Source of the DNA: Peptococcaceae bacterium
GTDB taxonomy: Bacteria > Bacillota > Peptococcia > DRI-13 > PHAD01
Direction of reading: 5' to 3'
Length of the DNA: 43,884 nucleotides
Assembly: GCA_024655825.1 (NCBI GenBank)
Contig: JANLFJ010000026.1
Coordinates: forward strand, 1-43,884
How positions within the stretch are numbered: position 1 is the first letter of the stretch; the number at the start of each line of letters is the position of its first letter. The translations under genes and the position numbers were made by a program. The notes beneath the pieces were generated by a model. It ran no database searches. It had not been told where the DNA came from and saw only the letters and a list, made by a program, of their open reading frames with translations. Shown in pieces: positions 1 to 43,884 of this stretch.

Positions 1-9
1 TATGCTTGA

Positions 10-49
10 TTTGCGATTAGAAAATCATAAAAATAGCTTACATCGCAAA
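10..49. repeat. 8-bp inverted repeat at left edge
   Basis: TTTGCGAT at 10-17 is the exact reverse complement of ATCGCAAA at 42-49, separated by 24 bases. It could be an operator dyad or the base of an RNA stem at the end of a gene lying outside the window. There is no clean U-tract directly after it, so I do not call it a terminator. Confidence 0.35.
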
Positions 50-69
50 AAGCTCGGTTTTTATTGGCC

Positions 70-98
70 TTGACAAGAGTAAGAAAAGAATGCACAAT
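70..98 (+). promoter_or_regulatory. Sigma-A-type promoter of the GntR/FadR-family gene
   Basis: A perfect -35 box TTGACA (70-75) is followed by a 17-base spacer and CACAAT (93-98), which matches four of six -10 positions. It lies about 70 bases ahead of the regulator start and nothing else on the plus strand lies between. Confidence 0.6.
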
Positions 99-106
99 TT
101 AAATGG

Positions 107-130
107 TCTATCCTATTTAAATCTATCCTA
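107..130. promoter_or_regulatory. Direct repeat TCTATCCTA x2, candidate operator
   Basis: The nine-base word TCTATCCTA occurs at 107-115 and again at 122-130, 15 bases apart, just downstream of the -10 box. The first copy follows TGG, so TGGTCTATCC partly resembles the TGGT-n-ACC half-sites of FadR-type regulators. The position fits autorepression by the gene at 170, but binding is an inference. Confidence 0.4.
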
Positions 131-169
131 AATTTAATATCAGGTTAAAAAGGAATGTGATACCTCAAA

Positions 170-910
170 ATGCCGGAATTATTTGGTCCGATCAAAAGAA
201 TGAGAGTTGCGGAAGAGCTGGCGGCGCAAATCAAGCAAAGCATATACAATGGAACGCTTAAACCAGGGGATAAACTGCCAAGTGAAAGGGCCCTGGCCAA
301 ACGGTGCTCAACCAGCAGGGTCTCTGTGCGCGAAGCTTTTCGAATACTCGAAAAAGAAGGATTATTACTGATAAAACGAGGGGTTGAGGGCGGAGCTTTT
401 ATTATCGAGGTCAACAACAAAACGGTAGAAGACTCTTTGGGCGTCTTTTACCGGTACGGAGACGTTTCCTTTCATCACATTTCGGAAACCCGCTTGATTA
501 TCGAACCGGAAATTGCCAGGCTGGCCGCCGCAAACAGAACGGCCGAAGACCTGGAAAAAATAGAAGATGTGATTGAGCACGGCCAGCGGTTAATAGACCA
601 GGGCGTATACGACGTGGACGCTCAGCTCAGGTTTCACTACATACTCGCCCAGACTTCCAGGAACCCGGTCTTGATAGCAATTTTAAATTCCGTGATATCC
701 TACCTGGAAAAAAACGTGCCGCTATTGAATCCCAACCCGAACATTCAGAAGCACGTCAAAGACCAACAGGCCCATCAAAAAATATTTAACGCCATTGAAT
801 GCGGGGATGAGGAAGCGGCATTCCGTCAAATGAAAGAACACATCCTAACATTCGGGCTGATTTCTGCTGTTAACCAGGAGGTCCGGAACGGGAAACGAAA
901 AGGCCGGTAA
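170..910 (+). CDS. FadR-subfamily GntR transcriptional regulator (FCD domain)
   Basis: Cytoplasmic DNA-binding regulator of 246 aa. Residues 10-80 form a GntR winged helix with the hallmark LPSERALAKR and SRVSVREAFRILEKEGLL, so the recognition helix is near 47-61. Residues 104-228 fit the all-helical FCD ligand domain; D150, H156, H202 and H224 are placed like the metal-binding residues of that family, which often sense carboxylic acids. The ATG at 170 has only a distant AAGGA (150-154), but no other in-frame start is better. It has its own promoter with repeated words downstream of the -10, suggesting autoregulation. The gene downstream is a MoaD/ThiS-like protein in the same direction, 79 bases away, so that gene may be a target. 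The effector cannot be read from sequence. Confidence 0.9.
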   Translation: MPELFGPIKRMRVAEELAAQIKQSIYNGTLKPGDKLPSERALAKRCSTSRVSVREAFRILEKEGLLLIKRGVEGGAFIIEVNNKTVEDSLGVFYRYGDVSFHHISETRLIIEPEIARLAAANRTAEDLEKIEDVIEHGQRLIDQGVYDVDAQLRFHYILAQTSRNPVLIAILNSVISYLEKNVPLLNPNPNIQKHVKDQQAHQKIFNAIECGDEEAAFRQMKEHILTFGLISAVNQEVRNGKRKGR

Positions 911-944
911 CCCCCGGCCCGCAGACCCTCCAGCCTCAAGCGGT

Positions 945-968
945 CACCGGTCCGGAAATTTTCCGGTG
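945..968. promoter_or_regulatory. Perfect dyad ahead of the MoaD-like gene
   Basis: Bases 952-966 read CCGGAAATTTTCCGG, a 15-base dyad (7-bp arms around one T), extended by CACCGG (945-950) against CCGGTG (963-968). It ends ten bases before the AGGAGG of the next gene. No U-tract follows. It could be a protein-binding dyad or an RNA hairpin affecting translation; GGCCGG/CCGGCC at 903-919 forms a second short stem overlapping the end of the regulator gene. Confidence 0.45.
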
Positions 969-989
969 AGCAGGAAGGAGGAAAGTGAA

Positions 990-1265
990 TTGGGATTTTT
1001 CTTTTATAATATGGGAGTTTTGGACGGCATCCCCAGCAAAATGCGCATTGAAACGGACAACATCACGGTCCGGCAGTTCATCCGGCACCTTTCCGCAACA
1101 GGCAAACCAAATGCGGCTGATATCATCCTCGACAATGCAAGCCGTGTAAAACCCGGATTTCTACTCATCCTTAATGGGACAAATATATTTGATCGCCAGG
1201 GCTTGGACACTATCATACCTAGCGAAGGGCAGCTACTATTGACAGTCGAGTTGTATGGAGGCTAA
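990..1265 (+). CDS. MoaD/ThiS-like beta-grasp sulfur-carrier protein
   Basis: Small cytoplasmic protein of 91 aa ending in the Gly-Gly tail (LYGG) that in MoaD, ThiS and related ubiquitin-like carriers is adenylated and thiocarboxylated to donate sulfur for molybdopterin, tungstopterin or thiamine synthesis. The body fits the beta-grasp pattern, with PSEGQLLLTVELYGG as the last strand. I chose TTG at 990 because a perfect AGGAGG (976-981) sits eight bases before it; an upstream GTG at 966 would lack a ribosome-binding site. No MoeB/ThiF activating enzyme, molybdopterin gene or tungsten oxidoreductase is in the window, so the pathway is unknown. Its only neighbour is the FadR-type regulator, and it may be regulated by it. 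MoaD-type is slightly favoured over ThiS (ThiS is usually about 65 aa). Confidence 0.7.
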   Translation: MGFFFYNMGVLDGIPSKMRIETDNITVRQFIRHLSATGKPNAADIILDNASRVKPGFLLILNGTNIFDRQGLDTIIPSEGQLLLTVELYGG

Positions 1266-1266
1266 G

Positions 1267-1298
1267 AAACAAAACAAATAAGCGCCCATGCCGGGCGC
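1267..1298 (-). terminator. Rho-independent terminator of the GGDEF-EAL gene
   Basis: On the minus strand GCGCCC (1298-1293), a five-base loop and GGGCGC (1287-1282) are followed by a T-rich tail (1281-1267, TTATTTGTTTTGTTT). A second perfect 8-bp stem, GCACGGGG with CCCCGTGC at 1309-1332, spans the stop codon just before it. Confidence 0.7.
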
Positions 1299-1319
1299 CG
1301 GTTGAACAGCACGGGGCGT

Positions 1320-3017
1320 TCATTCCCCGTGCATCAGTTTATAAAAAGCATCCCAGGGCATCGGTTTATTGAACAGATACCCCTGCCCGTATCCGCAGCC
1401 CAGGCCTTTTATTATTTCCAGCTGCCGCTCGGTTTCAATGCCCTCGGCCACTACCTGGATGTCCAAGTCCTGGGCTATAGCCAGTACGGCCTTGACGATC
1501 TTTTTCTCTTTTTCGTTTTCTATCCGCTGGATGAATGACTTGTCGATCTTCAGCTTGTCAATGCTGAAACTCACCAGCCTTTTAAGAGAAGAAAAACCCG
1601 TCCCGAAATCGTCCAGTGCTAAAGGAATGCCGATTTTTTTCAGCTGTTCAATGTTCTCGTTCACAATAGCCAAATCGCCGGCCAAAGCGCTTTCTGTGAT
1701 TTCAAATTCCAGTTCCCCTTCCTTCAGGCCATAATGGTCGATATGCCATTTTACCCTGGCCGCGAAGTTGCTGGCCTCCAGTTGTTTGGACGAAACATTC
1801 ACCGCAATAGGCAGGCTGGAGTCCCCCGCTTTTTTGCACCTGATTATGGCTTCACACGCTTTGCGGAGAACGGCCTCTCCCAAAGCATGGATCAGCCCCA
1901 TCTCTTCCGCCGCAGGGATAAACCTGTCCGGCGGCACGCTCCCCAGCAGCCTGCCATTCCACCTCAGCAGGGCCTCTGCAGCAACGATCCTCATGCTTCC
2001 CAGATCGATGACCGGCTGAAAAAACAGTTGAAACTCGTCTTTTTCCAGTGCATTCCTCATCTCGGCCTCGAGCAGGAAACGCTCTCGGATTTCCTTGCCC
2101 AACCCCGTAGAAAACAAAACCACCCGGCCATTATCGGCCGGGGACTTCTTGGCCTTGTACATAGCCATGTCGGCATTTTTAAGCAGGGTGGCGGCATCCT
2201 GCCCATGAGCAGGATACCGCGCAATGCCGATGCTGGCTGAAAGGTAAAATTCGTAGCCGTCAACCATTATTGGAGAATGCAGGACGCCCAGCATTTTACG
2301 GCCCATGTTCAGCAGTTCGTCCGCCCCATCAGGCCCCTGAACAACCGCCGCGAACTCGTCTCCCCCGTACCTGGCAAACAACGAACCCCTTGGCGCCGAT
2401 CTCTTCAGCAGCCTGGACGCCTTCGCGAGCACCATGTCGCCAACGTGGTGGCCGATGGTATCATTGATTTCTTTAACGTTATCAAGATCAATAAACATTA
2501 CAGCAAATGTCTTCTGTTCTTCCTCGGCCTGTATGATTAAACCTTCAAGCCGTTCAACGAAATGCCGCTTGTTGCACAACCCCGTGAGGTAATCCTGGAT
2601 TGACTGCCTTTTCAGTTTCCTGAACAGTTTTTTGCGTTCTTTTTTCAGCCGTTCCACGTGTTCAATATTTATTACTGTGGCGCAGACCGTAGCCCCGTAT
2701 GCATACAGCTCAACCTCGGAAAGAAACTCTTTCCCGCTTTTTTGTTTATGCAGCCAGCGAAACCGGTGGCAGCCAACTTTGCAAGCCGTCTCAATCATCC
2801 TGCGGCCCTTGGTTATTGACTCCTCGCCGTCCGGCTGGAACTCTGGCGAAAGTTCATAAGGCGGCCTTCCCAGTAATTCCTCCTTTGTCTTATAGCCGAA
2901 CACCTTAACCGCCTTTCGGTTGCATAGCACGATCTTTTCTTGGTCCATGACAAAAAACGGCAGCGGGAACGTTTCTATCAACTGACCCATTGTGAGATCC
3001 GCCAATCTTTCAGGCAT
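1320..3017 (-). CDS. PAS-GGDEF-EAL cyclic-di-GMP signalling protein
   Basis: Soluble 565-aa protein, no membrane segment. Residues about 10-120 look like a PAS sensor (FPLPFFVMDQEKIVLCN, then GY.T.EELLGR). Residues 140-300 are a diguanylate cyclase domain with an intact GGDEF at 218-222 (ARYGGDEF); the inhibitory RxxD site is not kept (PRGS stands there), so product feedback through the I-site is unlikely. Residues 318-560 are an EAL phosphodiesterase domain with EALLRW (348-353), NVSSKQL, EITES, DDFGTGFSSL, DKSFIQ and VAEGIET all present. Both catalytic motifs are therefore intact and the net direction of activity, c-di-GMP synthesis or breakdown, cannot be decided from sequence. It is transcribed alone: an extended -10 promoter lies upstream and a terminator downstream. 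SD AAGAAGGG precedes the ATG. Confidence 0.95.
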   Translation of the reverse strand: MPERLADLTMGQLIETFPLPFFVMDQEKIVLCNRKAVKVFGYKTKEELLGRPPYELSPEFQPDGEESITKGRRMIETACKVGCHRFRWLHKQKSGKEFLSEVELYAYGATVCATVINIEHVERLKKERKKLFRKLKRQSIQDYLTGLCNKRHFVERLEGLIIQAEEEQKTFAVMFIDLDNVKEINDTIGHHVGDMVLAKASRLLKRSAPRGSLFARYGGDEFAAVVQGPDGADELLNMGRKMLGVLHSPIMVDGYEFYLSASIGIARYPAHGQDAATLLKNADMAMYKAKKSPADNGRVVLFSTGLGKEIRERFLLEAEMRNALEKDEFQLFFQPVIDLGSMRIVAAEALLRWNGRLLGSVPPDRFIPAAEEMGLIHALGEAVLRKACEAIIRCKKAGDSSLPIAVNVSSKQLEASNFAARVKWHIDHYGLKEGELEFEITESALAGDLAIVNENIEQLKKIGIPLALDDFGTGFSSLKRLVSFSIDKLKIDKSFIQRIENEKEKKIVKAVLAIAQDLDIQVVAEGIETERQLEIIKGLGCGYGQGYLFNKPMPWDAFYKLMHGE

Positions 3018-3110
3018 TTGCTATCCCTTCTTTCTCGCCTTCGCCCCATTCGCTTTTCCGCGGATTCGATGAAAAACCGGTTTGACTGAAATTTCTAATA
3101 ACACATCAGT

Positions 3111-3119
3111 ATTATATCA
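3111..3119 (-). promoter_or_regulatory. Extended -10 promoter of the GGDEF-EAL gene
   Basis: On the minus strand TGATATAAT (3119-3111) is a consensus extended -10 (TGnTATAAT). No good -35 lies 16-18 bases upstream, as is usual for extended -10 promoters. It leaves a leader of roughly 85-90 bases; I saw no convincing c-di-GMP riboswitch in it. Confidence 0.6.
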
Positions 3120-3165
3120 CGTTACATACAGTTTTTATATGTTTTCATCGTTGCAGCCGCCAACA

Positions 3166-3193
3166 GCGGGCAGGGGACAAGTCCCCTGCCCGC
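3166..3193. repeat. 13-bp perfect hairpin, GGGAC-AGTCCC type
   Basis: GCGGGCAGGGGAC (3166-3178) and its reverse complement (3181-3193) are separated by AA only. No U-tract follows on either strand, so it is not a canonical terminator, although it lies 18 bases past the last gene of the pcrA-gat run. Its core resembles the hairpin at 12209-12232, suggesting a dispersed intergenic repeat. Confidence 0.7.
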
Positions 3194-3211
3194 ATTATGG
3201 CCATGGTCAAA

Positions 3212-3964
3212 TCACATATCAAGAAATTTTCCGGCCCGCAGGCGGAAAACAGGTTCCGGCACACTGCCGCGCTTCAGGAGTTGAAGCAGTTTCTCCTCTG
3301 GATAATCCATGGTTTTGAACAGGTACAGGTCCGCTTGGCAGCCGGCTTTGACGGCGCCCCGGTCCTTTTCTCCCAGCACCTCCGCCCTGAACGAGGTGAG
3401 ACCGGCCAGCAGTTCTTTGACTCCGGTTTCTCCCGCCGGTTCCCTTTGCGGGACCAGGATCACCTTGGACCCGGCCGGGTACTCGCCACTCAGGCGCAAA
3501 AACATCTCGCCGGGGGATACGCCGAGCGCGCTGGCCGCTTCCGCCAGGCTGAGGCCGCGGTAAGGCCCCTCAAGCAAGTAAATCTCGCCTGCCTCGTAGC
3601 GGGGATAGCTGGTCTTCAGCAGGTGCTCCACGAACCCGTCCTCCTTGTTAAACTGCAACGGCCAGGGAATGGCCGTGAGGCCGCCGGCGTCAAAAACAGG
3701 CGAGTTCTTCTGGTTGATATAACCCACCCCGCAGATATAGCCGTCCCGGATGGCGATGTCTCCCCGGAACGGCCCGTTTTCGCCGGTCCCGTCCAGGATC
3801 CGGGCATGCTTGATCACCAGGTCGTAAGGCTCCGTGGCCCGGAAAAGGTAGGTGTACCCCTTGATTTTCAAACCGGCAAACACACCCAGGGAAAGGGCAT
3901 AACTCATCAGCCCCGCCAGCGCTACAACCAGTAATCCAAAAAACCCGCTTTTCAACCGGGCCAC
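3212..3964 (-). CDS. Membrane-anchored amidohydrolase-like protein lacking the catalytic barrel
   Basis: A 250-aa protein with an N-terminal membrane segment (about 7-32, FFGLLVVALAGLMSYALSLG). Residues 47-77 (DLVIKHARILDGTG...GDIAIRDGYICGVG) match the N-terminal composite domain of D-aminoacylase/dihydroorotase-type amidohydrolases, and the end (EVLGEKDRGAVKAGCQADLY) matches their C-terminal closing strand. The TIM barrel between, normally around 300 residues with the His-x-His metal site, is reduced to about 100 residues; where PGFIDxHxH is expected there is IPWPLQFN. No metal ligand set is visible, so enzymatic activity is unlikely. The frame is intact with a good SD (AAGGAG before GTG 3964), which argues for a retained function rather than a pseudogene. 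It follows gatB by 24 bases and is probably co-transcribed. Its role is unknown. Confidence 0.7.
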   Translation of the reverse strand: MARLKSGFFGLLVVALAGLMSYALSLGVFAGLKIKGYTYLFRATEPYDLVIKHARILDGTGENGPFRGDIAIRDGYICGVGYINQKNSPVFDAGGLTAIPWPLQFNKEDGFVEHLLKTSYPRYEAGEIYLLEGPYRGLSLAEAASALGVSPGEMFLRLSGEYPAGSKVILVPQREPAGETGVKELLAGLTSFRAEVLGEKDRGAVKAGCQADLYLFKTMDYPEEKLLQLLKRGSVPEPVFRLRAGKFLDM

Positions 3965-3988
3965 ACCCCTTGCTCCTTTCCCTGATAA

Positions 3989-5431
3989 TCATAACCTTTC
4001 TTTGAGGAGTTTGTTCACCAGACCCGGGTTGGCCTGGCCCTTCGTTTCTTTCATGACCTGTCCCACCAGGAAACCCATGGCTTTCTCCTTGCCGCTCTTG
4101 TAATCCGCCACCGGCCCGGGGTTGCCGGCAATTACTTTATCGACAATCGCCGCCAGCGCCCCCTCGTCGGAAATCTGGGCCAAGCCCTGCTCGCTGATAA
4201 TGGTTTCGGGGCTTTTTCCCGTCGCAAACATCTCTTCAAACACGGCCTTGGCCATTTTCCCGCTGATGGCCCCACTGGCCTGCAGCTTCAGCAAGGCTGC
4301 CAGATCGGCCGGCGCGATTTTGTTTTCCCGCATTTCCATCCCGCTGGCGTTCAACAGCCTCAGCAGCTCGCCCATGAGCCAGTTCGAAACCGTCTTCGGC
4401 TCGTTGAACTCCGCCGCCACCGCGTCAAAGTAGTCAGCCAGGTCCCTGCTGCCCGTGATGATCGACGCGTCGTATTCCGGAAGGCCCATTTCCCTGACCA
4501 GCCGCTCTTTGCGGGCATCGGGCAGCTCGGGAAGGGAGGCCTTAAGCTTGGCGACCCAGCCGGGATCAATGACGATGGGGACGAGGTCCGGATCGGGGAA
4601 ATAGCGGTAGTCGTGGGCTTCCTCCTTGCTCCGCAGGGAGACGGTAACGCCTCTTTCCTCATCCCAGGACCGCGTTTCCTGGATGACGCGCCCGCCTTCC
4701 TCCAGTATTTCCCTTTGCCGTTTCGCCTCGTATTCTACCGCCCGCTGCAGCGAGCGGAAAGAGTTCATGTTCTTCACTTCCGTCTTGGTCCCCAACCCTT
4801 CAGTGCCCAGCGGACGGAGCGAGACGTTGGCGTCGCAGCGCAGCGAGCCCTGCTCCATTTTTACGTCGGACACGTCCAGGTACTCCAGGATTGACCTGAG
4901 CTTCTCCATGTAAGCCCTGGCCTCTTCCGCCGAGCGCAGGTCCGGTTCGGAGACTATCTCGATCAGCGGCACCCCCGTCCGGTTTAGGTCGACCAGGGAA
5001 TAGCCGGAAGTGACAATGGAAGAACTGCCGTGCAGGAGTTTCCCGGCGTCTTCCTCCATGTGCACCCTGGTTATCCCGATCCTTTTGGTCCCGCCGCCGG
5101 AATTTATCTCCAGGAAACCGTTCCGGCAGATGGGCAGGTCATACTGGGAGATCTGGTAGTTCTTGGGTAAATCCGGGTAGTAGTAGTTTTTACGGTCGAA
5201 TTTGCTAAAAGACGCGATCTCGCAGTTTAAGGCCAGCCCCGCCTTCACGGCAAATTCCAGCACCTTTTCGTTGAATACCGGCAACACGCCCGGCAGCCCC
5301 AGGCAAACGGGACAGACGTGGGTGTTGGCCTCGCCCCCGAAGGCGGTGGGGCAGGAGCAGAATATCTTGGTGATCGTCTTCAGTTCCACGTGAATCTCCA
5401 GGCCGATCACGGTTTCATACTGCCGGTTCAT
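3989..5431 (-). CDS. gatB: Aspartyl/glutamyl-tRNA amidotransferase subunit B
   Basis: 480-aa subunit of the GatCAB complex, which phosphorylates and amidates misacylated Glu-tRNA(Gln) and Asp-tRNA(Asn) in organisms lacking the matching synthetases. The N-terminal kinase cradle is clear ([14 protein letters not shown]), with the zinc ligands C25, C27, C40 and C43 in FCSC and CPVC, and the glycine-rich [10 protein letters not shown]. The C-terminal helical YqeY-like tail that contacts tRNA is present (about 330-480, ending [13 protein letters not shown]). Length is normal. The ATG overlaps the gatA stop by four bases (ATGA), showing translational coupling. It is followed by the amidohydrolase-like gene. 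Confidence 0.98.
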
Positions 5432-6900
5432 TCTTCCACCGTCCTTTCCAGCACAGGCCTCGGCCTGGTCAGGTCCGTCCCCTGCTCCAGGGCGTAGCCG
5501 GCGCGCATGAGGGTCCCTTCGTCGAACGCCTTCCCGATGAGCTGCACGCCTACCGGCCTGCCCCCGACAAGGCCAAAAGGAATGGAGAGGGCAGGAATCC
5601 CCGCCAGGTTTACCGGGATCGTGCAGACGTCAGACAGGTACATGGTGAGCGGGTCCGCGGTCTTCTCCCCCGCCTCGAAGGCCGGTGTGGGAGAGGTGGG
5701 AGTGAGCAGGCAGTCGTACTTCTCAAAAGCGAGGTCGAAATCCCGTTTCACCAGTGTCCGGACCTTCATGGCCTTGAGATAATACGCGTCATAGTAGCCC
5801 GAACTCAGGGCGTAAGTGCCCAGCATGATGCGGCGCTTCACCTCTTCGCCGAACCCTTGGCTGCGCGTCTTGCTGTACATGGAAACGATGTCGCCAGCCT
5901 CGACCCTCAACCCGTACTGGACGCCGTCATACCGGGCCAGGTTCGAGCTGGCCTCGGCCGGAGCAATGATATAATACGTGGGCAGGGCGTATCTGGTATG
6001 GGGCAGCGAAACCTCTTCGCAAACGGCGCCCAGTTTTTCCAGCGTTTCGGCGGCCCGTTTCACCCAGCCGCGCACTTCATCATCCAGACCTTCGCCCAGG
6101 TATTCCCTGGGCAGGCCGATCTTCAGTCCCCGGACGTCGTCAACCAAAAACCGCGTGTAATCCGGCACCTCGAGGGGGGCTGAGGTGGAATCCCGTTTGT
6201 CATGGCCCGCGATGACGTTCATGACCAGGGCGCAGTCCCTCATGTCCCTGGTCAGGGGTCCAATCTGGTCCAGGGAAGAGGCGTAGGCCACCAGGCCGTA
6301 GCGGGAAACCCTGCCGTAGGTGGGTTTTAACCCGATGACGCCGCAAAAGGCGGCCGGCAGCCGGATTGACCCCCCCGTGTCGGACCCCAGGGCAAAAACC
6401 GCTTCTCCCGCAGCCACCGCGGCGGCAGAGCCGCCGCTTGAACCCCCCGGCACGGCCCGGAGGTCATGCGGGTTCCTGGTGGCGAAAAAGCCGGAGTTTT
6501 CCGTGGACGATCCCATGGCGAACTCGTCCAGGTTGCATTTGCCCAGCAGCACGGCGCCTGCGGCCAGGAGTCTTTCCGTCACCGCCGCGTCGTAAGGCGG
6601 TATGAAATTGTATAGAATCCGGGAAGCGCACGTCGTCTTGATCCCCTTGGTGCACATGTTGTCTTTCATAGCCATGGGTATGCCGGCCAGTGGCGGCAGT
6701 TTCTCGCCGCGCGCCCTCTTTTCGTCGGTTTCGGCAGCCTGCTTCAGGGCCAGGTCCCCGGTAACGGTCAGAAAGGCCCTGACCTGGTCGTCAACCTCCT
6801 CGATCCGCCGCAGATAAGCCTTGGTCAGTTCAACGCTGCTTATTTCCCGTTTGTTCAACAGCTCGCCCAGTTCGTGAGCGGTCAGGCTTGTCAAGGACAA
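5428..6900 (-). CDS. gatA: Aspartyl/glutamyl-tRNA amidotransferase subunit A
   Basis: 490-aa amidase-signature subunit that releases ammonia from glutamine for GatB. The Ser-cisSer-Lys triad is visible: K79 (AMKDN), S154 in [10 protein letters not shown] and the nucleophile S178 in [10 protein letters not shown], at the same numbering as well-studied homologues. The start is TTG at 6900 with AGGAG about ten bases upstream; an ATG just ahead of it is in another frame and stops at once. The gene lies 34 bases after gatC and overlaps gatB by four bases, in the usual gatC-gatA-gatB order. Confidence 0.98.
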
Positions 6901-6934
6901 AGCGCCATCTCTCCTCTCTCATCAAAAGCTTCAT

Positions 6935-7219
6935 CTATACCAGCCGCGGAACCTTGAAGCAGCCGTCTTCCTCTTCCGGGGCATTAGCCAGGGCCAGTTC
7001 CTTTGCCAGGCACTCCTCCAGCCTGTCTTCCCGGAAAACGTTTTTGAGAGGCAGCACGTGGGCCGTCGGTTCCACCCCGCCGGTATCGACCTGGTTCAAG
7101 ACTTCCATGTATTCGAGGATCGCGCTTAAAGTTTCGGCATACTTTTGTTTTTCCTCGGCCGAGAGCTCCAGGCGGCTCAGCATGGCCACGTGTTCCACTT
7201 CCCGCACGCTTATTCTCAT
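6935..7219 (-). CDS. gatC: Aspartyl/glutamyl-tRNA amidotransferase subunit C
   Basis: Small 94-aa subunit that wraps around and stabilises the GatA-GatB pair. It shows the family pattern: ISVREVEHVAMLSRLELSAE near the start, a helix ending in ILEYMEVLNQVDT, then PTAHVLPLKNVFREDR and the C-terminal GCFKVPRLV. I start at ATG 7219 (GGGTGG upstream) rather than at the longer in-frame 7255, because homologues begin at this point and are about 95 aa. First gene of gatCAB; the cupin gene ends 45 bases upstream on the same strand, so the operon may begin at pcrA. Confidence 0.96.
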   Translation of the reverse strand: MRISVREVEHVAMLSRLELSAEEKQKYAETLSAILEYMEVLNQVDTGGVEPTAHVLPLKNVFREDRLEECLAKELALANAPEEEDGCFKVPRLV

Positions 7220-7264
7220 CAGATTCACCACCCTCGTTTCGCCGGTTAATTTCAAATGCCGCGT

Positions 7265-7597
7265 TCAAATATAGTCTTCCCTTACCGGGGAAAATGTTTC
7301 CACTGTGAGAGAATCTTCTGCAACTTCCACGCTGTGTTCTTCATTTCCCGGGATCACCCAGCTGTCGCCGGGTTTCAGGTCATGCCTCTCCCCGTTGACC
7401 GTCAATACGATGCGGCCGGCAACGAGATACCCGGTTTGCTCCTGGGGATGTTTGTGCGCCGGCAGTGCAGCGCCCTTTGACAGTCTGAACTCGCTTAACA
7501 GGGTGTTGTCCCCGTACACCAGCGTTTTCCGTTCGACGCCTGGCAGCATTTGCCTGTAGCCGGCTTCCCCCGCCCTGTTCACCTTGCCTCTGGACAT
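7265..7597 (-). CDS. Single-domain cupin protein
   Basis: 110-aa cupin_2-type beta barrel. Motif 1 is present as H48-x-H50 (HKHPQEQTGYLVAG) with E53 as a plausible further ligand, and motif 2 as PGDSWVIPGNEEHSVEV with H88. A metal site is therefore likely, but such proteins range from sugar isomerases and dioxygenases to simple sensors, and the substrate cannot be told. SD AGGAGG precedes ATG 7597. It sits between ligA (47 bases before) and gatC (45 bases after) on the same strand; this placement probably reflects co-transcription rather than shared function. Confidence 0.85.
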   Translation of the reverse strand: MSRGKVNRAGEAGYRQMLPGVERKTLVYGDNTLLSEFRLSKGAALPAHKHPQEQTGYLVAGRIVLTVNGERHDLKPGDSWVIPGNEEHSVEVAEDSLTVETFSPVREDYI

Positions 7598-7644
7598 GGT
7601 TCTTTCCTCCTCCCGTGAGTCTCGCTTGAACAGCTCTTAAATAA

Positions 7645-9699
<2,055 letters not shown>

Positions 9700-12042
9700 T
9701 CACTTCACCTTCCGCAGCGGGGCGTAACGGGTCAGCACCGTCTTGATCCCCTGCCCCGGAAAGGCGATCTGCAGTTCGGTATCCTCGCCCTGGCCGCGTG
9801 TGCCCACGATCACGCCCGGCCCCCACTTCTTATGTTCCACCTTGTCGCCGAGAAGAAAACCGAAATCGCCAGTACCGTGAAACGCTGCGGGAGGCGCCGC
9901 CGGCGTGGTCTTAAAAAAGCCTGTCTCTTTTTTATATTCTTCCCACAAACCCGGGGGTATTTCCTCCAGGAAGCGGGAGGGCACATTATAGCTCTTTCGC
10001 CCGAAAAGGTTGCGCTGCCGGGCATGTATAAGATACACCCTTTCTTTGGCCCTGGTCAAGGCCACATAGCAGAGCCTGCGCTCTTCTTCCAGCTGGTCGT
10101 CGAGCAGGCTGCGGGCATGCGGGAAGATGCCCTCTTCCAGGCCGGCCAGGAATACATTGGTAAACTCCAGACCCTTGGCCGTGTGCATGGTCATGACGAC
10201 AACCGCATTCGCCTCTTCCTCGTAAGCATCCAGGTCAGTGACCAGCGCCACCTGGCTCAAAAAATCGCTCAACGATGGCTCGCCGGTCCGCTCGTCGTAT
10301 TCCTGGGCAACTGTCAAGAACTCCTTCAGGTTCTCCACCCTGCTTAACGATTCAATGGTGTTTTCTTTAAGAAGCTCTTCCAGGTATCCGGTCTCGGCCA
10401 GGATCCTTTCAGTAAGGACTGTTACCGGGACCTCGCCCGCCCACGCTCGAAACCTTTCCAACAGCCGGGTAAACCCCGTGACATCCCTGGCGGCCTTTGG
10501 GTTCAAGCCCGCGCCGTCAGGCTGCTTCAACGCCTCGTATAAGCTGAGATTGGCGGACGCGGCAAACTCTTCGATTTTCTGGATGGTGGCCTCGCCGATG
10601 CCCCGGCGCGGCACGTTGACTATGCGCAGCAGGCTCACCCTGTCGCCGGGATTGACCAGCACCTTCAGGTAAGCCAGGATGTCTTTAATCTCCATGCGCT
10701 CGTAAAATTTTTGACCGCCGACGATCCGGTAGGGTATGCCTTTTTTCATAAACCATTCTTCCAGTACCCTTGACTGGGCGTTGGTCCTGATCAGCACGGC
10801 CGAGTCCTGGTATCGCCCGTTTTTTTCCACCAGTTCGATTATCCTTTCGCCTATAAAGCGGGCCTCGTCATGCTCATCCTCGGCACGGTACAGCAGAAGC
10901 GGCTCGCCTTCCGCGTTTTTTGTCCAGAGTGTTTTTCTCTTGCGCGCCCTGTTGTGGTCGATCACCCCGTTGGCGGCCGCCAGTATGCGGCCGGTTGACC
11001 GGTAGTTTCGCTCAAGCTTGATGACCCTGGCCTGGGGGTAGTCGCGTTCGAACTCCAGGATATTCCGCACGTCGGCCTGCCGGAACCCGTAGATGGACTG
11101 GTCGTCGTCGCCGACCGCAAACAGGCTGCGGTTCCTTTGCGCCAGCAAGTTGACAAGCATGTACTGGGCATGATTGGTATCCTGGTACTCGTCCACCAGG
11201 ATATGCGAGAAACGCTCCTGGTACCGCTCCAGTACATCCGGGTGCTCCTTGAAAAGCCGCACGGTAAGCATGATGAGGTCGTCAAAATCCAGGGCGTTGT
11301 TTTTCTCCAGTTCTTGCTGGTACAGTTCATAGACTTTGACTCCCCGCTCCCGCCAGTAGTCAAGCGGCTGGCGCCGCGCCTCGGCCGGGCTTGTGAGTTC
11401 GCACTTGAACCGCCCGATCAGCGCGCAGAGGGCCCGGGGCGCAAACTGCTTTTCGTCCAGGTTTAAATCGCCCGCCGTTTTCCTGACCACCTGAAGCTGG
11501 TCCTGGTCGTCATAGATCGTAAAATCAGGCGTGTAGCCGAGCAGCGTTATCTCCTTGCGCAGGATGCGCACGCAGGCTTTGTGGAAAGTCATCACCCACA
11601 TCTCGCGGGCGGCGCCGCCCAGGAGGTTTTCCAGGCGAGTTTGCATTTCCCCGGCCGCCTTATTGGTAAAGGTGATGGCCAGGATGGAACGCGGAGGCAC
11701 CCCCTCGCCGTTGATGAGCCTGATTAAGCCGTGCGGCAGCCGCCCCGCCGTTTCTCCCTGGTTTTGGGCCAGCCAGTCCTTCATGACCCCGATGTCTTCC
11801 CAGGACAGCGAAACCGGAGGCTGCGGCTTGGGGTTGTATTCGGAACCGAAAAGATACAAGTGCAGCACCCTGTAAACCATGGCCGTGGTCTTTCCCGAGC
11901 CGGCCCCCGCCAGGCAAAGCACCGGCCCTTTGCCGCTCTCCACCGCCCTGAACTGTTCCGGGTTCAGGTGGGCAAAAAGCCGTTGACGGATAGTGTTCCT
12001 CAACTGCCAGTATTCTTCAACCAGCTTCATTTCACCTGCCAC
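9700..12042 (-). CDS. pcrA: ATP-dependent DNA helicase PcrA (UvrD/Rep family)
   Basis: 780-aa superfamily 1A 3'-5' helicase for repair and for removing proteins from DNA. Seen motifs: Q motif LNPEQFRAV, Walker A GAGSGKTT (46-53), Ia LAITFTNKAA, motif II VDEYQDTNH, motif III GDDDQSIYGFRQAD, motif IV LERNYRST, motif V TMHTAKGLEF, motif VI VALTRAKERVYL, and the C-terminal Tudor-like tail (DKVEHKKWGPGVIVG). Compared with ordinary PcrA there are about 45 extra residues between motifs I and Ia (roughly 66-115), a region normally some 20 residues long. Start is GTG 12042 with GAGGAGG. Likely first gene of the pcrA-ligA-cupin-gatCAB run. Confidence 0.97.
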   Translation of the reverse strand: MAGEMKLVEEYWQLRNTIRQRLFAHLNPEQFRAVESGKGPVLCLAGAGSGKTTAMVYRVLHLYLFGSEYNPKPQPPVSLSWEDIGVMKDWLAQNQGETAGRLPHGLIRLINGEGVPPRSILAITFTNKAAGEMQTRLENLLGGAAREMWVMTFHKACVRILRKEITLLGYTPDFTIYDDQDQLQVVRKTAGDLNLDEKQFAPRALCALIGRFKCELTSPAEARRQPLDYWRERGVKVYELYQQELEKNNALDFDDLIMLTVRLFKEHPDVLERYQERFSHILVDEYQDTNHAQYMLVNLLAQRNRSLFAVGDDDQSIYGFRQADVRNILEFERDYPQARVIKLERNYRSTGRILAAANGVIDHNRARKRKTLWTKNAEGEPLLLYRAEDEHDEARFIGERIIELVEKNGRYQDSAVLIRTNAQSRVLEEWFMKKGIPYRIVGGQKFYERMEIKDILAYLKVLVNPGDRVSLLRIVNVPRRGIGEATIQKIEEFAASANLSLYEALKQPDGAGLNPKAARDVTGFTRLLERFRAWAGEVPVTVLTERILAETGYLEELLKENTIESLSRVENLKEFLTVAQEYDERTGEPSLSDFLSQVALVTDLDAYEEEANAVVVMTMHTAKGLEFTNVFLAGLEEGIFPHARSLLDDQLEEERRLCYVALTRAKERVYLIHARQRNLFGRKSYNVPSRFLEEIPPGLWEEYKKETGFFKTTPAAPPAAFHGTGDFGFLLGDKVEHKKWGPGVIVGTRGQGEDTELQIAFPGQGIKTVLTRYAPLRKVK

Positions 12043-12208
12043 GATTTGTCCTCCTCACTGGAGCAAGTTTTGCCGAGCATATCCCGTTGCCTCACCATTA
12101 ACATTTTATCACTGCCCGGGAAATTACTCATCAAAACTTTTTTGCATAAAAAAAATAAAGCTGGACATACTTAGAATGAACAACTCCTCTTATCTCCTCC
12201 ACTCTATA

Positions 12209-12240
12209 GGTTCAGGGACCAGTCCCTGGACCTCTTTTTT
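12209..12240 (+). repeat. Hairpin with T-tract between hisIE and pcrA
   Basis: GGTTCAGGGA (12209-12218) pairs with TCCCTGGACC (12223-12232) including one G-U, and TCTTTTTTT follows on the plus strand. That would be a plus-strand terminator, yet no plus-strand gene lies upstream. On the minus strand the stem follows the hisIE stop with an A-tract before it and no U-tract after. The core resembles the 3166-3193 hairpin. Confidence 0.55.
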
Positions 12241-12908
12241 TAATCGCCGTATTCAGCCTTCTTTTTGCCGTGCCGTTTGGCCAGCTCTTCCCAGACCGTT
12301 TTCAGTTCGATGTCCTTTTCCCTCAACATCACCAGCAGGTGGTAAAGCAGGTCGGCCGTCTCGTAGACGACGGCGCTTTTTTGGCCGCCCTTGGCGGCAA
12401 TGACCACTTCGGTGGCTTCCTCCCCGATCTTTTTTAAGATCTGGTCCGTCCCCTGTTCAAAAAGCCAGGTGGTGTAGGAACCGGCCGGCCTTTTCTCTCT
12501 GCGCTCCCTGATCAGTTCCTCCAGCCAGGACAAAACCGCCCAGGCGGGAGCAACCTCTTCCCCGCTTTCCGCCAATGAGCGGTTGAAACAGGAAAAAGTG
12601 CCCGTGTGGCAGGCCATTCCTTCCTGGTGAACCTGGACCAGCAGGGTATCGGCATCGCAATCGTAATAGACGGCTGTCGCTTTTTGGACGTGGCCGGAAG
12701 TCTCCCCCTTGGCCCACAATGACTGGCGGCTCCTGCTGAAGAACCAGGTCCGGCCCTCGCGCAGGGTCCTTTCCAGCGCTTCCCGGTTCATGTAGGCCAC
12801 CATCAACACCGTTCCGCTTTTTACGTCCTGGATGACGGCGGGTATCAGGCCCTTTTCGTCGAATTTCAGTTCGTCCATCACCGCCGCATTGATCGTTTTC
12901 ATCTTCAT
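12240..12908 (-). CDS. hisIE: Bifunctional phosphoribosyl-AMP cyclohydrolase / phosphoribosyl-ATP pyrophosphatase
   Basis: 222-aa fusion doing steps 2 and 3 of histidine synthesis. The N-terminal cyclohydrolase (about 12-115) has the signature [19 protein letters not shown] and the metal and zinc ligands in YDCDADTLL and [10 protein letters not shown]. The C-terminal pyrophosphatase (about 130-222) has [17 protein letters not shown], the MazG-like metal site. Start ATG 12908 overlaps the hisF stop by four bases. Last gene of the his operon. Length is normal for the fusion. Confidence 0.97.
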
Positions 12909-13663
12909 AGCCGGACGGCTACCCCCTTTTCTTGCAGGTACATCTTCACTTCTTCAATGGAAACTTCGCCGAAATGAAAAATGGAAGCGGCCAAAAGGCC
13001 GTCCGCTTCTCCCAGCACCGCGCCCTCGTAAATGTGCTCCTTGCTGCCTACGCCCCCCGAGGCGATCACCGGGACGGCGACCGCCCTGCTCACCGCCCTG
13101 GTAAGCTCAAGGTCGTAGCCCTCTTTTGTGCCGTCGCGGTCCATGCTGGTCAGGAGTATCTCTCCCGCCCCCAGCTCCTCGGCCCGCCTGACCCAGTCAA
13201 CGACGTCAAGGCCGGTGGACCTGCGCCCGCCGTGGGTGTACACTTGCCATCTCCCCTTGCCGGCGCGGCGCGCATCTACGGCCACCACGATGCACTGGCT
13301 GCCGAAGTGTTCGGCCCCTTCCTTGATCACCGCCGGGTTCTGGACAGCCGCGGTATTGACAGACACCTTGTCGGCGCCGGCTTTCAGAATGCGGCGCATG
13401 TCCTCGATGGTCCTGATGCCCCCGCCCACGGTGAAAGGAATGAAGACCTGCTCCGCCACCCTGGCCACCACATCGCTCATTATTTCCCTGTGCTCGGCGG
13501 ACGCCGTGATGTCCAAAAAAACCAGCTCGTCGGCGCCGGCCTTATCGTAATAGGCCGCCAGCTCCACCGGGTCACCCGCGTCTTTTAGGTTCAAGAACCT
13601 TGTCCCTTTGACCACCCGGCCCTTTTCCACGTCCAGGCACGGGATAATCCGTTTGGCCAGCAT
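12905..13663 (-). CDS. hisF: Imidazole glycerol phosphate synthase, cyclase subunit
   Basis: 252-aa (beta/alpha)8 barrel that uses ammonia from HisH to form imidazole glycerol phosphate and AICAR from PRFAR. It begins [20 protein letters not shown] with the catalytic D11 (CLDV) and carries the second catalytic aspartate near 130 ([12 protein letters not shown]). Phosphate-binding loops TVGGGIRT and ASGGVGS are intact. It follows hisA by five bases and overlaps hisIE by four. Confidence 0.98.
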
Positions 13664-13668
13664 ATGTA

Positions 13669-14394
13669 CTAATCCTCCATGATTTCAAGGGCTGTTTGCA
13701 GGCTGATCGCTCCCGAATAGAGGGCTTTCCCCATAATCACGCCTTCCACGCCGTACTTTTTCAATTCTTTCAGGGCATAGAGGTCCTCCAGCGAAGAAAC
13801 GCCGCCGGAAGCGATCACTTTCAACCCGCTGGCCAGGGCCAGGCTTTTGGTTGCCTCCAGGTTGGGACCCCGTAAAGTACCGTCACGCCTGGTATCGGTA
13901 AACACGACTCTTTGGACGCCGAGCCCGGCGATCTGCCGCGCCAGTTCTTCCACCGTCATTTCCACCGTTGTCTCCCACCCTTCAATGGCCACCAGGCCGT
14001 CTCTCCCGTCGATGCCCACAACGACCCGCCCGCCGTAGTCCTGGCAGCAGCGGGAGACCATCTCCGGCCATAAAATGGCTGCCGTGCCCAGGATAACCCT
14101 GTCCACCCCCAGGTCAAGCACGGTTTTTACCGTCTCCGTGGTCCTGATGCCTCCCCCAAACTGCAACGGTATTTTTACAGCCTTCACCATCTCTTCAACA
14201 ACGCCCAGGTTTCTGGGCGCGCCTGTAAACGCGCCGTCCAGGTCGACGACGTGCAGTCGCGGAGCACCCAGTTTCTCCCATCTTCTGGCCATTTCGACCG
14301 GTTCATCTGAATAAATCGTCTCCGTGCCCCTTTCGCCCTGAACCAGTCGAACACAGCGGCCGTCCCGCAGGTCGATCGCCGGAATCACTTCCAT
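13669..14394 (-). CDS. hisA: ProFAR isomerase (HisA)
   Basis: 241-aa barrel isomerase converting ProFAR to PRFAR. It starts [20 protein letters not shown], with D8 as the expected catalytic base, and the general acid aspartate lies in [11 protein letters not shown] (near 130). Glycine-rich phosphate loops QFGGGIRT and ASGGVSS are present. A dual HisA/PriA role in tryptophan synthesis is not expected, since PriA is an actinobacterial form. Overlaps hisH by ten bases. Confidence 0.97.
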
Positions 14395-15002
14395 TTTCTG
14401 ACCAACTCCCCGAAATTAGATAATATTTTTAGCCCGACACGGCTGCTCTTTTCCGGATGAAACTGCATTCCCCCGATGTTATTAAAGCACACCGCGGCTG
14501 GAAATTCCACCCCGTATTTTGTACGGGCGACCACGTGTGCGGGGTCGCAGCCGCTGGCGTAGTACGAGTGAACAAAGTAGACATAGCTGCCCGCTTTGAT
14601 TCCCTCAAAAAGCGGATGCCTCCCGGCAAACTCCAGGGTGTTCCAACCCATGTGCGGTATTTTCAGTCCCTCCGGGAAACGCACGACTTTCCCCGGAAAC
14701 AGGCCCAGACCTGCATGTTTCCCGTGCTCGTGCCCCTCTTCGAACAACAGCTGCATGCCCAGGCAGATGCCCAAAAGAGGCTTCCCGCCCGCTGCCGCTT
14801 CCTCAATGACCGGTATGAGCCGGTATCGTTTCAGGTTTTCCATCCCTTGGGCAAAGGCGCTCACCCCCGGGAGAACCACGGCCCGTGCCGCAAGTATCTC
14901 CTCCCGGTCGCGGGTCAGGACCGGCTCCAGCCCGGCGAACCTCAAACCGTGCACGACGCTGGCCAAATTGCCCGCATCGTAGTCAAGGACGGCGGTTTTC
15001 AC
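14385..15002 (-). CDS. hisH: Imidazole glycerol phosphate synthase, glutaminase subunit
   Basis: 205-aa class I glutamine amidotransferase that feeds ammonia to HisF. The nucleophile Cys is in LLGICLGMQLLFE (near 80) and the partner His-x-Glu is in MQFHPEKSS near the C-terminus. GTG start at 15002 shares one base with the hisB stop (TAGTG), a reinitiation arrangement. Confidence 0.97.
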   Translation of the reverse strand: MKTAVLDYDAGNLASVVHGLRFAGLEPVLTRDREEILAARAVVLPGVSAFAQGMENLKRYRLIPVIEEAAAGGKPLLGICLGMQLLFEEGHEHGKHAGLGLFPGKVVRFPEGLKIPHMGWNTLEFAGRHPLFEGIKAGSYVYFVHSYYASGCDPAHVVARTKYGVEFPAAVCFNNIGGMQFHPEKSSRVGLKILSNFGELVRKWK

Positions 15003-15586
15003 TATATGACCCCCTTGGTGGAAGGGATGGCTTTTCCTTCAATCCTGGCCGCTTCTTTCAACACCCGGCCCATCCCTTTAAACACGGCTTCGGCGATGTG
15101 GTGCGAATTTGTCCCGGCCAGCAGCCGGATGTGGACGGTCATCTTGGCCGAGACGGCAAAGGCCTTCCAAAACACCTCCACCAGCTCGCTGTCAAATTCG
15201 CCGATCTTCCCGCAGGGGAAGCTGACGTCATAATAAAAGCCGGGCCTGCCGCTTATGTCCACGGCGCAGAGAACCAGGGTCTCGTCCATGGGCAGGGCAA
15301 GCGAAGCATAGCGCGCGATGCCCTCCTTTTCCCCGAGGGCCTCCAGAAAAACCTGGCCCAGGCACAGCCCGACATCTTCCACGGTGTGGTGGAAGTCAAC
15401 TCCTTTATCGCCCCGGGCTTCCACCATGAGCCCGAAGCCGCCGTGCCGTGCAAAAAGGGCCAGCATGTGGTCGAAAAAACCGATGGAGCTTTGGCCCTGC
15501 AGCATCCCGTCCCCGTCCAGATTTATTTCGCATTTTATCTTGGTTTCGAGGGTCTCTCTTTCCGCAAACCCTTTGCGCGGGTTCAT
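15002..15586 (-). CDS. hisB: Imidazoleglycerol-phosphate dehydratase
   Basis: 194-aa single-function dehydratase. The duplicated metal-binding fold shows GFFDHMLALFARHGGF, DFHHTVEDVGL and, in the second half, NSHHIAEAVFKGMGR, giving the Mn-binding histidines. The histidinol-phosphatase domain of the enterobacterial HisB is absent, as usual in Firmicutes, so phosphatase activity must come from another gene. It follows hisG by 19 bases; in related operons hisD and often hisC lie at this position and they are missing here. Confidence 0.97.
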   Translation of the reverse strand: MNPRKGFAERETLETKIKCEINLDGDGMLQGQSSIGFFDHMLALFARHGGFGLMVEARGDKGVDFHHTVEDVGLCLGQVFLEALGEKEGIARYASLALPMDETLVLCAVDISGRPGFYYDVSFPCGKIGEFDSELVEVFWKAFAVSAKMTVHIRLLAGTNSHHIAEAVFKGMGRVLKEAARIEGKAIPSTKGVI

Positions 15587-15605
15587 CTTTTTTCCTCCTC
15601 CTGCC

Positions 15606-16247
15606 TCAAATGTTTTCTTTAATCTTGCCTACCAGGTCGTTGATATCCGCCGCTTTCAGTCGGTAGCTGGCCCGGTTGACCACCAGCCGGGCCGAGGCCT
15701 GGCCGATCTCTTCCAGGGGAACGAGGTCATTTTCCTGGAGGGTTTTTCCGGTGGACACGATATCCACAATCAATTCGGAAAGCCCAACCCGGGGAGCCAG
15801 CTCCACGTTGCCGTGCAGTTTGATTATTTCTCCCTGGACGCCTTTTCTCTTGAGGTATTCCCCGGCCACGGCGGGAAACTTGGTGGCGACCCGCACGCCG
15901 GGCTTCCAGGGATAACACCCTTCCAGGGAAAGGCTCTGCCGGGGCGCAGCGGCCACAAAGCGGCAAAACCCGAATTTCAGGTCAACGAGTTCATACAAAT
16001 TTTTGCCGGCTTCAATGATGCTGTCCTTGCCGACGATGCCCAGGTCGGAGGCCCCGTGTTCCACATAAGTGGGAATATCGGTCGGCCGGCAGATGATAAA
16101 ACGCACCCGGTTTCCCTCGTCCTCAAAAACGAGCGTCCTGGCCTCATCGGACAAATGGCCGGTGTTCAGCCCGGCCTTGCCCAGGAGGTCGGCAGCCGGC
16201 CGGAACAGCTTGCCCTTGGGCAAGGCAATGGTCAGTCTATATTCCAT
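15606..16247 (-). CDS. hisG: ATP phosphoribosyltransferase, short catalytic form
   Basis: 213-aa short-form HisG, first enzyme of histidine synthesis. It starts near LTIALPKGKLF and carries the PRPP-binding signature ELIVDIVSTGKTLQEN. The C-terminal ACT-like regulatory domain of long HisG is missing, so the enzyme needs HisZ, encoded directly upstream with an 11-base overlap. Feedback inhibition by histidine should act on the HisG-HisZ octamer. Confidence 0.97.
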   Translation of the reverse strand: MEYRLTIALPKGKLFRPAADLLGKAGLNTGHLSDEARTLVFEDEGNRVRFIICRPTDIPTYVEHGASDLGIVGKDSIIEAGKNLYELVDLKFGFCRFVAAAPRQSLSLEGCYPWKPGVRVATKFPAVAGEYLKRKGVQGEIIKLHGNVELAPRVGLSELIVDIVSTGKTLQENDLVPLEEIGQASARLVVNRASYRLKAADINDLVGKIKENI

Positions 16248-17430
16248 CGTTCCTGCCTCCCGCCCACCTTATTAACTTCGCGCCTTTTTCGCGGGCCATC
16301 CTCTCGGCTTCGCCCCGCTTTAAGGCTCGCAGTTCCAGTATCACCGGGCAGCCCTGGCTTCGCAGCTCCCTGGCCTTTTCCAGCAGCCTGCGGCGGTCGC
16401 TCTCCTTTTCACTGCCGGCCGCCAGGAGAACCGGAGCCTCGTTTTCCTCTCCGCCCGGCAGGCTAAGGAGCAGGCGCTCAACCCCCAGGGCGAATCCCGT
16501 AGCCGGGCAGTCCCGCCCGAAACGGCGGAGGAGCCTGTTATACCGGCCGCCGCCGCCGATGGGATAACCGATTCCCGGCGTGTAAATCTCAAACACCATC
16601 CCGGTGTAATACGCCTGGCTGCGCAACGTGCTAAGGTCGACCTGGACGAAAGAAGAGCATCCGTATGCGTCTAAAAGCCCGGCGATGCTCCCGAGCTCCG
16701 CAAAAACAGGCTGGAGGCAGGCAGGCGCCCGTGCCAGCAGGCCGTCAAGATCAGCGGGGGCAAAGGAGCGGGTCAGCATGTCCACCAGGCTGTCGCTTTT
16801 TTCCCCGGGCAGGCCTGCCCTTTCTAAAAAATGGTGCAGGCCGGCAAAGTCCTTTTCCAGGATCAGGCCGCGCGCCTCGTCCAGGGTTCTTTCCTCCAGG
16901 GACAGGCCAGACAGCAGGCCGCTCAAGATGCCCATATGACCAAGACTGATCGTAAAATCGGTCAGACCGCTCGCTCTCAACGCTTCCACAGCCAGGGCCA
17001 AAACCTCGCTGTCGGCTTCGGGCCCGTCCTGCCCAATCAGTTCCGCCCCAGCCTGGGTAAACTGCCGCTGGCGGCCGGCCTGGACAGCCTCGTAGCGGAA
17101 CACGTCGCAGCCGTACATGAGGCGCCATGGGGGGACACCCGTCATCTTGCCGCCGACCACGCGCGCAATAGAGGTGGTAACTTCCGGGCGCAGGGCAAGA
17201 ATGCTGCCGTCGCGCTCGATCAGTTTGTAGAGCTGGTCCGGACCCGCGCCAGTCTCTCCCTTGGTCAGGACGTGATAATACTCCAGCAGGGGAGTGGAGA
17301 TTTCTTCGTAACCCCACAGGGCCATTTTCTCAAGTATTGTATTCACCAGCCGCCGCTTTCGGCCCGCTTCCGGGGGCAGCAGGTCGCGCATGCCGGCCGG
17401 TACCATCAGGTTGTTTTCCGGATTTATCAT
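16237..17430 (-). CDS. hisZ: ATP phosphoribosyltransferase regulatory subunit
   Basis: 397-aa HisRS-like protein that binds short HisG and carries the histidine-sensing function. Class II synthetase-like motifs remain (PAGMRDLLPPEAGRKR at the start; ILALRPEVTTSIAR; WRLMYGCDVFRYE), while the anticodon-binding domain is reduced, so it is the paralogue rather than HisRS. Its partner hisG overlaps it, which also favours HisZ. First gene of the operon: a near-consensus promoter lies about 50 bases upstream, and SD AAGAAGGG precedes ATG 17430. Confidence 0.95.
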   Translation of the reverse strand: MINPENNLMVPAGMRDLLPPEAGRKRRLVNTILEKMALWGYEEISTPLLEYYHVLTKGETGAGPDQLYKLIERDGSILALRPEVTTSIARVVGGKMTGVPPWRLMYGCDVFRYEAVQAGRQRQFTQAGAELIGQDGPEADSEVLALAVEALRASGLTDFTISLGHMGILSGLLSGLSLEERTLDEARGLILEKDFAGLHHFLERAGLPGEKSDSLVDMLTRSFAPADLDGLLARAPACLQPVFAELGSIAGLLDAYGCSSFVQVDLSTLRSQAYYTGMVFEIYTPGIGYPIGGGGRYNRLLRRFGRDCPATGFALGVERLLLSLPGGEENEAPVLLAAGSEKESDRRRLLEKARELRSQGCPVILELRALKRGEAERMAREKGAKLIRWAGGRNDGI

Positions 17431-17479
17431 GACGTACCCTTCTTTATTACGTTAAAATGTTAATAAGGTAATTAAGTTA

Positions 17480-17508
17480 ATTGTATGAATAGGTTTAACA
17501 ATTGTCAA
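17480..17508 (-). promoter_or_regulatory. his operon promoter with palindrome over -35
   Basis: On the minus strand TTGACA (17508-17503), a 17-base spacer and TACAAT (17485-17480) form a near-perfect sigma-A promoter. An imperfect 14-base palindrome (TTGACAATTGTTAA, one mismatch) at 17495-17508 covers the -35, and GTTAA-type words recur at 17451-17482. The leader is only about 40 bases, too short for a T-box or attenuator, so repression at this palindrome is the likely control. Confidence 0.75.
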
Positions 17509-17523
17509 GGACCAGGGCTGTAC

Positions 17524-17560
17524 AAAATGAAATAAAATAAAAAACTACCGCCGGGCGGTA
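17524..17560 (-). terminator. Terminator after yerC
   Basis: On the minus strand TACCG-CCCGG-CGGTA (17560-17546) is followed by a T-rich tail (17545-17524, GTTTTTTATTTTATTTCATT). It closes the coaD-mtrB-pyk-yerC run and separates it from the his promoter. Confidence 0.75.
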
Positions 17561-17564
17561 ATTT

Positions 17565-17909
17565 TTATCGGGCAGCAGCGTCCCCGCTTGCCTGGGATGT
17601 TCTCTTTTCCTTCAGCCTGTTCAAAATGAGCCGGTAGCCGTCGGCCCCGAAATAGAGGCAGCGTTTGACCCTGCTGATCGTGGCCGTGCTCGCGCCGGTT
17701 TTCTCGGCGATTTCGGTGTATGTCCTTTCCCTGTCCAGCATCTTGGCCACTTCCAGGCGCTGGGCCATGGCCTTTATTTCTCCGACAGTGCAAATGTCTT
17801 CAAAAAAACGGTAACACTCCTCTTCGTTCTCCAGAAGCAGGACGGCCTCAAACAGTTTATCCGTCATTTCGTCCTTCAGCCGGCTGAAGTATGTCACGTC
17901 AGGACTCAC
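17565..17909 (-). CDS. yerC: TrpR-superfamily regulator YerC/YecD
   Basis: 114-aa helical DNA-binding protein. The family signature is clear: EECYRFFEDICTVGEIKAMA, RLEVAKMLDRERTYTEIA, then the recognition helix TGASTATISRVKRCLYFG. Proteins of this type have been proposed, from comparative genomics as I recall it, to act as histidine-biosynthesis repressors (HisR) in some Gram-positives. Here the gene ends about 55 bases before the his promoter, which carries a palindrome over its -35, so control of the his operon is a good inference. It follows pyk by 26 bases. Ligand unknown; histidine is a guess from context. Confidence 0.9.
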   Translation of the reverse strand: MSPDVTYFSRLKDEMTDKLFEAVLLLENEEECYRFFEDICTVGEIKAMAQRLEVAKMLDRERTYTEIAEKTGASTATISRVKRCLYFGADGYRLILNRLKEKRTSQASGDAAAR

Positions 17910-17935
17910 CCCTATCCATAAATCCGGTTCGGTTT

Positions 17936-19702
17936 TTACAGGACCTGCGCGCTGCCCTTATAAATAAGACCGCGAGCGGGGTCTACGGTGATTAGCGGTG
18001 TCCCTTCCAGAAGGGAGGTCGCGTTCTCCACTCCCACAATAACCGGGATCCCCAGGTTCAAACCGACAATAGCGCCATGCGAGGTCAGCCCTCCTTCTTC
18101 GGTCACCAGGGCGGCCGCCTTCTCCAGGGCTGGCATAAAGCTTTTATCGGTGGAGCGGGTCACCAGGATATCGCCTTTCTTGATCTTCGCCGCGGCTTCG
18201 TCGGCGTTGACGGCCACCACCGGCCTGCCGACAACCGAACGCAACCCGATGCCCGTACCCTTGGCCAGGACTTCTCCCACGGTATGCACTTTGAGCAGGT
18301 TGGTCGACCCCGGTATACCCACCGGCACACCGGCGGTGATAACCACCAGGTCGCCGTTGCTGATGCGGCCAGCCTGGAGAGCAGTTTCCACGGCCGTCTC
18401 CAGCATTACATCAGTTGAAGAGCTTTCCGGGCACAGCAGCGGATACACGCCCCACACCAGCATAAGCCTGCGGAAAACATTCTGGTTCGGCGTCACGGCG
18501 ATGATTGGAGCGGCGGGCCGGTACTTGGACACCATCCTGGCCGTGGACCCCGACTTCGTGGCCGTGATGATGGCCGCCGCGTTCAGGCTGTGCGCCGAAG
18601 CGCAGGTGGCGTAGCTGATGGCCTCCGTCGTGCTCTGAGCAAGGCCTGACGCTTTTTGGCGGCAGAGTTCCGCCCAGTTCAAAGACTCTTCGGTGCGCAG
18701 GGCAATCCTGGCCATGGTTTCCACGGCAAGCACCGGGTATTTCCCCGAGGCCGTTTCGCCGGACAGCATAATGGCGTCCGTCCCGTCGTAAATGGAATTG
18801 GCGATGTCGCTCGCCTCCGCCCTTGTCGGCCGCGGGTTCCTGATCATGGAATCAAGCATCTGGGTCGCCGTAATGACCGGCTTGCCCGCCGAATTGCACT
18901 TCTCGATCAGTATTTTCTGGACGATGGGCACCTCTTCGGCCGGGATCTCCACTCCCAGGTCGCCGCGGGCCACCATAATCCCGTCGGACACCCTGATGAT
19001 CTCATCCAGGTTGTCAACCCCCTGCCTGTTCTCGATCTTGGATATTATCCAGATGTCGGAGTTTTTCTCCTCCAACACCCTGCGGATGGCCAGCACATCG
19101 TCGGCGCTGCGGATAAACGAAGCGGCGATAAAGTCCACTCCTTCCTCTATCCCCAGGTTAATATCCTCAATGTCCTTCGGGGTCAGGCCGGGAAGATTGA
19201 CCTTCACGCCCGGCGCGTTCACTTTTTTCCGGTCGCTCAAGGGCCCCCCGTCCTCAACCAGGCAGTGTATCTCCGTCCCTTCCACCTTTTGGACCCGCAG
19301 GGAAATCAAGCCGTCGTCGAGCAGGAGCTGCGTTCCCGGTTCGACGTCCTGCGGCAAGCCTGCGTAATTGACCATAATCCTTTCCCTGGTGCCGAGGACC
19401 TCCCGGGTCGTAAGAACGACCCGCTCCCCTGCTTCAAGCTCTATTTTCCCGTTTTCCAGAAGTCCTATCCTTATTTCAGGCCCTTTCGTGTCAAGCATGA
19501 TGGCCACGGGCAGTCCCGTCTCCCTGGAGGCTTCCCTTATGCTGGCTATCCGCTTTTTATGCTCCTCATGGGTCCCGTGCGAGAAATTCAACCTGGCGAC
19601 ATTCATTCCCGCCTTCAACAGTTCTTTTATGACGGCGATTTTCTCGCTGGCGGGGCCAATCGTGCAGACGATTTTAGTTTTACGAAAAACAGGCGCAGTC
19701 AA
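17936..19702 (-). CDS. pyk: Pyruvate kinase with C-terminal phosphohistidine domain
   Basis: 588-aa glycolytic enzyme making pyruvate and ATP from PEP and ADP. It begins [13 protein letters not shown] and shows the catalytic LNFSHG, the signature [27 protein letters not shown] and [12 protein letters not shown]. After the usual about 470 residues there is the extra C-terminal sequence of Bacillus-type enzymes, related to the PEP-utilising mobile domain, with its TSHGAIVG motif. I chose TTG 19702, because GGAGGTGA lies five bases before it; the ATG at 19717 overlaps that ribosome-binding site and has none of its own. Lies between the DUF2007 gene and yerC. Confidence 0.95.
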
Positions 19703-19720
19703 GCGCCTCACCTCCATTAA

Positions 19721-19921
19721 TCAAACAGGCATTTTGCTGTTGATGATCTCGTGGGCTTCTTCAGCTTCGGATTTGGGGACCAGCACCTCCACCGTTCCCG
19801 AATCGCCGGGACAGTTGATGCCGGCGGGGCGAAGCATAACCAGGAGGCCTTCCCTGGTTAAAAGGGATTTAATCTGTTCGGCTGTTATCCGGTCGGAAGA
19901 GATATATACCACTTTCCACAC
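19721..19921 (-). CDS. DUF2007-type small signal-transducing-like protein
   Basis: 66-aa protein reading WKVVYISSDRITAEQIKSLL at the start and ending VLVPKSEAEEAHEIINSK, the pattern of the DUF2007 family (a ferredoxin-like fold, fused in other proteins to zinc-ribbon or transferase domains). I chose GTG 19921, because GGGAGGG sits eight bases upstream and the length then fits the family; longer in-frame starts overlap mtrB. Function is unknown. It lies 55 bases after mtrB and 18 before pyk. Confidence 0.75.
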   Translation of the reverse strand: MWKVVYISSDRITAEQIKSLLTREGLLVMLRPAGINCPGDSGTVEVLVPKSEAEEAHEIINSKMPV

Positions 19922-19976
19922 ATCAAAGCCCTCCCAACGATAAAAAATATATGAATTCATGTGCGCGCAGGAAGTC

Positions 19977-20213
19977 TTAATCGCCGGATTCAATTGTGCC
20001 GTACCTGGTTAAAATCCGGGCTCTGCCGCGTATTTTTATCGCCGAGGTGTGCTCGGTAAATTGCGCGACCATCACCTCGCCGCGGTCGAGTTTCTCGGAG
20101 TGATGAAACTTCGTGTCTTTCCCCCTGGTTAACCCGCTGATGGTTACCCCGTTGTCCAGGGCCTTGACGACAATGTAGTCATCATATGCCTCCCATGAGC
20201 CGACCCGGTCCAT
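19977..20213 (-). CDS. mtrB: Tryptophan RNA-binding attenuation protein (TRAP)
   Basis: 78-aa protein closely matching Bacillus MtrB from memory of that sequence: [35 protein letters not shown] and [18 protein letters not shown] forms an 11-subunit ring that, when loaded with tryptophan, winds RNA containing about eleven (G/U)AG triplets around its rim and attenuates trp genes. The RNA-contacting residues K37, K56 and R58 of B. subtilis correspond to K41, K60 and R62, and the Thr residues of the tryptophan pocket (T29, T53) are also kept, so it should be functional. No trp operon and no anti-TRAP gene are in the window, and I found no convincing triplet array as a local target. It is encoded 22 bases after coaD. 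Confidence 0.95.
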
Positions 20214-20235
20214 TTCAGACGACCTCCTCCCGTCA

Positions 20236-20721
20236 TTAACCGTTTTGGTTGTATTTCTTCTGCAGGTTCTTCTCCACGACCTGCGGCACCAGTCCCTTGA
20301 CGGACCCTCCCAGGATGGCGACCTGCTTGATCACGCTGGAACTGAGGAACGAGTACTCGCCAGAAGTCATCAAAAAGAGGGTCTCCAGGTTTTCATTGAG
20401 TCGTTTGTTCATCGCGGCGATCTGCATCTCGTACTCGAAATCGGTCACCGCCCGCAGTCCACGGATTAGGGCCTGTCCCTGTCTTGCCCTGGCAAAATCG
20501 GCCACCAGGCCGGAGAAGCTCTCAACTTTGACGTTTTTCAGGTGTCTCAAGCTCTCTTCCATCATCTGCAGCCGTTCGCTTACTGAAAATAAGGTATTTT
20601 TATAATTGTCTGCCGCAACCGCCACAATCACCTCATCAAACAGTTTGCAGGCCCGCTCGGCGATATGTATGTGCCCGTTCGTAACCGGGTCGAAGGTCCC
20701 GGGATAGATGGCTCTGCGCAA
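20236..20721 (-). CDS. coaD: Phosphopantetheine adenylyltransferase
   Basis: 161-aa enzyme transferring AMP to 4'-phosphopantetheine, the penultimate step of CoA synthesis. The nucleotidyltransferase motif is [17 protein letters not shown] with TxGH, the second motif is [13 protein letters not shown], and the ISSTxVR-like motif reads [11 protein letters not shown]. Start is TTG 20721, six bases after GGAGGG. Length and all motifs are standard. Confidence 0.97.
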
Positions 20722-20871
20722 CTTTTTCCCTCCATTTTCTCTCTATTCCCATTTTCTCACAACAAACGGGTAATTATTCCCCACGCCAGCCAGGGGAGCA
20801 AACAACCGTCGTAAATTGATAATTTCGTGAAGGCTTTATATTATCCTGCTTTGTTTTCTAAAAATATTGCC

Positions 20872-21069
20872 CTATTCTTTTCTTTCTTCCTCTTTCATCT
20901 CGTTTATCTCGTTCTTAAAAGTGTCTTCCGCTTTTTTCAGCGCGCTTTTGAATTCCCCGATGCTCTTGCCGATCGCTTTCCCCACTTCCGGCAGCTTGCC
21001 CGGGCCAAAAATGATCAGCGCAATAACCAGCACCAGGATCAGCTCAAACGGACCGATATTGCTGAACAT
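20872..21069 (-). CDS. tatA: Sec-independent translocase subunit TatA
   Basis: 65-aa membrane protein with one N-terminal transmembrane helix ([19 protein letters not shown]), the conserved [16 protein letters not shown] hinge and amphipathic helix, and a charged tail. TatA oligomers form the pore for folded proteins. I start at ATG 21069 (GGGGGCGG upstream) rather than TTG 21075. No tatC is in the window. An extended -10 promoter lies directly upstream. The 150 bases between this gene and coaD hold nothing I can identify. Confidence 0.93.
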
Positions 21070-21096
21070 CTCCAACCGCCCCCTTTTATATAAACA

Positions 21097-21105
21097 ATTA
21101 TATCA
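21097..21105 (-). promoter_or_regulatory. Extended -10 promoter of tatA
   Basis: TGATATAAT on the minus strand (21105-21097) matches the extended -10 consensus and would start transcription about 20 bases before the tatA ATG. No good -35 is present. The same TGATATAAT word serves at 3111-3119. Confidence 0.6.
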
Positions 21106-21153
21106 CAACAGGGCGGCGCCAGAAGACAGTGACAAAAACTGCCGTTCCCGCCC

Positions 21154-24100
21154 TCACTTTTTGACAATGCTGACGGCGTCAACTCCCAGCAGCGACTCCA
21201 GCTCCTTCAAGAGGTTGGCGGTAACGCTCACCCAGTACCGCGAATCGCTGCGGATCAGTTTTTTAGTGCCGGGAAAATACAAATAAAGCGGTGTGTTGCC
21301 GCGGTATCTTTCCACCACGGGGATCAATTCCTTCCAGACGCCGCTCTCGTTAAGGTAAGGGGGGATCTTCAGGTAGAGGCTTTCCTGCCGGGCTTCCTCT
21401 TTCCCCGCCAGGAATTCCATGCTCTCCACGAACAGCCTGGGCTTGTCTTCCTGGAGGCTCAATTTCCCTCTGACCAAAAGCGGCATGTCTTCCTGCAGCA
21501 GCCTGTTGTATTTCAACAGGCTTTTGGGAAACAAGAGGGCCTCAATGCTCCCTGTCAGGTCCTCCAGGATAAAATAGGCCATGGTTTCGCCTTTTTTCGT
21601 TATCGTGCGACGGATGGCCGAGATAAGCCCGGCAAGACACACCATTTCACCGTCCTGCCCCGGTGAAAGTTCCTCTATCGCGTGCGTGACAAACCTGTCA
21701 ATCACCTCTTTATACTCCGCCAGCGGGTGGCCGCTCAAGTAAAGGCCGAGAACTTCCTTCTCCATCTGGAGGATCTCTTTTTCCGTAAAATCACGCACCC
21801 GGGGAAGAGGGACAGCCGGGTTGAGATCATTCTTTTTGCTGGTGAAGTCAAACAGGGACAACTGGCTGGAGTTTTTATGGCGCTGCCAGGCCATGCCCTG
21901 GTCAATGCAAATGTGGAGCACCTCCAGCAGCTGGGCCCTTGTGCCCGGAACGGAACCGAACGCCCCTGCCTTGATCAGGTTTTCAATCATGCGGCGGTTG
22001 AGATGGGTCAGGTCAACCCTTTCGCAGAAGTCCTGCAGCGAAGAAAACCGCCCCTGTTCCCTCTCCTTGATAATAGCCTCGATGGCCTGGTGCCCGACCT
22101 GTTTGATGGCCGCCAGGCCAAACCTGATCTTATCTCCGCTGACGAGAAAGTTTTCGGCGCTCTCGTTGACATCGGGGGGAAGAATGGCAATCTTTTTCTG
22201 GCGGCACTCTTCTATATAAAAGGGCACCCTGTCCTTCGACTCCATAACGCTGGTCAAAAGAGCGGCCATAAACTCCACCGGGTAATGCGCCTTTAAGTAA
22301 GCCGTCTGGTAAGCCAAAAGAGCGTAAGCCGCCGAATGGCTCTTGTTGAAACCGTACCCGGCAAAGTACTCCATCAAGTCAAATATTTTCCCGGCCGTGC
22401 CCTGGTCAATACCTTTTTCCCCTGCTCCTTCCACAAACTGCTGGCGCAGGCCGGCAATGATTTCCGGCTTCTTTTTGCCCATAGCGCGGCGAAGCAGATC
22501 GGCCTCTCCCAGGGCGAAACCCGCCAGCTCGCTGGCGATGCGCATCACCTGCTCCTGGTAAATGATCACCCCGTACGTCGTTTTGAGCACCGGTTCCAGG
22601 GCCGGGTGAAGGTAGCTCACTTCCACTTCACCGTGCCGGCGCCTGATAAATTCTTCAATCATCCCGCTGCCCAGAGGACCCGGCCGGTAAAGGGCCACCA
22701 GGGCGATCACATCTTCAAAAGTGCGGGGTTTCAGTTCCCTGAGGATAGCCCTCAGCCCCGAGCTTTCCAGCTGGAAGACCCCGATGGTGTCCCCCTCGGA
22801 AAGAAGCTGGTATGTCTTTTCGTCTTCCAGAGAGATCGCCGACAGGTCCACCTTGATCCCGCGGCTTTTTTCAACCAGCAGGACGGCGTTGTTGATCACC
22901 GTCAGGGTGCGCAGCCCCAGCAGGTCCATCTTGAGAAGCCCGATTTCCTCAACCGTGTCCTTGTCAAACTGCGTGCAAATCAAACCCTCGGAAGTCCTCT
23001 GCAGGGGCAGGTACTCGACCAGCGGCTCCGGGGAAATGACCAGCCCGGCGGCATGCGTGCCCGCATGGCGGGGGATCCCCTCCAGGGCCCTGGCCACGCG
23101 CAGCAGTTCCTTCACGCTGTCATCCTGTTCCGCCAGTTCCACCAGTTCGGGAGAGACTTCCAGGGCCCTGGCGATGGTCATACCCGGTTCCGGCGGTACC
23201 AGCTTGGCCACTTTGTCCACCAGTGGCAGCGGGACCCCCATGGCGCGGCCGGTATCGCGAATGGCGGCCCTGGCGGCCATGGTGCCGAAGGTGATGATCT
23301 GGGCCACCCGGTCCGCGCCGTATTTCCTCACCACGTATTCGATGACCTCGCCTCGCCTTTCGAAACAAAAATCGATGTCAATATCCGGCATGCTCACCCG
23401 CTCGGGGTTTAAAAACCTTTCAAAAAGCAGGTCGTACTTGAGGGGATCAATGTCCGTTATTTCCAGGCAGTAGGAAACCACGCTCCCCGCCGCAGACCCC
23501 CGGCCAGGCCCGACAAAGATGCCTTTTTCCCGGGCAAACCGGATAAAATCCCAGACAATCAAGAAATAACTGCTGTACCCCATTTTTTTAATGGTCGCCA
23601 GCTCGTAATCCAGCCTCTTTTCCTGTTCGCCCGTTGCAGGCCCGTACCTTTTTTGCAGCCCCTTGCGGCAGAGCTCGGCTAGGTAACTGTCGGCGGTGTG
23701 CCCGCCAGGAACCTGGTAGCTGGGCAGGCGGCTTTCGCCGAAAGTAAAGTCCACCCGGCACCTTTCGGCAATCGCTTCGCTGTTCTTAATGGCCTCCGGG
23801 TAATCGCCGAACAGCAGTTTGATCTCGTCGGCCGACTTGAGATAAAACTCATCCGTTTCAAAGCGCAGGCGGTCCTGGTCCTGCAGCGTTTTACCCGTCT
23901 GGATGCAGAGCAGGATGTCCTGGACGGGAGCGTCTTCCCGCCTTAAATAATGCACGTCGTTGGAAACCACCAGCGGGATGGCGCACTGCCGGGAGATGGA
24001 AACCAGGCCGCTGTTGACCTTGGGCTGCCCGGCCAGGCCGTGGTCCTGCAGTTCCAGGTAAAAATTGTTTTCGCCGAAGATTTCCCTGTACTCCAGGGCG

Positions 24101-24570
24101 GCCTTTTTGGCCTCTTCTTCTTTTCCCGCCAGGATAAGGGACGGCACCTCGCCGGCCAGGCAGGCGGAAAGGGCGATAAGCCCGCGGGCGTGTTTCCGCA
24201 GGAGTTCCTTGTCCACCCGCGGCTTGTAGTAAAAACCCTCCAGCCCGGCCAGGGAAACAAGCTTCAACAGGTTCCGGTATCCTTCCTGGTTTTCCGCCAG
24301 CAGCACAAGGTGAAAGGGGCTGTCGTCCAGGCCGGACACCCTGTCCCTGAAGCTGCGTGGAGCCACATAGACCTCGCAGCCGATGACCGGTTTCAGTCCC
24401 GCCTTCTTCGCCTCCTTGTAAAACTCAATCACGCCGTACATCGTGCCGTGGTCAGTAATGGCCAGCGCTTTCATTCCCAGGGCGGCAGCCTGGCGAACCA
24501 GGTCCGGGATTTTGGCGGCCCCGTCCAGCAGGCTGTAGCATGTATGCGTATGCAGATGAACAAAGCTCAC
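21154..24570 (-). CDS. dnaE: DNA polymerase III subunit alpha, DnaE type
   Basis: 1138-aa replicative polymerase. The N-terminal PHP domain starts FVHLHTHTCYSLLDG; the C-family catalytic core has PDIDIDF near residue 405 and the third aspartate in LLKMDLLGLRTL; then come the helix-hairpin-helix (LTHLNRRMIENLIKAGAFGS) and OB-fold region (MVCLAGLISAIRRTITKKGE). In Firmicutes DnaE works with PolC, probably extending primers. I chose GTG 24570 because GGAGG lies eight to nine bases upstream and homologues start with xFVHLHxHT; the longer frame to 24672 overlaps ytoI. A promoter with a palindrome lies upstream. Confidence 0.97.
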   Translation of the reverse strand: MSFVHLHTHTCYSLLDGAAKIPDLVRQAAALGMKALAITDHGTMYGVIEFYKEAKKAGLKPVIGCEVYVAPRSFRDRVSGLDDSPFHLVLLAENQEGYRNLLKLVSLAGLEGFYYKPRVDKELLRKHARGLIALSACLAGEVPSLILAGKEEEAKKAALEYREIFGENNFYLELQDHGLAGQPKVNSGLVSISRQCAIPLVVSNDVHYLRREDAPVQDILLCIQTGKTLQDQDRLRFETDEFYLKSADEIKLLFGDYPEAIKNSEAIAERCRVDFTFGESRLPSYQVPGGHTADSYLAELCRKGLQKRYGPATGEQEKRLDYELATIKKMGYSSYFLIVWDFIRFAREKGIFVGPGRGSAAGSVVSYCLEITDIDPLKYDLLFERFLNPERVSMPDIDIDFCFERRGEVIEYVVRKYGADRVAQIITFGTMAARAAIRDTGRAMGVPLPLVDKVAKLVPPEPGMTIARALEVSPELVELAEQDDSVKELLRVARALEGIPRHAGTHAAGLVISPEPLVEYLPLQRTSEGLICTQFDKDTVEEIGLLKMDLLGLRTLTVINNAVLLVEKSRGIKVDLSAISLEDEKTYQLLSEGDTIGVFQLESSGLRAILRELKPRTFEDVIALVALYRPGPLGSGMIEEFIRRRHGEVEVSYLHPALEPVLKTTYGVIIYQEQVMRIASELAGFALGEADLLRRAMGKKKPEIIAGLRQQFVEGAGEKGIDQGTAGKIFDLMEYFAGYGFNKSHSAAYALLAYQTAYLKAHYPVEFMAALLTSVMESKDRVPFYIEECRQKKIAILPPDVNESAENFLVSGDKIRFGLAAIKQVGHQAIEAIIKEREQGRFSSLQDFCERVDLTHLNRRMIENLIKAGAFGSVPGTRAQLLEVLHICIDQGMAWQRHKNSSQLSLFDFTSKKNDLNPAVPLPRVRDFTEKEILQMEKEVLGLYLSGHPLAEYKEVIDRFVTHAIEELSPGQDGEMVCLAGLISAIRRTITKKGETMAYFILEDLTGSIEALLFPKSLLKYNRLLQEDMPLLVRGKLSLQEDKPRLFVESMEFLAGKEEARQESLYLKIPPYLNESGVWKELIPVVERYRGNTPLYLYFPGTKKLIRSDSRYWVSVTANLLKELESLLGVDAVSIVKK

Positions 24571-24603
24571 CCCAAAAACCTCCGGTTGTCCTTTTCCATT
24601 CTT

Positions 24604-24631
24604 ATTGTACCAAATATCCTGCCCGGCAGGA
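24604..24631 (-). promoter_or_regulatory. dnaE promoter with 15-bp palindrome
   Basis: TGGTACAAT on the minus strand (24612-24604) is an extended -10 (TGnTACAAT). Immediately upstream, at 24617-24631, is the perfect dyad TCCTGCC-G-GGCAGGA, lying in the spacer where RNA polymerase would contact DNA. No U-tract follows it, so an operator is more likely than a ytoI terminator. Confidence 0.5.
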
Positions 24632-24649
24632 GAATAAAAAAAGACAGCT

Positions 24650-25981
24650 TCACTTTTTGACGATGCGGGCATGAACGACGCTTTTTACTTTCAACTTGCG
24701 GTTGCTGTAGACATCCACCTCCACAACGCACGTTTTCTTTTCCAGGTGGATGATTCTCGCGTACACCTCGACATGGTCGCCGACGGCCACCGGTTCCATG
24801 TGGTAGAGGGAAATGTTGCTGACAAGGCTCTCCAGCCTGAGTTGTTTGCGGAGGGCGATATAGGCGATGGTGGAAATGATCGTCACAATAACCCCGGGGC
24901 TTGCCGCCCCGTACTCGTTAATCATGAACTGGGTTATCTCCCCGGCGATCTTGACGCCCTCTTCCCATTTTTCCAGTTTGAAGCCGCTCATGACCAAGTT
25001 GTCCACGGTTTCTCCCACATGCGGCTGTTTTTGAACCTGCTGAAAGGCGGCCAGGATGTCCTGCCTGCTGACAACCCCGACCAGCCGCCCATCTTCCACG
25101 ATGGGGACAAGTTCAAAGCCTTCCCAGAGCAAAACGCGGGAGAGGTGGGTCAGGAGGGTGCGGCGTTCCACCTTGAGCACGCCCTTGGTCATCACCGAAA
25201 GAATGCTGGCGTTCCTGTCGATCCCCGCCACATCCACGGCCGTCACGATCCCTATGACCATCATGTTCTGGTCAACAACCGGAAAGCGGCTGTGGCCGGT
25301 TGTTTGGGCCATGCGGTGCCAGTCGGCCACAGTCGCGTCGGAAGGCAGGTAGTCCACATCCCTGACCATGATGTCTTCCACCCGGATAAGTTCCTTTTCG
25401 GTCAGGCGGTCATAGACGGCCCTGTTCATGAGGGAAACGGCCTCAAAAGCGTCATAAGGGCAGGAGATCACCACCAGTCCCTTTTCCTCGGCCTCCTTAA
25501 GCAGTTCCTCCCGGATTTTGAAGGCGCCGGCAATTATGAGATGGGCTTCCTTGCGCACCGCAAGCTCCTGAAGTTCCGCAATATTTCCGACAATGAGCAC
25601 GGCGTCCTTCTCCAGGTATTTTTCGATTATTTCAGGACTGTTGCAGCCCAGGACAAACCGGGAAGGCGCTCTTCCCAGGCCGTTTTGCCCGGTAAGGATT
25701 TCGCCTTCCAGGATAAGGGCTATTTCTTTCAAGGTCAGGTCCTCGATTTCTCTTTCTTCCTCAGCCTGGATGCGTATCGTGCCCACCTTGGGTATGGAGC
25801 TTACCAGGCCCCTGGCTTCAGCCTCCTTGATCGCCCGGTAGGCCGTACCCTCGCTCACTTCCAGCTCCCTGGCTATCTGGCGGACAGATACCTTGGTATT
25901 TATTTCTAGAGACTTTATGTAACGGATAATCTGCTCATGCTTGGTCATGCTGTTGGCCATAGAATCCGCGGTTCCCTTCAT
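24650..25981 (-). CDS. ytoI: HTH-DRTGG-CBS-hotdog regulator, YtoI type
   Basis: 443-aa multidomain protein. It has an N-terminal winged helix (about 10-70; RQIARELEVSEGTAYRAIKE), a DRTGG domain (about 90-190), a CBS pair (about 200-310; VEDIMVRDVDYLPSDATVAD and ELVPIVEDGRLVGVVSRQD), and a C-terminal thioesterase-like hotdog domain (about 330-443). The order matches B. subtilis YtoI, a putative transcription factor of unknown ligand; CBS pairs commonly bind adenine nucleotides and hotdog domains bind acyl-CoA. Start ATG 25981 has GAGGTG six bases upstream; a GTG at 25990 is less likely. It lies before dnaE, as ytoI lies near dnaE in Bacillus. It has its own promoter. Confidence 0.88.
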   Translation of the reverse strand: MKGTADSMANSMTKHEQIIRYIKSLEINTKVSVRQIARELEVSEGTAYRAIKEAEARGLVSSIPKVGTIRIQAEEEREIEDLTLKEIALILEGEILTGQNGLGRAPSRFVLGCNSPEIIEKYLEKDAVLIVGNIAELQELAVRKEAHLIIAGAFKIREELLKEAEEKGLVVISCPYDAFEAVSLMNRAVYDRLTEKELIRVEDIMVRDVDYLPSDATVADWHRMAQTTGHSRFPVVDQNMMVIGIVTAVDVAGIDRNASILSVMTKGVLKVERRTLLTHLSRVLLWEGFELVPIVEDGRLVGVVSRQDILAAFQQVQKQPHVGETVDNLVMSGFKLEKWEEGVKIAGEITQFMINEYGAASPGVIVTIISTIAYIALRKQLRLESLVSNISLYHMEPVAVGDHVEVYARIIHLEKKTCVVEVDVYSNRKLKVKSVVHARIVKK

Positions 25982-26020
25982 CCTCTTCACCTCTGCCCGC
26001 TTGCGTTCTCGTTCGCTTTA

Positions 26021-26049
26021 AGTATATCAGAACAGCCCGCTCGCTACAA
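26021..26049 (-). promoter_or_regulatory. ytoI promoter
   Basis: Minus strand: TTGTAG (26049-26044), 17-base spacer ending TGA, and TATACT (26026-26021). The TGA before the -10 makes it an extended -10 as well. Confidence 0.65.
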
Positions 26050-26083
26050 CATTTTCCCGCCGCCTGTTGTATAATAGAACAAT

Positions 26084-27364
26084 TCAGAGCAGCTTCACCT
26101 CGAAGATTCCCCGCAAACCGATTTTTTCCACCCGCTCCTCTATCGCCTGCCGGTCGGTGGAATACAACCCCTGTTTGAGCATGTGCTCAAAATATTTCCC
26201 CCCGGAGAAGGTGTAGCGGTTTTTTAACCCTTCCGGCACGCCGAGCATTTCGTTGGCATAAGCGATAATATCTCCCCCGGCCAAAGACCTGGGAAGATTC
26301 AGCAGCGGCATGCCCAAAAACAGCCTGGCGCTGTTGTGCCCCGCCAGGGAGCCTGTAACTATCGCTTCGGTATGGCCCACAAACAGCCCGGACTTTTCCC
26401 CGGCGCACAGCAGGTTTTTCACGCCCTCCACCTTCATGCCGTTGTCGCGGGGAGCCATCGACAGGTAGCGGATCGAATTGCCCCTGCCTCCCGAATAAGG
26501 GTCGGCATACCGGGCGTTCTCCAGCCCCTTAATTTTTCTCAACTTTTCCAGGGGGTAATATGAAGTCATCAATTTGACATAACCGGTGTCCAGGAGGACC
26601 ACGTTCTCGGCAAATTCTCTCAGGGCGTACTGCTGGCAGACCTTGTAACCGAGTTTTTCGAAACTGACGTCTTCGCCGGGAACAGGCAGAACCGCCACCC
26701 CTTCTTTTTCCAGGCACTCAACGATTTCCGGAGCAAGCGATCCCTTGCTCAGCTTGCAAGAACCGCTCATAGCCCCGTACGAGTCGTCGCCGCGCTGTCC
26801 CAGAAGGTCTTCGACGCCTGCCCGCCGGCTGATGCTGATCCGGGGGCCGTACGTCGGGCAGCGCAAAATGCACATGGAACAACCGTTGCCGTACCGCAAG
26901 CAGTTTCCCATAGGGCCGGTGGAACCTGTTGTTTCAATGAAAACATCGGCCTCCACCCACTCCTCATCAGCAGTTAAAAGACCCTTGATCCTGGAGCCGT
27001 CCATTTTAACGTCAACGGCCCTTGTTTCAAATCTCAATTCAATCCCCATGCTCTCCAGCTTCCTGCGGACCATCGGCTCAACCAGGTTCACGTCATAGAG
27101 GCTCGCGTGCCTGTGGCCCGGAAAGTCAACATCCTTGTGACGCGCGGCCTGGTCCGTGATCTCGATCAGTTCCGGCGCTCCCAGGAGTTTTATTTCTTCG
27201 GCAGCCGTGAACCGCCCGTTGTTTCTCATGATGCCTCCCACGTTTCCCAGGCCGAGCAGCAGGTCGGTTCTTTCAAGAACGGTGACCTCCGCTCCCGCCT
27301 TCCTGGCGGTAAGGGCTGCCGCGCAGCCTGACCAGCCTCCGCCAATAACAACAACTTTTGCCAT
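26084..27364 (-). CDS. FAD-dependent oxidoreductase with internal Cys cluster
   Basis: 426-aa flavoprotein. The Rossmann FAD motif is at 4-31 (VVVIGGGWSGCAAALTARKA, then E31 after the second strand), and the C-terminal FAD-closing region reads LLCAGEKSGLFVGHTEAIVT, so it is of the GidA/TrmFO-like or succinate-dehydrogenase-like class. A cysteine group C155, C162, C165 and C169 in an NGCSMCILRCP context could hold a cluster or a redox disulfide. I chose ATG 27364 because GGAGGGAGG precedes it; the longer frame overlaps the upstream gene. It follows the next protein by only four bases, so the two should work together: electrons from NAD(P)H via the partner, or the reverse. Substrate unknown. 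Confidence 0.8.
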   Translation of the reverse strand: MAKVVVIGGGWSGCAAALTARKAGAEVTVLERTDLLLGLGNVGGIMRNNGRFTAAEEIKLLGAPELIEITDQAARHKDVDFPGHRHASLYDVNLVEPMVRRKLESMGIELRFETRAVDVKMDGSRIKGLLTADEEWVEADVFIETTGSTGPMGNCLRYGNGCSMCILRCPTYGPRISISRRAGVEDLLGQRGDDSYGAMSGSCKLSKGSLAPEIVECLEKEGVAVLPVPGEDVSFEKLGYKVCQQYALREFAENVVLLDTGYVKLMTSYYPLEKLRKIKGLENARYADPYSGGRGNSIRYLSMAPRDNGMKVEGVKNLLCAGEKSGLFVGHTEAIVTGSLAGHNSARLFLGMPLLNLPRSLAGGDIIAYANEMLGVPEGLKNRYTFSGGKYFEHMLKQGLYSTDRQAIEERVEKIGLRGIFEVKLL

Positions 27365-27368
27365 CCTC

Positions 27369-28349
27369 TTACCTCCCTCCGTAAATATCCACCGGCCCCA
27401 GCTGGGTTTTGCACGTCTTGATCCTGCTGCCGTCGGCCAGCCTGGTATGGCAGCTGCCGCAAATCCCTTCGCCGCAGCAGACCCTGGCGTCGTTGGAGCA
27501 GGCAAAAAAGGTCCCGGCGCCCATTGAGGCCAGCAGCCTGCCCACTCCCTGGTGGAGTTTTTCCGAACCGCCGGTATAAACTAGCCGCACACCCTCTTCC
27601 AGCACCTTTTTCTTGATGTACTCCAGGGTTTCTTCCGGCACGTCAAGCGTACCGGGCTGTAAAACAGACCTGTGAACAACCTCGCACCCCAGTTCCCGGA
27701 AATGCTGCTCGGCAAAATTCACTCCCCCGCGTCCTTTATCCAGCACAACTTCGACTTCATTGCCGGCCGCAACGAGTTTCCTGGCCACCGGCAGGGCCGG
27801 GGCCTGCCCTATACCCCTCGTGACAAGAAGCGCCCTGCTGTTGCGCAGTCCCTTGATGTACTTGAGCCCCAAAAGCCCATTCCAGTAGGGGCCCCTGACC
27901 AGCAGTTCTTCTTTTATCTTTTTCAGGGCTTTTGTTTTGACCCCGCGTATTTGCACGGCCGCAGTCACTGTTCCCGTTCTTTCGTCCGTCGTCATAACGG
28001 ACATGGGCGTGTCAAAAAAAGCGGGTTCCTCCGTGCTCCTCAAAAAAACATAAGCCCCCGGCTGGTTGAGTTCCCTGGCCAGAGTCGAATTGGTTTTAAA
28101 CTTTAACAGCATCACGTTCTCGGAAAGAAACTGTTTCTCAATGAGACGGGAGACAAAACTTTTCCTTTGCTCTTTTATGCGTTTCCGGTTGTTCACATAC
28201 TCCTGGTAGATGCAAACCCCTTTCCAGTTCGTGCAGTCGCAAAACGTCCTGCCCTGCAGCTGGGAACACATTATGCATTCGCCTGTTTCCGCCAGATAAC
28301 ACGGGCAGTACTCCGTCCCGGCGTCAATACATTCAAGAACCTGGCACAT
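27369..28349 (-). CDS. PyrK/SudB-like FAD/NAD-binding electron transfer protein with Cys-rich N-terminus
   Basis: 326-aa protein. Residues 1-46 hold nine cysteines (2, 7, 15, 17, 25, 28, 37, 39, 46) in motifs CPCYLAE, CIMCSQLQG and FCDCTNWKGVC, likely metal- or cluster-binding. Residues about 65-170 form a ferredoxin-reductase-like flavin barrel, 170-280 an NAD-binding domain (LLVTRGIGQAPALPVARKL), and the C-terminal VCCGEGICGSCHTR plus a later Cys is the 2Fe-2S site of dihydroorotate-dehydrogenase electron transfer subunits. No pyrD is near; instead the FAD oxidoreductase follows by four bases. It is therefore probably an electron-transfer partner of that protein. SD GGGGGGG precedes ATG 28349. 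Confidence 0.8.
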   Translation of the reverse strand: MCQVLECIDAGTEYCPCYLAETGECIMCSQLQGRTFCDCTNWKGVCIYQEYVNNRKRIKEQRKSFVSRLIEKQFLSENVMLLKFKTNSTLARELNQPGAYVFLRSTEEPAFFDTPMSVMTTDERTGTVTAAVQIRGVKTKALKKIKEELLVRGPYWNGLLGLKYIKGLRNSRALLVTRGIGQAPALPVARKLVAAGNEVEVVLDKGRGGVNFAEQHFRELGCEVVHRSVLQPGTLDVPEETLEYIKKKVLEEGVRLVYTGGSEKLHQGVGRLLASMGAGTFFACSNDARVCCGEGICGSCHTRLADGSRIKTCKTQLGPVDIYGGR

Positions 28350-28423
28350 TTTTTACACCCCCCCTTACGTTTATTAAATTATTACGAACAGCACAAAAGG
28401 TTCCTCAGGATCAACCATAACGG

Positions 28424-28454
28424 CAAAAAATAAAAAGCCACCATGACGGTGACT
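28424..28454 (-). terminator. Terminator after the 194-aa unknown gene
   Basis: On the minus strand AGTCACC (28454-28448) and GGTGGCT (28442-28436) pair over a five-base loop, including one G-U, and TTTTATTTTTT (28435-28425) follows. Good Rho-independent form. Confidence 0.8.
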
Positions 28455-28462
28455 TAACAAGA

Positions 28463-28511
28463 GGCGGCCGGTATTCGTATCCCTGCGGGCAGCACACCGG
28501 AAACGGCCGCC
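28463..28511 (-). other. Structured 3' element between stop codon and terminator
   Basis: GGCGGCCG at one end (28511-28504 on the minus strand) pairs with CGGCCGCC at the other (28470-28463). Inside, CTGC-CC-GCAG can form a small hairpin. The element starts five bases after the stop of the unknown gene and is followed by the terminator. It may be a 3' stabilising structure or a small RNA; there is no recognised family. Confidence 0.4.
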
Positions 28512-28515
28512 GGGG

Positions 28516-29100
28516 CTACCCGTTATCCTCCAGGTCGGGGTGCCAGTACAGGGTCTGTTCATGGCCGGAAACCCCGGCAAACTCGGGCAGCAGTTTGGAG
28601 TATTTAAACGCGAAGTTGAAAAACAGGTGGATCTCGGGCTTGCTCCGGTCGTAGGAACGAAGGATGACCTTGTCCGGGTAGAAGAGGTACTGGTAGTCCT
28701 TGTCGCGCCATCCCAGGCGAATATTGCCGATGATCAAATAAACGTTGCCCCATTCATCAATGGAAAAGTCGTTGATGATCCCCCTGCCCACTTCCAGGGT
28801 CCCGAAGCGGAAGCCGACGGTATGGTCAGGTTTTCCCATGAAGGTTGAAAAATGCTCCAGAATAAACCGGCAGGGCAAGCTGACTTCTTCCAGGAGCCTT
28901 CTTTCTGTCGCCAGTTTTTCCAGGAACTTTTTGAAGCGCAGGGCCTGGGGGTGGTTTTCCTCCTCGGTCAGCCCGTACTTGTCCTTGCAGTGCCAGAGGT
29001 TCCTGGTTATTTCTTCTACCGCTTCCAGGTAGCGCCGGTCCCGTTCCTCCCGCTTTTCCAAAGGTTTCACCTCTTCTGGTTTTCTCCTCGCCATATACAT
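28516..29100 (-). CDS. Conserved-looking protein of unknown function
   Basis: 194-aa soluble protein that I do not recognise. The N-terminus is highly charged (RRKPEEVKPLEKREERDRRY) and probably helical to about residue 70; the rest appears alpha/beta with many aromatic residues (VGFRFGTLEVGRGIINDFSI, RLGWRDKDYQYLFYPDKVIL). No signal peptide or membrane segment, and no cysteine motif. I chose ATG 29100, preceded by GGGTGGTG at seven to eight bases; an upstream TTG or GTG frame to 29133 lacks a site. It stands alone between the tRNA-Pro terminator and its own structured 3' end plus terminator. Coding character is supported by a clean frame, ribosome-binding site and terminator. Confidence 0.7.
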   Translation of the reverse strand: MYMARRKPEEVKPLEKREERDRRYLEAVEEITRNLWHCKDKYGLTEEENHPQALRFKKFLEKLATERRLLEEVSLPCRFILEHFSTFMGKPDHTVGFRFGTLEVGRGIINDFSIDEWGNVYLIIGNIRLGWRDKDYQYLFYPDKVILRSYDRSKPEIHLFFNFAFKYSKLLPEFAGVSGHEQTLYWHPDLEDNG

Positions 29101-29254
29101 AGTATACACCACCCGGCGGCAACATTTCCACAATAACCATATTTTAGACTATGAACAATATGACAGTTTTTTTCGGCAAGACCGGCATGACCGGCGCTGC
29201 TTCCCCTTGAGCGCGGCAGTCATACTGGGGGAAGAAAAATGAACAGGGTGAATG

Positions 29255-29290
29255 CAAAAATAAAAAGAGTATCTACGGTCGAATACTCTT
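29255..29290 (-). terminator. Terminator of tRNA-Pro
   Basis: Minus strand: AAGAGTAT (29290-29283), a ten-base loop, ATACTCTT (29272-29265), then TTTATTTTT. Perfect 8-bp stem located 12 bases past the tRNA 3' end. Confidence 0.9.
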
Positions 29291-29301
29291 CTTGTTTCCA
29301 A

Positions 29302-29378
29302 TGGTCGGGGCGGCGGGACTTGAACCCACGGCCTCATGGTCCCGAACCATGCGCGCTACCAAACTGCGCCACGCCCCG
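29302..29378 (-). tRNA. tRNA-Pro (anticodon CGG)
   Basis: 77 nt on the minus strand. Acceptor arms CGGGGCG and CGCCCCG pair perfectly, the D arm reads GCGCAGTTTGGTAGCGC, the anticodon stem CATGG/CCATG encloses TTCGGGA so the anticodon is CGG (reads CCG), and the T arm holds GGTTCAAGTCC. The discriminator A and a genomically encoded CCA follow. It has its own consensus promoter and terminator, so it is a single-gene unit. No integrase or attachment duplication is seen beside it. Confidence 0.97.
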
Positions 29379-29415
29379 GCTTTCTTGTGGATTTTTCATA
29401 ACCAGTTACTTTTTT

Positions 29416-29444
29416 ATTATATGCGCTCATTGAGGAATAGTCAA
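29416..29444 (-). promoter_or_regulatory. tRNA-Pro promoter
   Basis: Minus strand TTGACT (29444-29439), 17-base spacer, TATAAT (29421-29416): eleven of twelve consensus positions, about 38 bases ahead of the tRNA 5' end. Confidence 0.9.
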
Positions 29445-29469
29445 ATACATCCATAATCTGGCATTCTCA

Positions 29470-31020
29470 TCAATGCAGGTAATTGTAGCCGTTGAGCGGC
29501 GGCGCGGTCCAGAGGTTGTAGTCATTGTCGGGCAGGGGCTGGAGGTTGTTCATGTCGTACCGCCCGCGGTTTGGGTTGTAGCTGTCGTAGAATCCATTGT
29601 CAAACTCGTAGACCTGCCCCGTATCGGGGTCGTACAGCCGCTCGCGTCCCAGGATGGCATCGCTTCTTTTTTCGGACAGGATGTCCTCCGTGCGGTTCCT
29701 GTTTTCCCAGACCTGCATGATGGTATCGGAGGTGCTGCTCAAAATCTGGCTGGTCCTGAATATTCCCTGCCAGACCTGGTTCTGGTTTTGCAGGCAGCGG
29801 TTCAGGTACTGCTGGCTGAAAGCAAAACTGCGGAGGGATTGAAGCAAGTCGCTTTCACAGCCGCGAAACTCGTCTTTTTGGGCGGTCATCCCGGTAAACA
29901 TAAAGGCATAGCCGATCCCTCCCCCCGCCATGTTGCAAAAAGGCAAAAGCGGGGCCACCGATACCGAGAAGAGCCCCTCGCACAGCTTGCCGCCATGCTT
30001 GAACAACGCCCGCATCACCGCCGCCTTCCCGCCTGTAAACGGCGTGGAAAACGGTTCGCTGGAAATGATTTCGACATCGTCCAGCGAAGAAAGCTCCGGC
30101 ATGAATCCCTGGGCTATCCTGGTCGCCATGAAGGCGTGGAACTGCTGGAGGAAATTTTCAGGGGTCAGGGGGTTCACAACCGGCACGTCTATCCACTGGA
30201 TGGGATAACCTCCCATGCTCATGTACCACTGGTCCAGTTTCCTTTGCTCTTCCAGGAGATACAACGGTCCCACCTCGCCGCAGTAAAAGATCTGGCGCGA
30301 GGTTTCGCCGGGGTCCCTGATGAGGAACGAAAACGTGCTGCCGTCTCCCGCCGTTTTTATTTGCCACCCCGCCGGCATGTTCACGGTAAAAATACCCCCG
30401 TTGTACGGTATAAGCTTAAGCGCAAGGGTTCCGGCGCTCGCCTGCTGCTGTGGCGCATTCTCTTGCCCGAAGCCGGCGATGATGGCCTGGATCAGTCCGC
30501 TGTCCGCTCCCGCGTCCAGGATGCCGTCGCAGTCGCTGATGACGATCAAGCCCCCGCTGTAGAAAACCTTTTTCCCCAGGGCTTCCGTAAGCGCCCGCAG
30601 CGGGATGAAAGTCCTGTTTTCCAGGCTTTCCGCCGGCACGTCCAGGGTGGACTGCCGGCCGTTGACGGTTATCTGCCTGCTGCCCAGGACCATTTTGACC
30701 GTCCGGTCGGAGTAACCAACGGTAACCGTTTTAGTCTCCGCGTCGTAATCCACCCGGGCGCCCAGGCTTTCCGCAATAAAGCGCACAGGCACCAGCGTCC
30801 GGCTGTTTTTTACGACCGGGCTGGCGTCCAGGGTCTTTACCGCGTTGTTTACGAAGGCGCTTGAGCTTCCCGTGTATAAAACAACGGCCTCTTTGAGCCT
30901 GGCTGCAGCCGCGGCCGGCAAGCGGGCCGCCGCGCCTGCAGCGGGGGAATAAAGCGCCAACAGAACGAAGCAGGCGCCGGTAACGCAGCAAACAATTTTC
31001 CGCCATACGCTTACGCTCAT
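29470..31020 (-). CDS. Secreted protein with copper-amine-oxidase-like stalk domains
   Basis: 516-aa exported protein. A signal peptide is clear at 1-30 (RKIVCCVTGACFVLLALYSP, then AAGAAA). Residues about 45-170 form a copper_amine_oxN stalk domain pair (VVKNSRTLVPVRFIAESLGA, SLENRTFIPLRALTEALGK), which in Clostridia serves as an extracellular spacer or wall-associated module and has no oxidase activity. The remainder (about 200-516) is an unrecognised domain with a PsbP/photosystem-like or DUF-type look (GGIFTVNMPAGWQIK), followed by a polar Asn/Gln/Tyr-rich tail (NPNRGRYDMNNLQPLPDNDY). ATG 31020 has GAGGGTGA five bases upstream. Likely outer-surface function, unknown. Confidence 0.75.
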   Translation of the reverse strand: MSVSVWRKIVCCVTGACFVLLALYSPAAGAAARLPAAAAARLKEAVVLYTGSSSAFVNNAVKTLDASPVVKNSRTLVPVRFIAESLGARVDYDAETKTVTVGYSDRTVKMVLGSRQITVNGRQSTLDVPAESLENRTFIPLRALTEALGKKVFYSGGLIVISDCDGILDAGADSGLIQAIIAGFGQENAPQQQASAGTLALKLIPYNGGIFTVNMPAGWQIKTAGDGSTFSFLIRDPGETSRQIFYCGEVGPLYLLEEQRKLDQWYMSMGGYPIQWIDVPVVNPLTPENFLQQFHAFMATRIAQGFMPELSSLDDVEIISSEPFSTPFTGGKAAVMRALFKHGGKLCEGLFSVSVAPLLPFCNMAGGGIGYAFMFTGMTAQKDEFRGCESDLLQSLRSFAFSQQYLNRCLQNQNQVWQGIFRTSQILSSTSDTIMQVWENRNRTEDILSEKRSDAILGRERLYDPDTGQVYEFDNGFYDSYNPNRGRYDMNNLQPLPDNDYNLWTAPPLNGYNYLH

Positions 31021-31074
31021 TCTATTCACCCTCAATGTCAGTCTGTATTAGACAAGTTATTCAACAGCGCCAAT

Positions 31075-31359
31075 CTAACACTGGCCGCGGAGCAGCCGCC
31101 GCAATCTCATCCCGTCTTTCAGACCCTGCTCGTACATCGCATCGCAGGCCAGCGCCCGCATCAGGTTAATTACGCTCTCGTATTCTTCCAGCAGTTCCCG
31201 GGCTTCCGCGGGCAGGCGGCTGCGGATGCTTTTGTGCAGCGCAATGGATTTGGCCGACAGTTCGCGATATTCGGAATTTGAAGAAACTATGCGGCGGCCG
31301 ATTTCCTCGGTGCGGGAAGAGATGAAGTTGCGAAAGTGGAATTTAAGGGAAGAGAGCAT
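31075..31359 (-). CDS. Small helical protein, possibly DUF6809-like
   Basis: 94-aa soluble, probably all-helical protein with an excellent SD (AGAAGGAGCC before ATG 31359). NSEYRELSAKSIALHKSIRS followed by EARELLEEYESVINLM and YEQGLKDGMRL recalls the small Firmicutes DUF6809 proteins, but this is from memory and weak. It ends 54 bases before the stalk-domain gene and may be co-transcribed with it. Function unknown. Confidence 0.6.
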   Translation of the reverse strand: MLSSLKFHFRNFISSRTEEIGRRIVSSNSEYRELSAKSIALHKSIRSRLPAEARELLEEYESVINLMRALACDAMYEQGLKDGMRLRRLLRGQC

Positions 31360-31484
31360 GGGAAAGGCTCCTTCTTTTTTATTGCCGCTATAACTATGTT
31401 ATACCTTAACCGGCAAAAAAACAATATCCGGCAAATGCTCAATCTCCAATCTCGACGTGATGCCGTCTTTGTACCCGCAGCGGT

Positions 31485-32168
31485 TCAGGCAGGGCCTTTT
31501 CGCGCCGGGCCTGCCAAATGCGCGTAAAGGAGGGCCGCAAAGAGGAGGATGCCGGCCAGGGCAAGCAGGGCGGGCGATATATTGGTCAACACATCAATCC
31601 TGTTAATGATTTCATCAAAGCGCGCCAGGACCAGGCAAAAGGCGGTTGTTGTAAAAAATGCCACGGCCAGCGCCAGGGCAAGGAAGCCGGTTTGACTGTT
31701 AAAAACCGGCGAAACCTCATCCCTGCCGAGACCGCCCGATATTACAGCGTCATATTCCTTTTCCCACCGGGAAACAAACCATATGACCAGGCAGCCCCAA
31801 AGGACGAGCAGGCACAGGACTGCGGTTTTTGGAGCGGCGATGCCGGTCTGGAAAACCAGCGGGAAATGAAAGAGGTATTGAACAAGAGCGGTTATCCAGT
31901 TCATCTTGGAATAACCCGCCGCCGCGACAAAACAAAAGAAGCCGCAAACCAGGAAGAGAAAACCCCCGGCATCGCCCTTCACCAGGCTGATCAGCAAAAA
32001 GTAAACGGCGACAAACAGGGTAATGTAAAGGAACATCCGGGCGCCGGCTCCGAAAAAGGGGCTGGCCAGCGCATATACGCTCGTCGTCGAAAAGCAGTAA
32101 TAACTCACGAGATAGACGCAGGGAAAGCAGAACGCTTTTATGAGTCTCGCCAGGACCCTGTAGCTCAT
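31485..32168 (-). CDS. Multi-pass membrane protein of the MoxR/DUF58 locus
   Basis: 227-aa integral membrane protein with about six hydrophobic segments (for example MFLYITLFVAVYFLLISLV, FLFLVCGFFCFVAAAGY, TGFLALALAVAFFTTTAFCL, LLALAGILLFAALLYAHLAG). No catalytic motif seen. Its ATG overlaps the DUF58 stop by four bases, so it is the last gene of the five-gene locus and probably a component of the same membrane complex. Confidence 0.75.
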   Translation of the reverse strand: MSYRVLARLIKAFCFPCVYLVSYYCFSTTSVYALASPFFGAGARMFLYITLFVAVYFLLISLVKGDAGGFLFLVCGFFCFVAAAGYSKMNWITALVQYLFHFPLVFQTGIAAPKTAVLCLLVLWGCLVIWFVSRWEKEYDAVISGGLGRDEVSPVFNSQTGFLALALAVAFFTTTAFCLVLARFDEIINRIDVLTNISPALLALAGILLFAALLYAHLAGPARKGPA

Positions 32169-33505
32169 CTTTTCACCACCTGCTCAAGAAGGGCCTGGGC
32201 AAAGCCGCTTTTTGCGGGATCCCAGTCCACCCATATGACGCCGTTGTTCATCTTGCGGGCCAGGAAATTATTCCTGCTCTCCAAAAGTTCCGCGCCGGCG
32301 GCAAAAGGCCCCTCCAGCGATAAAAGGCCGTAGCCGTTGATATTGATGACCATGATGGTCAGTTTCCCGCGGGCAAGCCCGGTGTATTTCGACATTTCCC
32401 TTATGCCCGCGGACAGCTCACCGGCATTGGCGCCTGTCAGCCGCGTAACGATAACGCAAAGCGGCCTGCTCCCCGCAAGGTACCTTTTGTACTTGATTAC
32501 CGTTTCCCGCAGGGAGAGGGCCGGGATGGGCGCCTTGTCACCTGCTTGTTCCGGGTTGCCGGCAACGACGTTCAGTCTTAAAATGCTTTTCAGGATCTTG
32601 TAATGCTGCTTTTTACCCGCCCCGGGATGGATAAAATGATGCCCCCGGTTGTAAGCGCACAGGGCGACGATGTTGTTCTGCTTAAGGTAGTAGTCAGCCA
32701 GCCCGCTGACGGCTTCCAGAGAACAACCGAACACGTTTTTTATGTTCGTCCCGACCCGCATCGCCGGCGAATTATCGAGGAAAATCCAGACAACCTTCCG
32801 GCCTTCTTTCTCATACTCGTTGATTACCGGCTGCGTGCTCCCCCGGCAGACGTTCCTGGCGGTCGCTTTCCAGTTGATGAACTTGAAGGGGTCCCCCGCG
32901 CTATACTGCCGCAGTTCTTTGAACTCAAGAGTGGGAAGACCCATTTTGGACATTGCTCCCAGCGGGAGCGGGATTCTGGAAACCGCGGCGGTATTTCTCA
33001 GTTTTTTCAGGTCGGCAATCCGCGGTTTGACTTCCAGGACCTGCAGAGCCTGGTATATTTCCCGGAGCGGTTCGCGGAAGCGCAAAAAATGCCTCGCTTC
33101 CAGGGAAAGGCAGTTGAAATGGTAGGTTCCGGCCGCAGCGCATTTTATGCTGTAAAACATTTTCACGGCCTTTGGTTTCAAGCCTTTCCAGATGTATTTG
33201 ACATTGCTGCCGCCGACGAGTTCAACATTGGAGGGGATCTTGTCGGATATTACCACCACCCCAATGCCTGAGCCAACCGAGACTTCTATGGCATTCGAAA
33301 ACACCTCCCCGGCAAACACGGTGTCGTTTGTTTTTGTCCTCTTTACGGTTATCCCTCCGGGCTGCCGGACAAACATCCCCCCAAGGACGAGTAAAACAAC
33401 CGCCAGCGAAACGCTGACAAAAACCGTATTGGCGAAGGCGACCCCCAAAAGCAGAAGGAGGGAAAACAGTTTTACAACGCCGGCAAAGGTCGAAGTGAGC
33501 CTCAT
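32165..33505 (-). CDS. DUF58 family protein
   Basis: 446-aa protein with two N-terminal membrane helices (about 10-45) followed by a beta-rich region and the DUF58 signature: TLEFKELRQYSAGDPFKFIN followed by WKATAR, near residues 195-220. A von Willebrand A-like fold follows (VVWIFLDNSPAMRVG, the degenerate MIDAS DxSxS as D-N-S-P-A). DUF58 proteins are nearly always encoded next to a MoxR ATPase and are thought to be its client or partner in cell-envelope or complex assembly. Here it lies six bases after moxR and overlaps the membrane-protein gene. Confidence 0.9.
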   Translation of the reverse strand: MRLTSTFAGVVKLFSLLLLLGVAFANTVFVSVSLAVVLLVLGGMFVRQPGGITVKRTKTNDTVFAGEVFSNAIEVSVGSGIGVVVISDKIPSNVELVGGSNVKYIWKGLKPKAVKMFYSIKCAAAGTYHFNCLSLEARHFLRFREPLREIYQALQVLEVKPRIADLKKLRNTAAVSRIPLPLGAMSKMGLPTLEFKELRQYSAGDPFKFINWKATARNVCRGSTQPVINEYEKEGRKVVWIFLDNSPAMRVGTNIKNVFGCSLEAVSGLADYYLKQNNIVALCAYNRGHHFIHPGAGKKQHYKILKSILRLNVVAGNPEQAGDKAPIPALSLRETVIKYKRYLAGSRPLCVIVTRLTGANAGELSAGIREMSKYTGLARGKLTIMVININGYGLLSLEGPFAAGAELLESRNNFLARKMNNGVIWVDWDPAKSGFAQALLEQVVKR

Positions 33506-33511
33506 TTATCC

Positions 33512-34483
33512 TTACCTCGGAAGAAAGTCTTTGGGGACTTCGGTATTTGACACGATCTCATTTATTACTGCAGCCGGGTCAAGCCCCTCCAGCGTGTGCT
33601 CAATGTTCAAAATTATCCTGTGGGAAAGCGCGTCGGCAGCAAACATCTTGACATCGTCCGGGATGACGAAATCCCTGCCGCCGGACAAAGCGCACGCCCT
33701 GGACAGCTTAAGAAGGGCAAGACCCCCGCGGGGGCTGGAACCAACCCTGATTCTCTGGTTCTCCCTTGTGCCTCTCACGATCTCCCCGATGTACTTCAGG
33801 AGGTTGTCGTCAACATATACTTTTTCGGCCTCCTGCTGGAGACTCACGATGTCCTCCTGCCGCACAACCTGCTGGATATCGCCGGTCGGGTCGTCCTTCT
33901 GCCAGGAAATCCGCCTTTTCAGTATCCGGCATTCCGCAGCGAGGGTTTTCATATACCCCATGGAAAGTTTCATGAGAAAACGATCCAGCTGGGCTTCAGG
34001 CAAAGGATAAGTGCCCTCGTTTTCAATCGGGTTCTGCGTGGCCATGACTACAAAAGGAGCGGTCAGCCGGTGAGTGGTCCCTTCAATGGTGACCTGTCTT
34101 TCCTCCATCGCTTCCAGGAGCGCGGACTGGGTTTTGGGCATGGCCCTGTTGATTTCGTCCGCGAGAAGGAAGTTTGTAAAAATGGGGCCCTTTTCCAGTT
34201 CAAAGGTTGATTTTTCGGCCTTCCAGATTTTTGTTCCCACGATGTCCGACGGCATCAAATCGGGCGTAAACTGGATGCGGTTCCAGTTGCACCCGGTCGC
34301 TTTGGCCAAAATCTTTACCAGGAGCGTCTTTCCCAGTCCGGGGTTATCCTCGAAGAGGATATGGCCGTTCGCTATGAAACCGCACAATACTTTTCTCAGG
34401 ATGGCATCGTCGTCCGCGACGAAATACTCCAGGGCCTTTTCAATTATTTTTTGGCACATGTCCCCGGCTTTTCCGGCATCCAT
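33512..34483 (-). CDS. MoxR-type AAA+ ATPase
   Basis: 323-aa chaperone-like ATPase. Walker A is EDNPGLGKTLLVKILA, Walker B LLADEINRAMPKTQSALLEA, sensor 1 ATQNPIENEGTYPLPEAQLD with the arginine finger R following, and the C-terminal lid has GSSPRGGLALLKLSRA. MoxR proteins remodel or activate von Willebrand A-domain partners, here DUF58. I prefer ATG 34483, eight bases after AAGGAGG; an earlier ATG at 34531 overlaps the preceding stop (TAATG) and would add a Lys/Glu-rich leader, possible through translational coupling. Confidence 0.92.
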   Translation of the reverse strand: MDAGKAGDMCQKIIEKALEYFVADDDAILRKVLCGFIANGHILFEDNPGLGKTLLVKILAKATGCNWNRIQFTPDLMPSDIVGTKIWKAEKSTFELEKGPIFTNFLLADEINRAMPKTQSALLEAMEERQVTIEGTTHRLTAPFVVMATQNPIENEGTYPLPEAQLDRFLMKLSMGYMKTLAAECRILKRRISWQKDDPTGDIQQVVRQEDIVSLQQEAEKVYVDDNLLKYIGEIVRGTRENQRIRVGSSPRGGLALLKLSRACALSGGRDFVIPDDVKMFAADALSHRIILNIEHTLEGLDPAAVINEIVSNTEVPKDFLPR

Positions 34484-34530
34484 CTGCAGGTCCTCCTTTT
34501 TTCTTCTTACTTCCTTATTTTCTTCTTTCA

Positions 34531-35631
34531 TTAACTCCTTTTTAACTTGTCGATCATAGCCGCCAGCACGCTTTCACGGTTTTTCCGGTTATCTTTTTCA
34601 ACCTGGCGTTCCCGCCACTTTGTTGCCATCAACGGTGCGGGTTGATCACTGTATTTAAGGAAATCGTCAATGACGGCGCCTATTTGTTCGAAGGCCAGCC
34701 CCCTCTTCAATCCTTCCTCCACAACCGCAATAAGGATGTTCCTCTTGTCGCTCCGCTCAATAAAATCGTTGATACAAGAGGCGATTTCGGGAAGCTCCCG
34801 CCCGGCATCCTGCTCAACCACCAGCCTGTGTTTTTTCCATTCCTGGGGGGGCGTTTGCTGCGTAAGGCTGTCGATGCTCTTCACCGCACGCCTGAACAGG
34901 ACAAGGCACAGGAGAACCAGCACAACCCATTCCACCGTCGCCAGGTAGACGTTCCCCTCCAGGTGCGGCCTGGCTATGGAAACGTAGGCGGCAAGCAGCA
35001 GAAAGGCGAAAAATTTTGCGGGCAGCCTTGTGCCGATCCATTTCCCGGCCAGCGCGATATAGTAATTTGTTGACAGGGCGGCAGGGGAAAACAGCGCGCA
35101 CACCGCGGCAAAAACCATCCCCCCCAAGACCAAGTTGGCCAGCGCGGCAGTTATTGCGCCGGTCACCTTGAGGATTCCCGAAGCGGCCATGATCAGGTTC
35201 CTGGCCAGGAAAGCGGATACCAGGAGGACCAGGCTTTTTAACACAGCCTGCAGGCAGGGCCGGCCTGATGTGAAGTGCGCCAGCACCCTGTAGAAAACGA
35301 GAACAGCAGTCAGCGACAGGACGTATATTCCTGCCAGCCTGAGCCCCTGTCCAGCTTGGTCGTTAATGAACAGCAGGTAAACCGCGACCCCTGCCGCAAG
35401 CCACCTCAGGCTTCCGCAGAGGGTCTCAACAAAACTGCCCCTGAAAACGAAGGCGATTGTTTTGGAGACCAGGGTTAAAGCAAGGAAGACAAGGAGGGGC
35501 AGTACCAGGTGCCGTGTCCCCCGGTCGCCGAAGTAGATAAGGCCGGCAGCCGCCAGCGCGATTAAACTGGCCATAATTCCGGCCAGGCCGGGTTTTTTCT
35601 CTCCTTTGGCCTTATCGTTTTTACTACTCAT
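34531..35631 (-). CDS. Multi-pass membrane protein with cytosolic C-terminal domain
   Basis: 366-aa protein, about seven or eight membrane helices from residue 18 to 245 (LAGIMASLIALAAAGLIYFG, LVLPLLVFLALTLVSKTIAF, LVLGGMVFAAVCALF, VEWVVLVLLCLVLFRRAV), then a charged cytosolic tail of about 120 residues (VEQDAGRELPEIASCINDFI ... ATKWRERQVEKDNRKNRESV). Possibly the membrane half of a split TgpA-like transglutaminase. It overlaps the upstream gene by four bases (ATGA), with GGAGAG ahead of the ATG. No family recognised with confidence. Confidence 0.75.
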   Translation of the reverse strand: MSSKNDKAKGEKKPGLAGIMASLIALAAAGLIYFGDRGTRHLVLPLLVFLALTLVSKTIAFVFRGSFVETLCGSLRWLAAGVAVYLLFINDQAGQGLRLAGIYVLSLTAVLVFYRVLAHFTSGRPCLQAVLKSLVLLVSAFLARNLIMAASGILKVTGAITAALANLVLGGMVFAAVCALFSPAALSTNYYIALAGKWIGTRLPAKFFAFLLLAAYVSIARPHLEGNVYLATVEWVVLVLLCLVLFRRAVKSIDSLTQQTPPQEWKKHRLVVEQDAGRELPEIASCINDFIERSDKRNILIAVVEEGLKRGLAFEQIGAVIDDFLKYSDQPAPLMATKWRERQVEKDNRKNRESVLAAMIDKLKRS

Positions 35632-38036
35632 TTTGCACTCTCCAGGAAAGTTTTTATCTTTAAATAGGCCGGGTAAAAGGCTTCATAATCCGTCCTTTTA
35701 ATTTCCCGCAGGCTGTACGCCGCTGTTTCGAACGTTCCGACAAGCAAATCAACCTGTTCTCCCAGTTTTGGACCAGTTTTTTCCTTTATTATATCTCCCA
35801 GCTCTCTTGGAGTCAGGCTGCCGGCAAACGACCCGCCGTTTTTCCTTATCGACAGAAAGAGGTCCCCGGCCAAATTCATTATCTCCTCCCTGTATTCGAC
35901 GATCCTTATTTTTCTTTCACCTTCCGTATTCTTGTTTTCATTATTAATCGCCTTTATCTCGTACAGGCCTTTTCTTTTAAAGCAGCAATGGTAATGAAAA
36001 CACGGGGACTCTTTTTCAAAATCCAGGGCTGTTTTTTCGGTTTCCCCGATCCATGCCGTATAACCGTCTGCCGATTGCCTGAATTCCTTGCCTTTGCGGA
36101 ATTCTACCAGCAGCTCTTCGCCTGCGCCCCAGACATCAGGCAAATTGGGCTTTATCAGGGGAAAGAGGACCTCGATGCCGTTGAGCGCTGCGCCGCCCCC
36201 TGCCGCGGCGGCAGGGCATGCCTCTTTTATGCTGGCCCCTGCCGTCAGCCTTCTTTTTCTAAATTTTTTCACATACAGCGCGGCAGTGGTTGAAAGCGCC
36301 GCAAGCACGACAAATGTTATAACCTTCCTTGCTCCCGGGGGAAAATAGACCTCCCGGACGTAGATTTCCCCGCTCGCCTCCGCAGGGAGATGGAACTCGT
36401 CGCCGGCAAAAGCCAGGTAATACCTCCCGGCGTATTTTTTCACAAAGCAGTAATCCGCAGCAGCCTTTTTGGTCTTATCAATGCCGGTCTCGAGCGCGAA
36501 CATGAAATTCCCGTCCCCGTCCGTCTGCGTCTCCGCGGCGGCGAACGTGAGCGCCTGGCTTTCGCCGGACCTTACCGCTATCCTGCGGGCGGCCAGCGGT
36601 TTGCCGGACGCTTTTTCCTTCAGGCGGCCGGAGATCCTGACCTGGTTGTTTCCGCCCGCGCCGGAGGAAACCTGGAGTTCAATAACCGTGGCGGACATGA
36701 CCTTGAGGAGCGGGTCGCTCCATGAAGACCTGAACCGGTTGTTCTCCAGAGTTTGCGCGACAACGTGGTACCGGCCCACCTCCGTACCGGGATCGACGGG
36801 GAATTCGCCGGAAAACCGCCCGTTGAAAAGCGTGCACTTGCCGATGGAGAGACAAGGATCATTCTTGTTCTTTTTCAAGTAAACCAGAACCACCAGACCG
36901 CTGGCCCTGCTCCCGTCTTTGGAGGTAACCGTGCCTTTCACCGTAAAAGTGTCGCCCTTTAAAGTTTTCTCGCTTTCCACCTCCACCTGCGTGCCGGTGG
37001 CAACAGGCGGGGTGTAAAAGCCCCTGACGCCGGCCGCGTCAAAACTGATCCAGCCTGCTTTTTCAAAGCGTGTTTCCCCGTAAACATAAAGCTGGTCTTC
37101 ATAGACAACCTGGTATTCTTTTTGTGGTTCAACCCGGTAGCCGGTAACAATTCTCGCCGGCAGGCCCGCACACCTTGCCAGGACGACCAGGGCTGAATTA
37201 AAATCATAGCTTGAGCCCTGCCCGGCCTCAAACAGGAACCAGTCAACGGCGTCCCTTCCTGCAGGCGCTTTACGGGGTTCATCACTCAGCCTGTAGTTCT
37301 TTTTCAAGTAATTTTCAATCGCCTTTAATTTGAGATAGGGCTTATCACTGCCCGCCGTAATTTTGCCGGCAAGCCGGGCCACCCTGTCCGGCAAGCCGGG
37401 AGGCAGTTTAAGGTATTTGTCTTCCGCCGGGCATTCCAGGTCCCGCAGTCCCTGGTTGTTTTTGCCGGCGAAGACTTCGAAGGAAATGCTGTAACCGGCC
37501 TCCGGGGGCGTCCCCTCCGCAAAAACCTGCCGCTGCGGCAAAAACAGGGCCTCGCTCCCCTTAAAATCGGCCTTGACCACGTTCGTCACCGCGGGGATGT
37601 ATTTTACCCCGGCATCGATCGGCTTGATGCTGATGCTGCCTTCCTGGAACAGGCTCCTGTCTCGCCCCGCGCCCGCGTTTTCAGGAGAAAAAGGCACGGC
37701 CTTTTCTTTTTCACCGGAATCCCACGCGCCGTCCTGGTATATTTCCCCAACAGTGCACCGCAGGAAGGGCTCAAGGGGTTTCCCCAGTATCTCGTAAACA
37801 GGCTTATGAAGGCGTTCAACCTCGCCGGCCGGCACAAACGGGGAATCGCTTGTCCCCGGCCGGGCAGCCTTGCCGCCTGTTGGCGAAGTTCGATCCGCGG
37901 TTTGGCCGCCGGAACCGCCGCCTGCGCCTGCGCCGGCGCCAGGACCGGCTGGCTGGAAGAGATTAATGGCGACAATGATTAGGGCTATCGAAATGAACGC
38001 CGCGGAAATGACAAAAGATTGTGTAATTTTTTGCAC
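35628..38036 (-). CDS. Transglutaminase-like membrane protein with apparently lost catalytic residues
   Basis: 802-aa protein, first of the MoxR/DUF58 locus. An N-terminal membrane helix (about 8-29) and a Gly/Ala linker precede a large extracytoplasmic part; a second helix (about 575-595, VITFVVLAALSTTAALYVKK) leads to a cytosolic domain ending in a DUF4129-like LTPRELGDIIKEKTG. The transglutaminase core is recognisable (SALVVLARCAGLPARIVTGY), but the Cys expected in the GYCxxF context is Ser (QGSSYDF), and the His of HAWVEV is absent (DQLYVYGETRF); the Asp (ISFDAAG) remains. A few hundred residues of Ig-like strands follow. Family members cleave or crosslink envelope proteins; this one is probably non-catalytic. 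GTG start has a distant GGGAGG. Confidence 0.8.
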   Translation of the reverse strand: MQKITQSFVISAAFISIALIIVAINLFQPAGPGAGAGAGGGSGGQTADRTSPTGGKAARPGTSDSPFVPAGEVERLHKPVYEILGKPLEPFLRCTVGEIYQDGAWDSGEKEKAVPFSPENAGAGRDRSLFQEGSISIKPIDAGVKYIPAVTNVVKADFKGSEALFLPQRQVFAEGTPPEAGYSISFEVFAGKNNQGLRDLECPAEDKYLKLPPGLPDRVARLAGKITAGSDKPYLKLKAIENYLKKNYRLSDEPRKAPAGRDAVDWFLFEAGQGSSYDFNSALVVLARCAGLPARIVTGYRVEPQKEYQVVYEDQLYVYGETRFEKAGWISFDAAGVRGFYTPPVATGTQVEVESEKTLKGDTFTVKGTVTSKDGSRASGLVVLVYLKKNKNDPCLSIGKCTLFNGRFSGEFPVDPGTEVGRYHVVAQTLENNRFRSSWSDPLLKVMSATVIELQVSSGAGGNNQVRISGRLKEKASGKPLAARRIAVRSGESQALTFAAAETQTDGDGNFMFALETGIDKTKKAAADYCFVKKYAGRYYLAFAGDEFHLPAEASGEIYVREVYFPPGARKVITFVVLAALSTTAALYVKKFRKRRLTAGASIKEACPAAAAGGGAALNGIEVLFPLIKPNLPDVWGAGEELLVEFRKGKEFRQSADGYTAWIGETEKTALDFEKESPCFHYHCCFKRKGLYEIKAINNENKNTEGERKIRIVEYREEIMNLAGDLFLSIRKNGGSFAGSLTPRELGDIIKEKTGPKLGEQVDLLVGTFETAAYSLREIKRTDYEAFYPAYLKIKTFLESAK

Positions 38037-38226
38037 CGGAATTCAATTTACCTCCCGCGCATAACCGGGTTCCGTATTTTACAAGGGTTTGCGTCACCTT
38101 GACCGCCAAACTCGGGAGCCCCGGCCTGTCATATTTTTACACAAATCGCCTCTCCTGAAAAATTCTGCGGGGTTTGTCTTTTTCCTGCTGGATGGCAGAA
38201 ATTAAACACGATTTTTATGTATCCTG

Positions 38227-38255
38227 TTTACATTATACGATATGCAGTATACAAT
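38227..38255 (+). promoter_or_regulatory. Promoter of the small Cys-rich ORF
   Basis: TTTACA (38227-38232), 17-base spacer, TACAAT (38250-38255): ten of twelve consensus positions. It gives a leader of about 75 bases. The remaining intergenic bases from 38037 show nothing else I can name. Confidence 0.7.
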
Positions 38256-38272
38256 ATAATTAAGATGATTAA

Positions 38273-38289
38273 GGAATACAGGGTATTCC
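38273..38289. promoter_or_regulatory. Perfect 7-bp inverted repeat in the leader
   Basis: GGAATAC and GTATTCC flank AGG just past the expected transcription start. GGAATACC recurs at 38313-38320, and TGTTG-TT-CAACA at 38300-38311 is another small dyad. Either an operator or a folded leader. Confidence 0.45.
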
Positions 38290-38335
38290 GTTTTACGGCT
38301 TGTTGTTCAACAGGAATACCGGGAAGGAGCAGCCT

Positions 38336-38539
38336 ATGAGAGCGGAGTGTTGGGAATACCGCAGCCTGGAGTGCCTGGCTTACTGCCAGACGCAGGATAA
38401 CTGCCGCGCGGCATGCGGTCTTCAGCCTCCGGACGGGGAAGACGATCCCGTTCCCGGGCCGGCCGCAGGAAGAGATGCCTATCAGGTGTTTTTCCTGGAC
38501 AGGAAGATGCTGCCAAAAACCCCCGTGACAGTTAAATAA
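38336..38539 (+). CDS. Small Cys-rich protein of unknown function
   Basis: 67-aa protein, the only plus-strand gene for over 30 kb. It has five cysteines in its first 28 residues (ECWEYRSLECLAYC, then C and C), an acidic Pro-rich middle and a basic end (FFLDRKMLPKTPVTVK). ATG 38336 has a strong SD (AAGGAG, seven bases). A near-consensus promoter, a palindromic leader and a terminator make a complete transcription unit, so I regard it as real. The Cys spacing suggests metal binding. The N-terminal CWEY...C...C form resembles small cysteine motifs of Clostridia proteins of unknown role. Confidence 0.65.
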   Translation: MRAECWEYRSLECLAYCQTQDNCRAACGLQPPDGEDDPVPGPAAGRDAYQVFFLDRKMLPKTPVTVK

Positions 38540-38574
38540 TTATTGAAATAATGATTGAATTCAGCGAGTACAAC

Positions 38575-38606
38575 AAAAGGGCGGATAACCTTGATCCGTC
38601 CTTTTT
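38575..38606. terminator. Bidirectional terminator
   Basis: GGGCGGAT (38579-38586) pairs with ATCCGTCC (38594-38601) with one G-U, flanked by AAAA and TTTTT. It can end both the plus-strand Cys-rich gene and the minus-strand hepT-like gene (stop at 38643). Confidence 0.85.
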
Positions 38607-38642
38607 GCACTCTCGACTGTTGACAAATCTTGCTCAGATTTA

Positions 38643-39125
38643 CTATTGTTTTTTACCTCGTGCTTCAAGAAAAGAAAGGAAATCTTCTAATTCATTTTTC
38701 ACGCGATTGAAAGTTTTAGGTAATTTATTCACTAAAGGTGCCATCTTGCTACTCGAAAGACGGACGCTATATACATTTCTTACAACATGACGAAAACCTC
38801 TATATTCATCCAGGGTGTTTCGAGTTTCTTTAGAAATAACAAGAGGTCTTACCAGTTCGATTTCCGTCGCCATTTGGCGCAATAGTTCCTGATGCCAGAT
38901 ATCTCCCTTCGGCCTCGATTGGTCCACGTTTGCGGCAATCAATTCAAAAATCCTTTCAAGCGCAGTATAAAAACTATGGAGGTTTAAAGCTACACTGTCC
39001 AAGTAAAACTCATCGCCAGTTTGCTTGAAACGCTCCCATCCAGCCTGGGTACGTTCAACAGCTTTTTTAACTTCGGAAAGTTCTTCACGAATCCTACTGA
39101 CAAGAGTTAGATATTCTTTGTTCAT
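38643..39125 (-). CDS. HEPN-domain (HepT-like) toxin ribonuclease
   Basis: 160-aa all-helical protein. The catalytic HEPN motif lies at 108-119, YRGFRHVVRNVY, with R112 and H113 and the terminal Tyr, the form seen in HepT-like ribonucleases. ATG 39125 overlaps the stop of the nucleotidyltransferase gene by four bases, so the pair is translated together as an MNT-HEPN type toxin-antitoxin, in which the nucleotidyltransferase neutralises HepT by adding AMP to its Tyr. The two genes are visibly more AT-rich than the GC-rich surroundings, and gene debris lies at one flank, indicating acquisition. Alternative: an inactive housekeeping pair. Confidence 0.85.
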   Translation of the reverse strand: MNKEYLTLVSRIREELSEVKKAVERTQAGWERFKQTGDEFYLDSVALNLHSFYTALERIFELIAANVDQSRPKGDIWHQELLRQMATEIELVRPLVISKETRNTLDEYRGFRHVVRNVYSVRLSSSKMAPLVNKLPKTFNRVKNELEDFLSFLEARGKKQ

Positions 39126-39505
39126 ACTTCGATTCCCTCGGTTTCAATCGCTTTCCGCAAGGAGTCCCCGCACTCTTTAGCATCAACCAAATCAACGTTG
39201 AAATCTGTAGTTAAAGCAGTTACTGCTCCCACCGCCGCATAAAATTGTTCATCAGGGATACCCCATGCCGCCAAGTCAACATCAGACCACCGTGTAAACC
39301 ATGAACGGTTGGCTAAAGAGCCAAACACAACTACTTTTTTGGCAGCGAAATTATCTTTTAAAAGTGCCGCAGCTCTCTTGGCCAGCTCCCAGGCCTCCTG
39401 ATAACGTTTAGTTAAACTTGCGTCGCTTTGCGAAAAATCGTCGGTAAATGTTAGAGGGTATTTACTTGTGTAATAGGTAGTCACGCCCTCAGGTTTTGTG
39501 CTCAT
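39122..39505 (-). CDS. MNT-domain nucleotidyltransferase antitoxin (MntA-like)
   Basis: 127-aa minimal nucleotidyltransferase. The active site is GSLANRSWFTRWSDVDLA, with G62, S63, D75 and D77 (eleven residues between GS and DxD, one more than the typical GSx10DxD), and a third Asp at 105 (FNVDLVD). In characterised systems such a protein AMPylates the HEPN toxin. An N-terminal extension of about 50 residues precedes the domain. Start ATG 39505 has AAGGAGG eight bases upstream; the longer frame to 39541 lacks a site. Upstream (39506-39712) is AT-rich sequence in which I see no gene. Confidence 0.85.
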   Translation of the reverse strand: MSTKPEGVTTYYTSKYPLTFTDDFSQSDASLTKRYQEAWELAKRAAALLKDNFAAKKVVVFGSLANRSWFTRWSDVDLAAWGIPDEQFYAAVGAVTALTTDFNVDLVDAKECGDSLRKAIETEGIEV

Positions 39506-39712
39506 TTTTTGAGCCTCCTTCCGTCTGATGCCGGATACCACTAAATGTATTATTGCAGCAAGTAATTCCTATCTTTCTTGGGGCATCTGCAAACTAAAAT
39601 TTAGGAGGAAAGACCTTTTGTAAAATCATACCATATCTCTCCCCTAACCTCAATATTAAGAGCATTCCATATCCATCTTGTCGGCAATTTCCATCATAGT
39701 AATTTATTCCTT

Positions 39713-39946
39713 GGACATGGAACTGGAATCAATAGCCGGCCCAACGCCACCAGTTGCCTGGACAGGAGCCCGCGCTCCGGAAAGCTGTATGTAATCGACT
39801 GCGCCACCCTTGAAATCACCGACGTGCGCGTTCTGGACAACCAGCCCACCGCCCTTGCCGTCCACCCCTCGGGCCGTATAGCGGCCGTATCCAACTTCCG
39901 TGACAGGAATATCGAATTTTACAGGGTTGAAACTGAAGAGAAATAA
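39713..39946 (+). pseudogene. C-terminal stump of a beta-propeller (YVTN/lactonase-like) gene
   Basis: The plus-strand frame ending TAA at 39944-39946 reads GKLYVIDCATLEITDVRVLD followed by NQPTALAVHPSGRIAAVSNF and a short charged end. This is the last blades of a beta-propeller of the YVTN/lactonase kind. No start codon with a ribosome-binding site precedes it, and the frame loses its coding look and GC content left of about 39715, where the AT-rich toxin-antitoxin segment begins. The rest of the gene is gone, so it was probably cut by the insertion. The left boundary is approximate. Confidence 0.65.
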
Positions 39947-42178
39947 TCAACTTCCGGCAAGCCCGGCCGGGCGGTACCGCCAGCGCTTCAGACGCAGGGC
40001 GTTGGAAACCACGGAAACGGAACTGAAAGCCATCGCGGCGCCGGCAATAACGGGGTTCAACAAGCCTGCCGCCGCCACCGGGATGCCAAGGGTGTTGTAG
40101 ACGAGCGCCCAGAACAGGTTTTGTTTGATATTGCGCATGGTGGCGCGGCTCAGGGCAATGGCCGCAGGGATGCCCCGCAGGTCACCGCCCACCAGCGTGA
40201 TGTCGGCCGCTTCCACGGCCACGTCGGCGCCCGTCCCGACGGCGATCCCCACATCGGCAGCGGCCAGGGCAGGGGCGTCGTTGATGCCGTCGCCGACCAT
40301 CCCCACTTTCTTGCCGCCGGCTTTAAGCTTTTCCACCTCGCGGGCCTTCTGTTCGGGCAGCACGCCGGCCAGGACGCGGTCAATCCCCACCTGGGCGGCA
40401 ATGGCCCGGGCGGTCCGTTCGTTGTCTCCCGTAATCATCACGACCTCAATCCCCATCGCTCTGAGCTGGTCCACCGCCTCCCGGGAATGCTCCTTCAACG
40501 TGTCGGCAACAGCGATGACCCCTTTAAACTCACCGTTGACCGCCAGCAGCATGGTCGTCTTGCCTTCCCCTTCCAGCCGGGAGATGCTCTCCTCTAAGCC
40601 TTCCGTGGGCACGGCCTGCTGCTCCAGCAGTTTCCTGGTCCCTATAAGGACGGTGCTGCCCGGCAGGCGGGCCGTTACGCCCAGGCCCGGGACAGCCTCA
40701 AACCTCTCGGGGTCGGGTACGCTCCCGCCCATCTCCGCTTCGGCTCTTTTTACCACCGCCCGCCCCAGCGGGTGTTCGGACCTTTTTTCGGCGACGGCCG
40801 CAATTCGCAGTATCTCGCTGCTCTCCAATTCGCCGGCACTCGATATGTCCGTGACTTCCGGTTCACCCCTGGTTATCGTTCCCGTTTTGTCCAGCACTAC
40901 AATATCCAGCCGGTGGGCGTTTTCCAGGTGCTCGCCTCCCTTGAACAGGATGCCCATCTCCGCGCCCTTGCCCGTCCCCACCATAATGGAGGTGGGAGTG
41001 GCCAGACCCAGCGCGCAGGGACAGGCTATGACCAGAACGGCGGTGAATTTCAGCAGCGCTCCGGTAAGGTTTCCGGGTTCCAGGACGGCATACCAGAGAA
41101 AAGCAGCGGCAAAAGCCACCGCGATAACGGCCGGCGCGAAATAAGCGGAAATCAGGTCAGCCGTCCTCTGGATGGGAGCCTTGGAACCCTGGGCTTCTTC
41201 CACGGCCTTGATGATCTGGGCCAGGGCCGTGTCTTTTCCAACCCTGGCGGCCTCGAACTTGAATGTCCCGTGCTTGTTGATGGTCGCGCCAAAAACCGGG
41301 TCCCCGGCCTTTTTTTCCACCGGAACGCTTTCCCCCGTCAGCATGGACTCGTCGACAGCGGAAAACCCTTCCCGGATGGTCCCGTCCACGGGTATTTTTT
41401 CGCCCGGCCTCACCACCACCAGGTCTCCAACCAGCACTTCTTCAACAGGAACATCGATTTCCGTCCCGTGGCGAACGACACGGGCTATTTTAGCCTGGAG
41501 CCCCGCCAGCTTTTTGAGGGCTTCCGAGGTTTTCCCCCTGGCCACGGCCTCCAGGAGCCTGCCCAGTAAAACCAGCGTGATTATTATCCCCGAGGTTTCA
41601 AAGTAAACGTGCCTTTCCCCGATCCGGTCGCCCCAGAAGGTAACCGCCAGGCTGAAGAAATACGCCGCGGAAGTGCCGAGCGCCACCAGCACGGCCATGT
41701 TGGCGCTTTTGTTTTTCAACGAGTAAAAACCGTCCCGGTAAAACTGGGCGCCGGCAATAAACTGGACCGGCGTGGCCAGGGCCAGCTGGAACCGCTGGTC
41801 GAAGACGATGCCCGGCACCCAGGTCCAGCCGAACAGGTGGGCCAACATGAACAGGGCCAGGGGCAAAGAACAGGCGGCCGAAAAGAGAAACCAGTTTCGC
41901 TGCCTTCTTATCTCCATTTGCCGCGCCCGGCGTTCCCGGTCAGGATCAGTCACCTCTTTTGCTTCCGCTGTTCCCACAACCCGGTAGCCCAGCTTTTCCA
42001 CTGCGTTCTTAAACTGCTCGACGCCCGTCGCCCCCTGACGATATACAATGGAGGCCCTTTTGGTGGCCAGGTTGACGGACGCCCGTTCCACACCGGGTAT
42101 GGCGTTGAGTTCTTTTTCAATCCTTGCCGCGCAGGCCGCGCAGTTCATCCCCTCGATTTGCAGGCTGCTTTTTTCCAT
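39947..42178 (-). CDS. copA: Cu+-exporting P1B-type ATPase
   Basis: 743-aa copper pump in the cytoplasmic membrane. One N-terminal heavy-metal domain with C13-x-x-C16 ([15 protein letters not shown]), then membrane helices, actuator loop (LTGESVPV), the Cu+-type membrane motif [11 protein letters not shown], phosphorylation site [19 protein letters not shown], the P-domain [12 protein letters not shown] and the final helices with [10 protein letters not shown] and [15 protein letters not shown], all diagnostic of Cu+ transport. ATG 42178 follows GGAGG by eleven bases. It lies 37 bases after the cysteine desulfurase gene. No copZ chaperone or CsoR/CopY regulator is in the window. Confidence 0.95.
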
Positions 42179-42215
42179 GCCGGCACCCGCCTCCTCCACG
42201 CCAACAATGCAACCG

Positions 42216-43412
42216 TCAGTTTTGCCAGGCGCACTCGCCGCATTCCTTTTTCCCGCCAGGGTAAAGGGGGGACATGGCCCTCAGCCGCTTTACCACCTCC
42301 GGGAAAATTTCAAGAACATAATTAATGTCTTCTTCGGTAGTGTCTCTTCCCAGGGTCATCCGCACCGCACCACGGGCCAATTCCGGGCGGATTCCCATAG
42401 CGACGAGAACGTGAGACGGTTCGAGCGACCCCGAGGTGCAGGCCGAACCGCTGGAAGCGGCAATGCCCTTCATATCGAGGGAAATCAGCAGGGATTCGCC
42501 CTCCACAAACTCAAAGCTGAAGTGCGCGTTCGACGCCAGGCGCAGCTCCGGGTGGCCGTTCAGGCGGACATGGGGTATGCGCTCAGTCAGGCCCCGGACC
42601 AGCAGGTCTCTCAAGCGGGCCTGGCGCTCCGCTTCTTTTTCCATTTCCCGGCCAGCAAGTTCCGCCGCCAAACCCAGCCCTGCGATGCCGGCCACATTCT
42701 CGGTTCCCGGCCGCAGTCCTCCTTCCTGTCCGCCGCCGAAATGCAGCGGCGCGATCCTGACGCCCTTTCTCACATAAAGAAAACCAATCCCCTTGGGCGC
42801 GTATATTTTATGCCCGGAACCGGCCAGCAGGTCAATGTTCATCTTTTCCACATCAATTGGCAGCTTGCCGAACGACTGCACGGCATCCGTGTGGAAGATG
42901 ATCCCGTGCTCCCTGGCCAGGTGGCCTATCTCCTCCAGGGGCTCGATGGTCCCCACCTCATTGTTGGCATGCATGATGCTGATCAGGATGGTAGCAGGAG
43001 TAATGGCCTTTTTCAGGTCCTCCACGTTCACCAGCCCGTAACCGTCCACGGGAAGGACGGTTAGGTCGTAACCCTGTCTTTGCAGGTTCCGGCAGGTATC
43101 CAGGACCGCGTGGTGCTCAACGGCCGAGGTGATGATGTGCCTGCCCTTCCCGCTGTTAGCCAGGACCGCGCCGGTGATGGCCAGGTTGTTGGCCTCCGTG
43201 CCTCCTCCCGTAAATACGATCTCCTCGGCCCTGGCGTTGAGCAAACCCGCCACCTGCCGGCGGGCCTTTTCCACGGCCGCCCTGGCCTCGCGGCCAAAAG
43301 CGTGGATGCTGGACGCGTTCCCGTAATTTTGCGTCATATATTCGGCGACCACCCTGGCGACCTCTTCCCGCACCGGGGTCGTCGCCCCGTGGTCCAGGTA
43401 AACCTTCCTCAT
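42216..43412 (-). CDS. nifS: Cysteine desulfurase, NifS/IscS group
   Basis: About 398-aa PLP enzyme that takes sulfur from cysteine for Fe-S clusters or thiolation. It begins [16 protein letters not shown], has EHHAVLDTC, the PLP lysine in [11 protein letters not shown], and the persulfide Cys in the loop [17 protein letters not shown]; the long loop puts it in group I (NifS/IscS). The C-terminus ends with two extra cysteines ([11 protein letters not shown]). Which acceptor it serves is not known: no iscU or nifU is in the window. Start is either ATG 43412 or ATG 43424; GGAG is too close for the latter. Plausibly co-transcribed with copA downstream. Confidence 0.93.
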
Positions 43413-43447
43413 CCTGGGAGTCATCTCCTTTTTTTCCGTATAAGTTT

Positions 43448-43453
43448 ATTATA
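43448..43453 (-). promoter_or_regulatory. Candidate -10 box for nifS
   Basis: TATAAT on the minus strand (43453-43448) with a weak CTGATA 17 bases upstream. Start would lie about 30 bases before the nifS ATG. Confidence 0.45.
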
Positions 43454-43486
43454 AAACGAAACGGAAAAATTATCAGGGAGAATGTC

Positions 43487-43821
43487 ATGAAAACACTTGA
43501 TGATATTTATTTTACGTCCAATTTTTTGACAAACCAGAATGGATAATTTTCGACCGGGAAGGTAACGTCTTGCTTTCCTGTTCCATTATACTTTCCAACT
43601 CAACCTATTTTGAAAATGCGAATGAACTCGTAACGCCGGCAATTGTTCTGTATGAAGCGAGTAATCTTGCTCATTAACCTGCCGATTTTTATTTATGTCC
43701 AGAACCACCCCAACTGTGTTTTGCTGTAATGCCAAAATCCGGTGAAATTTTATACAATGTAGCTGTGGCGCAGGAGATAATAAGTTATAATTTTAACAGG
43801 ACTTATGCAGTTCCAGGATAA
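43487..43821 (+). pseudogene. Degraded small gene with frameshift and in-frame stop
   Basis: A good ribosome-binding site (GGGAG, six bases) precedes ATG 43487. The first frame gives MKTLDDIYFTSNF and stops at 43544. At the TTTTTTG run (43522-43528) the frame can shift by -1 into a coherent 49-codon stretch starting DKPEWIIFDREGNVLLSCSI, then a TAA at 43675, then a further 47 codons in the same frame (for example SGEILYNVAVAQEIISYNF) to TAA 43819. Together about 110 residues look like one soluble protein with two disabling changes. Family unknown. Bases 43822-43884 show nothing recognisable. Confidence 0.55.
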
Positions 43822-43884
43822 TATTCCCAGTTCCACAGCCTGAATTCTAAATTATTTGGCCAAAATTTATCAATAAGCCATGCC

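Follow-up and report, generated by a model that had tools for sequence, protein, structure and literature searches.

The 802-aa product encoded at 35628-38036 on the minus strand of the window (the whole stretch of 43,884 nucleotides analysed, contig JANLFJ010000026.1 of a Peptococcaceae bacterium) can be read from its sequence, on sound grounds, as a transglutaminase-fold pseudoenzyme which has lost two of the three catalytic residues. Its gene is the first of a five-gene operon. The order, along the minus strand, is the transglutaminase-like protein, an 8-TM protein, a MoxR ATPase, a DUF58 protein and a 5-TM protein. The system is of a known kind, i.e. MoxR-DUF58 with TgpA/DUF4129; in the variant described here, the transglutaminase (TG) domain is inactive. 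The genes of the operon and the parts of the 802-aa protein are as follows:

31485-32168, minus strand: 227-aa membrane protein with 5 predicted TM helices; no Pfam family match
32165-33505, minus strand: DUF58 protein of 446 aa with two N-terminal TM helices (Pfam DUF58, 41.6 bits; partial MIDAS-like motif DNSPA)
33512-34531, minus strand: MoxR AAA+ ATPase of 339 aa (Pfam AAA_3, 216.6 bits; Walker A NPGLGKT, Walker B DEINR)
34531-35631, minus strand: 366-aa membrane protein with 8 predicted TM helices and a cytosolic tail; no Pfam family match
35628-38036, minus strand: the 802-aa protein read as a TG-fold pseudoenzyme, with an N-terminal TM helix, a TG-like domain, an Ig-like region, a TM helix and a cytosolic tail with a DUF4129-like domain
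37959-38033, minus strand: N-terminal TM helix, residues 2-26 (hydropathy; helix in the model)
37035-37376, minus strand: Transglut_core-like domain, residues 221-334 (Pfam PF01841; TgpA fold match)
37209-37211, minus strand: Ser276, at the position of the catalytic Cys (alignments; it starts the nucleophile helix of the model, H199-212 of the segment)
37086-37088, minus strand: Tyr317, at the position of the catalytic His (alignments)
37038-37040, minus strand: Asp333, the conserved third residue of the triad (invariant in alignments with bacterial and haloarchaeal homologues)
36483-36956, minus strand: Ig-like or carboxypeptidase-regulatory-like region, residues 361-518 (weak Pfam matches to CarboxypepD_reg, 24.2 bits, MG2 and Big_1, all under the cut-offs)
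36267-36338, minus strand: second TM helix, about residues 567-590 (hydropathy; helix in the model)
35643-35894, minus strand: DUF4129-like cytosolic tail, residues 715-798, with an LTPRE motif (Pfam match under the cut-off; hhalign)

The reading frame of the 802-aa protein runs on the minus strand from a GTG start with zero internal stops, the plus-strand reading of the same interval being riddled with stops; the frame is thus intact over 802 codons, as the first-pass annotation of this DNA had claimed. That annotation had also described a gene tightly coupled to a membrane protein, a MoxR ATPase, DUF58 and a second membrane protein. Pfam matches and gene spacing agree with this description: neighbouring genes overlap by 1-4 bp or are 6 bp apart, and a MoxR gene with intact Walker motifs adjoins a DUF58 gene, which assigns the operon to the MoxR-DUF58 systems. 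PADLOC gave no match for the operon. In the operon leader, a riboswitch had been suspected by eye at 38040-38200, for which Rfam gives no match.

Membership of the transglutaminase-like superfamily (PF01841) is supported both by the core profile and by the fold. The Pfam Transglut_core profile matches residues 221-334 with 76.8 bits for a cut-off of 23, and the 802-aa protein is the only Transglut_core match of the genome. The catalytic positions were assigned by alignment with TgpA (6g49), five bacterial homologues and four haloarchaeal homologues. Ser276 occupies the position of the Cys (GYC changed to GSS) and Tyr317 that of the histidine of HAW (HAWvE changed to YVYGE), so that both the Cys and the His of an active transglutaminase or cysteine acyltransferase are missing, while Asp333 is present. 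The core motifs FLF, GLPAR.VTGY and GW..FD are kept. One misread base does not explain these changes, since the neighbours of Ser276 and Tyr317 are altered too. Histidines are found in the whole protein only at positions 77, 424, 549, 681 and 683, i.e. there are none in residues 78-423, and no other Cys-His-Asp triad is therefore possible in the TG domain. The features noticed on first reading, namely a TG core with Ser for the catalytic Cys, a missing HAW histidine and a later Asp, were all confirmed, and the check proposed at that time, for another Cys-His-Asp triad in the core, came out in favour of the loss.

The Cys and the His are kept in 51 of the 53 distinct related cores from the fetched loci, a sample biased toward cores resembling the query. 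One of the two exceptions is the 802-aa protein itself. The other is a different and shorter protein (a 477-aa frame in locus L029, G120:C94), the TG-like domain of which also has Ser for Cys and is without the HAW histidine.

A structure model of residues 78-345, built from a six-sequence alignment, reached pLDDT values of 61-96 over the core (about residues 130-260 of the model). Among solved structures, the periplasmic domain of TgpA comes nearest to the model (Foldseek E 6.5e-10), and the comparison of the two folds gave Z 15.7 and an rmsd of 4.5 over 186-188 residues with 21% identity. Protein 4.2 was also among the fold matches (Z 8.6). Ser276 opens a helix in the model and Tyr317 begins a strand, which we take to be the nucleophile-bearing helix and the His-bearing strand of transglutaminases. 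Cys289 is located where the core helix ends, 13 residues past the catalytic position. The full-length model was poor (mean pLDDT 43.5), its Ig-like and tail domains not being reliable, and the fold comparison was for this reason limited to the TG segment.

Outside the TG domain, a C-terminal DUF4129-like domain had been proposed in the first-pass annotation. The tail scores 13.9 bits with Pfam DUF4129, under the cut-off of 24.8, and the proposal is supported by comparison with a profile of ten DUF4129 tails, where the hhalign score was 28.0 (P 1.5e-4) compared to 15.9 at most for 50 shuffles. The multi-TM N-terminus of the TgpA_N/DUF3488 type was not recovered: a single TM helix is present in this region and PF11992 gave no match at E up to 1. 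Between the second TM helix and the DUF4129-like tail lies a Cys/His-rich motif, CFHYHCC (residues 679-685; 35982-36002, minus strand), which could bind metal. The stretch around this motif has an Ig-like look, though it is predicted to be cytosolic.

MoxR-DUF58-transglutaminase operons are widespread and poorly understood. Twenty MoxR loci, taken from the same genome and its relatives, were surveyed. In 3 of them (L105, L114 and L115) a TgpA-type TG gene is present in the MoxR run, with both Cys and His in all cases. These three proteins and TgpA of P. aeruginosa (PA2873) share with the 802-aa protein the TG core and fold and the final TM helix, and their DUF4129-type tail probably has its counterpart in the DUF4129-like tail of the 802-aa protein; in the three loci the TG gene lies, as here, in one run with MoxR and with DUF58 or a gene in the DUF58 position. 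TgpA has a Cys-His-Asp triad and a measured activity (PMC3507681). Its N-terminus is the multi-TM TgpA_N region, whereas the 802-aa protein has a single TM helix, adds the Ig-like region and is without the catalytic Cys and His.

An architecture made of one N-terminal TM helix, a TG domain, Ig-like repeats, a TM helix and DUF4129 is common to the 802-aa protein and to haloarchaeal proteins (L119, L121, L122 and L123), a likeness which, for the Ig-like region and the DUF4129 tail of the 802-aa protein, comes from weak matches. The L119 protein has a TG core of 105.3 bits, a TgpA_N match, Fn3_arc repeats and DUF4129. Gene order in the haloarchaeal loci is TG, DUF7269, DUF58, DUF7519 (DUF7269 and DUF7519 being assigned from L119, the only locus where these two genes were checked for family), with MoxR nearby in some of them, and resembles that of the operon described here. 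Two differences concern the position of MoxR, which is inside the operon here, and the two membrane proteins, which stand at the places of DUF7269 and DUF7519 with no detectable relation to either. The 366-aa protein was compared to DUF7269 (hhalign probability 0.2% with a four-sequence profile) and the 227-aa protein to DUF7519 (0.3%); neither has a Pfam match and both assignments were rejected, as was a DUF4129 assignment for the tail of the 366-aa protein, which hhalign did not support. Unlike the 802-aa protein, the haloarchaeal TG proteins have intact triads.

Other operons of this kind are devoid of a TG domain. A DUF4129 protein without TG domain according to Pfam is found beside MoxR in L100, L103, L106 and L110, the four loci checked, and the haloarchaeal locus L125, on a Halomarina plasmid, has a 251-aa DUF4129-only protein in the very place that the TG protein takes elsewhere. 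These operons have in common with the one described here a DUF4129 tail (DUF4129-like in the 802-aa protein), MoxR, DUF58 or a gene in its position, and multi-TM proteins. The part that stays constant is thus DUF4129, the TG domain being an outer head which may be absent. Homologues with an active Cys in like loci had been named in the first-pass annotation as evidence which would speak against its claim, and such homologues do exist, both in haloarchaeal loci and in three other loci from bacteria of the same phylum. Their presence elsewhere indicates that the catalytic loss belongs to this copy and not to the system; the loss observed here stands. As the related operons have either an active TG or none, the 802-aa protein appears to be a lineage-specific pseudoenzyme variant, and the TG-less operons indirectly strengthen the view that the essential function lies elsewhere than in catalysis. 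L106 (G000:C1) is the second MoxR operon of the genome: its genes encode MoxR, a protein with two TM helices where DUF58 would stand, a DUF4129 protein with 8 TM helices and an S41 peptidase with PDZ, without TG domain, and a similar gene order is found in the sister genus (L107).

Co-location of MoxR, DUF58 and a transglutaminase is also known from the bifidobacterial PFNA operon (pkb2-fn3-aaa-atp-duf58-tgm), which, unlike the present one, contains kinase and FN3 proteins and whose TGM is treated as an enzyme (PMC8430577). Inactive members of the TG superfamily are well known according to PMC10318531, where protein 4.2 (EPB42) is given as a catalytically inactive TG-fold protein. EPB42 sits in a membrane-protein complex of the erythrocyte; as a eukaryotic protein without MoxR or DUF58 it provides a functional analogy only. 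Our literature search found no bacterial dead transglutaminase in an operon of this kind.

The distribution of the operon was analyzed in several sets of genomes. No full-length relative of the 802-aa protein was found by protein search among 46 genomes of the class, 25 of which belong to the order, nor in 150 relatives, in a phylum sample of 398 genomes, in GTDB contigs (close relatives only) or in IMG/VR. The 366-aa membrane protein had no match in the 150 relatives or in plasmids. A search for orthologous loci that started from MoxR led to no orthologous operon: the other MoxR proteins found share about 40-51% identity with that of the operon, levelling off at about 51% for matches that cover most of its length, with one short partial match at 52%. 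GC3 ranges from 0.63 to 0.68 in the five operon genes compared to 0.71-0.78 in ten other genes of the window. This lack of relatives, together with the divergent MoxR and the lower GC3, points to an operon that is probably either an acquisition or a rare survivor. No empty insertion site could be demonstrated in the relatives, in which the flanking genes are non-syntenic.

With no orthologue in the genomes searched, the TG-like domain may be decaying. The loss could then be recent, in an operon acquired or dispensable, the active site drifting toward a pseudogene with no new function. This would agree with an operon present in this genome only among the class members searched, with a GC3 lowered in all five genes, and with the deviant MNT-HepT gene pair just upstream. 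Against decay, no stop interrupts any of the five frames, which together span about 2200 codons, the Walker motifs of MoxR are intact and the TG fold signature is otherwise strong; the further changes at several neighbours of the active site (GSS, YVYGE) suggest that the loss is old and that the fold has been preserved. We regard a recent loss as unlikely. It is more doubtful still that the TG-like domain is no more than a passive spacer or a stalk, with function residing in the TM helices and the DUF4129 tail. The TG-less DUF4129 proteins of otherwise similar operons speak for a spacer, but the core motifs (ARCAGLPARIVTGY, GWISFD) are strongly retained here, which argues for more than a spacer without being a proof.

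A domain still catalytic through unusual residues, e.g. with Ser276 or Cys289 as nucleophile and an acidic partner, seems very improbable. PMC10318531 documents active-site migrations in other transglutaminases, and reports His migration and Cys-Glu dyads in the papain-like superfamily; Cys289, given its place in the core helix, might be thought of in this respect. However, Cys289 lies 13 residues further along the helix than the catalytic position, residues 78-423 have zero His, and none of the working arrangements described in the passages considered is without both the Cys and any His.

The reading which we prefer, and hold to be somewhat probable, is that the operon encodes a MoxR-DUF58-DUF4129 membrane system with a TG-fold pseudoenzyme as extracytoplasmic module, the outer region of which would have a binding or scaffolding function while MoxR-DUF58 would act on the tail. 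We infer that a binding or scaffold role of the dead TG protein, as suggested in the first-pass annotation, is likely, and it is at least plausible. The outer TG-like and Ig-like region would bind a surface ligand in what was once the substrate cleft, such as a peptide of the cell wall or of a protein, or would hold a membrane complex together. On the inner side, the MoxR ring and DUF58 would act at the intracellular DUF4129 tail, DUF58 serving as an adaptor which couples MoxR to this tail and to the membrane proteins. The result might be an ATP-driven assembly or remodelling of a complex including the two multi-TM proteins, in a NorQ/NorD-like manner. In the NorQ/NorD case, a MoxR ring with a VWA adaptor is proposed to remodel a membrane target (PMC9976466); strict analogy with NorD is weakened by the MIDAS-like motif of DUF58, which is partial (DNSPA). 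A more specific possibility, which we judge to be rather unlikely, is that the dead ectodomain is a receptor for peptide or cell-wall ligands held in the old cleft and signals via DUF4129 to DUF58 and MoxR, an enzyme system being turned into a sensor or scaffold. If the preferred reading of a pseudoenzyme module is true, the catalysis-free and TG-less versions would put a MoxR-DUF58-DUF4129 membrane machine at the core of these operons, the TG domain being an exchangeable outer head, and the prediction is that DUF58 and MoxR act on DUF4129.

The surroundings of the operon also contain elements of their own. In the gap upstream of it, a short divergent ORF (38336-38539, plus strand) encodes a Cys-rich peptide (MRAECWEYRSLECLAYCQTQDNCRAACG...). 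Directly upstream, at 38643-39541 on the minus strand, a HepT-like gene (HepT-like_2, 121.9 bits) overlaps a Polbeta/MNT-like nucleotidyltransferase gene; the composition of this MNT-HepT pair is clearly deviant (GC 0.40-0.46, GC3 0.34-0.43). On the other side of the operon, the gene at 29470-31035 (minus strand) encodes a protein with a copper amine oxidase N-terminal domain, which has 16-23 matches in each of seven relatives of the same order.
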